Source: Turnera subulata
Lineage: Eukaryota; Streptophyta; Magnoliopsida; Malpighiales; Passifloraceae
Direction: 5' to 3'
Assembly (NCBI GenBank): GCA_028386065.3
Contig: JAKUCV010007142.1
Location: 205,170 to 269,169 of the forward strand
DNA: 64,000 bases
Below the pieces are notes generated by a model that did not search any database, was not told where the DNA came from, and worked only from the letters and a program-made list of their open reading frames with translations. The position numbers were made by a program, and so were the translations under genes. Positions 1-64,000 of the stretch are shown here, piece after piece. How positions within the stretch are numbered: the first letter of the stretch is position 1; each line of letters starts with the position of its first letter.

Positions 1-2361
1 AAGTTAATCTTGTGTAATTAATTTATGGTAATTCGAGCTTTGGATTCCGAAATCGATCCATGTCCCACGTTCGGGAATTTTTTGCGGATTTTTCGGACCA
101 AGTTGAAATTTTTCGGGTCCAGGAATCTTCAGAAAAGTCGGGTTTAACCCCGAGTTATCAGACCAGAAATAAAGTCAAGGGGGTATTATAGTTATTTTCT
201 GGTCCGGACAGAACCCGCCTCACATGCTGCACAATGTTGAGTCTGCAGCCGCCATTCACTGTGAGGCATGTGGACTTCCAGTACCCTGCCCGTGCTATAC
301 CAGTGTTCTGCATGTTTTCTTTTTGCCGTGTTTACTATTTTTTCCCAGTGCATCTTCACCACCATTTTCTTCCTGCTCAGTATCACCTTCATCATCTTCT
401 GCAACAAAAACTTCACCTGCAAAAAAAACCATTTCTTACAACTCACCTTAGAAACCTGCAAAAGAAAAGAAGAAAAAAAAAAACAAGCAAGACAACACAC
501 CCACACCAGCAATGTTGCCGTTTTGGGCAACCACCACACACCAACCTCTTCCTCCTCTCACATCGCCACTGCCGAGAACCACCAGCCGCCACCCAACCCC
601 TTCCCTTCCTCGCTCGCCCCGCCGCGCAGTAGGGACGAGAACGAAGCACGCCGCCCGAGCCCGCCACCATTCTCTTTTCCTTCTCCGGTCTTCCTCACCG
701 CAGACCCGACGAGCAACCATCGGACCCGCCTCCCTCCTTTTGCTCGTCGACACCGAAGCTGCACCGCGACCGCCACCTGTACACGCCATCGGGCCTCTTC
801 TTCCTCGCGCCGCATCTCGTCGTGCCCCGATCTGCTCGTGACGCCTCCTGCATCGCCGTCCCGTGTCCTGCCTCCTGCATCGCCGTCCCGTGTCCTGCCT
901 CGTTGCGCCGCCGCCGTCTGCAAGCCGAGTTGAGCAGACCCGTGTGAGGAGGATCCGACCCGGGTAGCGTGGATGTGGGTTGACCCGCGCCTGGGTTATG
1001 GGTCTGGGCTATTGTGTCGTGGGCCGGCTGCACGGGCCAAGGCCTAGGCACCTATTAGGGCCTGGGTTTGGTGCTCTGCTAATCCTGGGCTGACATTATT
1101 TGGCCCAGCCCAGATTAAAATAAAAAAGAAGAAAAAGAGAAAGAAAATATAATCTGAAAAATATATAATTATGGAAGGAAAATAATTCAGGGAAGGAAAA
1201 TAATTTTGGGAAATAAGTATAACACTGGAATAACTTGGAAAATAAAAATAATTGGTAGAAAATAATATTTTTGGGGAAAATATACTATATATGGGATGAT
1301 AATTATTTTGAAGAATAATTTTAGAAAGGGTATTATCAAGGTAATAAAATACCGGAATAATATCAGGGTATAGGTATAAGTATAGTATTATTTTTAGACA
1401 CTAGGAATAAATGGTGAATTATGATGACAATGGAAAATTAACCCGGGGAAGTAACCGAGACGAGTTAGGATTTATTTTTCGGTATATGGTACTAGCATGA
1501 CATTTGCATATCACTTATGTGTGCATATTATTTGTTTGATATAGGAGTTGATAACGAGCAGATACCTGAGGAACCGGACTTGGAGTCTGTTGGACATTTC
1601 CAAAACTGATAATCGGCTAAGGTGAGGATGGATAACCTTGGATATGTGCCCGTAATACTGTGTGTGTTTTTGTTGTTTGATTGAACTGCTGAAATGATTA
1701 TTGACTGTTATTTGAGTGCTATGGAAATTGTTGATGCTGTAGTTGGATTGTGTTTCGACCTGGCATCCGGAATTAGTTAATAACCATGTACGACCCTAGC
1801 TTGTCCAGTGACGGGGCCCGGAAGATAATAATAAACATTCTTTTGGTCTTAGCTTAGTTATATTTTAGTAGGATTCTTCTGTTGTCTTGTTTGTGTTTAC
1901 TTCGAAAGTATTATGGTTGATTACATGTCTCTGTTTATCCTTCATCGGTGAGCACTTCGGACTCACCCCTCGCCTGCGGGGTTTCATCCCGTAGGTTTAG
2001 TTGCTTCGTAGTTCAGGTACGACGTTCGATGGCTGCTGCTTTCTTCTCCACCTGACTCCGGATCCATGCCTCCGCTGCATGTGCATTTAAGTCTTCCGCT
2101 GTTGTGCTATATATGTTGCTGTGTTGTTGCATTCTATATTGCTTATGATGATGTTTATTCTGGATTATGCTGCTGCCGTTGTATAAAGTGTGTAGATTGA
2201 ATAATGGTCCCCGGGTATGGGTGACAGTTGTAGTATGCTGTGTGCTGTTGCATTTGAACTTACTGTGTAATATTTTACTGCGATGTACTGCCTGAATTGT
2301 TAGAAAGAATAGTTTCGGCACGTTTTTACTGTAACCGGTAAATACGGGTCGGGGCGCTTCA
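1..2361 (+). repeat. 5' LTR of the chromovirus, first ~70 bp missing
   Basis: Position 6 aligns with 7233 in the 3' LTR and the similarity runs to the shared end CTTCA at 2361. This copy has extra sequence compared with the 3' LTR: a ~28-bp tandem duplication around 845-900, a short block near 740-800 and a short A-rich duplication near 1165-1200. A pyrimidine- and GC-rich stretch (about 500-940) is followed by an AT-rich part. Reading frames inside the LTR are not kept between the two copies and are not called as genes. Confidence 0.93.
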
Positions 2362-2364
2362 TTT

Positions 2365-2376
2365 TGGTAGCGGAGC
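2365..2376 (+). other. Primer-binding site, variant of the initiator-Met tRNA type
   Basis: Three bases after the LTR end lies TGGTAGCGGAGC. The usual plant site complementary to initiator tRNA-Met is TGGTATCAGAGC, so two positions differ. The same variant follows the 5' LTR of the unrelated copia element at 26932. Confidence 0.75.
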
Positions 2377-2486
2377 AGGCAGTAGGTCATTAGGGACATA
2401 ACTATGGTTGCATGATTGTTTGTTTGTGCATAAGATCTGTCACGACATGATATGACATGCAAACATACATTCTCATATAGGTACGA

Positions 2487-3670
2487 ATGGATCTGGTTGG
2501 AGGGAATCAACATGCTGGAGGTCACCTAGATGACAATCAGGTATCAGTGGATCAACCGCAGCAAGTTGCGGGAGGTCCGGAACATCCTCCGATTGTTCCT
2601 TTGGGAGACCCTATGCAGATGTTAAACGTGGTATCTCAGATTTTGCGAAGGCAAGAAGCTAGGGATGCACGTATCGATGCTATGGAAGCTCGAGAACAGG
2701 AAAACCAGGGACCAGTCGAGGATCCAGTGTATATGAAACTGGAAAATCTTGGGGCAGAGATTTTTACCGGTGTCACTACACCACAGGATGCTGATCAGTG
2801 GCTCAGACAGATGAACAGGGTTATGCTAAAGCTGACGTGCAGGAATGACAGTGGGCCAGATATGTCGCTGCCATGTTCCGAGGAGATGCCGTTGATTGGT
2901 GGGAGTCTACCACAAGGGACCTGCCGACACCTATCACTATGCCATGGAACCAGTTCACGGAGATGTTCCGAAGGAAGTTTATTTCTGAGGCATACCAGGA
3001 CCAGCTGAGACGAGAGTTTCTGGGGCTACAACAGAGACCAGAACAGACGGTCAATGATTATGAGATCAAGTTCAACCGCCTTTCCATCTGTGCCAGTGAG
3101 TTTGTGGCTACTCCGGAGGCCAGATGTGAACGGTTCTGGGATGGTCTTCGATCTGGCATCCAGATAGCCGTGGGGTGCAAAGTCTGTGAGACTTACCAGG
3201 ACATGCTGACAGATGCCCTGAGAGTCGAGATTATCTGGCTGGGTAATAAGAGAGAGCAACAGGAGATCCGTAAGAGGCAAGCTGCATAGAGTTCTGGGGG
3301 ACAGAACAAGAGGCTCCAGATACCAGCGAACCTGTCTGGATATGGACAGAGCCGGTTCATGCCAGCGAGTCAGGGACGTGGATGGAACCACAACAACAAC
3401 TACAACAACCGAAGCAGTTCTTGGACTTAGTCTGGAGGGACTTCATCTTGGAATGCTCGCCCGAGACCTCCTCTATCTCAGGTGAGGTGTTATAAGTGTA
3501 ACAAAGTCAGGCACTACCGATATACTTGTCCTAAGTTGGGAAGATCTGGAGGTACGGCACCTGTTCAAACAGTGCAAGCCTCAGTTGCCAGTGTTCCTAG
3601 TGGTTCTGGAGTTGGCCGAGGCCGAGGACGTGGAGCTATTCCTACTAGGACCCAGTCAGCCATGAATTAG
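2487..3670 (+). pseudogene. Chromovirus gag (capsid and nucleocapsid), broken
   Basis: The ATG at 2487 opens a glutamine-rich N-terminus containing ADQWLRQMNRVM, typical of the Retrotrans_gag entry segment. A frameshift near 2850 moves the rest to another frame, which carries FRGDAVDWWE, WNQFTEMFRRKF and RREFLGLQQ, the capsid core. A nucleocapsid zinc knuckle follows at about 3485-3530: CYKCNKVRHYRYTC fits CX2CX4HX4C, but the Gly before the His is Arg. TAG stops interrupt at 3288, 3428 and 3668. Gag would form the virus-like particle. Confidence 0.9.
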
Positions 3671-3694
3671 AGTGTAGCAGTTCTGAGAGCATTT

Positions 3695-4009
3695 GTGATC
3701 ACCGCTGATGAGGAACCAGAGAATGCCGATGTCATAGCAGGTACTTTTATAGTCTTTGGTAGTACTGCTTATACTTTGATTGATCATGGTGCTACGCATT
3801 CATGTGTTGCGCAAAGCTTTGCAATACTACATAACTGTACGGGAGAGAGTTTAACTTGTCCGATGAGGGTTAGGTTACATGCGGGTATAGTGGTCAGATT
3901 AACCCATGTGTGCAGAGACGTTTCGCTTTCGTACGATAGCGAAATTTTTCTTGCACGGTTGGTTGTGATGAACATGGGAGGTTTTGATATCATCTTGGGG
4001 ATGGATTAG
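3695..4009 (+). pseudogene. Chromovirus aspartic protease, active site altered
   Basis: The segment has the retropepsin pattern: TLIDHGATHSCVA at the active site and the downstream FDIILGMD strand. The family active site is D-S/T-G; here the middle residue is His (DHG), expected to abolish activity. Two adjacent TAG codons follow GMD, where the family normally reads Trp-Leu. It lies in the same frame as the gag C-terminus and RT, as expected for one gag-pol polyprotein. Confidence 0.85.
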
Positions 4010-4027
4010 TAGTCCAAGTACAGTGCT

Positions 4028-5150
4028 ATGGTGAACTATCGAACCAAGGAAGTGTTGTTGACGTCCGATGGTGGGCGAAAGGTTTTGTTGACAGGTATTG
4101 GGAGAGCTGCTACTACATGTAGTATCTCTGCTAATCAGGATATTGGGATGAAGCCGTTGGGTCTAGATGCTTTGTTGACCCATGTCAAGGGTGAAGAAGT
4201 TCAGACTCTGGTTTTGGGGGACATCATAGTTGTGACGGAGTTTCCAAATGTGTTTCAAGAGGATCTGCCAGGATTTCCACCTGACAGGAAAGTCGAGTAC
4301 ACCATCGATTTGATGTCGGGAGTGACACCTATCTCGATGGCACTATATCGGATGGCACCGACAGAACTCCAAGAGCTGAAGAAACAGCTAGATGAGCTGC
4401 TTGAGAAGGGATTCATCCGACCTAGTACATCACCCTAGGGATCACCAGTCCTTTTCGTGAAGAAGAAAGATGGCAGTTTGCGAATGTGTGTGGACTACCA
4501 ACAGCTGAACAAAGTGACAGTGAAGAATTAGTACCCGCTTTCCAGGATTGATGAGCTTTTTGATCAATTGCAGGGAGCTACTGTAGTTTCCAAGATTGAT
4601 CTTCGATCTGGCTACCATCAGGTCAAGATTGCAGAGAAGGACATACCGAAGATGGCCTTTCGTACTCGGTATGGACATTTCGAGTTCACAGTGGTTCCTT
4701 TCGGTTTGACCAATGCACCTGCAGTTTTTATGTGCTTGATGCACTTGGTCCTGAATGAGTTCTTAGACAAGTTTATGGTAGTCTTCATCGACGACATTCT
4801 GATATACTCCAAGAGTAGGGAAGAACATGAGGAGCACATGAGGGTAGTACTACAGAGGCCGCGAGAGAAAGAGTTGTATGCCAAGCTCAGCAAGTGCGAA
4901 TTCTGGCTTCAGAAAGTTGCATTCCTTCGACAAGTTGTATCTGGGGATGGGATTAAGGTTGACCCTGCTAAAGTGAAAGCTGTTTTAGAGTAGGAACCGC
5001 CCAAGACGGTACCCGAAGTCAGAATTTTTCTTGGCCTTGCAGGATATTACAGAAGATTCATCGAGGGTTTTTCCTTAATAGCCAGTCCCATGACCAAGCT
5101 ATTGAGGAAAGATCAAGCCTTTGTATGGAGTGATGCCTGCTAGAAGAGTT
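4028..5150 (+). pseudogene. Chromovirus reverse transcriptase, broken
   Basis: RT motifs occur in order: an RPSTSP-type entry near 4420, [14 protein letters not shown] at 4590, [21 protein letters not shown] at 4660-4725, the catalytic FIDDILIYS at 4786-4812 (the YxDD box with Phe in place of Tyr), and RRFIEGFS near 5060. The two catalytic aspartates remain. Stops at 4436, 4528, 4991 and 5141 (all TAG) prevent translation. The two at 4436 and 4991 replace tryptophan codons of the family. Confidence 0.92.
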
Positions 5151-5170
5151 TTGATGAACTGAAGAAGAAG

Positions 5171-5614
5171 TTGACATCAGCACCAGTCTTGACAGTACCT
5201 AAGCCAGGAGTGGAGTTTATGCTGTTTTGTGATGCTTCAGGTCTTGGTTTGGGAGCAGTTCTGATGCAAGAGGGCCGAGTGATTGCTTATGCTTCGAGAC
5301 AACTGAGGCAACATGAGAAGAACTACCCGACACATGATCTAGAGATGGCTACAGTGATCCTTGCTTTGAAGATTTGGCGACATTATCTGTTTGGTGAGAG
5401 ATGCCGGATCTTCACAGATCACAAAAGTCTCAAGTACTTCATGACTCAGAAGGAACTTAACCTGCGACAAAGACGTTGGGTTGAGTTGCTGAATGATTAT
5501 GATTGTACTATTGAGTATCACTCTGGAAAAGCTAATGTTGTAGCTGATGCTTTGAGCCGGAGACAACCAGAAGATGCTTCCACAACCTACTCGATGTCCT
5601 CACTTATCGAGTAA
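5171..5614 (+). pseudogene. Chromovirus RNase H domain
   Basis: A stop-free segment of 147 residues holds the Ty3-type RNase [17 protein letters not shown] (first Asp), [12 protein letters not shown] (Glu), [10 protein letters not shown] (second Asp) and the C-terminal [10 protein letters not shown]. The catalytic residues are intact. A frameshift near 5612 separates it from the linker to integrase. Confidence 0.92.
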
Positions 5615-5701
5615 GGAAGATGGGGGTTGAATTGTCAGTGGACGAGACAGGAGCCTTGTTGACCCCATATTGAAGTCAAGTCTAACCAGAGAGGCAGGAT
5701 T

Positions 5702-7122
5702 GTGGAATTACAAGATGGAGATCCCGACTTGATCAAGCTGAAGGAAGCAGTCCGTAATGGGAGAGAAGGCAAGTTTCGTATAGTTGATGATGGTGCATTG
5801 ATGCTGGGGAAATGTCTATGTGTACCTAGTGTTGGTGACCTACGCAGTCAGATTCTGGAAGAAGCACATATGACGCCGTATGCTATGCACCCTGGAAGCA
5901 CTAAGAAGTACCAGAATTTGAGGAGTCATTTTTTGTGGCCGCGTATAAAGAAAGAAGTAGCCGAGTATGTGGCTAAGTGTATCACTTGTCAGCAAGTGAA
6001 AGCCGAGCATCAGGCTCCAGCAGAAAAGATGAGGTTGTTGACAGTGCCAGAGTGGAAGTGGGAGATGGTCACTATGGATTTTATGGTTGGACTACCGTTG
6101 ACCCGGAGACAGCATGATGCCATCTAGGTTACCGTTGATCGACTTACAAAATCAGCTCATTTCCTCCCCATCCGACAGACAGAAACTCTGGATAAGTTGG
6201 CGAAACAATATGTTGCAGAGATTGTGAGACTACATGGGATTCCTAAGTCCATAGTCTCATACAGAGATCCGAGTTTCACATCACGGTTCTGGAAGAGTCT
6301 GCAAACAGCTTTAGGAACGAAGCTGAGTTTCAGTACTGCATTTTATCCTTAGACTGACGGACAGTCAAAAAGGACTATTCAGATGCTGAAAGACATTTTA
6401 AGGGCTTGTGCTCTTAATTGCAGTGGGAGTTGGGACCAGTATTTGTCTCTAGCGGAGTTTGCCTAAAACAACAGTTTTCATTCCAGCATTGGCATGCCAC
6501 TGTTTGAAGCTCTTTATGGAAAGAAATGTCGAAGTCCAGTATGTTGGGATGAAGTAGGTCTTCGTCTGATTGTGGGTCCAGATTTGGTCAAGCAAATAGT
6601 TGATAAGATTCAGGTAGTTAAGCAGAGTATGAGAGCAGCACAGGACCGACAGAAGAGTTATGCTGATAAGCATCGTCGTGAGATGGAGTACCAAGTGGGA
6701 GAAGAGTTTTCCTCCGAGTTGCACCTTGGAGGGGTGTTATCAGATTCGGGAAAAGAAGGAAGCTGAGTCCCAGGTACATCGGACCATATAAGATTGTGGA
6801 AAGGGTTGGACCCATGGCGTACAAATTATCCTTACCAGAGGAGTTGTCCCGGATTCATGATGTGTTCCATGTTTCCATGTTGAGGAGGTACAGATCCGAT
6901 CCGAGTCATGTGGTTACTACAGCAGATGTTGAGGTCGCAGAGGATCTTACGTATATAGAATTGCCGGAGCAGATCCTTGCCCGAGAAGTCAGACAGTTGA
7001 GGAACCGAGTCATTCCTATGGTAAAGGTTAAGTGGAGCAAGCACTTTGCGAACGAGTCCACGTGGGAAGTTGACGAGCACATGCGTTCTCAGTATCCGCA
7101 CATGTTTCCAGCATCAGAGTGA
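5702..7122 (+). pseudogene. Chromovirus integrase with C-terminal chromodomain, broken
   Basis: The zinc-binding HHCC module is visible (MHPGSTKKYQNLRSHFLWP ... CITCQQVK), then the catalytic core from MDFMVGLP through TVDRLTKSAHF to TDGQSKRTIQ. The last motif normally reads with Glu before RTIQ and here has Lys, so the third catalytic acid appears lost. TAG stops lie at 6125 and 6350 and a TAA at 6464. A frameshift near 6720 moves the C-terminus to frame 1, where GPYKI, IHDVFHVSMLRRY and a chromodomain (about 6961-7101, VKVKWSKH ... STWEVDEHMR) follow. Chromodomains direct chromovirus integration to marked chromatin. Confidence 0.9.
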
Positions 7123-7144
7123 ATTTCGGGGACGAAATTCTTTT

Positions 7145-7157
7145 AAAGTGGGTAGGC
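7145..7157 (+). other. Polypurine tract before the 3' LTR
   Basis: A purine-rich stretch (AAAGTGGGTAGG) ends directly before the LTR start TGTAACAGCC. This is the expected position of the plus-strand primer. Confidence 0.6.
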
Positions 7158-9493
7158 TGTAACAGCCCGGGTAATTTTTAAGTTTTTACCGTCACCGTAA
7201 AATTTATTTTACAGTTATTTACCATAAAAATCAATCTTGGGTAATTAATTTATGGTAATTCGAGCTTTGGATTCCGAAATTGAGTCCTGTCCCAAGTTCG
7301 GGATTTTTCTACGGATTTTTCGGACCAAGTTGGAATTTTTTGGGTCCAGGAATCTTCAGAAAAGTCGGGTTTAACCCCGAGTTATCGGACCAGAAATAAA
7401 GTCAATGGGGTATTATAGTTATTTTCTGGTCCGCACATAACCCGCCTCACATGCTGCACAGTGTTGAGTCTGCAGCCGCCATTCACTGTGAGGCATGTGA
7501 ACTGCCAGTACCCTGCCCGTGCTATACCAGTGTTCTGTATGTTTTCTTTCTGCAGTGTTTCTTATTTTTTTCCCAGTGCATCATCACCACCATTTTCTTC
7601 CTGCTCAGTATCACCTTCATCATCTTCTGCAAAAAAAGCTTCACCTGCAAAAAAAACCATTTCTTACAACTCACCTTAGAAACATGCAAAAGAAAAGAAG
7701 AAAAAAAAAAAAAAACAAGCAAGACAACATACCCACACCAGCAACGTTGCCATTTTGGGCAACCACCACACACCACCCTCTTCCTCCTCTCACTTTGCCA
7801 CTGCCGAGAACCACCAGCCGCCACCCAACCCCTTCCCTTCCTCGCTCGCCCCGCCGCGTAGTAGGGACGAGACCGAAGCACGCCGCTCGAGTCCGCCACC
7901 ATTCTCTTTTCCTTCTCCGGTCTTCCTCACCGCAGACCCGACGAGCAACCATCGGACCCGCCTCCCTCCTCTTCTTCCTCGCACCGCATCTCGTCGTGCC
8001 CCGATCTGCTCGTGACGCCTCCTGCATCGCCGTCCCGTGTCCTGCCTCGTCGCGCCGCCGTCGTCTGCAAGCCGAGGTGAGCAGACCCCTGTGAGGAGGA
8101 TCCGACCCGGGTAGCGTAGATGTGGGTTGGTCCGCGCCTGGGTTGTGGGTCTGGGCTATTGTGTCGTGGGCCGGCTGCACGGGCCAAGGCCTAGGCTCCT
8201 GTTACGGCCTGGGTTTGGTGCTGCGCTAAGCCTGGGCTGATACTATTTGGCCCAGCCCAGAATAAAAAAAAGAAAAAGAAAAAAAATATAATCTGAAAAA
8301 TATATATTGTAGAAGGAAAATAATTTTGGGAAATAAGTATAACACTGGAATAACTTGGAAAATAAAAATAATTGGTAGAAAATAATATTTTTGGGGAAAA
8401 TATACTATATATGGGATAATAATTATTTTGAAGAATAATTTTGGAAAGGGTATTATCAAGGTAATAAAATACCGGAATAATATCCGGGTATAGGTATAAG
8501 TATAGTATTATTTTTGGACACTGGGAATAAATGGTGAATTATGATAATAATGGAAAATTAACCCGGGGAAGTAACCGAGACGAGTTAGTACTTATTTTTC
8601 GGTATACGGTACTAGCATGACATTTGCATATCACTTATGTGTGCATATTATTTGTTTGATATAGGAGTTGATAACGAGCAGATACCTGAGGAACCGGACT
8701 TGGAGTCTGTTGGACTTCTCCAAAACTGATAATCGGCTAAGGTGAGGATGGATAACCTTGGATATGTGCCTGTAATACTGTGTGTGATTTTGTTGTTTGA
8801 TTGAACTGCTGAAATGATTATTGGCTATTATTTGAGTGCTATAGAAATTGTTGATGCTGTAGTTGGATTGTGTTTTGGCCTGGCATCCGGAATTAGTTAA
8901 TAACCAAGTACGACCCTAGCTTGTCCAGTGACGGGGCCCGGAAGATAAAATTGGTAATAATAATAAACATTCTTATGGTCTTGGCTCAGTTATGTTTTAG
9001 TAGGATTCTTCTGTTGTGTTGTTTGTGTTTACTTTGAAAATATTATGGTTGATTACATATCCCTATTCATCCTTCGTCGGTGAGAACTTCGGACTCACCC
9101 CTCACCTGCGGGATTTCATCCCATAGGTTTAGTTGCTTCGTAGTTCAGGTACGACGTTTGATGGCTGCTGCTTTCTTCTCCACCTGACTCCGGATCCATA
9201 CCTCCGCTGCATGTGCATTTAAGTCTTCCGCTGTTGTGCTATATATGTTGATGTGTTGCTGCTTTCTATATTGCTTATGATGATGTTTATTCTGGATTAT
9301 GCTACTGCCGTTGTGTAAAGTGTGTAGATTGAATAATGGTCCCCGGGTATGGGTGACAGTTGTAGTATGCTGTGTGCTGTTGTATTTGAACTTATTGTGT
9401 AATATTTTACTGCGATGTACTGCCTGAACTGTTAGAAAGAATAGTTTCGGCACATGTTTACTGTAACCAGTAAATACGGGTCGGGGCGCTTCA
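7158..9493 (+). repeat. 3' LTR of the chromovirus (2336 bp)
   Basis: The LTR starts TGTAACAGCC and ends GCGCTTCA, giving canonical TG...CA ends; the right end matches the 5' LTR end. It contains consensus-like 5' splice sites (GAG/GTGAGC near 8075 and AAG/GTGAGG near 8738) and a candidate 3' splice site (GATATAG/GAG near 8665), which may mean the leader transcript is spliced. After 9493 the sequence turns to an A-rich unrelated spacer. Confidence 0.95.
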
Positions 9494-9554
9494 AAAAAGA
9501 AGAAAAAAAGGAGAAAAAAGGGAATAATATTAAAAAAAAATTGTGAAATTATGA

Positions 9555-9715
9555 GTGTAGGGGGTTAAATCTTACCAAAATAAAATTTGAGGTACCTCTA
9601 TCCTGACTTTTTTAGTTTAGGTAGTTAAATCTTACAAAAACAAAGTTCAAAGTACCTCTATCTCGATTTTTTTTAGTTCAGGTAGTTAAATCCGTTTGAT
9701 CAAAAGTTCAGGTAG
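9555..9715 (+). repeat. Short tandem repeat (~65 bp, two full copies plus partials)
   Basis: The phrase beginning GTAGTTAAATC recurs with the companion text TAGTTCAG and GTACCTCTATC. It resembles the terminal text of MULE-like elements (compare 58960-59030), but no second terminus or TSD was found. The rest of 9494-10080 is AT-rich with no gene. Confidence 0.55.
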
Positions 9716-9734
9716 TTAAAAAGTAATTAACCCA

Positions 9735-10690
9735 TTTTATCCAACATGCTTTTCTATTTCCGGGAATGGTAAGGAGTTCATGGTTCAATCTCTACGTGGG
9801 AAATGTATAGTGATTTTTCTTTGTATTTTATCCAAAATGCTTTTCTATTTTCCCTGAATGGTATGGAGTTCATGAGTTCAATTCCTACCTCTTGGATATG
9901 GAAAATGTAATACTGGGATGCCAGGAGGGCAATTAAAAAAAATAATTTTCTTCTGATCTCATCATGCCGCCTTGCGGTGTATCATTTAGGAAGTAAATAA
10001 ATACAACCATTCAATAATTATTCTAAATATAACTAAATTTAAGATAAGGTTCATAACTAATAATATTTAGGAAATCCCCATGATAAAATTCCTCCATATT
10101 TATGTGAGAGAATGTGTGTATTACGAGATGTATAGTAATTTTTTTTGTATTTTCTCCAAAATGCTTTTCTGTTTCCCGAATGGTAAAGAGTTCATAAATT
10201 CAATTTCAATTCCTACATGGGAAATAGTAATTTGTATTTTATCCAAAATGCTTTTCTGTTTCCCTAAATAGTAAGGAATTCATGGGTTCAATGTGAGAGA
10301 ATGTCTATATTAGGAGATGTATAGTAATTTTTCTTTGTATTTTCTCTAAAATGCTTTTCTGTTTCCCGAAGTAAAGAGTTCATAAATTCAATTCCAATTC
10401 TTACATGGGAAATGTATAGTAATTTGTATTTTATCCAAAATGCTTTTCTGTTTCCCTAAATAGTAAGGAATTCATGGGTTCAATGTGAGAGAATGTGTAT
10501 ATTAGGAGATGTATAGTAATTTTTCTTTGTATTTTCTCCAAAATGCTTTTCTGTTTCCCGAATGGTAAAGAGTTCATAAATTCAATTCCAATTCCTACAT
10601 GGGAAATGTATAGTAATTTGTACTTTATCCAAAATGCTTTTCTGTTTCCCTAAATAGTAAGGAATTCATGGGTTCAATCCCTACCTCTTG
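9735..10690 (+). repeat. Tandem/nested repeat, ~190-bp unit made of two ~90-bp halves
   Basis: CCAAAATGCTTTTCTGTTTCCC and close variants recur about every 90-100 bp, alternating between two flanking texts (ATGGTAAAGAGTTCATAAATTC and TAGTAAGGAATTCATGGGTTC). The higher-order unit (~190 bp) is repeated at about 10100, 10290 and 10485, with a degenerate copy near 9735-9910. No coding signal. 10691-11122 has no recognisable feature. Confidence 0.8.
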
Positions 10691-11122
10691 GATACGGAAA
10701 ATGTAATGATGGGATGCTAGGAGCGCAATTAGAAGGATTTTTTTATCTTGTACCTTAGGACACATGATAAACCATTAAAAAAGGAAATAAATCCTCATAA
10801 TTAATGACTATTATTCTCCTTGATGATTAAAATAGCCTTTCATTGTTTTGTACTGAATTAATTATACAACACAATCACTCTTTATGAAAATAATTTAATT
10901 TTCCTTGATCTCGTCATGCCATGCCATTAAGGGGGCGCATTAACTAGGTACCAAATTTATCTCTGTATTTTTACCTAAGATAGTTTTGGTAATCCGGTAC
11001 TCACCTCCTTATATTCATATGGGATTCATGATTAAATATTACTTCTGGTTTTCAGTGAAGGTGTATGTTCTAGCAATATACTAATTTTTATTTGTATTTT
11101 ACACAAAAATGAATTTTGCCAC

Positions 11123-11717
11123 TAGACTTGGCAAAACGGGTATTGACACGACAACCCGACACGAACCCGATACGAAATTAACAGGTATAGGTCAGAGATT
11201 TTCAACCTGTTTAGTTAAATGGGTCGACCCGACACGACACGAAAATTAGCAGGTTAGGTCGCTGGTTGACCCGCCAACCCGATAGATAACTGTTTATGAC
11301 CCGATTATATTTAAGGTATAGATATTTTACTGATTTAATATAAAATTTATTTAATATTTAAGGCTAAAGTTACTAAAATTATCCAAAAATATTTCTATAA
11401 ATGCTTTAAAATATTATTATATTTTGATTATATAATTTATGATTTTATTTAATATATGAGAAAAATCTAATTATATGTCTATTTGCTTAAAAAATACAAT
11501 GACTTGTGCAAAATAAAAAAAAAATTAAAACTGATTTATAGACTTGTTAGACTTAATAGGTAACCCGCGGGTCAACCCGGACCCGACACAATAATAAACG
11601 GGTTAGACACGACACGACACGATTATTAAATGGGTCGGGTCAGGTTGAAAATTTGGAACCCGTTTACCTGTTCAATCTGACACGAACCCGACACGGCAAC
11701 ACGAATTGCCAGGTCTA
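11123..11717 (+). mobile_element. hAT-type MITE, copy 1 (595 bp)
   Basis: The ends are imperfect inverted repeats (TAGACTTGGCAA at the left, TTGCCAGGTCTA at the right). They are flanked by an 8-bp duplication with one mismatch: TTTGCCAC before and TTTGCTAC after. An 8-bp TSD is the hAT signature. Both arms are rich in degenerate CCCGACACG-type repeats, and the middle is AT-rich and non-coding. The family recurs at 55632 and, inverted, at 58076. Confidence 0.9.
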
Positions 11718-12883
11718 TTTGCTACTCTGGTACTGGATCCACTATATCCATGTGCGACTCACGCTGAAATTACTATATTTTGTCTCTCATTCATGTGAGT
11801 TGTATATAATGGAAAATGTTCTAATTTCTCATTGCTTTTCCTAAAAATAAATATTTTACAAAAGAATCTATAAATAAAACAATCGAGACACATCACAGGC
11901 TACAGGAAGAGGCAAGTATATTTTCTGTGAGGAGGTCAGCCCCTCTAATTTTGCATGCAGGAATGGGTTCATTTTAATATTGGCTTGGTATCCAGTGTGT
12001 GTTGCACAATGAAGTAATGGAAAAGGTGGACCACAGCATAGTTCCTCACATAATATGAAAATTTAGAACGGTGCCCAATTAGGAACAGGTAGGTACCAAA
12101 TATATATATAGGAGATGTACTATCTGTTAATTGGTGATTGGCTCATTGGTCATATTGATTGAAAAGTAGCTCAAATTTTAGAAAAAGGTAGGTAAAGAAT
12201 TCTGGGAGGAGGAGGATGTTCAGGGGGGGAAGGCTGGGAATTTAGCATTGTGTGACCCAAAACATCCCAAAGTGCTCATTGGCGCAGATAGGATTACTAG
12301 ATAGTAGTACTGCTACTAATTGACAACAACTTCAACTTGGATGAAGGAATAAACAAAGAACGTACAAAAAAAAAGTGTAACTGTAAATATGTATATATGT
12401 ATCATATCATGGACAAGGGTGATGTGAAAGAGAGGAAGATCTAAGGTCAATAATCTTCTCTTTTCTCTTTCACAGAGACTACACAATAAGAAATAACTGA
12501 CCAAAATAAAATGATCAGAGAAAGAGACAGATGCAAGAAAGTACGGCCAAAAAAATGAAGCAGAAACCAGCTGAGCTCAACTTCTGTCTACAGTCCAAAG
12601 CTACAAGCTGGTCTAGTCAAACCTAAACAGGGGAGAAAAAAACTAAAAAGAAACCAAAAAAACTACAGTAAACCTAACAAAACCAAAAAGGTTGTTAGGG
12701 TTTTTTAATGTCCAGGAGATTTCCGGGGACTCTTGAGCAATCCCACTGTAAAATCCTCCTCCATTGTTGTATGTCTGCCAATTTTTTTTTTTCACACGCA
12801 AGAAAACCTGTGCGCACGTGCGAGCATCCAAAGAAAGAAAAAAACCCTGTTTGTACCATAATACTACCACCGATTTATACCTA
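11718..12883. other. Spacer and probable NCED 3' flank
   Basis: No gene, repeat or element boundary was recognised. The NCED 3' untranslated region should lie in the last few hundred bases, transcribed leftward. I saw no clear AATAAA on the minus strand, so the cleavage site cannot be placed. Confidence 0.5.
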
Positions 12884-14698
12884 CTACGCCTGATTCGCCA
12901 AATCCTTGGAGTCTATGAAGGTGCCATGAAATCCATATGGCACCCTTGAAGGCAACTTAACTGTAGCTTCCAACTTCAAATTCATGGCGTTCACTATGTG
13001 AAGCTCAGATTTCCATGTCTTCTCGTCGTGAACGAAAGCAAGAATGTACCCATCATCTTCCCTTTCACTTGTAGGATCTCTAGGCAGGAAAAGTGGCTCG
13101 CCACCATATTTTTTGTCACCATACATGTAATTTTTCACCTCCCCTGTAAAAAGATCAACTTTTGCAAAACCAGACACCTTAGGCCACGGCTCTGCAATGG
13201 CCAGGTAAGCGTATTGAGTCTTCCTCCCTAACCGGTTCCGGTTCACCATCCCTGCTTCTAAATTCATGTGAGCGGAATCTTGAATTATTGGGCGGCGCGT
13301 GGACTTACCCGTCTTGAGATTGAGCCTGATTTCTGATAACACACTCTTTAGGCTCTCCTCGCTTTCGTTGAAAATGGAGTCTGCTGGAGTCATGCAGGAC
13401 CCAATCACCACCACATCCTCTGATTCCGGCTCTTCCCATGCATTCCAGAGATGGAAGCAGAAAGTCTCCGGTGACTCGACCCAGATTATGTCATCGGCAT
13501 TCTTTGCATTCTTTGCCAGAATCCCAAACCGAGACACCTTGTCCTTGTCATAAATAACAGGAGACCCGCCTCTTACCAATTCCTGAAGCTTGAACACCAC
13601 TTGCTGATCAGGGATCACCACGAAATTCTCAGTGATTGCGAAGTCGTGCATCATGGTTGGCACCGGGAGATGGATATCAACGTCTGGGGATTTCTGGCCG
13701 TCAGGGGAGAATCTGAAGTATTTGAGATAAGGCTTCTTGATGACATCGTAGCTCAAGGCGAAGAGCTCTTTGGTTACAGGGTCAACCTTGGGGTGAGCAA
13801 TCATTGTGTTCTTGAGCTGGCCATCGAAATCGTATCTGCCAACCGTTTCAAGATCACCGCTGGGAGTGACGCGAACTTGGTAAGGAAGATCATCCTCGGA
13901 CATGGCAAGAAGCCTGTCGTGGAAGTAAACCAAGCCGGCGTTGGCGACGCCAGTTCCTTTGCTGTGATCAATAAGCCCGCATAGTCCTCTGGCGAAGAAA
14001 AGGAGCAATCTTGCTACCCCACTGTGCCCGTGTAGCTCCCCAATTGCTTTAGGGAACACTGGCCTACCCAACATTTTCTCTTGCTTCAGCCTCTCTGTTT
14101 CGGTGAAACGGCAGGCGTAGCTTGCTTTCCCGTTGTCAATGGTCACGGCGTGGACCATGCCGTCCCCGTCGAACAAGTGGTGCCCGGCCACCGGCTCGAA
14201 GAGCGGGTTGCCGCCGTTCCGGACATAGACTCCGTTAATGCATTCGGGGATGGTGCCGGAGACTTGGAGGCTCCGCCGGACGGGCTGTTCCGGCACCGGG
14301 GAGAAGTTACCGGCGATTTGGACTTGTGGGTCGGCGGTCTTGGGGAGTGGGTGTTGGCGCTCGCGTGAGACCAACGCGCCTTCCGCCATGTCGAGGGCCA
14401 AGGCCGCTGCTTTTTGGAGCAAGTTCCACTTAGAGGGCTGGTGGTGGTGGGTTTTAGGAGTGTCTTCTTTTGGGATTACGGGGGTTTGGTAAGGTTGGTT
14501 TGGGAAATGAAGGACTGAGGGAGTGTTCAAGGCGCAGTAAATGCGATTTCTTTTACTACTGGTGCTCTTGCTCTTGGAGAAGGAGATGGAGCCCAGCTCC
14601 AGGGCAGAAGAGGAGGGAGAGAGGGGATGGTTGCGGATTTGTGTTGTGGCCCAACTACTGCAGTTGGGAGCTCTAGTAGGAGGAGTAGTAGTAGCCAT
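12884..14698 (-). CDS. NCED: 9-cis-epoxycarotenoid dioxygenase (ABA biosynthesis), 604 aa
   Basis: The enzyme cleaves 9-cis-violaxanthin or 9-cis-neoxanthin at the 11,12 bond to give xanthoxin, the committed step of abscisic acid synthesis in plastids. Numbered from the ATG at 14698, residues 1 to ~55 are Ser/Thr-rich with few acids, like a chloroplast transit peptide. A helix near 90-112 ([18 protein letters not shown]) matches the amphipathic thylakoid-binding helix of NCEDs. The four iron-binding histidines are H302 (IAHPKVD), H351 (MMHDFAI), H416 (FHLWNAW) and H591 (GFHGTF). Second-shell glutamates E268, E481 and E534 are present. Length and lack of introns fit the NCED3/VP14 branch. The frame extends two codons upstream, but that codon is TTG; the ATG in GACCATGGC context is preferred. 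The stop is TAG at 12884-12886. The ORF is undamaged, unlike its surroundings. Confidence 0.97.
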
Positions 14699-14827
14699 GG
14701 TCAAAATATATTTGTGTTGTGTGTGGGTTTTGCCTCAGATTTTGATCCCAACCGAAACTTCTCACTTTGGTATATGTGCTTTTGGATTGTTGTTTACTCC
14801 ACAAAAGGAGCAAAGAAAGAGTGAAGA

Positions 14828-14898
14828 GGAGGAGAGAGAAGGGGGGGAGAGTTGGGGAGTTTTGGGGGAGGGATGGAGAGGGAAAATGGGTATAAATA
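14828..14898 (-). promoter_or_regulatory. NCED core promoter: TATA box and pyrimidine patch
   Basis: On the minus strand TATTTATA (14898-14891) lies about 190 bp upstream of the NCED ATG. It is followed toward the gene by a strongly C/T-rich tract (14878-14828), the Y-patch often seen around plant transcription starts. A start near 14860 would give a leader of about 160 nt. Confidence 0.65.
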
Positions 14899-14970
14899 GG
14901 GGATGGAGTGAGGGGGTGAAAGAGAGCGTTTTGTTTGTATGGAGGTCCACCTCAGAAATCCGCGGGGAGA

Positions 14971-14978
14971 CCACGTGG
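14971..14978 (-). promoter_or_regulatory. G-box / ABRE upstream of NCED
   Basis: CCACGTGG is a perfect palindromic G-box with the ACGT core, about 75 bp upstream of the TATA box. This is the class of site bound by bZIP (ABF/AREB) and bHLH factors, and NCED genes are known targets of stress and ABA signalling. Confidence 0.6.
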
Positions 14979-15605
14979 TGGATTGATTTTATGGAAAGAG
15001 CACTTTGTGGGGGGGATTGACATTACTACAAACCTTCTCACTGAATGCTGCAAAAAAATTAAATAGGAAAGGGCCAAACATGCATTCCGGCTGTTGTTTC
15101 TCATGCCTGGATGTGGGGCACCATCCCCCCCTCCCCCTCCCCACACCCTTAACACNCCCCCCCCAAAAAAAAACAACATACGATGTAGTATTACAGATAT
15201 ATATGCCATTTCTTTTTTTGTTTTTGCTTCGCTAGAAAGAATAAGAAAAAGACATTTTGGGTAGGGTGTTTTGGCCATGGATGGGAACTACATAATTGGA
15301 GCAAGCGCAGAAAATTAGGGACCAATAAGCGCATGGATTAATATACGGTCAAAAAAAGACACACACCACCTTAATTACATGGGAAGAAAACGACAACATA
15401 TTTCTTCACATTTCCAAAATGGAAGCTTTCTTTCGTCAGTTAAAAAAAGAATTAACAAAGATATAGTATTAGCTTCTTTCTTTCTGCTAAACTTACAACT
15501 AAGTAAAAAAAAAAAAAAGAAAAGAAAAGAAAAAGAAGTTTGGTACAAACTCCGCGTTCTTGCCTCTTCCTGACGCAGGTTCACACTCGAAGACAACAAC
15601 AAAGC

Positions 15606-15619
15606 CCGACCCACGTGGC
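15606..15619 (+). promoter_or_regulatory. Composite DRE (CCGAC) and ABRE (ACGTGGC) upstream of NCED
   Basis: CCGAC is directly followed by CCACGTGGC. DRE/CRT sites (DREB/CBF factors) and ABREs (ABF factors) are known to act together in dehydration-responsive promoters. The site lies about 0.9 kb upstream of the NCED ATG. Function is inferred from motif and position. Confidence 0.45.
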
Positions 15620-17122
15620 GGTTATATGAAGCCTATGAGCAACGAAATCTTGGTCCACAACCAATAGCCCCCACACCCTCACTCTCATACACAAAAATAA
15701 AGAATAGCAAGCAAGAAAAAAAAAAAAAAAGACACAAGCACACAGTCCCTCTCCTTCTCCACATATGCACACACACATGATCCCCCCCCCCCCCCCAACC
15801 CAAGCAATTGCACACTAGAGAGATATGCAAGTGCCTTCCTTCTTCCCTATCAACATCCTCGACCCCATCTCTGCCTTTCTCCTTAGGCCTAGCACATTCC
15901 CGGCACCAATCACTTGCTTATATTTCCCTTTCTTTTGCCCGTTTGTCTGGCTTCATTCTATTGGTCATGTTCTTTTGTTCCTCTGATTTGTTGAAATTGC
16001 TAATAATACTGTCTGTGTCTGCCTATCTGCGGCTGCTGCTGCTCAATAACAAATTACCAAACTTGATCAATATTGTTTCACACATATCTAGATTTTTTCC
16101 TGTGAAAGTTACTTCAAGGCGGTGCTGCAAGCATGCTAGCTAGCTCTTACATCCCAACAATATCCAGTAGCAAACATGAAAATTATGTCCGTATCCCTCT
16201 AAAACTATAGCTGAATAGGATGTGAGATTAACAATATTGTCCATGTGAAACAATACTTCCCTAAGTAGATAATTTCAAAAGTGATGCTTTTTCAGCAAGG
16301 ATATCCAATTTCTCGCCATGAGTTAATTGTGTTTAAAGATTCCCAGGGCCTAACACGCTATAAAAAGAGTAGTTCACATTAATACAGTCAATGGGTTCAG
16401 ATTTTTTTTTCTACAAAAATTAACTACATTTCTTGGACTAGAGAGTCTCAGTCGCCAAAAGATTCAATATTTGCTTGCTCCAGTTTAAGGAAACAAGCTT
16501 TATATATCTACTATACTACTTAATTAATTGTTCTTTATTTGACCAGTAGCTTCTATTTCAGATACGAATACCAAAAAAATAAAACTCTTTTCCCACCAAA
16601 TTAAGGATTCCAATGGACACCTACTTTGTTTGATGAATGAAAATCAAGCCGCTTGTTGATTAGTAATTAAAAACCACAATTGTCATGATATTCATGCATG
16701 ACCTGAAGAAAATTAAAAAAATAAAATCTTCAGGTGAAGCTTCATTGGCAGTTTCCTGCTCGAAAAAACTGTCTTCTATCTTTCTACAGATTTAGCACAA
16801 TAAAGGGCTTCACGTTTTCTACTGGTGAAAGGGTAGTTGTAGGGTTAATAATATGGAATCAAACACCTGCTTGTTTGTTAAACCGTCATATCTGCTGTAC
16901 TTGTCAGCGATCCATATCACCATAAATACATAAACAGCATATTTTTTGAGATAACATCAACCTTATGACCATCACACATTGTTTGATCTTTAGCTAGAAC
17001 AAAGATGATGTTGGAATCTTGTTCTATGAGGTCCCTCAATCAACCATCTATGCAATGGAACAGACTCAAATTCCACAGTTGCTGCCTTTAATACGAAAGA
17101 TGAGGCCATTAATGTCCCTAAA

Positions 17123-17242
17123 ATGGCAGATGGGTTTGATGCTACTGCATTGTATTGGATTTTAGTGTGCTTATCTTGCTATGTTTGCATGGCTGCGGTC
17201 CAAGGCCAAGACCCATTTGAGACCTATCGTCGCGGGCCATGA
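17123..17242 (+). CDS. Possible 39-aa small ORF with a hydrophobic segment (doubtful)
   Basis: An ATG-to-TGA frame encodes a short acidic N-terminus, a hydrophobic stretch (ALYWILVCLSCYVCMAAV) and a hydrophilic tail (QGQDPFETYRRGP). The arrangement looks like a signal anchor with a small exposed tail. I do not recognise the family, and no promoter, neighbour or conservation supports it. It may equally be chance or a decayed exon. Confidence 0.15.
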   Translation: MADGFDATALYWILVCLSCYVCMAAVQGQDPFETYRRGP

Positions 17243-19389
17243 CCACAAGAGGATGAAAACGATACCTGATGGAGGTATCATTTTCCTTCTAGTTCTAGGA
17301 TTGATGAGATTGCCCTTTCCATTGTTTTATCCTGCTTCTATTATGGATTATTCAAAGACAGGAAAAACCCATATAAACTAGAAATTTAATTTCCTGAATC
17401 CATCTTGCAATGAATTGTTTTTTCTTGAATATTTAACAACCGAAGAAGAAGAGAGTTTTTTTTTGTATGAAATGGGAGTACATAGCTTTTTGCTGTCTGT
17501 TTTGGTTCTTTGTGGACAATATATACAAGCCACAGCAAGCTATGGTCCAAAAAAGTATCAGGACCAAAGAATAAATAGAAACCCAGAAACAACATCAAGG
17601 ATTCGTCATGAGTAACTTTGTTTAAGAGTTCTTTTTGGTAAATATCTTTCCTTCTACGTACATAGGGAGCCAAACGAAAGTTAGGCGTCCGAATTATAAA
17701 CAGCATTGCATATCTGGTTCCATTGTCATTTTCTCAGAGCATATCTCTTTTAGACAGATTTTTTGTTGCTCTTTGACAAATCATCTCCCTTTCCCTCTGT
17801 CTCTATGGACTATATAATAACAATACCAAGTTACAACATCCAATCACCAGCTTCCAGGCTACTCTTACCCTTTTGTAGTTATAACAATAATTTACTAAAA
17901 AAATCAGGTCGTATACAATATAATTTTAGCACGCCTTTCACCATTGTCACGGATGATGACTCTAAAACAGCAGTTAGTGCCCTTTTTTTTTTTTGATTGA
18001 TTTTAATAATAGTCCATATGGAAGTTAAAATGGACAGATATATATAATTGCTCTCCCTTTTGTCGCAAAACCATCTGTTGTTTGATCTTGAAATAATGCT
18101 CTGCTAATGCAACTAGATAGCGGATAACGTTGTAATGCAAGTAGAGATCAATCCTTGCGCTGTCTGTTACCTGGGGGCCACATTCAAGAACATATTACCG
18201 CATGAGACAAAGAATGTCTCAAAGTCTGCTAATCTTAAGAACTCAAAGCAACCCAGCTTTCAGATAATTTTTCTTTTGCTAAATTTTTTAATTCGTATAA
18301 GATGCAATACATGTCCACGATGGGTTTAGAGTAATCTTGAACCCCTCAATTTTCCTTATGTTCACATCTTCCACATACCTTTACACATAGTCTTTGTCAA
18401 GATTAGTCAACCAAATTTTTACATTCGTTGTTGCTTGGGTAGAGTATGCCTGACTATATTGATGCTGGCAGCTAGAAAATCAAGTCATGTCTTGTTCAAA
18501 TTTTTTTTTTTGGATTTGGAACTCATCCAATTCGTTGGGTCTATACAGGAGATTGGTCGGTCCAAAAGGAACTTTTTTTTAAAAAAAAAAAATCAGACTA
18601 TCAAAGTTCTTGAAAGTCATCAATTGCTATGCGTAGAAGCAAGGAAATGTTGGATAAATTGTCAAATACAGATTTCAATATATTATCCCATTTGGAAAGA
18701 TGAGAGAGTACATGGGGATGAATCTACTTTTTCACTGTTAAAATAATTTGTGTACGACTCTTGTTTATAGGATGGTAAACACGATACGAAAAGAGACTAA
18801 CACTAATCAACTGTCACTTTCAACAGGAAGGGATGATAATCAACAGTGAGTTTCACTAAAAGCTCAATTCGGTTTCACAACCGAAAATTGAAATCTTTTC
18901 TACAAGTCAGAACATGAAATAATATTTTGTCCACTAAGTTTAGGCTAATGATTGTTGATGCATTTCGATGACTACTTGAAGTAGTAGTGATAATTCACAA
19001 GCCAACAACCTCCAGTATCAGGTTATGAAAAAGGACACCAATACGCCACATTAGCACAATTGGAAACGATGAAACAAAATACATTAATAAGCGTCTCATG
19101 CAACTTGTTGGCAAATTATATACATGGAAGTTCCACTTTTGAACCTTCACGCCAATTCTTATCCATTGGCAGGAAATTAAAAGATGGAGATACATTGCCT
19201 GCCGATTTGTAAAGTGTCCAATAATATACCAACACAAATCAATTCTGGAGTTGAAGGACTTCAATATGTCTTCCCCTCCATTGCAACTTGTCGAGCTGCA
19301 TATGAATTATGATGTTGCTCTTTTTTTACAGTGAGATAGATAATTCTGACAAAATGTAAATAATATCTGCGTTGAAGACTTTTGGCTTC

Positions 19390-19426
19390 AGGGGTGGGGG
19401 GGGCACAGGGAGGGGGGATGGGGGCC
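19390..19426 (+). other. G-rich tract with quadruplex potential
   Basis: At least four runs of three or more G (GGGG, a run of eight, GGG, GGGGGG, GGGGG) lie within 37 bases. That satisfies the usual G-quadruplex pattern on the plus strand. No adjacent gene gives it a role. Confidence 0.55.
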
Positions 19427-21842
19427 ATCCATACACTACTAGTTGGGTACGATGACAGATTGGCTCCGGGAGAGACAAATGTCCGTCAAATATTGTGTCC
19501 AACTTGCCCAACAATTGTAGCAGTTTTGTGGGAAATGCTTCCAATTATGTAATTGGTGAGGCCATTATACCAATTACTTCCCTTGAATGCTACGATGCGA
19601 ACATGTGTAGTCTCTTCTTGTCAAACCCATCAAAAAGGTCTCTGGCCTATTTATACCTGACAGATTGACATTTGACACTTGAAAAAACTTGCCTGCAATC
19701 CACTTGTAAAGAATGAAGCGACGTCTCATTAGCCAGCCAACCAATCAAAACCCACCCCAGTATAAGTAGCCCTCGTGATATTTGCACAAATAATACTGCT
19801 TCATTGTGGAGTGGCCCTTCCACGCAATAATGCCTTTTGGATATATATGTTTTGTAACTGTTGCTCTTTTTTCTTTTTTTTCTTGGGGTCAATGGCAACT
19901 GTTGCTCTTTGATATTTTTAGTATCACTTTATATTTCTTTTTTAATATTAAAGAGTATCCAAACTAACAACGGACTAATTTTCTAAAATGAGACTAGAGG
20001 CATTATCTTTGTGAAGTGGGATCATTATTAACAGCACCATTATTTCCACAAAAACTCCGAATCCTGAATTTTAGGATTGAAAATGCATATGCTTTACCTA
20101 TGCAGGCAGTGCTAGTTGGTTAGTAGCAGTCTATATAATTAAGATGAAACAAAAAGTATCATTATATTTAGTGGTAAGCAGTCCATGATGACGAGCTCCA
20201 TTATTTTAATTAATGATTCGATAACCACTAATCCTTGATTGTTAAGGCTTTTCGTCTCATTAATTATACATGTCCAAAGTTTAATCGTCGTCTATGATAT
20301 AATCAATGAAACTGCAAGTATCATCATATATATTACTACTCGTGCATGATCCATCCGTCCTGAAGATTCACATGGTTACCAATTATCATACATCTTCATT
20401 TAGCCGCACCTTTGGGGTTATATATGAATCCTGATCCGAGGTAGGATTTTTCATGTTCTGTCTGCTAATCATAAACCAACCTGAGGAATCGGCTAATTAG
20501 CATGTATGAATTAATTAATCCCTAAAGCTAAATTATTCTGTGGAAGGAACATGACTATTTGATTAAGTTGGCATAAAAAAGAACATGACTTGTGGTATTT
20601 GATTAAGTTGGCAGTTAGAGGTTGGTTGTGGTCGTTGGCACATGCAAGGGTGATTTCTATTATCAGGAACATGAGACCACTTTGCCAATGGAACATAATC
20701 TAGGAAAAGATCGGCTATGGAATTTGATATACTCCCGCTTGGTCAATCATTACTGAGTGATCATCGAGCTTGCAAATTGATAACATGGAACCGGGCTAAT
20801 AGCAACCTATCCTTTTTTGGCATTTATCTGGTAAACTTAGTTATATGGACCATTAGTTAGAGATCTAAAGCCTCTTTCCATGGGGGAGAAGGAGAAAAAT
20901 AATTATCACTAAACAGTCAGAATCCATGACCCATGGAAAATCACATGTTTGACAATTATTGGAAATCTTAGTTTAGAATCCTCAACGAGTGGGTAGTTTG
21001 ATGGATGATTAGTTTAGCTCTTTTGTTTTATGTATATGGATATATAGTTGTTACAGTACCTAATGGGCTAATAGTATCACTTCAAGTTGTTTTCAAACTA
21101 CTTGTGGAGTATATACAGGCTTTTAGTATCTCGATTCTAGACGTGATAGGATCAATTACCAAATATAAAACTGGCATTGATATTCTCAGTTAGGAAAATA
21201 TAATTGGAAGGGATGGAAGAGAATAAACAAAGAGAGAAGTTTGTAGCCAACACTAGTATAGTACAGTGACATTTCACTTAGAAAGGGATCATTGGTTCCC
21301 ACGCAATTTTGGAATTTTTATGTACCAAAAAAATAGAGAGAAGTTTGTATCTTTCGCACCACTAGGGATGGTAGAGAGGCGGAGATTATACAGGAATAGG
21401 AATCCCCGCCCCATCTCCATCCCCATTCCCTGTGGCGGGGGAATTTGGTTCCCATCCTCACTCCCCGCACTCCCTATGAATTTTTGCGGATTCCCACGAC
21501 TCAAATTATTTATTTTAAATATTTTATAATTTTTACCACTTGGAAACTTGAAATTTAGTTTCAAATAGTTACAAAATACATATTAATGCTAGTGTCAATA
21601 CAAAATATATATTACTATCTAATACTACATATTACCAAAAAAAATCAACAACTAACATGATAAAGGAAAATACAGTAAAGTAAGTGAATTGAAGTAAAGT
21701 TGTGGTATATATTATATTATCCTTTTACCTTTTTTATTTATAAAAATCCGAACTTGAAATATATATATTTACATATGGAGTAATTAGAAGGATAAAATCG
21801 TTATTTTATATTTTCGTGGGCCCCCATAGGGTGGGTACTATG

Positions 21843-23682
21843 TGTGAACACCCAAACTTGACCCACGATTTATTCTATTTTTGAGTTATAAATATATTTA
21901 TGTCTTTAATTAATGAGATGATTTGATTATTGGCATGAGTATTTTTGTGATTTAATGTGGTAGAATAAGGATATTTTATTTATTTATTACTTTCTATTTA
22001 TTTTTGCCCTTTATTATTTATTTAATTTGGATTTTAAATAGATATTAAGTTCGGGCCAATAAGATATGAATCCTCTAGAGATGTTAGCCCATTTAAACGC
22101 ATGGCCTGCAACTAATTTTAATCCTAATTTTCGAAGAAATTTGGGATTAAATATGTATTTTGCTTATTTAGTGTTTTTATGGTTATTTTAATAGAAAAGA
22201 TGAATAATTTGATGTGTAATTGATAAAGAGAAAAAGTGGTGGAGTAGGAGACAAGTTTACGGTGTTTTTTGGGACAAGGAATATTCTAGAAGGCGTGGAA
22301 ACCAACTAGAAATCGGATTGGAGGAGAACAAGTAAGAAAAGAGGAAAGATTGCGCAATCGGTGGCGGACATGTCCGCCGCCACCGGCGAGCTTTGAGGGG
22401 TGACCGCCAGGCCCTAGCGGTCGTCACGACATGACCGCCGGGGCTATGGCGGTCATTGGTTCCAGAATCTTCTTTTTCCCTCTTTTTCTAATTCCTAGCC
22501 CATAACCGTCAGATTTAGGGGGTTTAATCTTGACCCTTCGATAGTTAGGACGACCCCCTCAACACTATAAATAGACCCCTCATTACACATAAGAAGGACA
22601 CACATTAGAATTATTCTCTACACATCATAAGCTTAGAGTGCTTGGAGAACCCCTAGTTCTTTGAGCTTAGAAATCGTTTTAGGAGCTAATATTCTGGAGA
22701 AATCTCGTGGAGAGGAGTAGCAACAACCCAGTAGCAAGAGGAGAGCAAGAAAGAGGCCAATCGGAGCAAATCGTTAGAGAGAAGAGTGCAAACCGGAGAG
22801 GAGTATTCTTCCCTGCACAGTCTTGGGAAAATCACGATATCTCGAGCTACAAACATCGGATTGTTGCCTTCTTGGTGTCTCTGGAAAGCTGAGAGAGAGA
22901 GAGAGATCTAAAACTTTACTATTGATGCCAGAAGCTGATTCGGCCTCCTTTACTACCAGTTTCCGATTAAAGCCGGTTCAAGATTCTGTTGAGAAGCGAA
23001 AAGCTAACAAGACCGAGAGGATGGGCTTCAAGAGGTAATCCTAAACCTTTTAAATCGATTTTTTCTGCTGTGTTGAGTTGCTGTGATGCTATTGATGATG
23101 ATGCTTTGATTGTTGCATAAATCCATATTAGAACTATGTGGCTTTGACCCCGGTCACCCGGGTACGTAGGTAGTCCCGGTCTGAAAACGGGATGCAAGCC
23201 AAATTTTGTGTTTCTTTTCCTTTTTACTCTGTTGATGTGATGTGTCGTGTTGTGTTGCTTTCTTGTCGTGATGTTTTGTGTCGTTGCTGTGTTGTTGTGT
23301 GATGCCATGTAAGAACTACATGAGCTTTGAATCCGATCGCCGGAGTACGCAGGTGGATTCTAGTGGTGGAATCTCATGCTCAATTATGTGTTTATTTTCT
23401 ATTTTGCCTTTTCTTTCGTTTTTTTTCTCTCTTGTTTGTTGTTTATGCATGAGGCATACGTTAATCTTCAATTGCACACGATTTCGCCCCAAGATGGATG
23501 GGTGCCTAACACCTTCCCATCTATGACGAACCGTCGAATCCTACATCTTTGGGACGCTATGACTGGTTGTTGTGGGTAATGGATGTCAAGGTTTTTTCCT
23601 GAATTTTTTCCTTAATAAGATTCGGGTGGCGACTCATTTGATGCAGTGAGGGATTAAATTAATTTTTGGTCAGATCCTCGCA
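21843..23682 (+). repeat. Solo LTR A (1840 bp), Ty3/Gypsy Tat-like
   Basis: It starts TGTGAACACCC and ends CCTCGCA, flanked by a 5-bp duplication CTATG (21838-21842 and 23683-23687), with no internal region: a solo LTR left by LTR-LTR recombination. TATAAATA at 22566 marks the promoter. The phrase GGTGGCGACTC near its end, GTGCCTAACACCTTCCC and the paired GTACG texts resemble LTRs of the Tat/Ogre lineage (from memory of the family). It sits inside the hAT MITE and is therefore younger. Confidence 0.88.
22363..22573 (+). promoter_or_regulatory. Three GC-rich dyads upstream of the solo LTR A TATA box
   Basis: Dyad 1 is the perfect palindrome GGCGGACATGTCCGCC (22363-22378). Dyad 2 is GACCGC with GCGGTC (22402-22422). 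Dyad 3 is ATGACCGCC with GGCGGTCAT around 8 bases (22431-22456). Centres are 41.5 and 31.5 bp apart, near 4 and 3 helical turns. TATAAATA follows at 22566-22573. The related solo LTR B keeps dyad 3. Confidence 0.6.
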
Positions 23683-23880
23683 CTATGATCCCCATCCCTA
23701 TCCCCAAATTAGTCTCGGGTTGAAAATCCTCACATCCCCATCCCCATCCCCAAGGCGGGGAATCCCTGCGGATCTCCGCGTCAGTGGGGATTTTTGCCAT
23801 CCTTACGCACCACATGAAAACTAGTCTAAATCTGCTTGAACTGAATCAGTCATCTCAATAAATTTATATTGTCTAACTTC

Positions 23881-25409
23881 TTTTTTTTAGGATTTTTTTG
23901 ATGTTGTGTGTGTTGTTTTATTGCAATAATACGTCCATTATGTACAAAGAAATTGGGGCAAACAAAAGCGCCCCTTTGAGGCTGAAACTACAACTACTCA
24001 GAACCAAACAAGTTCACCAGGAACATCAGTGTGTATGAGATATGCGAGCTGCCTTGCCGTGAGACCAGCCCCGAAACGGCTCTGCATAAGAAAGGAGAGC
24101 CCCAACACTATACGGAAAGCGAGGATGCAACATCCAAAACCACCCGAATGCTTTGAAGATAATGAGATCGAATAACATATCGACACATAGAGGCTTGCGG
24201 TAAAATACCAATGCATTTCGAGCCAACCACACCGACCAGAGAAGAGAGAGGCCCAAAAGGACCCATGCTTGTTGGGAATAGGTAGCACCGGCAAGTCCCG
24301 ACCAGTGCACTAACTAAGAGGAGATAGTTTTAGGACATATCCAAAAATCTCCCCGCCACCTGCACAACCTCTGCCATAACGACCATGTCACGGGGTAATG
24401 GAGAAAAAGCTAAGCAACATCCTCAACAGATTCACGACAAAATAGGCAAACCACGACTGCTGCCTATTATACCTCTCCTTAACAATGCATCCTGGGTCGC
24501 CACATCATCATGGAGGAGCAACCAAAAGAAGTGTTCAATCTTCGATGGGGCCACTGCCAGCCATGCCAGCGGCCGTGACAGGGTGGTGACACTGGAGTAG
24601 AGTAGCTGATATACTGACTGTACCGAAAAGCACCTATTGCTTGCAGCCGTCCACCGCCACCCATCCTACATATTTACCTGAAGAATCACAGATGCCATCT
24701 CCAGTCGTAATTGACGACAAATATCAGACTCCCAGGAATAGAGTGGTCGAGACTAGCCCACAGAAACTTCACTAGATCATAAGAGGCCAGACTCCACCAC
24801 TGTCTTAAGTGAAGCTCCCTGAAAAGTGGATATCAAGAAAAGTCTAGAAAAGCAATCCTTTAGGCAATGCAGATGCTACCAAGGGTTATTCTAAAAAGAA
24901 GCTCTAATGCCATCACCAACCTGTAGAAGCACAGCCGAGTGAAGAGATTGACCAGCGGGTGAAGAGAACTCACCACTGCAAGCAATATTAGCGCAGGTGG
25001 GCGAAGCATTATTGAGCTGAAAGACAGGTTTGAAAGACTATGTGTTCGACCCACACTTGGCTAAAACAAGAGGTTGCCAAGGTAGACCGTCAAGGGTCAT
25101 ATTCCGCTAAAGCCACTTAAAGAGAAGTGCTTGATTCTTTATCAGAAGCTCTTCGACGCCCAAACCGCCATAGTGCTTTGGTTGAGCAATTTTAGACCAA
25201 GCAACCATGCACAATTTCTTCTCACCAACTCCACCCCACAGGAATTCTCTTTGGATCCTTACCAACTGTTTGGTGACCATAACCGGTAACTTGAACATGG
25301 AGAGGAAATAAAGAGGCAAAGCTGATAAAACTAATTTTAGCAAGGTCGTCCGGCCTATAAAAGAAAGAAACCTCCCCTTCCAAGATCGCAATCTTACCAT
25401 GAACTTCTG
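23881..25409 (-). pseudogene. L1-type LINE ORF2, C-terminal part and 3' end
   Basis: Reading leftward from 25409 the frame gives VVQKFMVRLRSWKGRFLSF and IGRTTLLKLVLSALPLYFLS, the thumb region after plant L1 reverse transcriptases, then IQREFLWGG. After several stops a zf-RVT-like motif appears near 24430-24330 (CLFCRESVEDVA ... LFLHYPVTWSLW). The element ends at an A-rich tail near 23881, within 70 bp of the hAT MITE. It joins exactly to the RT part at 30448-31443 when the copia element is removed. Confidence 0.88.
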
Positions 25410-25414
25410 AACAA

Positions 25415-26929
25415 TGTTAGAACCTATGTCTTCATGGTTCATTCATTACAGGTTTTGATAAATGACAAACCAAGATCATAACCAAGATGAAGCAAAAAGA
25501 AATCAAGCAAACAAGTACTCAACTAAAGTGATCAAGAATTCAAGAGAAGATATGATCAAGAGTTGAAGTGCAAGAAGAGCAAGAGAAGTTAGGACCCATT
25601 TGTACAAGGTAAAACACTCAACTTCTCTTAGGCATTGGCTCAAACAAAACAAATTTCACTCATACATTTCATAGCATGCTTTCAGTCATACAATTGTATT
25701 TTGAGTTTAAAACATCGATGTTCTGTGTTTTCAAGTCTTTCTCAAAATTTGGCAGAAGCACCAAAACATCGATGTTGTAATTAAAACATCGATGTTGTGA
25801 TTTCTTCAAAGATTTCCAAAATTTGGCAGTAGGCAAATAACATCGATGTTGGCTTCCTAAACATCGATGTTCTTGTGACCGTTGGTCAAAACATCGATGT
25901 TGTCATTTGAAACATCGATGTTGTGATTTCTTCAAGTTTTTCCAAAATTTGGCAGAAGCGGAAAAACATCGATGTTCTATTGGAAACATCGATGTTCTGA
26001 TAATTGATTTCAAAATGAATTTTGCCGATGCCAAAAAACATCGATGTTTCATTTTCCAACATCGATGTTCTTGCATAACCCTTTTTCATCATATTTTTGC
26101 GAAGCTAAAAAACATCGATGTTGTAATTGAGAACATCGATGTTGTATCTGAAAACATCGATGTTGCTCAGACAAACATCGATGTTCTACTAGCCGTTGGA
26201 GCAATAATTTAAAATTGCTGGCTAAAACATCGATGTTTAAAGTAAAAACATCGATGTTTTGCCGTTGTAGCAGACAACTTTTCAGCACCCACTATGTTTT
26301 GTTTAAGGCTGTTTTTAGGTGGATTTAAAACGGCTCTATAACTTTTCAAAGCTATAAATTGAGCATTTTTAGCTGTGTTTCAGTACGAATCAACTCTCTA
26401 CTTACATGCATTCATCTCATACATTCAAATCAATCTTTGTTGAGCCAATATCCTATTAAGGATTTGAGAGTTGCCTTTTAGAGCTTCACTTGTACACTCA
26501 TACCTGCTTTTCGAGAGAGTCTTTTATTCTGAGTGATTGTGTATTTACACACCTTGAGGGAGGTTAGTTCCCTTGGTTAGACTCATAAGAAGAGGGGTAT
26601 ATCTTCTTGTGTGAGAAGTCTTGAAGTGAGGTATCTTCAAGCAAGAGAGCTGAGGTTCATGTGACTTGAACTTTCAGGGTTTAGGATTCTTGTGACTAGA
26701 ATTCCTAGGTTGTAACGGTTTGTTAAGCACCCCTAAGCTTAACATAGATAGTGAAATCTTCAAGTGAGACTTGAAGGGCTGGATTAGCCACACTAGTAGA
26801 GTGTGTGTGAACCAGGATAAATCTCTTGTGTCCTTCATTCTTTTAATTCCGCATTCAATTCCTGCTTATTTCGTTTTTATTCGATTATCGCTATTCACCC
26901 CCCTCTAGCGAAGGGCTATTGTTCTAACA
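25415..26929 (+). repeat. 5' LTR of the gag-only copia element (1515 bp)
   Basis: It starts TGTTAGAACC and ends TTCTAACA. U3 holds the palindrome array (25711-26258), then TATAAAT at 26353, so transcription should start near 26385 and R-U5 runs to 26929. Its first ~490 bp are about 98% identical to the 3' LTR, whereas the remainder differs by roughly 15-25% with many indels (eye estimates). Confidence 0.93.
25711..26258 (+). repeat. Array of 17 perfect AACATCGATGTT palindromes (5' LTR U3)
   Basis: Exact copies start at 25711, 25765, 25785, 25839, 25860, 25890, 25911, 25965, 25985, 26037, 26058, 26111, 26132, 26153, 26174, 26226 and 26247. Start-to-start spacings are 20-21 (nine times), 30 (once) and 52-54 (six times). 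The 8-9 bp between paired copies is different nearly every time; the longer gaps share a decayed text (TTCCAAAATTTGGCAG). The last copy ends ~95 bp before the TATA box. Inference: a binding-site array in the LTR enhancer. Confidence 0.97.
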
Positions 26930-26931
26930 AT

Positions 26932-26944
26932 TGGTAGCGGAGCC
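26932..26944 (+). other. Primer-binding site of the gag-only copia element
   Basis: TGGTAGCGGAGCC starts three bases after the LTR end. It shares 12 bases with the site of the chromovirus at 2365 and carries the same two differences from the initiator-Met complement TGGTATCAGAGCC. Confidence 0.8.
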
Positions 26945-26985
26945 TAACTCTCTGAAAGACTTAATAGTTTGAGAGGTAAATTTCC

Positions 26986-28344
26986 ATGGCTTGTTCAATT
27001 GCTTTGTATGCAGGAATCACTGAAGGACAATCCACTACCCGTGCACCGTTCTTTGACGGGACAAATTACGCATATTGGAAGGAAAGGATGAGAATTTTCA
27101 TCCAAGCCAATAATTTCGCAGCTTGGCTGATGATAAAGAATGGCATTCAAATCCCATCAAAGATGGAGCACAACGTAGATAACATCCAAAGAATCGAAAA
27201 CAACTCCAAGGCGATAAACATGCTTCAGAGTGCGGTCAATCCGGATGACTATCAGTTAATCTCGCACTGCGCAACAGCCAAGGAGATGTGGAACATGTTG
27301 GAAATCATCTATGAAGAAACCAATAGCTAGCAAGATGAGACTATCAACCTTTGTTGCATGGCAAAGGAAGAATCTCCAGAAGAGGTAAGTACTTCCTACT
27401 CAAGCGATGATTATACATTTGAAGAGTTGCAGAATGCATTTAATGAAGTATATAGTAAATTCATTTCAGTCTCTAAAGTAAATAAGAATTTAAAGAAACA
27501 AATTGTAACCTTAGAAAATGATAATGAAAATTTGTCAAATGATAAGGTTGAGTTATCAAGTAAAATTGATAAGCTTGAAAAAGAAAAGCATGATCTTAAT
27601 ATGTCTTGCAATGAACTTAATGAGAAGATATCCTCAAATGTATGTTCTTGTGTTGAATTGAGAAAAGAGAATGAATCTCTTAAGCATCAAGTTGATGATT
27701 TGAAGAAAACATTAGAGAAATTTACTAATGGTAGAGATAGTCTTAATCTTCTTCTAGGACAACAAATAAGTCCAACACAAAAAGAAGGATTAGGTGCATC
27801 TAATGTGTCAAATGATGTCAAACCTACTGTGCTTAATGCCAAGACACATAAACATGATGCTTCATCTTCTACTTATCATATTAGATCACATGTTCATGAC
27901 ACAAGATCATGTACTCATCATAGAAGGTCATATGCTCAAAATGCCAAACCAAATGCAAGTAGTGGAAAAGTTCACTATGCTAAATTGTATGCTTACAATG
28001 TTAGATCAAATGCCAATGATGCAAGACCACATATACACAGTGCTAAAAATGAAGGTTCTTATTTTACTAAACCTAGGAATCATATGACTCAACTTAGGAA
28101 AAACAAGATTATACCTAGGGAAGACAAGTATAATAGATTGCATGAACATAGGCAACATAGCAACTATTATCAACCAAGGAGAATGCATAATCCAAATGTA
28201 ATTTGTCATTATTGCAATAGAATCGGACATATTGCTCCTGTTTGTTTCACTAGGCATAGGCATTGGGCTCAAGAAGAAGCTCATAACCATTATGCACCTA
28301 ACACTCAAGGACCCAAGAAGATTTGGGTACCAAAATCCCTTTGA
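26986..28344 (+). pseudogene. Copia gag with UBN2-like domain, coiled coil and zinc knuckle; one internal stop
   Basis: The ATG at 26986 is 42 nt after the primer site. The first 114 codons hold the gag N-domain of SIRE-type elements (APFFDGTNYAYWKERMRIFI, then KAINMLQSAV). A TAG at 27328 interrupts; the same frame continues with a long charged heptad-rich coiled coil (about 27460-27730), a His/Arg/Ser-rich region with many degenerate HxRS repeats (about 27830-28080), and the zinc knuckle CHYCNRIGHIAPVC (CX2CX4HX4C) near 28205-28245. It ends at TGA 28342. Gag is nearly intact while pol is gone. Confidence 0.88.
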
Positions 28345-28365
28345 TTTGTTTTGCAGGTATGCTTG

Positions 28366-28486
28366 AAGGCATCAAGTGTACTTTGGTACCTTGATTGCGG
28401 ATGCTCCAAGCAAATAACCAAAGAAGCATCCAAGTTCTTAATCAATTCTTGTAGAAATGCAAGGATGAGTGTTGTTTTTTTGTAGG
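28366..28486 (+). pseudogene. Remnant of copia protease N-terminus
   Basis: Just after gag, one frame reads VLWYLDCGCSKQIT, matching the copia protease start (WYLDSGCSKHMTG) with the catalytic Ser replaced by Cys. The homology stops within about 40 codons, marking the deletion edge of pol. Confidence 0.7.
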
Positions 28487-28562
28487 TACCCCTCATTTAA
28501 GCAAAAACATAGGGAGAACAAAGGGATGATGAAGAACTTCAAAATTTGAGCAGAAATCTCAA

Positions 28563-28595
28563 TACATCGATGTTGAGTATCACAACATCGATGTT
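28563..28595 (+). repeat. Internal palindrome pair (AACATCGATGTT type)
   Basis: A one-mismatch copy (TACATCGATGTT, 28563-28574) and a perfect copy (28584-28595) are 21 bp apart, the same pair spacing as in the LTRs. They lie in the interior, far from either LTR. Confidence 0.9.
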
Positions 28596-28740
28596 CAGCT
28601 AAGCTTTCTAACATTCTTTATTTTGGCACATATAGAAGTGTATAGGTGTAGATAATATGTTGCACTTGTTCAAAGCTCCACCTATTTCTTACATAAGCAC
28701 TTCTCAACCTCTTCTTATCATTATTTCTTTTTGCTAATGC

Positions 28741-29003
28741 CAAAAGGGGGAAAATAGGGAGAAGTATATGCACCACGATGGGGGGAATCATAGTTTGTAC
28801 AACATAGGGGGAATCATCTTTATGTTATAAACATTAGCATATACTTCTAGGTGTTTGTCATTATCAAAAAGGGGGAAAATAGGGAGAAGTATATGCACCA
28901 CGATGGGGGGAATCATAGTTTGTACAACATAGGGGGAATCATCTTTATGTTATAAACATTAGTATATACTTCTAGGTGTTTGTCATTATCAAAAAGGGGG
29001 AAA
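28741..29003 (+). repeat. Tandem duplication (~124 bp) carrying extra polypurine tracts
   Basis: The block starting AAAAGGGGGAAAATAGGG and running through GGGGGGAATC and TTCTAGGTGTTTGTC occurs twice almost identically (28741 and 28865). It is followed by a third AAAAAGGGGGAAA at 28991, directly before the 3' LTR. Only the last is in place as the plus-strand primer; the others are candidate secondary ones. Confidence 0.85.
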
Positions 29004-29004
29004 T

Positions 29005-30442
29005 TGTTAGAACCTATGTCTTCATGGTTCATTCATTACAGGTTTTGATAAATGACAAACCAAGATCATAACCAAGAAGAAGCAAAAAGAAATCAAGCAA
29101 ACAAGTACTCAACCAAAGTGATCAAGAATTCAAGAGAAGATATGATCAAGAGTTGAAGTGCAAGAAGAGCAAGAGAAGTTAGGACTCATTTGTACAAGGT
29201 AAAACACTCAACTTCTCTTAGGCATTGGCTCAAACAAAACAAATTTCACTTATACATTTCATAGCATGCTTTCAGTCATATAATTGTATTTTGAGTTTAA
29301 AACATCGATGTTGTCCTCAAAAACATCGATGTTCTGTGTTTTCAAGTCTTTCTCAAAATTTGGCAGAAGCACCAAAACATCGATGTTGTAATTAAAACAT
29401 CGATGTTGTGATTTCTTCAAAGATTTCCAAAATTTGGCAGTAGGCAAATAACATCGATGTTGGCTTCCTAAACATCGATGTTCTTGTGACCGTTGGTCAA
29501 AACATCGATGTTTCCAATCCAACATCGATGTTCATGAAAACTTGTCTTAGAAATAGAATTTTGCCGAAGCCAAAAAACATCGATGTTGGCTAATCAAACA
29601 TCGATGTTTCACAAAACATCGATGTTTCATTTTCCAACATCGATGTTCTTGCATAAACCTTTTTCAAAAGAATTTTGCCGAACCAAAATAACATCGATGT
29701 TTGGATTCAGAACATCGATGTTTTAGTTACCGTTAGCCCAAAATTCAAATTTTATGGGCAAAACATCGATGTTCTCCTTTAAAACATCGATGTTTAAGGC
29801 ATGGTCCAGACAACTTTTCAGCACCCACTAAGCTTTGCTTAAAGGTGTTTTTCTTGGGTGGATTTCAAACGGCTCCATGACTTTTCAGAGCTATATATTG
29901 AGCATTTTTAGCTGGGTTTATAATCTAATCAACTCTCTAATTCATTCATCATTCATTGCAAAACATTCATTCAAGTTTAAGAGCCAATTCCTTTGAGATT
30001 ATTGAGAGTTGCCTTATTAGAGCTTAATTGTAACTCATACCCACTCTTGAGAGAGCTTTTGTTTGAGTAATCTTTATAGTGTTGTTCATACACTGAAAGG
30101 GAGGTTTGTTCCCTTGTAGCTACTCATAGGAAGAGTGATTTTCTTTCCTTGAGAGAAGTCTTGAAGTGAGGTATCTTCAAGCAAGTGTGTAGGATTCTTG
30201 TGATTAGAATTCCTAGGCTGTAAACGGTTTGTTAAGCACCCGGAAGCTTAACGGTAGATAGTGAACTCTTCAAGTGTACCTTGAAGGACTGGATTAGCCA
30301 CAAATTAGTTGTGTGTGAACCAGTATAAAAATCTCTTGTGTCCTTCTATTTTTCAATTCCGCACTTCATTTCCTGCAAAGTTTTAAATTTTCGGTCATAA
30401 GCTATTCACCCCCCCTCTAGCTTAAGTCTATTGTTCCTAACA
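29005..30442 (+). repeat. 3' LTR of the gag-only copia element (1438 bp)
   Basis: It starts TGTTAGAACC and ends TTCCTAACA, with TATATATT at 29892 in the place of the 5' LTR TATA box. Similarity to the 5' LTR drops sharply at 29512/25901, at the end of a shared palindrome. Confidence 0.93.
29301..29794 (+). repeat. Array of 16 perfect AACATCGATGTT palindromes (3' LTR U3)
   Basis: Exact copies start at 29301, 29322, 29376, 29396, 29450, 29471, 29501, 29521, 29576, 29597, 29615, 29636, 29690, 29711, 29762 and 29783. Spacings are 18 (once), 20-21 (eight), 30 (one) and 51-55 (five). Copy number and pairing differ from the 5' LTR, but the 12-mer itself never varies and the spacing classes are kept. 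Confidence 0.97.
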
Positions 30443-30447
30443 AACAA

Positions 30448-31443
30448 CCGGTTCTCAACATTGGGCAAGCCTCATATTTGCCCTCAACGACAACCCCAAA
30501 TAAGTAAATGGGAGCTTCTCCACCTTACACAAAAGATAACCCGCAAGGGTTCTTACTTTAGAATGTGATAAGTAAATGCCAGCCAAACTGCACTTGTTGA
30601 AATTTATATTCAAACCTGATAATAATTCAAAACACCGTAAGACACGATTAAGATTGAGCAAAGAGTTATATTAGCATGAGAGAAAATAAGTGTATCATTA
30701 GAAAATTGTCACCCCATTCATGCTTAAAGGGAGACCTTCAGCTGCCAATAAGAAAAGGAAAGGAGATAGTGGATCTCCTTGCTTCAAGCCCTTTTGCATC
30801 CCAAACTGAGCTGAGAGGGAACCATTGATGAGGACTGAGAGTGTGGAAGACTGGAGGCTTGACTTGTTCCATGACGTCTACCTTGTCCCAAATCCCATCC
30901 TGTCCATAACCTGGAAAGGTAATCCTACGATACCGAGTCATACACCTTACAAAAATCGAGCTTCCAAACAATTGCCTTTCTCTTGGAAGTTTTTAGGGAG
31001 TGAACCACTTTCGAAGCCATCAAAGCACAATCTAGAATGTTCCTTCCTACTATAAAAGTCGATTGTGTCTGACTAATCAACAAGTTCATAACCGGCTTAA
31101 TCCTCTCAGCCAGAATTTTTGACCCAATCTTATAGATGCCATAAATCAGAGTTATAGGCCGAAACTCATTAAAATCTGTCGCACTCCGACTTCTTGGGTG
31201 TAAGAGTTATATAGATAGATGTGGAACCCTTATGAAGAGTCCCAGTAGCAAAGAAATAATCCACCATATCGAATAAATCGTTCTTTAACAACCCCTAGCA
31301 CTTCTTGTAGAATGAAGAATTTAAACCATTTGGTCCTTGCGAGTCAGCGCTGTCACATGCCCACACACAGCTTTAACTTCCTCCAAAGTGATTTGGCGCT
31401 CCAAGAAAAGTGTCGTAGGCTGGTCAATTGAGGCAAATTGATC
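30448..31443 (-). pseudogene. L1-type LINE ORF2, reverse transcriptase part
   Basis: Reading leftward: IGSKILAERIKPVMN, LISQTQSTFIVGRNILD, KLDFCKVYDSVS (family motif KLDFEKAYDSV), QKGLKQGDPLSPFLFLLAAE, LSGLNINFNKCSLAG and LPFTYLGLSLRAN. These are the ordered motifs of plant L1-type RT. Several stops and a frameshift break it, and the YADD-box region is damaged near 30690. The 5' part is missing beyond about 31443, consistent with 5' truncation or a later insertion. Confidence 0.9.
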
Positions 31444-32296
31444 CTAAAGACCTCCAATCTCCAATCAAACTAGGGTTTAGTATCCCTATTCTTCACCTCC
31501 TAAACTCAAGGATTAGGCAACAAACAATAAGGAATACAAGGAGTTGATTAATCACCACAAGTAAAACACTTGATAAGAGAAATCAATCCTAAAGAGTAAA
31601 ACCAAGAGAATCCCTCTCTTGTTTTTTGATTGAATTCCTCAATCAAGAAGCACACCAAAGGAGAGCATTTAGCTTCCTTAAAAATCACTCAAATTTCATG
31701 TATATTCTGATTTCAAACTTAGTATATAGTTGGCTTTTATAGAAGCCAAAAAACAAATGATTGAATTTTAAATACAAGCAGTAATCATCTTTTGTTTTCT
31801 TTAATGCACACCAACCACACTAACACCAACCACACCAACAAATCAAATGATGAAAGAGCACTCAATATGGATAGTGGTTATCTCTAGCTCCTTAGAGAAT
31901 TTTCTAACCTGAAAATGAACAGTAAACGCCGACAGTGAATAGTAATTTCCGATGTGAATAGTAATTTTCGGGTTGGGCGGTAAAAACGACTACTTTCGAT
32001 TTGAATCCTTCAAAATGCTCACAAATTTAGGAATCTCTTTAAATTCTTCTCCAATCTTGATCATGTGAACTTGATTAATCTAAGCTTGTGCAAAGTGACT
32101 CTTCTTGTGCATCTTTGAGCAAGCCTTTGTGATTGCATCTTGAAGCATGAATTTGCCTTCAACTCCTCCTCTTGAGCTTGGTGTACCCTTGGTCGTATCA
32201 ACCATTGTCCAAGCTAGATACATGATGCAAGTGCCTTTGTTTGTCTTCTTTCCTTCTCCCCAGAAAACGTAACCATAAGCAGGTTCTCCTATCCTT
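31444..32296 (-). repeat. Probable LTR fragment, boundaries uncertain
   Basis: On the minus strand this stretch has a TATA-like CTATAAAAGCC near 31740, followed by a leader-like tract ending near GGATCAATTTGCCTCA at about 31443. Upstream are degenerate repeats of GTGAATAGTAAT (31915-31965). This resembles an LTR promoter half, but I could not find paired ends or a TSD, and no conserved domain is readable. Confidence 0.35.
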
Positions 32297-32301
32297 CCTA
32301 C

Positions 32302-33800
32302 TGTGAGGACCCGGGCTACAAAATTTCTAATATCTTCACCTTATTCTTCTTCATTCTTACCCAACAATCAATGGAGTCGCTGGAAAAATCAGGGGAAAAA
32401 CTATTCTTTGGTAACAGAGCTTAGGAAACATATTTTAGGCAACAACAGAAGGGACTGATCTTTAGCGAACTAGAGATTGTTGGATCTGGGGGTTCGTCAC
32501 GGGTAGGAAAGTTTTAGGCACTTACCTATGTTGGGGCGAAATCTTGTGCAATAATTGAACCGTTTTTGTATGCCTTGTGAGTGTGTGAATAGTGAAATAA
32601 ATCATAGAAATAATAATAATCAAAAATCAAAAACAACACAAAAAATTAAACAATAATTGGGCTTGAGTCTCCACCACTAAAAATCACCTACGTACCCTGG
32701 CAACCGGGTTCAAAGCCCGCGTAGTTCTCACATGGCTTCACACAACAGCTACATCATGATCATCACAGCAAGCATCACAACGAATTATCAGCAAGAAAAT
32801 AATAAAAAGGGATCGGAATCTACCTCTTGTAGGCCTCCTCTAGCTCCTTCTTTTGGGTTGTTGTCTAACCCTACTTCTTGTCCACTTTTTAAGCTTCACC
32901 TTTGATCTCCTACTTGCTTCCTGTTATTGGCTTCTTCTTGATGCTCCTCTCCACGAAATTCCTCTAGAATAACAGCCCTCTAAAGTGTTTCTAGGCTTAG
33001 AGAAGTAGGATTTCTCTAAGCACCTAAGCTTATGGCGTGTATGCTCTCTAGAGTTTGTGACCTTTGAAAAGTGAGTAGGGGGGTCTATTTATATTGTTCT
33101 GGAGCTATAGAGGTTGTGGAGCTCTTAATGAGCAGGATTTTTATTGAAAATCCGATCATTAGCGCACAAGATTGCATTAATGATAAAAAAATCTTCAAAA
33201 AAAAGCAAGACAGTGCCACATGACCGTCAGCCACAGTGGTCTTGCCGTGATGGCCGCCACATGGCAGCGATTTTCCTTATATGACCGCCCGGGCATGGCG
33301 GTCATCGCTTATCAATTATGGTCTGACTTGATTCTCACGCGCAATTAACACCTTGCCAGACTAGAAAGTATCATTTTCTTGATTACTACTCCTCCTAAAC
33401 TTTCCATGTATCACTAATACACCCTAATAACTCACTTTCCATACACTTTTACCCTAAAAACGCACCATATAAAAAAGGTAAGTTTTGATTCTGATTTTTC
33501 AGGAAAATTACAACTATATTAGACTAAAATTAATGTGTTTTCATAAGCCAAAACTTCTGGAGGGTCCATATTCTATTAATTCAAACCTTAAACATATTTC
33601 TGGCGCAAGATTAAATCAGCTCATTAACCTTGGGTTAAAACACATAAAAAGGTCCAAACTAATAAAATATCCATATCTTATTATTTAAACTCTAAATATA
33701 TTTTTAGCTCATAATTAAATCATCTCATTAAGATTGGGCTAAAACACATCAAAAATTCTAAAATAACAAAATATAGTTGGTCCAAATTTGGGTGCTCACA
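32302..33800 (-). repeat. Solo LTR B (1499 bp), same family as LTR A, inverted
   Basis: Read on the minus strand it starts TGTGAGCACCC and ends GTCCTCACA, flanked by the perfect 5-bp duplication CCTAC (32297-32301 and 33801-33805). Shared texts with LTR A include the CGACTCCATTG segment near the end, the paired GTACG/GGGTTC blocks and the dyad ATGACCGCC / GGCGGTCAT (33281-33305). TATAAATA lies on the minus strand at 33093-33086. Confidence 0.88.
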
Positions 33801-33805
33801 CCTAC

Positions 33806-34183
33806 ATCTACCCCAACCCCTCACGGTTCTAGTCTTACTACACCATGAATGCCACTTTCACATTCACAACTTCCACCTCCAACCTCATCTCAGTTACCTA
33901 GGACCACTCTGACACAAACACTGTTCTCTCCTTTATTACTCACACACTACTCGAGTCTTGCATTCCTTCTTCTTCTCAGCCTCCCTCTTTCGTTGGCAGT
34001 TACCAACTTCCGACACCACCACCACCAAACCCAACAGCCAAAACTCATGATATGTGACTTCGAGCCAATCCCAAAGCCACCAAACCTTATTCTCCTTCTA
34101 ATCACCAATGTCATTACCATCCAGTACTTTAATATAGAATTGAGTTGTTACACTGAAGCCTCCAAACACTTGGTTTTGCACCA
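33806..34183 (+). pseudogene. Copia pol remnant, part 1 (integrase-RT linker)
   Basis: A Ser/Pro/His-rich linker ends in ELSCYTEASKH, the text before the first RT motif of plant copia elements. The reading frame runs exactly into the Athila TSD (ACCAT, 34179-34183) and resumes at 46122 as HAIQSEITALIKNNTWSLVP. Where the element begins to the left is hidden by solo LTR B. Confidence 0.75.
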
Positions 34184-35517
34184 TTGATGAGCTCAAAATT
34201 ACATACTTTTACAGCATACACTGCAGTCTTTTGGCCTTGCATTTAGCATCCATTCATGCATTTAGATAGGAAATCACTTGCTTTTACACCAAATTCTACT
34301 TTCCTAGTTCTTGTTTGCTTTCAGGTGCAATTAGGTCCTTTTTGGAGTGGATTTTGACAATGTTGGCCCGAAAACAGCAAGGCGCTGCTGAATGACCAGT
34401 TCTAGTTCAACCTGCACCAGCGACAGCGCCCAGTTGCAATCTGACAACGGCGCTGCGTCAAAGTCTTGATTTTTATAATTAATTCGGAGACTAGCACCCA
34501 AATTCAAGGAGATTTTATTGAAGATCATGTGGACACTCCTTGGAAGGAAAGAAGACCTTTTGCTACTAGGTTTTCAGAAGAAAACTTATTCCTCATGAAT
34601 TAGGGTTTTAACAAAAGATTTGTTCTCTATAAACAGAAAAGAACAAAACCCTAAAGACTATCTTCGACTTCTCTACTTTCAGGAGCAGAACACACAGCTT
34701 TCAGAGGAGAAGGAGCTTGAAGAATTCGATTGAAGTAAGTGAAGACTTTAGGTTCATAACTTGACAGCATGTCGCTGTCGCTTATTACTTTGTTTATTGT
34801 TCTTAGTTTCTTCATGAACTAAATTCCTTAATCTAGGTTTATGGGATGTAGCTAAAGTTATGTTTGAGTAATAATTCGTTTTTTGGCTTCTATTATTCGT
34901 TATTCTTTGATTTGTGTATGGAGAGCTTAACAGCGCATGCGGCCTGATCACCCTCTTGTGCACCTTAGACGACCTAGTGAAGCACTGAACAAGAGAAGTT
35001 AGGAAATCTGATCGTTCCACACACAACCTCTATCCTAACTATTGTCGAAAGAGATTTTTAGGGTAGTTGAGGATCCAGCACCTAGTACAGCGCCTACTGC
35101 ACCTTAGGACAGGCAACACTGGCGAACAACAGGTTGTTCGGGACTAGAGTAGGTTTAAAATAATAGTGAACAGCTGGTTGTAGATGTTATAGACTAGGGA
35201 ACCCTATAAGGTAGACGAATAAATTAGCCAAATCATAGTTTTATTACTTAGGCAGCACCCGCTGTAGTGAACCCCGGACAACCTAGGTTTCTTTATTACT
35301 GCTTCTTCCTACCAGTACACGCTATTTCTTTATTTACTGTTTATTTACCTTCATTTATTCAGTTTATTACCCTCACCCATTTGATACTTTTATTTATTTT
35401 TTGTTTTATAGCCTAATCGATCGAAAGCTCTAAGGACAGTGTTATTTCGCAGTCCTTGTGATTCGACCTTGTTTACTACAGCAACGCTATGCACTTGCAG
35501 CCGGTTTTGCACGAAGA
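34184..35517 (+). repeat. Athila 5' LTR (1334 bp)
   Basis: It starts TGATGAGC and aligns with the 3' LTR to its end; the expected terminal CA reads GA in this copy. A TATA-like CTATAAAC lies near 34628. Several CAGCG/CGCTG half sites cluster upstream of it (34380-34460). Confidence 0.9.
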
Positions 35518-35523
35518 AGTTTT

Positions 35524-35541
35524 TGGCGCCGTTGTCGGGGA
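35524..35541 (+). other. Athila primer-binding site (tRNA-Asp type)
   Basis: TGGCGCCGTTGTCGGGGA is the classical Athila/tRNA-Asp complement and lies 6 bases after the LTR end. Confidence 0.92.
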
Positions 35542-35672
35542 CTACGCTAAATAATACTACTTAGTGTTTTAAATTGATTAGGCTTTCTTTATTTTCTGTT
35601 TTTCTTTGTTTACTTGTGGCAGGTAGTTGACAGTGCATGCTGTACCCTCTCTAGTAGTGTCTCGATTAGTGT

Positions 35673-37982
35673 ATGCAAACCAGGAGTCAAAAGCCTAATC
35701 TTGTACACATCCCTGACATTGAAGGTGCTGCTAGGGCGAACCGCAGGCAAGCAAGGCAACAAAAACCAGATGAAACAGTTGAGTCAGTGACCATGGCCCA
35801 TATCGATCCTCCTAACAACGGCTGGGATGTCGATGTTAATATCATCAACCCCCCACGCGGCCAGGATGACCCACTAAGGAATGATGAAGGCAATATCATC
35901 AATCCTGTAGGCCCGAGGAACCAGCAGTGCCAGCATCAGATTGCTGTCGCTCATGATGTTGTCGATCCTTTCGCCAACATCCCTAATCTGCCAATCAATC
36001 AGCTTATGCGACCTCGCCATACAGCACCTACTGGAGCCATAGCACCATTCAATAATGATCAACCTTATGAGCTCCGAACCAACTTGGTTCAAATGGTGCA
36101 AAATAAGCAGTTTGGAAGATCAGCATTGGAGGACCCTAACCAGCACTTGGAGGACTTCCTGGATATCTGTGCCACCACCAGGATTCAGGGGTATTCTGAA
36201 GATACCATGAAACTCCATCTTTTCAAATTTTCCCTCAGGGATGGAGCCAAACGATGGCTGAAAACTTTGCCAGCAAGCAGCATCACCAGCTGGGCGCAAA
36301 TAGAGGAGGCATTCTTGAAGAAATACTTCCCCGACACCAAGGTGGATGAGCTTCGTGGGCAAATCTGCAATTTCACGCAAAAATATGATGAAACAATGGT
36401 ACAAGCATGGGAGAGATTCCAGGATCTGATCCAGCTTTGCCCAGCTCATATGGTGTACCCGCCAGCACTGCTGGGGATCTTCTATCGCGCCATGTCACCT
36501 GAGGATAGGCTTACTCTCAATGCTGCAGCGTTTGATGGGAAGTTTAAGCATGCACCGTATGAGGATGCCAAAAGAATCATGCTTAACCTTGAAGATGATG
36601 ATGAGCCACGCTGCAATACAAGGGCAGTGCATCATGTTGACAAGAACAACAATATTGAGGCCCAGCTTGCTGCAATCTCCAAGCAACTCAAAGATTTGAC
36701 CACCAAGCTAGTGTAGCCTGTAGCTCAGGTACAACCTATTGCCCAATATAGCATATGTGAAATTTGCAGTGGCCCTCACTCTTTTCTTGAGTATCCTGAG
36801 AACAATTTCGAGGAGGCAAATTTCATAGATCGCCACCCAAATCAGTCATACAACAACTACAACCAGGGGTATAACCAGGGCTGGCGTTCAAACCCCAACC
36901 AGAGCTACAATCAAGGGTACCAGCATCAGGGACAGCAGCAGCAACGGCAAGGAGGACAACAAGGAGGATACTCAGAATTAACCCAGACGATGAAGCAGCT
37001 GCTTGAAGGTCAGAATAGGAAGGACAAGGAGCTAAATCAGCTGAAGGAACACAACAAAAAGCTAGAAAATCAAGTTGCGCAATTTGCTATGCAGCAGCAG
37101 CCACAAGGGAGGTTACCAGGGCAACTGGAGGAAAATCCAAAACAGCAGTGTCAGGCTGTGATTTTAAGGACTGGAAAAGAGCTTCCAAATCCTGTTCCTA
37201 AGCCAACTAAGGTGTCCCAACCAGAACCCAAGGAGAAACAAGATGCAGCAGTTGAACCAGTGACACTGCTGGAAGCCGCGCCAAAGAAAACACCACTGCC
37301 AGTACCATTCCAGCCCCCGCTGCCATATCCACAGGTGTACAAGAAGAGCAGACTTGAGGACCATTACCGTAAGTTTGTGGATATGCTCAGTGGCATTAGA
37401 TTGGAGATTCCCTTCACCACTGTTCTGGATCAAATGCCCACCTATGCTAAATTTTTGAAAGAGATTCTTACAAACAAGCGCACTATCGAAAAGCAAACAG
37501 CGACGCTGACAGCAAACTGCAGTGCCGTGCTGCAACATCAGATTCACATCCCCAAGTTGGGTGACCTAGGGAGTATTTCAATACCTTGTGAAATTGATAC
37601 CCAGAACTTTAACCGAGCTTTACGTGATCTTGGGGCCAGTGTGAGCCTGATGCCTTTATTAGCAGCCTAACAGCTGGACTTTGGAGAAATCAAGCCTACC
37701 CGCATGGTACTGCAGCTTGCTTACCGATCCGTAAAATATCCAGTAGGGGTCCTTGAAGATGTACTAGTCAAGGTGGGAAAGTTCTATATTCCCTGTGATT
37801 TTGTTATCGTGGACATGAAGCTCGATGACAAGACCCCCATCATCCTTGGCCGACCTTTCTTTGCTACAGCGGGTGCGCTCCTTGATGCTCGAGATGGGAG
37901 TGTGACATTACGCGTTGGGGAAGAGACAGTGGAGTTCAACGTACAGAGAGCTCTAAAGTTTGAAGTCCCCTCTAATGCCTGA
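35673..37982 (+). pseudogene. Athila gag and protease, two premature stops
   Basis: The first open stretch (347 codons) holds the Retrotrans_gag core: DPNQHLEDFLDIC, FSLRDGAKRWLKTLP, WAQIEEAFLKKYFP, AWERFQDLIQLCP. TAG at 36713 and TAA at 37667 interrupt the frame, which otherwise runs to 37982. A zinc knuckle follows (CEICSGPHSFLEYP), whose last Cys appears changed to Tyr, then a Q/N-rich spacer and a coiled coil (KELNQLKEHNKKLENQ). The protease active site is DLGASVSLMP (37630-37660), downstream IILGRPFFATAGA (37842-37880). Confidence 0.92.
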
Positions 37983-37985
37983 TAC

Positions 37986-39903
37986 ATGGTCTTGATCTTA
38001 GAGGATGATCTAGAAGATATTGTCACGGAGACAACGCCCGCTGTGCATTCAGATGATGCACTATTGGTTTGTTTAGCGACAAGTGCAGTGCCAGAAGATG
38101 ACGACCTTGTTGTGGGAGATGTAGCACATCAGTTATCTACTGCCCCAATTCTGCATCCTTCCAGCATGTGTTTGAGGTACTCCAGCGCGACACTGGCACT
38201 GAAACAGCGACAGCGGATGCTGTACCTCAGCCCGCCGTACCAAAGGTGGAACTAAAACCCCTTCCATCACATCTCAGGTATGATTTCCTTGGTTTCAATT
38301 ATTCATATCTCATTATTGTTAGTGCTGACCTTTCTGCAGATGAGACCAGTGCCTTGCTGGCTGTCCTTATGCAGCATCGCGCTGCTATTGGCTATACCAT
38401 TAAAGACATCAGGGGGATCAACCCCTCTCTATGTATGCACCGCATTCCATTGGAGGAGGGATGCAAAGCCACTATTGAGCATCAGAGGAGGTTGAATGAG
38501 AACATGAAGGAGGTGTTCAAGAAGGAAATCCTCAAACTTCTTGACGCTGGCATCATATATCCCATCTCGGATAGCCCATGGGTGAGTCCAGTTCATGTGG
38601 TGCCTAAAAGTGAGGGATGACAGTAGTTCGCAATGCCAACAATGAGTTGATACCAACTCGGACAGTGACGGGTTGGCGCATATGCATTGACTACCGTAAG
38701 CTCAACAGCGCCACCCATAAAGATCATTTCCCCCTCCCTTTTATCGATCAAATGCTGGAACGACTGGCCAAGCACACACACTTCTGTTATTTGGATGGAT
38801 ATTCAGGGTTCTTCCAAATTCCCATCCATCCAAACGATCAGGAGAAGACAACTTTCACCTGCCCATACGGTACGTTTGCATACAGGCGCATGCCGTTCGG
38901 TTTATGCAATGCACCTACTACTTTTCAGCGTTGTATGATGAGCATATTTTCTGATTTTATTGAGGATATCATGGAGGTATTTATGGATGACTTTTATGTA
39001 TATGGAACTTCATTTGATAATTGCTTAAGAATTCTAACCAAGGTGTTGCAGTGTTGTGAGGAAACTCATCTTGTGCTTAATTGGGAGAAGTGTCACTTCA
39101 TGGTAAAAGAGGGCATTGTATTGGGACATTTAGTCTCAGCTCGTGGTATTAAGGTTGATAAAGCAAAAATTGAAGTTACTGAAAAATTGCCTCAACCCAC
39201 GAAAGTGCTCGCTGTTCGTAGTTTCCTTGGGCATGCTGGTTTCTACCGACGCTTTATTAAGGACTTCTCAAAGATTGCAAAGCCTTTGATGAACCTCTTT
39301 AATAAAGATGTCGACTTTGTATTTGAACAATCTTGTGTAGATGCCTTTTGCAGGTTAAAGCAGGCGCTGGTGACCGCACCAATCATGCAGCCACATGATT
39401 GGACGCTGCCCTTCGAGATCATGACTGACGCCAGCGACCATTCCGTGGGCGCTGTGCTGGGGCAGCGAAAAGATGGAAGGCTCCATACCATCTATTACGC
39501 CAGTCGTACACTGGACGATGCCCAGCTCAACTATGCCACTACAGAGAAGGAGCTGCTGGCCGTAGTCTTTGCTATTGACAAGTTCCGATCATACCTTCTA
39601 GGATCCAAAGTGATTGTTCATACTGACCATGCTGCTCTGCGATACCTCTTGACCAAGAAGGAGGCTAAGCCCCGCCTCATCCGCTGGATGCTTCTCCTTC
39701 AAGAATTTGATTTGGAGATCAGAGACAAGAAGGGAACGGAGAATGTGGTAGCGGACCATCTTTCCCGCATTATTCTAAATCGGGAATATTCACCATTGGA
39801 TGAGCCCCCTATCAATGATCAGTTACCGGATGAGTTATTAGTGGCCGCAGTGCACGCTGTATGGGCAACACGACCCGCTGCCAACGTTTTCAGAACCGAT
39901 TAA
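37986..39903 (+). pseudogene. Athila reverse transcriptase and RNase H
   Basis: After a poorly conserved linker and two frameshifts (near 38170 and 38617), a 428-codon uninterrupted frame (38617-39903) covers most of RT and all of RNase H. Motifs: [41 protein letters not shown], the catalytic [23 protein letters not shown], then RNase H [36 protein letters not shown] and [11 protein letters not shown] start motifs (LDAGIIYPISDSPWVSPV) lie in the preceding frame at 38538-38600. This is the best-kept enzyme in the window apart from NCED. Confidence 0.93.
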
Positions 39904-39937
39904 CCGTGGTATGCATAGTATGTGAATTATATAGTAT

Positions 39938-41197
39938 GTGGTGTTTTTTCCCCTTGATATTAACTACAGTCAAAAGAAGAAATTCTTATCTGATATCAAG
40001 CATTACTACTATGATGAGCCGGATTTGTTCAAATGTTGTGGAGATGGTCTTATTTATAAATGCTTACTTGAAGAATCCCACAAGACAGTCCTTGCCAGTT
40101 GCCATCAGACCCCTTATGGAGGACATTATGGAGCTCAGAAGACGACAGTAAAGGTGCTTCACTCTGGTTTCTTTTGGCCGGCTATCTTCAAAGATGCTCG
40201 GGAATTCGTGAAGTCTTGTAATCATTGCCAGCTCACTGGAAATATTTCCCAGCGCCATGAAGGTCCGCAGTAGGGCCTGCTGTTTGTCGAACCCTTTGAT
40301 GTATGGGGTATTGACTTCATGGGTCCTTTTCCTTCCTCCCATTCACACCAGTACATTCTGGTAGCTGTGGACAATGTGACCAAATGGGTTGAAGCTATTG
40401 CATCTCCCATTAATGATGGCTCTATTGTTTCTCGATTCTCGAAGAAGAATATTTTCACTCGGTTTGGTGTTCCAAGGGTCATTATTAGTGATGGAGTGTC
40501 CCACTTTTGCAACAAGCTATTTGGGGCGCTGTTGAAGCATTATGGGGTCACCCACCAGGTTGCAACACCCTATCACCCTCAAACCAGCGGTCAAGTGGAA
40601 GTTTCTAATAGGGAGATCAAGAGTATCTTGGAGAAAACTGTCAGCACCACCCGCAAGGACTAGTCTATGAAGCTTGATGATGCGCTCTGGGCTTATCGGA
40701 CGGCCTACAAGACCTCTATTGGCACCACCCCTTATCGATTGGTGTATGGGAAGTCCTGCCACTTACCAGTGGAGTTAGAGCATAGAGCTTATTGGGCAAT
40801 CAAGGCCCTTAACTTCGATGACAAGGTAGCAGGTGCTGTCAGGCAGCTCCAGCTCAATGAGATTGAAGAAATCCGCCTTGAGGCTTATGAGAACAATAAA
40901 ATTTACAAGGAAAGGTCCAAAAGGTGGCATGAGGGGAACATCCTCAGAAGGCAATTCAAGGCGGGTGAACAGGTGCTGCTGTTCAATTCTCGACTGAAGT
41001 TGTTTCCTGGAAAACTTCGCTCATGCTGGACAGGACCCTACACGGTGGTAACTGTTTTTCCACATGGTGCTGTTAAAATCCAAAAGGGGGACCATTCGCT
41101 TTTCAAAGTCAATCACCAGCGGCTCAAGCGCTATTTTCCCAATGCCCCGATTGATGAGCCACTGGTTGCTTCACTAGCAGCACCCGCTGTTGAGTGA
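39938..41197 (+). pseudogene. Athila integrase, two premature TAG stops
   Basis: The zinc module HQTPYGGHYGAQKT ... CNHC is at 40105-40230. The core shows [11 protein letters not shown] (first Asp), [11 protein letters not shown] (second Asp) and [11 protein letters not shown] (Glu). TAG at 40271 and 40661 interrupt, the latter where the family has Trp (KDW). The C-terminus ([25 protein letters not shown]) is intact to 41197, with no chromodomain, as expected for Athila. Confidence 0.92.
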
Positions 41198-41893
41198 TTT
41201 GCTTTATATCCAGCTACAAGACGTAAAAGAAGCGCTGCTCGGGAGGCAACCCGAGGGTAAGTTTTAATGTTTTTAGTACATCCCATTTATTTTATCTTTG
41301 TTTGGTTTTTGTTTGTTGTTCTTTTGCAGTCCCAAAAAGTAGAAAGATCAGAAAATACCATAAAGACGAGGATTTGAAGGACTACAGCACGCACTGTGGC
41401 TATTATCGCACGCATTGACATCCAGAGAAGCCACTTAAACTCTTCTTTTATTTTTCTGCTCTGCATGTCCTGTTGAGTGCATCTTACACCTTGTGTGCTA
41501 AATGTCCATCATACCCTTGCATCCATGCATTTTTCATAACATGAAAGCTCATGCTAAAATATTAGTTTGGGGAAGAAAGACAGAAATTTTGCAGCAGACA
41601 GAGTCATCATGGCAGCAAATTTGGGATTCCAAGATATATTGGGTTGCTAATTTTGGGGGTGCACTATTCATGGCGGTTCCTCTCTTCTCCATGTAACTTC
41701 CCCCATTACCATCCCCACCCCTCCATATTCTCTCCAGTTTCCAACACTCACACACCCACCAACACCATAATTACCTCTCCCTCTTTTCCATAAACTCGTC
41801 GCCCACACTCTCTTTCTTCCTTCTCTTTCTCACACACGTTCCCCTCTACACCAAATCCCTAACCCCCGATTTTGTCCCTTTTCTTCCTTCGCC

Positions 41894-43487
41894 ATGGCCG
41901 ACGGCGAGAAAACCCCCACCACCCCTCCCTTCACTACCCCACCGTCTACTGACTCCGCAACAACCCACTAGACCACCATCGTCGCTGCCCCAACACCCTT
42001 ACACACACCCCCAATTGCTACAGTGGCCACCCCCACCTCTACTGTTGCAGCCACCCAAACACCAACCACCCCACTCCCAACCGCCACACCACTCACCGAT
42101 ACCAACAATCCCCCTACACCCGTCCTATCTGATGCCTCTTTATCTCATAGTGACCAAACACTGCCCCCATCGCGCTGCTCTCTCCCACAGGAGGGCGATG
42201 AGCTGGTGAATCTTAACGACGAGGCCACTCCACCCGAAGCTGCTCGCCCTGCTCGCAGCACTGGCACTCGCAAGAGTAGCCGCACCGCCACTCAGATCGC
42301 TTCCTAGAGTAGCCGCGCCACCGCCGCTAAGCGCGAGGGCAAGCGCAAGGTCTCAGCGTCCCCCCTACTATCAAGAGCGAGGATCGGAGCCCAGCCCCTG
42401 AATCCCCTCCACTGGCCAAACGCCAGCAACGCTCCGTGACACCTGCTTCCGGGCACAGCGGCCGCCGAAAGCAACTCGCGAGTGTTGGTAAAGAGGTAGT
42501 CAAAACCGCACTCGCTGCTCCCAAGCCACCGGTGGAGATTAAATTCATCAACAACACCCACCATGAACAGCACGCGCTGCAATCCACCAAGGAGGTTCTC
42601 AATACCAGATTCTTCGATAAGGGTCCCACTATGCCTATAAATTTCCACCCCTTATTGACGATCTTTTTGCGGCTGTTGGTTGGGTTAAATTTGCGGAGAT
42701 GTATCAGTCTAGCTATCCGGCGTTGACCCATGAGTTCTGTGGGAGCTTCACGACTATCCCGGGTGACAGCGCCGCTGGGATAGAGGAGTCCATCTCCTTT
42801 CGGTTGGACAATCGCACTCACAGCATGACCCTGTCAGAGTTTAATGCTTTATTTGGTTTTCCAGTTGATGGGCTGAGGGCGCCACCGCCAGAATATAATG
42901 CCCAGGCTGCATGGGCTGATATCTCGATTGACAGGCTGAAGTATAGTCCCTCTTACTCTCTTGGCACAGCTCTTAAGACTCTCATGCTCAGGTATGTGCA
43001 TAATTTTTTGACTCGGACCCTTTTTTGTCGTAGCAGTAGCAAGACAGTGGTTGCTCGGAATGAGTTGTTTTTCCTGTGGTGTTTTGTTCATCGCCGGTCG
43101 ATCAATGTGGGCAGCTACCTCTTTGCTCGCTTTGAACACCATTTGAAGCAAACCTATTTAGGGTGTTCTGGCTTTATCACAGCGCTAGCGGAGCATTTTG
43201 GTGTTGATCTGTCTAAGTATGATGCGCTTAATGAGATTACTACATGCGAACAGACCGAGGCTCTCAAGTTCCTAGGTCCGTTCCCCACTGACAAGCCTAC
43301 GCCAGCGCCTGCTGCTCCTGGGAGTTCCACCACCATGGTCGCTGCCTCCGGTTCCTCCCCTGCTCCAGCGGCCACTGCTGCGGATATAGTGATGCTGCAG
43401 CAACACTTTGATGCCCGATTCCAGACGCTGCAGGACACTATCTGTGTTTATATTTATGCATTCTGTTTATGGCCAATTGATTTTTGA
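41894..43487 (+). pseudogene. Athila ORF-1 / env-like reading frame, broken
   Basis: An ATG at 41894 opens a Pro/Thr/Ala-rich low-complexity N-terminus with TAG stops at 41969 and 42305. Frameshifts near 42310 and 42690 lead to a better conserved globular part (42699-43487) containing MYQSSYPALTHEFCGSF, MTLSEFNALFGFP and NELFFLWCFVHRR. This matches the plant-specific protein encoded 3' of pol in Athila elements, sometimes called env-like. I see no clear signal peptide or fusion motif. Confidence 0.8.
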
Positions 43488-44791
43488 TGTGTATGCTGCT
43501 GGATTTTATTATACCTTCTCGATTTTATTCGCTGAAGCAGCATGCTGCAGCGCACGCTGTTGTTTTACCCGTTTCAATTTCCTGATATTTTTTACAATCT
43601 TACATCTGATAATCAGTTCAAGTTCAGTATGGTTTAGTTTGTACAGGATGAGAAAATCAAAATCACTTGGGAATCGTGATACCAACGAGGTAACTTGTGC
43701 CAATTGCTCTTCTTTTAACTTTACAGTGCCCGCTGTCAGTCATCTTAGAACCGATTCTCGTTTTTCTTTTGAAGCGAAATTTTTAGTATATTGGTACAAT
43801 TGAGGAGATGATATAGGCATTGTTTGCTGAGCTTAACGTGACTTTTATCCTACCTATATCGTAATTTCCACTTGACAACCCTTTGAGCCTAGATTGATGG
43901 TCAAATTTATTTTCACATACCCTCACCATCATACCTGAGCTGTTTGGGCCTTGCATGACCATCAAAGTGCTTTAAAGCTTGCTATTCTTCAAATTATAGC
44001 CCGACCCTGTCTGTTTGTCTTCCTGGTTCTAACTTTTAGGTTGACAGCGTCGTGATAGCACCCGCCGTAAGGTGAAAACACAAGGACTTTGTCGAGATAT
44101 TAAATGGAGATGAGTGATGTACTATAATGTGATCAAGGGAGTAGTTCAAAATGAAAAGAAAAAAAAATAGAGAGAGAGATATATAAAAAACAAAAAAAAA
44201 ATCTCTATACACTCCCATGATAAGTCTCTTGCTCTCATTATCTCCTGCAACTCTAATTGTGCTCTAAAGGTTCATAAATTCTTGATTCGATCAGTAATTT
44301 GTGGAAGAGGCTATCCTAAGTTAGGATTCTTGGAAGGTAAGAAGTTTTTGTTATCCATCTAATTCCCATTCTTTGTTAGCCCTTAACCAACCCCATTACA
44401 AGACCGAGAAAGACCTTTTGATCCTTAATTATGCCTTTATGCTCATTAGTAGAGATTGGAAATTTGAATAGGCTTATGAGATGGTTGATTAGTTTGGGTA
44501 TTTACCTTTTTGTAAAGGCATAAGGAGCTTCGAGGGTTAAATGGCTACCTTGTTGATTTTCTTTTAATCATTTCTGTGCTTTCTGAACTTTGTTGGATTA
44601 GAACTGATAATTTTTCTTCAATGAGACAATTCAGGATTTTGACAGCGAGAGCTGTAGTGTGCGTGGCAGGTGCTGCTGATGTGTTTTAATTCCGAGATGG
44701 TTGTTGTAATTTCCTGCTGCACCGTTCTCTTTATGATTAAGTTTATGTTTTGCTTGGGGACAAGCAAAGGTTCAAGTTTGGGGGAATTCGA
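43488..44791 (+). other. Athila 3' non-coding region and polypurine tract
   Basis: No coding frame. It holds two CAGYRYNYRCTG sites (43548, 43724), further half sites near 44045 and 44655, and the purine tract TTTGGGGGAATTCGA ending at 44791. Confidence 0.75.
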
Positions 44792-46121
44792 TGGACACGA
44801 AATTACATACTTTTACAGCATGCACTGTAGTCTTTTGGCCTTGCATTTAGCATCCATTCTTGCAATTAGATAGGAAATCACTTGCTTTTACACAAAATTC
44901 TACTTTCCTAGTTCTTGTTTGCTTTCAGGTGCAATTAGGTCCTTTTTGGAGTGGATTTTAACAATAATAGCCCGAAAATAGCAAGGCGCTGCTGAATGAC
45001 CAGTTCTAGTTCAACATTCACTAGCGACAGCACCCAGATGCAACCTGACAGCGGCGCTGCGTCAAAATCCTGATTTTTATAATTAATTCGGAGACTTGCA
45101 CCCAAATTTAAGGAGATTTTATTGAAGATCACGTGGACACTCCTTGGAAGAAAAGAAGACCTTTCGCTACTAGGTTTTGTGAAGAAAACTTATTCCTCAA
45201 GAATTAGGATTTTAACAAAAGATTTGTTCTCTATAAATAGAAAAGAACAAAACCCTAAAGACTATCTTCGACTTCTCTACTTTCTGGAGCAGAACACACA
45301 GCTTCCAGAGCAGAAGGAGCTTGAATAATTCGATTGAAGCAATTGAAGACTTTAGGTTCATAACTTGACAGCATGTCGTTGTCGCTTATTACTTTGTTTA
45401 TTGTTCTTAGTTTCTTCATGAACTAAATTCCTTAATCTAGGTTTATGGGATGTAGCTACAGTTATGTTTGAGTAATAATTCGTGTTTTGGCTTCTATTAT
45501 TCGTTATTCTTTGATTTGTGTATGGAGAGCTTAACAGCGCATGCGGCCTGATCACCCTCTTGTGCACCTTAGAGGACCTAGCGAAGCACTGAACAGGAGA
45601 AGTTAGGAAATCTGATCGTTCCATACACAACCTCTATCCTAACTGTTGTTGAAAGAGATTTTTAGGGTAGTTGAGGATCCAGTACCTAGTACAGCGCCTA
45701 CTACACCTTAGGACAAGCAACACTAGCGAACAGCAGGTTGTTTGGGACTAGGGTAGGTTTACAATAATAGTGAACAGCTGGTTGTAGATGTTATAGACTA
45801 GGGAGCCTTACAAGGTAGACGAATAAATTAGCCAAATCATAGTTTTTTTACTTAGACAGCACCCGCTGTAGTGAACCCCGGACAACCTAGGTTTCTTTAT
45901 TACTGCTTCTTCCTACCAGTACACGCTATTTCTTTATTTACTGTTTATTTACCTTAATTTATTCAGTTTATTACCCTCACCCAATCGATACTTTTATTTA
46001 TTTGTTGTTTTATAGCCTAATCGATCGAAAGCTCTAAGGACAGTGTTATTTTGCAGTCCCTATGATTCGACCTTGTTTACTACAGCAACGTTGTGCACTT
46101 GCAGCCGATTTTGCACAAACA
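44792..46121 (+). repeat. Athila 3' LTR (1330 bp)
   Basis: It starts TGGACACG after the polypurine tract and ends CACAAACA directly before the TSD ACCAT. TATA-like CTATAAATAG is near 45232. Confidence 0.92.
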
Positions 46122-47545
46122 ACCATGCTATACAGAGTGAGATAACTGCCTTGATTAAGAATAATACATGGAGTCTTGTACCACGTCAAACTCACATGGA
46201 CAATTGTGGGAATAAGTGTGTCTGTTGCATTGAGAAATGAGCTGATGGCACGTTTCAAAGATCGTCTGGTTGCTAAGGGTTTTAATCAGCGAGAGGGGTT
46301 TGATTTCGTAGAAATCTTTAGCCTAGTTGTTAAACCAACAAATTATTCATATTGTTCTCTTATATGCTATATCACGATAATGGATTGTGAAACAGCTAGA
46401 TGTCCGGAACACTTTTCTAAGCGGATTTCTTCATAAGGATATTTTTATGATGCAACCGCAAGGTTTTGTGGATACCAATAATCCCACACAAGTTTGAAGC
46501 TTCATCGATCCTTATATGGACTCAAGCAAACACCACGGGCTTGATACTCCAATTGAGTGCTTATCTTATTAAACAAGGATTTCGGATTTTCGAGTCTGAT
46601 CCTTCTTCACTTATTTATCGCAAAGGCATTAAATTTCTCTATATACTTATTTATGTTGACATAGTAGTGACTGGTAATGATTCACAGTTTATTATTGCCT
46701 TGATCCAACAGCTTGTTACTGATTTTTCTTTGTGTGACCTTGATGATTGAAGTTGCCCAACTATCTGATGGAATGTTACTTACACAGCGTAAGTACATTG
46801 TTGATCTCCTCTCAAGAGCAAGGATCCGTGGTTACAAACCGGCCATGACACCAATCTCTACGACCCAAAAACTGAAGAAAGACATAAGTGAGATCATGGA
46901 TAATCCTACACTCTATTGTCAGCTAGTAGGTTCTCTTCAATATCTAGCTATTACTAGTCCAAGATATTGTATTTGTTGTGGGTCAAGTCAGCCATTATTT
47001 GCACCAACCAATATAGATTACATGGCTGTTAAACGAATCCTAAGGTATCTGAAACATACACCAGCTCATGGATTACGTCTTTATACCACCAATACAATGG
47101 AGTTTCATGTTTACACATATCCATATTGGGGAGTAAATCTTAATAATCGCATATCCACCGGAGGCTATCTAGTCTTTCTCGGGCCAATAGCAATGTCTTC
47201 TACAGAAGCAGAATATAAAGCTTTGGTTGATGGTGCTGCAGAACTTCTATGAATTCAATCTTTGCTTGACGAATTCGAAATTAGGTATGTCATACCAACA
47301 CTTTGGTGTGACAATATTAGAGCAACGTATTTGATTCAAAATCCAATTCAAAACTCCAAGACAAAACATATGTCATTGGATTATTACTTCGTCCGAGGTG
47401 CACAGTAAAAAGTTACAAGTCCAATATGTTCGTAGTGATAATTAGCCAGCAGATCTTCTAACCAAGCCGTTAAGTAGCAAATGTTTTGTGACACTAAAGA
47501 ACAAACTCAACCTTTCCTCCCAATCAGGTTCAGTTTGAGGGGGGA
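46122..47545 (+). pseudogene. Copia pol remnant, part 2 (RT and RNase H)
   Basis: Copia RT motifs: KNNTWSLVP, RFKDRLVAKGFNQREG, SLVVKPT, AYLIKQGFRIFESDPSSLIY, and the catalytic box reads LIYVDIVVTGND, lacking one Asp of YVDD. RNase H follows: CQLVGSLQYLAITSPR, AVKRILRYLKHTPAHGL, RISTGGYLVFLG, SSTEAEYKALVDGAAELL and SKTKHMSLDYYFVR. Stops and frameshifts are frequent. GAGGGGGGA (47537-47545) is the polypurine tract before the LTR. Confidence 0.9.
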
Positions 47546-48162
47546 TGTTAGGATAATCATAGTGTTACTTGTTGACCAAAAATTGGGTCAATCACCTTTT
47601 GATGCTAAAGTGTGATTAACCATATGTTGATTATCTGGTTTTGATGACTAACAAATTATAAGTGTGTTGCTAGCTTTGCTTGTGTTGATTTTCGCTTACA
47701 AGAAAAATATAGTTTTTACCGATACCATATATTGGACACACGACATATGGTTTTTGTTGCAACCATATCTGCGAGCTGTCACTTTCAACCTTTTGTGCAA
47801 GTTGCGTGTGGTCCTCCATGCAATTAAAACCCACTTCCAACAGTTTGAATTGGTGAACAAGTAAGAGGGAAAACTTTATGGAAGTGCAGAAGATATTCCC
47901 ACCTAACTCCTACTCAACTCCAAAAGGTGGTCCAAACTTTCCAGATTTGGTAATACTTTGCAACCAAGGAGTTGACATGCATAATGGCACCAAACTGAAG
48001 CTTTAATAAACTGAAGTCAACTGAAGTACAAGGAGCCATTGCAGGAGCTTATCCCCCATACTCAGATTCTATAAAGAGGGACGTTTACACCTCTGGAACT
48101 CAACCCCAGCCATTGAGCAAAATCTGAGTTTATACTAGTGCTTACAATTGTTCAGAATCTGG

Positions 48163-51067
48163 CACTACTACAAAAAGGCCATTTACTCTCGGATTTAGCA
48201 ACGGATTTTAAGCGTTTTGTGACGGATTTTTGGATTTGTAACGGATTTTGTCACGGATTAAATCCCTGATTAAACCCTTCGTTGCAAATCCAGTAGTGAG
48301 GAAATTTGTAACGGACCACTTTCTGAGGGATTTAGTTGGGAATGGTGCTTTACTAACTATGACGGCCTCGTTTCCCTTACAACATTTTCGTGACTAAAAT
48401 CCTCACTAACGGTGGGGTTTTTCTATCATATCCCTCACTATTTTTAAAGTAATAAAACCCTTACAATCTAATTCCCCACTAAATCCGTCGCAAATTGTAT
48501 TTACAAAAACAAAAAAAAAACCCAATACTAATATATTAATATATGCTCCTAATTATTTTTTTTTGGTACAGTAGAAATTAAGAGCGTGTGCAGACAACAT
48601 AGTAAGCATATCAGTAGGAGGAGCAATACAAAATAAAAGAAATATGCAAATTTTTATTGCAATACTTTTACAAAAATACAAAAATTAATTATAAGACAAT
48701 AAAATAATTAAAATAGTTTTTACATAGTAAAAAACAACAAATTAAATCAGAATCCAACAAATAAAGATCCGCCTATAGATCTGCTCGAAAACATCAAGCC
48801 ACGGATAGATCTGCATGCCACCTTTTAGATTTGAACTAGATCTGGGAATCCCAACCTTGGGTTGGCTCGCTCCTACCTTTGACTCCACTGGACATGTCTG
48901 GATCTACTCGGAATCCATCACCAACAATCCGATTTCACCATGAGTACACCCAGTTCCTCAAAATCATTCACCAATCAGAACCCCAAACAACAACAACGCC
49001 ACACAATAATAAGCACAAACACAAAAATAAATTAAGCACCCCACAAATACAAATCGGAAGGAAGGAAAAGGAAAGAAGAAGGAAGCCAGTGACTTATCTA
49101 TCACACAGTGGTGGCGACCCGCCTTGCATAAGGCCTGACCCTCCTCTTGCGACTTGGTGTTGTGTGGAAGAAGAAGGAGATATGAGATGGAGAAGAGGAA
49201 TGAGATATGACATGGATAGCGATTGGGTGTTGTGTGGTGTAGAGGACTTGTGTGAAGAAGAGATGAAACGAGGGAGAGAGGATATGAAGCGCAGTCGAGG
49301 GAGAGAGGGGGTTTGGGGAAAAAATGAGAGAAAAGAGTGATAAGGATGCGTTTTATAGTCAAGTCAAACCCTAGGGTTTCTTGATGTTGCAAACGACGTC
49401 GTTTTGCACACGCATTCATCCTCCCCTAGTCCACGCACATGGTCGAAACGCGTGCTTGACTGTGTTTTATGTTGTGGCTTCTCTAAAACGGCGTCACTTT
49501 ACTCAAAACGACGCTATCACTTGTGTTCCATACACAGATAACTCTCCTTTTAAAATTAATTTGAACTTTTTTCAAAATCATTTAATTTAATAACCTGACT
49601 AAAATACTTTTGATAAAACTAATTAAAAATTTATAGAGTATTTTAGAAAAATAATTTTAAATAAATATAAATAATTTTTATAAATATAGAGTAAAGGCAT
49701 TTTATAGAAAAAAATTTAAATTGTACTAAAATTTAAATAGAAAATTTCAAATAATTTTTCATAAATAAAAATTTTGAAAATCCTCGGCGTTACACCCGAG
49801 ACTAAGGCTGTTAAAATCGAGTTTTTACCTTGACTCGGAAATGTCCGGTCAAAAACGTAACATAAAATCGTATCAAATAAGGATAAATAATAATTGAATC
49901 ATTTACCATCAAAGCGTTATCGACTTTAAAAGTCCTCATTAATTCAACTAATCCGAATCCTCGTTGCATGGCTAAGCCGACCATCCACCATCGAGTTTCC
50001 GAACTCACTCATCCCACGAACATAAAGGAACTCATCGTATGGAATACTCATTTGCCTATTACAATGACACTAGAATCATATAGAATTCTTAACATGTCTC
50101 CCTAGTCATCTATACATACTAATTACCTAATTATTACCTTTTATATATTTTTATAGAACAACACACAAATATAATTTTTTAATTTAATAAAGTCTCCAAT
50201 ATTCATTTTATAGGGAAAAAAAATACTTTTTAAAAAAACTGTGTTCAAATTTTTCTTACTTAGTAATTAGTGAAAATTTATGATTTTACCTTTGAATATA
50301 TTTAAAATTTTAGAATGTCCAAGATCGTCTGGTCCTATTCGTAATACTTCCACCACTAATTTATACTAATAATTCCTATATAATTAAGACATGTAACATC
50401 AACTAAAATTTAGTAAAAATTATTTTAAAAATTAAGTAAATTATTATAGTGGAAAGAAAGGAATGGGGGGAATAAGAAAAATAAAATTTGATGGATTCGT
50501 AAAAAACTTTGGTAGAAAGCGGCGGAGAATCGTAAGACAGAAAGGAAAGAAATGAGAGAGGAGAAAAAAAGGGTAAAGTTATTAATATACTAAAAATTAG
50601 TAAGGGAAAATTATCCGTTGCATTTAGTAAGGGAAAATTCCGTCACAATTTGTAAAAAAAATTATCCGTTGCAATTAGTAAGGGAAAATTATCCGTTGCA
50701 ATTAGTAAGGGAAAATTTCGTCACAATTTGTAAAGAAAAATTATCCGATGCAATTTGTAAGGAAAAAAATATCCGTCACAAATTAGTAACGGACAATTCC
50801 CTCACAGATCCCTCACAACAAAGGTGGGAAGGAGGCGGGAAAAATATTAGATTCGCGGGCAAAAATTACCCACGGCCTTTGTCACGGAAAAATAATCCCT
50901 CGCTAAATCCGTCCCTAACTTTTTGTGGCGGAAAATTTTCCTAACTAATCCTGTTGCAAAACTCACTTTTGCCTGACATTCCGATTCCTTGCAAAATCCG
51001 TCACTATTAGTAACGGAAATTTTGCTTCACACAAAATCCGTTAGTAAAGGGCTGTTTTCTAGTAGTG
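48163..51067 (+). mobile_element. Non-autonomous CACTA (En/Spm) element, 2905 bp
   Basis: The ends are CACTACTACAAAAAGGCC and, read inward from the right, CACTACTAGAAAACAGCC. The flanks are the perfect 3-bp duplication TGG (48160-48162 and 51068-51070), diagnostic of CACTA. Subterminal regions carry many ACGGATTT / AATCCGT repeats. No transposase domain is readable. The middle has an open frame at 48879-49340 of unknown meaning. Confidence 0.93.
50590..50810 (+). repeat. Subterminal repeats of the CACTA element
   Basis: TTAGTAAGGGAAAATTATCC, TGCAATTAGTAAGGG and CGTCACAATTTGTAA recur in about seven copies of a ~30-bp unit. CACTA transposases are known to bind short subterminal repeats; binding here is inferred from position. 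Confidence 0.75.
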
Positions 51068-51573
51068 TGGTTTCTCTAAGAACCGAACAATAGGGTTGTG
51101 TGTAAGCAAGTCTTGGTTTAGATTTGCTGGATACTCAAGTCTAGGATTAGATTTGAGGGTAGGTAAAGCTTAGCCTATGAAAAGCTTGTAAGGTTAGAGT
51201 TTAGGCTGTGAAAAACTTATAAAGGTTAGAGCTTAGCCTAGAAAAACTTGTGTTTGTAAAGGTTAAGGTTGAACCCGCATAAACCTAAGGATAGTGAGAG
51301 TTTGAAATCCTAAAGGAGGGTCATTTAGATAGTGAAGGTACCTGGTGAGGGGGAACCACTCTAAATCACCTATGTCAATTTCTCTCTGCCTTCCTTACTC
51401 GATTTCCTAATCTAAGCACTCATCTCGCATCGCAGAGATTTGGTTACTCAAAAACCAGATCTCACAGTCCGAAGATTTGGTATCGCAGAAATCAAATTTC
51501 TCTGTAAAAAAAAAAAAAAAAAGCTTAAAGCCTAATTCACCCCCTCCCCCTCTTAGGCACTTTTGGACTTACA

Positions 51574-54500
51574 TTACTCATAAATATTAATATTGTATAA
51601 CAACTGTCGACAATTATATATATTCAGTTATTGTGTATATCTATACTGATAAGAGCCACAACTATAACCTAGTCTATACTAACATATTGTTCACGATACC
51701 AAGGTCGTTGAACTGTTCTCACAAATCCTATCTTTTGTAGTTTTTGTTTCTCTACAATGTATTTCCTGGTCTATCGCATATCAACAATAATTACAAATTG
51801 TAAATGGAGATTATATTTAGTGCTATGTTATGACATTTTAGAGAACTACTTCTCTAAATATCTTCTCAATATTGATGATCAAAAACAAAATTTACTTTTC
51901 TTTAAAAAAAAAAATAATCGAACTATAGGAAGAGCCGAAGAGCTTATAGATGGAATGTGCCAAGCTATGGTTGCTGGCATCCTGGGTAACACTCCCTTTT
52001 GAAGCATCAATGCTCTACCCCCTGTTTGGTATCAATTTTATATGTGAAATGAATTCAATCTATAAAGATATTTTTGTCATTTATTTATATTATATTAGTG
52101 GTTATAAGATCAAAATGTAATGTTATGTCAAAACTACAAATATGTATACATGACAAAAATATTCCTAAAAATTGAATTTATTTTAGATATGGAATTGATA
52201 TCAAACAAGCACTTAGTTATTTTAGATATGGAATTGATATCAAACAAGCACTTAGAAAGTAATAGCAATCTATTTGATCAAATAAAAGAGTTATTTGTTT
52301 TTCACTTATTTTCTTCCTACTGATGCACCTTTAAAGAGGAGAGAAAAAGAAGAATATAAACTTTACTTAGCGTATCTTTTGATTGAGAATTAAATCTCTA
52401 CGTGACAGGGATTGTAGATTTTGAAATTGCAAAAGTCTGTGAGAAAAGTTTTTTAAGAAGGTGCAATGTATATATTGAGAAACCAATTAGAGGTCTAAGA
52501 ATATTAGGCAATGCACATGCTCACGCAATAAAAGTAGTTGAAAGGTTTTCTCCACTCCTCATCAGGATTGTGCACATGAGTGCACAACTGCGATAATCAG
52601 ATGTATTTATGCTCATCATTTCATATTATTTTAAGCATATATATTTTGTTTCTCTTAATTTATTCGAATCTGATTGCTTCGGATCCGGGAAGTTTTTTTT
52701 TTTCTTAATTTTCTAATGTGTCCATGAACTTTCTTAAAAAAGAACTTCTTGCTCTTTGTATAATTAATATTTGAATTGAAGGTGATGTTAATCATTATTT
52801 GAATTGTGTGTCACATGCAGGACAATTATATATAGTTAATTACCTATCATTTTCAATGACTCACATTCGTTAGGCCTGGAAGTGTTAATTAATTTAATTG
52901 GAAAGCGTGTAGCATATATTAAGACCCTGAAGATAGAACTTTTTTTTATCCTATTAGCATATAGTATCAATGTGCATGTTTGTCGATGAATATCCATATA
53001 GCTCTATCCGGCTACATTTTTCCCAGACACTTTCGCACTTAGTTCTGTTTGGATGCTTAATTTTTTGTTCTTATGAATATGATACTTTTTTTTTTTTGAG
53101 GAAAAAATATGATACTTCTTTAGTATATAACTAATACGTACGTGGATTCTTTCTAAATGACTCAGAAAAGTGAAGCGGTATTGTTCCAAAACCCAAACCT
53201 TTTTTTTGCGTAGTATAATTGGGAAGGCAAGATTAGCAAAATCAGGAGCCAAATCATGTGGGATGATTTTTTACATTTTCTTGTCTAAGCAATGGGAATA
53301 TGGGATGCAATCATGCAAATCATGTGGTCCTCTACATCAATGCAGGTTTGAAGTTTTATGTCTTTTTATTTGTAGGTATAAAGTATATGATAGACACAAT
53401 AAGCAAATTAATATATGTATCTTATCGATCATATAATTGGGCAAGATTACGTAACTCACAAAAGAAGACCAAAGACTGGACCAAAATAAAAACTACCAAC
53501 TCCGATATCCACCAAACTCTACCACCAAATTTGCAGGAAAAAGAAAAAGAAACATTGATATGGCTCCTAGTTTCGCTCTAATTATGCTTTAACGCTACCA
53601 AAAATACTAGTAGTCTTTAGTAAAAATTCTCTCCTTTAGTCTCTCGGGGATGCAAATAAGTCTAGTCAAATTTAGATAAGCTTGAGTTTAGCTCATATAT
53701 ATGCATCACATCCTTAGAATATTGAGCTTGAACTATTCCCCCAAAAAAAAACCATGGTGTCAACTCAAACCCAAACATGAGGCCAAATAAATAAAGTTTG
53801 CAGACCTAAATGTTTTTTTTATTTAATTTATGGGTCTCTGTGTAAATCTAACTGAAACTAAGTTTTATAGCTCTCAATTAATTTGTATGCTTCCGGCAAA
53901 TAAAAATAGGAAAAAATTATTCTCAAAAAAAAAAGATTTTGTATATTCATTATCGATCTAGCTTCTTCAGGTGCTTAAACGAACCAAGTTATTGGGTTAA
54001 TAATGACCTACTTAGCCAAACTTACACTGGGTATATTATTTTTTCAAAGACAAATTCAAACTTGACTGGAAATTCAATAAAACAACTCCTTGAAATCGTT
54101 CCATCACTTCTGTTGTTTTAAAGAACTTGAATTAATATAATTCTGAAAAGAAAAGAACTTGAATTCTATCAGTACTCTATAATAAATTCAGCCATCAATA
54201 TTTTTGAGAGAGCCATGCCATAAGAAAAATTTAGAGTGCTATTGTCACATAAGTAAACTGACCAGAATTTGATAAAAAAAACAAAAAAGAAGAACTAACC
54301 AGAAATCATGTTTCTCGAGATTACAGTCAAACATACACATAAATTCCAATACCATAGTGAACAAAAAAATAGATGAGCACAGTATTCTACAGATAACCGA
54401 TAGGCACATGCCACATGGACTAATTATACGTTTCTAGGAATAATTTTTTTAACATCTCTATCACTGCTGTTTTCTTTTTTCTGGGTAAAGATAGGCCTCA

Positions 54501-55631
54501 CGTTTGCATCCAGAGGATGTCAATGGGATTTCTTCCCGCGTCCAAGTAGGTAAAAAGAATGTGGTCGGAAATTGGCCCCCCATTTGGTTATGCGAGTGGA
54601 CTTGTAAAAGGAAGGTCAAAATTCATCTAGAAATGAGAAGAATGGGCCAAATGCAGAGTCAGAATCAAATTAGGTATAAAGTTTTCTCCCAGAAGTTGAA
54701 ATTCACGAATTAAAGACAAAAGTACTCTTCCTAATGCATGTTCTAGACTTTGAGGCTTTTTTTTTCTTTTTTCCTCTTGTGCAAGTTATCTGGATGAAGA
54801 ATGATAATTGTTGGTATCGAAATTTTTAATTGGGGGATGGATCAATCCAATCATCTTTGATTACTATGCTTAAAAGAAAAAAATAAATGAGAAAGACACA
54901 ATGAGAATTGACCAATATTAAGTTATATCTATCCTACTATCATCTCTATCAGTCTAAAATTAGTCTGGTTGGTTCAGCCATTAAGGTTTCGGATTTAATC
55001 CATTAGGAGACTCACTCACCATGACAGATTCCTTCTTTTTATAGATTATAGATGCTTATTAATTATTTCACTGTTATCTTTTATGGTTTCTCTCCAATCT
55101 ATTGACCCTCCATCACAATCATTTCGTTGACATCCAAATAGATAGGCTAAGTAGTAAGTTCTGACCCAACTTAAGCTCCCGTCTAAGTTTATTCGCAAAA
55201 ATAGGGCTATGATTGTAAGAATGTTGACGCGAAACCTGAGACAATGCAAAATTCAAATTAACTACTTAAGGTCAAATAGGTCAACCCATGGATAAAATAA
55301 TTTTAAAATTTTTAAGCAATAAAATAAAAAATTTCTTGATATACTAATATATATTTAATTTGAATTTTTGCTAAAGTAAATATAATTTCTTGGCCTATAC
55401 TCTTGTACGCAGAACATAAGAAAATATAATATTTTTTAAAAAAATAAGTTTCCTTATCGGTTTTAAGGACAAGAAAAGAAAAAAGGCAGAGGTGAAGATA
55501 CTAAAACATTTTTAACATAGCATATGGTGAAATAGTCACATGCAGGCAGGCATACTAAAATATTTTAGATGGCGTAAAGAAGTATGATAAAGGAATATAG
55601 CTTTCAAATGCAATATATTTATTATTGCACA
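51574..55631. other. Spacer without recognised genes
   Basis: AT-rich, with homopolymer runs. Short open frames (51757, 52402, 53170, 54504) show no family I recognise, no shared start context and no neighbour logic. A small MITE is listed separately. Confidence 0.5.
52021..52255 (+). mobile_element. Small MITE-like element with a tandemly duplicated end
   Basis: The left end CCTGTTTGGTATCAATTTTA is an inverted match to GGAATTGATATCAAACAAGC on the right, and inner arms share GATATTTTTGTCAT. The right terminal 38-40 bp is present twice in tandem (ending at 52215 and 52255). No confident TSD. Confidence 0.65.
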
Positions 55632-56236
55632 TAGACCTTGCAAAACAGGTTTCGACACGACATCACGGCACGAGCCCGATACGAAATTTGTAGGTATAGA
55701 TAAAAATTTTTTTAACCATTTAGTTAAATAGGTTGACTGGACACGACATAAAAATTAACAGGTCAGGTTGCGGGTTGACCCTCCAACCCGATAGGTACGT
55801 ATTTATGACCCGATTATATATAGGATCTATATATTTTATTAATATAATACATGATTTATTTAATATTTAAGGCTAATATTCTCAAAATTATCCAAAAGAT
55901 TATTATATACACTTTAAAACATATGATTTTATAATTTATAATTTTATTTAATATATAAAAAAATATAATTATATATCTATTTTCTTAAAATAGATCTTAC
56001 ATTATGATTCTAAAATTTATAATTTTATTTAATATATAAAAAATTAATTATATACCTATTTTCTTAAAATAGATCTTACATTATGATTTTATAATTTATA
56101 ATTTTATTTAATATATGAAAAAAACTTAATTATATACCTATTTTCTTAAAATAAATCGTGATTTTACAATTTATAATTTTATTTAATATATGAAAAAATA
56201 TAATTATATACCTATTTTTTACAAATTAGCCAGGTA
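55632..56236 (+). mobile_element. hAT-type MITE, copy 3, with internal tandem expansion and lost right end
   Basis: The left end TAGACCTTGCAAAACAGG and following arm match the copy at 11123. Instead of the AT-rich middle there are about four units of 76-82 bp (from about 55921, 56003, 56081 and 56157), each holding ATAATTTTATTTAATATAT. The mirrored right arm is absent, and only GCCAGGT near 56230 recalls the terminus. Confidence 0.8.
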
Positions 56237-56939
56237 TGGGGCTGATCAAGGTCAAGCGTTCGTGACCTAAGCCATGACCTGAGCCAGAGACAACCAAACA
56301 GAAGGAATAGGCTTCAAAGGAGGAACGATGTCGTGTCTTTCCTTTGTATAAGCTTTTCTTTTTTGCCCATTTCTGGATGTGCAGTTGATCGTGTACTTAG
56401 CTGCTATGGGTTTCTATTTTCTTTTCTCTTGTACATATTGACAATTAGCTTTTAATATAGTCAAATCATTTATAGCAAAAAAGGGTCTACATCCAAACTA
56501 AATAAAGTATGGTAAATTGGCCTATTTATTTTGGATTTATTTTTTTTGTTACCTTTTACAGCTTGTTTGTCGAAATCTATTGCATCTTCGTTTTTTGTAT
56601 TCACCTTATCAGTACTCCGATAGACAAAATTGATCTTTTGCCTACTGCTCTAATAAACGTATTTGTTCTCATACTTTTGTACAAAAGAAATATTAGAACA
56701 TTGTTGACAGAAAAGTAAATGTAATGCTTAATTATATATATTTTTCTTGATGAGCTTAATTATATTTGTATAAATGAAATGCCATCCCCATGATTTCTTT
56801 ATATATTTTATTGGGACAAAAATTTAGTCACTAGTATCAATCAAGTATCAATTATCTATACATTTTTTTTCTATCCTGCACACTAACCAAGACAATGTCT
56901 AAAAACTTTTAAAAAATCAAGAAGATGAAATCAGTGATA
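56237..56939. other. Spacer, no gene recognised
   Basis: AT-rich sequence with a short open frame (56509-56718) lacking any recognisable domain. Confidence 0.5.
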
Positions 56940-57764
56940 GAGTGATCAATTTTGACAACTACAAGACTGTACAGTATCACTTTTATCTTTCAACAAAAAA
57001 ATGAACGGTAGGACCGATACGGATTTCATCTTATTGTTTTAATATTTTATTAGAGAATTCAGTCACAATACCAATTCTCTGATTGAGGTTTTCTTATATT
57101 GCATTATTTATTGGAAAAATAAAATATTTGATTAGGTTGAGGTCAATTTTGATAACTAGGACAAGACAATGTTTCATATATAGATAGCAGAAGGATAAAA
57201 AAAAAACAGTGGGATCTTGATTTCATCTTATCATTTTTATTCTCTTGATTTTCAGGTCAGAATCATTTCAGCTAACTATTATTTTTTTGAGAATATTTCG
57301 GATAACTGAGATTCTCTAATTTCATACGTTCTCTAACTGAGTTTTTCCTATCGCATTTGATTATGCTGAGGTCAATTTCGATAACTACAAGAAAATGTCT
57401 GATAGATAATGGTAGGATTTTTTTTACTAAAAACAATTGTAGGATCTTGGTTTCTTCTTACTATTTTTAGATTTTTATTAGATAATTCAGTCACACTAAT
57501 ACCAATTCTCTAATTAATTTTCTCATATCTTGCATATTCTTTTTTTTCGATAATGATCGTGTGTGTTGTACGTATTCATGTCAAAAAGTTTAATGTATAT
57601 CTTGCATATTTATTGGGAAAAATCTTATTTGATTAGGGTCAATCTCGATAACTATAAAACAATGTCTCATAGATAATGGTAGAATCTTGATGTCATCTTA
57701 TTATTTTTATTCTTTGAATTAGGCGAAGGTCATTTCGGGTATAACTAACAGAGGTTCTCTAATT
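56940..57764 (+). repeat. Degenerate tandem repeat (~190-250 bp unit), about four copies
   Basis: The phrase GAGGTCAATTTTGATAACTA with ACAATGTCTCATAGATA, GGATCTTGATTTCATCTTA and ACCAATTCTCTAATT recurs near 56948, 57140, 57370 and 57630. A further copy lies at 60530-60600, after the nested transposons: the array was split by their insertion. Confidence 0.8.
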
Positions 57765-57780
57765 GAGTTTTTACTTATCT

Positions 57781-57944
57781 TTTTTTTTTTTGATGAACAA
57801 TGCATAAGCTTTCATTAAGTATTCAAGTAACGATATCATTCTCAAAAAAAAAATATCCTCAACAAAGAACATAGGATCTTATCAAAAAAAAAAAAACAAA
57901 GAACATTGGATTTTGACAATCCCTAGCTAACTGGGCCAAAACAT
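57781..57944 (-). mobile_element. 5'-truncated LINE (or other poly-A retroelement) fragment
   Basis: On the minus strand it ends in TTAATGAAAGCTTATGC, a few more bases and a poly-A run, like plant L1 3' ends. It is flanked by a 16-bp duplication with one mismatch (GAGTTTTTACTTATCT at 57765-57780, GAGTTTTTCCTTATCT at 57945-57960). Length about 164 bp, no coding sequence. Confidence 0.75.
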
Positions 57945-58075
57945 GAGTTTTTCCTTATCTTATTGGCTTAATACATTTTTTTGCTCCTTAATTTGGCAAC
58001 CACTTTGATTTTAGCCACCTAGCTTTTAATTTTTTTATTTTGCACCTTAGTTTGGCAATGATTAGGTATTTTCAC

Positions 58076-58637
58076 TAGACCTAGCAATTCGTGTTGTCGT
58101 GTCGGGTTCGTGTCGGGTTGAACAGGTAAACGGGTTCCAAATCTTCAACCCGACCCGACCTATTTAATAATCTTGTCGTGTCGTGTCCAACCCGTTTATT
58201 TTCGTGTCGGGTTCGGGTTGACCCACGGGTTACCTGTTAAGTCTAACAAACCCAAAAATCAGTTTGAATTTTTCTATTTTGCACAAGTGGTTGTATTTTT
58301 GAAGCAAATAGGCATACAATTAGATATTCTCATATATTAAATAAAATTATAAATTTGTTGAATCATAATATAATAATGTTTTAAAGCATTTATAGAAATA
58401 TTTTAGGATAATTTTAGTAACTTTGGCCTTAAATATTAAACAATTCTTATATTAAATTAGTAAAATATCTATACCCTAAATATAATCGGGTTATAAGCAG
58501 GTACCCATCGGGTTGGCCCGGCTAATTTTCGTGTCGTGTTGGGTCAACCCATTTAACTGAACGGGTTGAAAATTCCTGATCTATACCTGTTAATTTCGTG
58601 TCGGGTTGTCGTGTCAATACCTGTTTTGCCAGGTCTA
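58076..58637 (-). mobile_element. hAT-type MITE, copy 2 (562 bp), inverted relative to copy 1
   Basis: TAGACCTAGCAA and TTGCCAGGTCTA form the ends, flanked by the perfect 8-bp duplication ATTTTCAC (58068-58075 and 58638-58645). The left end corresponds to the right end of the copy at 11123. It sits in the left arm of the fold-back element; the intact right arm shows the empty site. Confidence 0.93.
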
Positions 58638-58950
58638 ATTTTCACCCTCTAACCCATTCCAATAGGTAAAATTACTAACATGTAGGTTGCCTAACACATA
58701 TTAACTCCTCATTTAATAATTTTCTTTCCTACGAAATCATCCCAAGCCAAATTGCCCGAACAAAAAAAAACGATTTATGACCCGATATAGAACTCGAAAA
58801 CAAATACAAGAAGGAAACAAAATCGGTTTATATCGGATCATAAATCAGTTTTTGTTCTGGCGATTCGGTTTGGGGTGACTTTGTAGGAAAGAAAATTATC
58901 AAAAGAGGAGTTACATGTGTTAGGCAACCTATAAGTCATCAATTTTACCT

Positions 58951-60372
58951 GGCTTCATACGTTTTACCTCCTGAACTTTGGTTGAAAAATGGATCACCCC
59001 CTGTACTAAAAAAGCTGGTATTTAACCCCCTAAACTTTCTATTTCCGCATTTTACCTCATTCCGTTAGGGTTTTTAGATTTGTGTTAGTTGACTTAACGG
59101 AATGCACGGATGTACGACACGTGGCATGATCATTACCGTTAATTTTTTTATTTTAATTATTAGAAAAAAATTATAAAAGTAGAAAAAAGACAGACCATCT
59201 AATAATTATTACTTTTTAAAGAAAAAAGAATAAAATATTTATATCATAAGAAAAGAAAAAATAAAGAAGGAAAAATTGGAGGAAAACTTTAGCTAAACAA
59301 CAACAACCCCCACTGCAACAACAAAAACTTCTCCTTCGACCACTCTTCTCCTTCCCCTCCTTTCCTCCGATTCCACCGACACTTCCTCCTCCTCGCTGCC
59401 ACCGCGTGTTTTATCCCCGTCACTGTCTATGGGGTAACTTGCCCTGCTTGTGTTTATCTTCCCCTTCGGTTTTCCTCTTCCCTTCTTCCTCCTTTCGATT
59501 CTGGTATTTGAAATGAATCTCGATTGATGGGTGGCCTTGCGTTGATAGCGGCGGTCGGAGTCCGGTGTTGACCCTCCCCGGCGAGGGTAAGAATCCTAAG
59601 CACAAATTCATCCTCTTCTCCCTCCATCCCTCACAAAGGCAGCCGTCTCTGCTGCAATAACCCACTCCTCCAAAATCGGATGAGAACTACCCAACCTCCC
59701 CCCTCTTCCTCCTCCTCCACTGTAATCGCAACCACCCTCCTCCCCTATAATCACAACCACCCTCCTCCCCTATATTCGCAACCACCCTTCTCCCCTATAG
59801 TCGCAACCACTGGAAAAATCTCAAACCCAAAATCTAAATCCAAATTCAAACCCAAAATCCTAATCGTAAATTCAAAATTCAAAAATTAAAACTGAAACCT
59901 AAACCAAAAAAGGAAGAAAGAAAGAAAAAGGGTGAAGAAGAAGAATAGTAGAAAACGGGTGAAGAGGAAGAGAAAAAAAAAAAGAAAGAGGAGGAAGAAG
60001 AAAAGAAGAAGAAGAAAAGAAAAAAGATTTTAAAAAAAAAAGAGAAAGAAAAAAAAAGAAAAAGCGGTGAATAAGGAGGAAGAAGAACAAGAAGAATAAA
60101 AAAAATAAAAGAGGAAGGAAAAGAGAGAGAGAGAGAGGAGAACAGGAGGGAAGGAGGAAAAAATAAAAAGAAAACGAATCAACGGTGTGGATCAATCCAC
60201 GTGTCGACCATCCGCAGATTCCGTTAACCATCTTGTCGAAAACGGAATCGGGTCAACCACAGGGGGTGAACCGTGGAAATAGAAAGTTTAGGGGGTTAAA
60301 TACCGGTTTTTTTAGTACAGGGGGTGATCCATTTTTCAACGAAAGTTCAGGGGGGTAAAACGTAATGAAGCC
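58951..60372 (+). mobile_element. MULE with ~190-bp terminal inverted repeats, possible Pack-MULE (1422 bp)
   Basis: The ends are GGCTTCATACG and CGTAATGAAGCC, flanked by a perfect 10-bp duplication AATTTTACCT (58941-58950 and 60373-60382). The inverted repeats extend about 190 bp each (to about 59145 and from about 60180), closest in the outer ~95 bp. No transposase. The interior has a C/T-rich gene-like stretch with GAG/GTAAGA near 59585, a ~26-bp minisatellite and a ~280-bp purine tract. Confidence 0.92.
59723..59812 (+). repeat. Minisatellite, ~26-bp unit, about 3.5 copies, inside the MULE
   Basis: The unit ATCGCAACCACCCTCCTCCC plus CTATA is repeated with few changes. It is followed by an almost pure purine tract at about 59900-60175. 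Confidence 0.8.
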
Positions 60373-60658
60373 AATTTTACCTATTGGGATGGGCTAGTGG
60401 GTGAAAATACCTAATCATTGTCAAACTAAGGTGCAAAATCAAAAAATTAAAAACTAAATGACTAAAATCAAAGTGGTTGTCAAACTAAGGGGCCAAAAGA
60501 GATATTAAGCCTATCTTATTTGATCAGGTTGAGGTCAATTTTGATAACTACATGACAATGTCTCATAAATATATAACTGTAGGCAATTGCATTCATCTAA
60601 TTTTTTTCAGACCTCAATATAATCTTGTAGTTTCCATTTTTAATAATATTTTTTCTTT

Positions 60659-60833
60659 TTTTGGTTGCCCTACCGGTTCGACTTACGCGTAATCCGGTTC
60701 GATTCGGGTAGTACACCTGGGGTGGTGGGTGAATCTCCTAGCAGGGGTGGCTGCGTACGTGAGGGATCGAACCTGTGTGCCCTCACTTAAGCGGAATGAG
60801 CCTGCTTACCAACTCATCCAACCCCATGTTGGT
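60659..60833 (-). mobile_element. tRNA-derived SINE (about 175 bp)
   Basis: On the minus strand the head carries an A-box-like TGGATGAGTTGG and a clear B box GGTTCGATCCC, the internal Pol III promoter of tRNA-derived SINEs. It ends in an A-rich tail. An approximately 16-bp AT-rich duplication (ATAATATTTTTTCTTT type, 60643-60658 and 60834-60850) flanks it. Confidence 0.85.
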
Positions 60834-60850
60834 ATAATATTTTTTTCTTT

Positions 60851-63594
60851 GACTTAACATGAGACATACTAAAGCATGAAAAGGACCTAATATTTAAGTT
60901 GTTAGTACCTATCTATATATGAACTGAATCAGAATGTGAAAGCAGCAAAATTGTGGAAAATTGAGTGGAAGCATGAAGATATATCAGGGAAGGTTAGAGT
61001 TTGGGGAACTGACACTGTAGAAATGGAAATGACGATAAAATCACACAAGAAATTATGAAAATGTGTAGAGATAAATCTATTAGCTTTGGTTTTGATTTTG
61101 TGCTAAAACCTTCTCTGTATATCTTAGAATGTTTAACAAAATATCTTACATATTACCGTGAAAAATTGAATCTTTTATTTCAATCGTTATGATGAGAGAT
61201 TCATTCACTGATCAACCAGAAAGAGATATGATAGGTTGTTGAATTAATGATAAAAATCTGATCTTTTATTAGAAAATAAGGATTCTTACTTCAATTCTCC
61301 ACCTTAACTAAATAAAAGATTTCTTTTCCAAACTCTATTGTAATATATAATTTAACCAATTGTAAATATTCAAAAAATATTAAATGTATGTTTATTAGAG
61401 AACTCAAAATGTTAGGTAGCCAAAGGATATAGGATGGAAAGTACTAATCGTTGGGTTAGGGTACACAAAGATTTCCGCGTGTGGCGCACTGAGCCATGGA
61501 CATTAATTTCTTAGGTAAAGTAATCTTACCGACATTTAGTATATGAAATACTAGTATATAGTTTCTTTGGGTTATAATTAAGCAAGTAATTGTCACTGAT
61601 AAAAAGGATAAGGTGATGACTTCTTGTTAATTTGTAAACAAAAAACAAGTAAGGTTCTCTTCTTTAGGTCTTGACCTTTTTTGACCCGTAATAAAGTTAT
61701 TTGCTAGTCTAACTTCTACGTACCACACAAGAAGTTCATTCAGGGTTGATATGCCTTCTAGTTAAAAAAAAACAATGAACATTATGATTACCAAAAGGAC
61801 GCTGAGTGCCTGAGTCGCCAATTAATTCTTTGTTCAATTTAAATAGATAAACACCACAAAGGAGGCATAGAGTCAAATCTATTAATTAGTCTAAATTTCT
61901 GTTGTATATCTTGAATTTTCCCTTATTGTGTAATGTGGTTTCCTTCATGCATACCACTTCTCTGTCTCTTTTTAAGGTTTAGAGTATGTACTAGAATCCA
62001 CTTAACTGGAAATATGTGTTTGAGAGAGTTACGTACGCTTTCTAATCAAAGAGTTTTGCACGCTAGTACTTAACCAAGATGACTTTTCTCTAGACCGTAT
62101 TCGATTACATCTATCTGTTACTCCATGCATTATCAAAGTTGTGCTTTTCCCCACTTTTTCCTGTTATTAACTATCAATTATCAGGACAAAATTCTTGATT
62201 AATGTATTATCAATAAAAATATATATATATATTCTTAAATATTAATTAATTTTTTGGTTACAAATTTATTTTAGAGAATAATTATGTTATAGGCTTCCCA
62301 TTTCTTAAATCTTAGTTAATGGTTAACAATGCAAGAAATTTAGTGGTTTTTTAAGCATGCAATTTTTTCTTTGGACTTGATCGAGTTTAAGTTATGTGTT
62401 ATCCATTTATAAAACTCGAATTTTCCTTAAGTAAGTGAGAAACCATGTCAACCATCATCCTTTCTCAGTATCCCGTGAGATTCCCTTATAATCTCTCTTT
62501 ATTATTTTTTTTTTAGGTACATCTCACGATTGCGTTTAGATTCAATACATTTCAACTCTTTTTTTTTTGTCCAAATAAATAAATTCTTGTCTCGTGATTC
62601 ATGAACCAGGCCATTGAATCAGTACATTTGAGGTAGGTCACTTCAAAATGCATGTAACAAGGTCAAGGTTGGTCCTACGCATCTAGCTTTTTCAGATTTC
62701 CTTAAGCATGTTTTCTCCCAAGCACATGATGACCCTTTTTGTTTTGACAATAAGACGTGTTATGGAAAGATGGTGAGGATAGCTTTAACGATCAACGAAT
62801 CTATTTTTGTTTGCGCATATGACATATCTCAAAACTATATTGGAACTGAATTTTTATCTTTTGTTCCACAATATTTATTGTATGTCTATGCGATCGAATT
62901 ACAAGTAACTTATGGAAAATGCGTAAATTGGAAGCCCAACAATTTTGTCCATAAACCCTGTCGTACTCTAGAAAAAATAATCTTAAATATCCAAAAATTT
63001 AGGCTACAAATAGGACAAGGTGCTTACATTTATTAATGCTCCATTAAGTTTGTCTAAAAAAGTAAGTATTGTTATGTCAACAAATGAACTCCTTGATTAA
63101 AGCTTGAATTATTACAATGAGGGAGGCCTCAAGATAGTTTTTATTCTCAAATAATTTCCCACCCTTTTCAAAACGCTTATAAAAAATAAGCAGATTGCAA
63201 ATTTTTGCAGGAAAATCAACATATTTTACAAAAAAAAAAAGATTTGCTCATATAATTGGATGTAATCAGTTTTTTTTTTTTTTATGGGAGGATGTAAACA
63301 TTATATTGCATGTTACACTGGCATGGATGTTCCACTAGATTTATACAGTCCAAACTTTATATTAATTATAGCCTTAATTTCCCCTAGTAATATATAAACC
63401 CATCTATTTTATATTATATTGTATATATATATATATATATATGTATATGTAAACCCATCATAATAAACCAGAGCAGGATTAGAATTTGTGCGTACAGAAT
63501 TGGATTGTGCATGGCCCTAATTGCCCCGCGTGACCCATGTGTCTTTTCAAATTTTCTCAGAGGATTTTTATAATATAAAGAGGAATTATATTTG
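60851..63594. other. AT-rich spacer, no gene recognised
   Basis: No domain, element end or RNA gene seen. A (TA)n microsatellite occupies about 63422-63442. A short open frame at 62770-63036 has no recognised family. Confidence 0.5.
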
Positions 63595-63762
63595 TACCTT
63601 TTGGTGTAAAAGGTATCTACTGGAAATGAGTTTAAAAATGAAAAGTTACATCCTTTTGTATTGTATCTTTTGGAAAAGATACAAATTTAAGTTTGAATTT
63701 AATGGCTGTAACTTTTGGATTAAATGTGTCTTTTGGAAAAGATACATGAAGGCTTATAAATA
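63595..63762 (+). promoter_or_regulatory. Promoter-like block: three TTTTGG dyads and a TATA box
   Basis: Three inverted repeats share a TTTTGG...AAAA core. The first is TACCTTTT / AAAAGGTA (63595-63615). The second is TTGTATCTTTT / AAAAGATACAA around GG (63661-63684). The third is GTGTCTTTTGGAAAAGATAC (63726-63745), with one mismatch. TATAAATA follows at 63755-63762. This may be an LTR U3 region or a host promoter; the transcript would run past the window end, so I cannot say which. Confidence 0.5.
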
Positions 63763-64000
63763 GGCCACTCATTCTCATTTCCAGACATCAGAAAGTATCC
63801 AAACGTACAAAACAAATTGTGTTTTAATTTCCCTCTTTTCTCTCCAACTGGTTCACTTACTTTTCCTACTTACCAAAAGTAAAACAAAATTGTGTTTTAC
63901 TTTTTCACTCACCAAATAAAATACTTTGCCTTTTATATGGTATACCACTGCAGGGTTATCATATAAAATAGATATTCTGCCTATATTCGGGAAGTGATCA

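Follow-up and report, generated by a model that had tools for sequence, protein, structure and literature searches.

Why should the long terminal repeats (LTRs) of one copia retrotransposon carry the same 12-bp palindrome, AACATCGATGTT, again and again, and what might read it? The element in question lies in a 64,000-nt stretch of the Turnera subulata genome (hereafter, the window), which forms one end of a 269-kb contig in an assembly of 518.7 Mb. It spans positions 25415-30442 (approximately 5 kb), is flanked on both sides by an AACAA target-site duplication, and has LTRs of 1515 bp (5') and 1438 bp (3'). A first-pass annotation of the window had proposed that the repeated palindromes constitute a binding-site array for a dimeric protein; as a whole, that interpretation is partly supported by the analysis reported here. 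From the sequence comparisons described below, we consider it probable that the array is a cis-regulatory module on double-stranded DNA for a dimeric, presumably host, transcription factor.

Architecture of the window element

The features of the element are listed in Table 1. When up to two mismatches are allowed, the window contains 35 matches to AACATCGATGTT (34 exact, and one with a single mismatch at 28563), as compared to a mean of 3.26 and a maximum of 8 in 100 shuffles. This confirms the count made at first reading, namely 17 exact copies in the 5' LTR, 16 in the 3' LTR, and one internal copy accompanied by the single-mismatch copy; the distance of about 95 bp between the end of the 5'-LTR array and the TATA-like box (26258 to 26353) was also correct. 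All 35 ATCGAT hexamers of the element fall within copies of the 12-mer; the other 13 in the window are found without the 12-mer context.

Table 1. Coordinates of the copia element and its parts within the window.
Feature	Positions	Strand	Remarks
Target-site duplication, left	25410..25414	+	AACAA
5' LTR	25415..26929	+	starts TGTTAGAACC, ends TGTTCTAACA
Palindrome array of the 5' LTR	25711..26258	+	17 exact AACATCGATGTT; spacings 20/21, 30, 52-54 bp
Second-motif core	25751..25754	+	GGCA within TTTGGCAGAAGC; followed, after exactly 10 nt, by the copy at 25765
TATA-like box	26353..26359	+	95 bp past the array; LTR position 939
Primer-binding-site junction	26930..26943	+	ATTGG-TAGCGGAGC
gag N-terminal piece, stop to stop	26980..27327	+	32.4 bits for Retrotran_gag_2, above the curated cut-off of 27
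gag C-terminal piece, stop to stop	27331..28341	+	zinc knuckle by eye
Internal site pair, 21 bp apart	28563..28595	+	one with a single mismatch (28563), one exact
Five polypurine-tract octamers AGGGGGAA	28745..29002	+	at 28745, 28806, 28870, 28931, 28995
3' LTR	29005..30442	+	first 475 bp about 99% identical to the 5' LTR; diverged beyond
Palindrome array of the 3' LTR	29301..29794	+	16 exact AACATCGATGTT
Target-site duplication, right	30443..30447	+	AACAA

Only two gag pieces are present, and no pol reading frame was found in the window element. The C-terminal gag piece gave coiled-coil-type Pfam matches, every one of them below its cut-off, and six proteins were matched in a gag protein search, two of them with a species name (Arachis and Manihot). 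The translated array gave 27 candidates in a protein search, none at an E-value up to 10. The linker contains a 125-bp tandem duplication (28742-28991) that bears extra polypurine tracts. CCGTTG words, which are like Myb sites, occur inside or beside the array at 25879, 26193, 26262, and 29490, and possible resemblances of the array spacers to MYB, W-box, and E2F sites were also considered. Elsewhere in the window, an uninterrupted 9-cis-epoxycarotenoid dioxygenase reading frame (12887-14698, minus strand) is closest to Erythroxylum (81%), with Hevea, Jatropha, and Ricinus at 80-81%, which by itself points to a eudicot host, probably of the Malpighiales.

The near-identity of the two LTRs ends at palindrome copy 25890/29501, i.e., inside the array, and yet the target-site duplication of 5 bp is intact. 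Since the LTRs of one insertion are identical at the start, this switch point suggests that a different member of the family later took part in gene conversion through the array. In the diverged part of U3, motif bases are identical between the LTRs at 120 of 120 aligned positions and spacer bases at 149 of 227; two motif copies lie in gaps, being present in one LTR only, and 13 of 165 twelve-column spacer windows are fully identical. A mutational artefact, in which array expansion and gene conversion homogenise a repeat that has no function, would be in keeping with the identity switch (recombination seems to use the array), with the variable array length among family copies, and with these 13 retained spacer windows. 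We regard such an origin as highly improbable, as homogenisation would copy the spacers too, yet identity between copies mostly stops at the edges of the 12-mer, and the word, its helical phase, and its partner motif (see below) are common to element groups whose LTRs do not align.

Genome-wide copies and the fate of sequence variants

The first reading had noted no copies of the palindrome outside this element, which holds within the window and fails genome-wide: the host assembly contains 76,101 exact copies of AACATCGATGTT versus 63 of a reversed control word, and 100,422 copies with at most one mismatch versus 1,474 for the control. In a random sample, an array was found in one out of 16 ten-kb stretches, three of the 16 being partly or wholly N. 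With so many genomic copies, the array is not private to one insertion.

The family of the window element was collected with the first 291 bp of the LTR as a query, which gave 2,245 first-look candidates; the best 40 of these 2,245 were scored (96-100% identity), and the family set is therefore biased to close copies. The 39 family LTR loci fetched, including the window's own 5' LTR, contain 538 exact copies of the 12-mer, 55 copies with one mismatch, and 6 with two, 599 in all at this tolerance. Four of the 38 loci besides the window's 5' LTR are cut by contig ends; in the 34 full loci, exact sites number 0 in L036, 1 in L054, 3 in L034, 7 in L033, and 10-20 in the others.

Variants were compared in an alignment of 32 out of 40 LTRs (the 39 loci and the window 3' LTR), eight having been dropped (the four cut loci, L033, L034, L036, and L054); the aligned LTRs were selected for at least 10 exact sites, and they include LTR pairs from one place. 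Variants confined to one copy are about as frequent in motif columns (41 in 216, or 0.19 per column) as in the upstream U3 (64 in 306, or 0.21), and both lie below the spacer columns (132 in 392, or 0.34), where the excess is perhaps due to misalignment. Seven motif variants occur in two copies. Variants present in at least three copies affect 0 of 216 motif columns, 20 of 306 upstream columns, and 206 of 392 spacer columns (Fisher test for shared variants, p = 1.8e-4 for motif versus upstream and p = 5.9e-16 for motif versus spacer); of the two, the comparison with upstream U3 is the safer, since alignment may have raised the spacer figure. Neither of the two outcomes that the first-pass annotation had named as refuting its proposal was observed: the array is not confined to one insertion, and among variants that have spread the 12-mer is unlike its flanks. 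Insertions decay freely, also at CpG, but mutated sites were not seen founding new lineages, a pattern that looks like purifying selection acting through propagation.

The earlier statement that no CpG of the palindrome had decayed is correct for the window element and incorrect for its family, in which CpG transitions account for 19 of the 67 motif substitutions in the 39 LTR loci. This makes CpG retention a weak argument for function, and it was dropped. Of 23 mismatches recorded in five further fetched loci, 15 affect the two terminal bases of the 12-mer, partly as variants shared by LTR pairs; this tolerance is a hint of a core of ten bases. In the family set, the ends of the 12-mer hold 8 of 67 substitutions and are thus not specially variable.

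Three element groups sharing one word

Comparison of motif-masked LTR and leader stretches separated the elements into three groups without a cross-match at E 1e-3. The first group contains the window element and L006, with the array upstream of the TATA box. The second group, which rests on the single contig C8, comprises three LTR types; in C8a and C8b, from which the layout relative to the TATA box was taken, the array lies approximately 200-440 bp downstream of this box and ends 20-45 bp before the LTR end. The third group rests on two loci, L009 and L017, where the array starts approximately 280-320 bp after the primer-binding site. Motif counts in these comparisons are strand-independent. 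A gag-pol reading-frame piece of 765 aa, with two zinc knuckles recognised by eye, is present in the C8a element; over 91 aa it is 32% like the gag of the window element, and for the gag piece of the third group the figure is 20% over 44 aa. We take the C8 and L009/L017 elements to resemble the Ivana/Oryco and Tork/Angela lineages. With lineages presumed in this way, the array is not confined to Sirevirus-like elements, being present also in an element (L007/L008) with a single long gag-pol piece, and in L009 and L017, where it lies behind the primer site.

The primer-site core TAGCGGAGC is found in the window element, one C8 element, L009 (at 405), and L017 (minus strand), as opposed to the published Sirevirus core TATCAGAGC; the window 5' junction, CA/ATTGG followed by TAGCGGAGC, has two mismatches to the Sirevirus junction, CA/ATTGG followed by TATCAGAGC. 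The other two C8 elements have the primer-site cores TAGCGGAGT and TAGCAGAGC, the C8 sites lying at the L007 and L008 LTR ends. Elements with TAGCGGAGC, TAGCGGAGT, or TAGCAGAGC possibly use a different priming tRNA.

The distribution of the word among these groups bears on the nature of the binding protein. According to the first-pass annotation, the array might be bound by an element-encoded protein that removes silencing, as VANC does on the motif arrays of VANDAL elements. Passages in PMC5735166 and PMC10398659 describe VANC targets as arrays of a short motif in noncoding transposon DNA that undergo tandem turnover, and the present arrays are similar in these respects; their density in noncoding DNA and the fast turnover of spacers around a constant motif resemble what is described in PMC5735166. 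Unlike the present array, the VANC targets in these passages are non-palindromic 8-9-mers of DNA transposons, and their factor is element-encoded. We consider a VANC-like factor quite unlikely here, and the proposal stands unsupported, as the same word and grammar recur in three groups with non-aligning LTRs and the window element shows gag pieces only. Because the word is common to groups with non-aligning LTRs, a host factor shared by the groups is more likely than a factor encoded by each element.

Helical spacing and a partner motif

The distances between sites cluster at 20-21, 30-33, 41-44, and 51-55 bp, which correspond to two, three, four, and five helical turns. In eleven pooled arrays, some of them being LTR pairs from a single element, the counts are 61 at 20-21, 7 at 30-33, 11 at 42-44, and 31 at 51-55 bp, with 18, 22, 58, and 99 bp observed once each; no spacing in these arrays falls at 23-29, 34-41, or 45-50 bp, and the family set has one spacing of 36 and two of 41 bp in these gap ranges. 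At 10.5 bp per turn, 40 of 43, 18 of 18, and 35 of 35 spacings in the three groups lie within 0.2 turn of an integer, as do 530 of 546 in the 38 other family loci (16, 19, 36, 57, 65, 70, and 76 bp occur there once each). Short spacers are mostly 8-9 bp long, and their sequence is not kept. The number of independent spacings is small because duplication copies spacing classes within an array; when class lengths were redrawn, the phasing gave p = 0.00025 for the window 5' LTR and p = 0.0055 for the 3' LTR. The 5' LTR array has a Rayleigh R of 0.94; for the 3' array, periods of 18.45 and 10.45 give equal scores (both 0.80). Phase over the whole array drifts in some copies (R of 0.46 in L006 and 0.70-0.71 in L009 and L017).

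A second motif, TTKGCMGWAG with the core KGCM, accompanies the palindromes: in 26 of 35 long spacers it is separated from a palindrome, on one side or the other, by exactly 10 nt (mean of 0.77 and maximum of 5 in shuffles). In the three groups, the core at 10 nt is found in 6 of 13, 5 of 7, and 15 of 15 spacers. In the window 5' LTR, the layout shown in Table 1 also precedes the copies at 25839, 25965, and (as TGCC) 26037. The choice of KGCM was made by eye, before the count, on these 35 spacers, which include similar repeats within L009 and L017. A scan of all tetramers at all offsets placed GGCA at 10 nt on top with 16 occurrences (null maximum of 6), and KGCM at 10 nt was recovered in 6 of 12 further spacers (mean of 0.16 and maximum of 3 in shuffles); as these 12 come from the window's own family, the two results answer the by-eye choice in part only. 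The absence of widely shared motif variants, the helical spacing, and the fixed-distance second motif together support the original prediction of an array of sites for a putative dimeric protein.

These regularities also weigh on a reading at the RNA level, proposed for maize Sireviruses, in which self-complementary words fold or dimerise the transcripts for packaging or form siRNA-generating hairpins. Folding of 505 nt from the 3' U3 yields -186.7 kcal/mol (z -15), and passages in PMC5311732 and PMC10760457 describe the palindrome clusters of maize Sirevirus LTRs as small-RNA hotspots of high sequence variability. In these passages, which draw on Bousios et al. (2016), those clusters lie in the LTR cis-region, like the array studied here, and consist of a different word, CACCGGACNNNGTCCGGTG. 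RNA pairing would permit compensated changes, and it predicts neither a 10.5-bp phasing nor a partner motif placed at a constant distance on whichever side of the palindrome; moreover, the array of the window family, lying upstream of the TATA box, would be transcribed at the 3' end of the RNA only, while in the other two groups it is 5'. An RNA-level role as the main explanation is thus unlikely in our estimate, and protein dimers on DNA fit better than RNA folding with the partner at a fixed distance in either orientation, the helical phase, and the varied positions relative to the promoter. Folding may nonetheless matter for silencing, as in maize Sireviruses, and small-RNA targeting could still be a consequence.

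Proposed function of the array

Under the DNA-level model that we favour, each palindrome would be occupied by a DNA-binding protein with two-fold symmetry, i.e., a dimer. Palindromes are mostly paired about two helical turns apart, with pairs about three, four, or five turns from each other, and such integer-turn spacing would set neighbouring proteins on one face of the helix, where they could contact each other; a second protein may occupy TTKGCMGWAG, 10 nt from the palindrome. The array would most likely enhance the element's promoter or license it by keeping it unmethylated, activation being presumed over repression. If only copies with intact sites were transcribed and copied, mutants would appear in dead insertions but fail to spread. 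In two groups, the array follows the TATA box or the primer site, a location that counts against this model because it is unusual for a simple upstream enhancer.

More tentatively, several unrelated copia lineages may have independently acquired, or exchanged, one multi-part DNA address for a host complex that decides on retrotransposon expression. The address would consist of pairs two turns apart, further pairs at three to five turns, and the partner at 10 nt, and would work upstream or downstream of the promoter or in the leader. If so, the approximately 76,000 sites would place the word among the most amplified regulatory words of the host genome, and were one host complex to drive many families, much of the genome's retrotransposon activity would have a single point of control. 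As a strict word, a strict spacing, and a partner motif are common to non-aligning elements, the predicted binding protein should be retrievable with one oligonucleotide, and the spacing rule is testable.

Relation to published repeated motifs

Arrays of this kind are already known as the repeated motifs (RM) of Sireviruses; what is new here is the word, the phasing, the partner motif, and the spread to non-Sirevirus-like elements. The text of Bousios et al. (2010; PMC2829016) reports RM in 13 of 21 Sireviruses as short palindromes. Each element has 8-32 of them, located within the upstream half of the LTR at a short distance before the TATA box, and sometimes also in the linker. There, the RM word is described as conserved while its flanks diverge, its dyad symmetry is taken to suggest a regulatory factor, and no common site for a single binding factor was identified; RM are given as Sirevirus-specific, absent from classic copia, and built on a CGG-CCG core except in Tnd-1. 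In the main text of that paper, the words "helical" and "spacing" are found only in the reference list. Similarly to these RM, the window array has 17 palindromes (where at least 8 are expected), starts at LTR position 297 (200-400 bp expected), and ends shortly before the TATA box. Unlike them, AACATCGATGTT has no CGG-CCG core, and the present array spans three copia groups including non-Sirevirus-like elements and shows helical phasing together with a partner motif.

The closest published word is that of the exception, tobacco Tnd-1, listed in Table 3 of PMC2829016 as ACAATCGATTGT with 8 copies at 100% identity; both are 12-bp palindromes centred on ATCGAT, and they differ in the outer three bases. 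The first-pass annotation had attributed an ATCGAT-centred palindrome to soybean SIRE-type LTRs, which could not be confirmed: this table assigns the ATCGAT type to Tnd-1, and SIRE1 is absent from it. As for the polypurine tract, Sireviruses have several AGGGGGAG-type octamers in the linker; the window has five of AGGGGGAA, the last of which begins 10 bp ahead of the 3' LTR, with AT/TG following. The terminal G-to-A change of this octamer is published for Tnd-1 and ToRTL1, so that the window octamer is like that of Tnd-1. A run of six C (26898-26903) lies 26 bp from the LTR end; the C-rich integrase signal of Sireviruses is about 19 bp long and averages 21 bp from the LTR 3' end.

Among the openly accessible papers listed in the literature searches, no protein known to bind AACATCGATGTT was found, and no report of AACATCGATGTT in transposons or of helical phasing was recognised; the full 12-mer appeared, among the matches listed, only in texts on glucocorticoid receptor structure and DNA-structure prediction. 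The one match on a viral contig (L001, 6501-6540) was set aside as unrelated to the plant elements; it contains GGGAACATCGATGTTCCC twice, 22 bp apart, and could be an operator pair.
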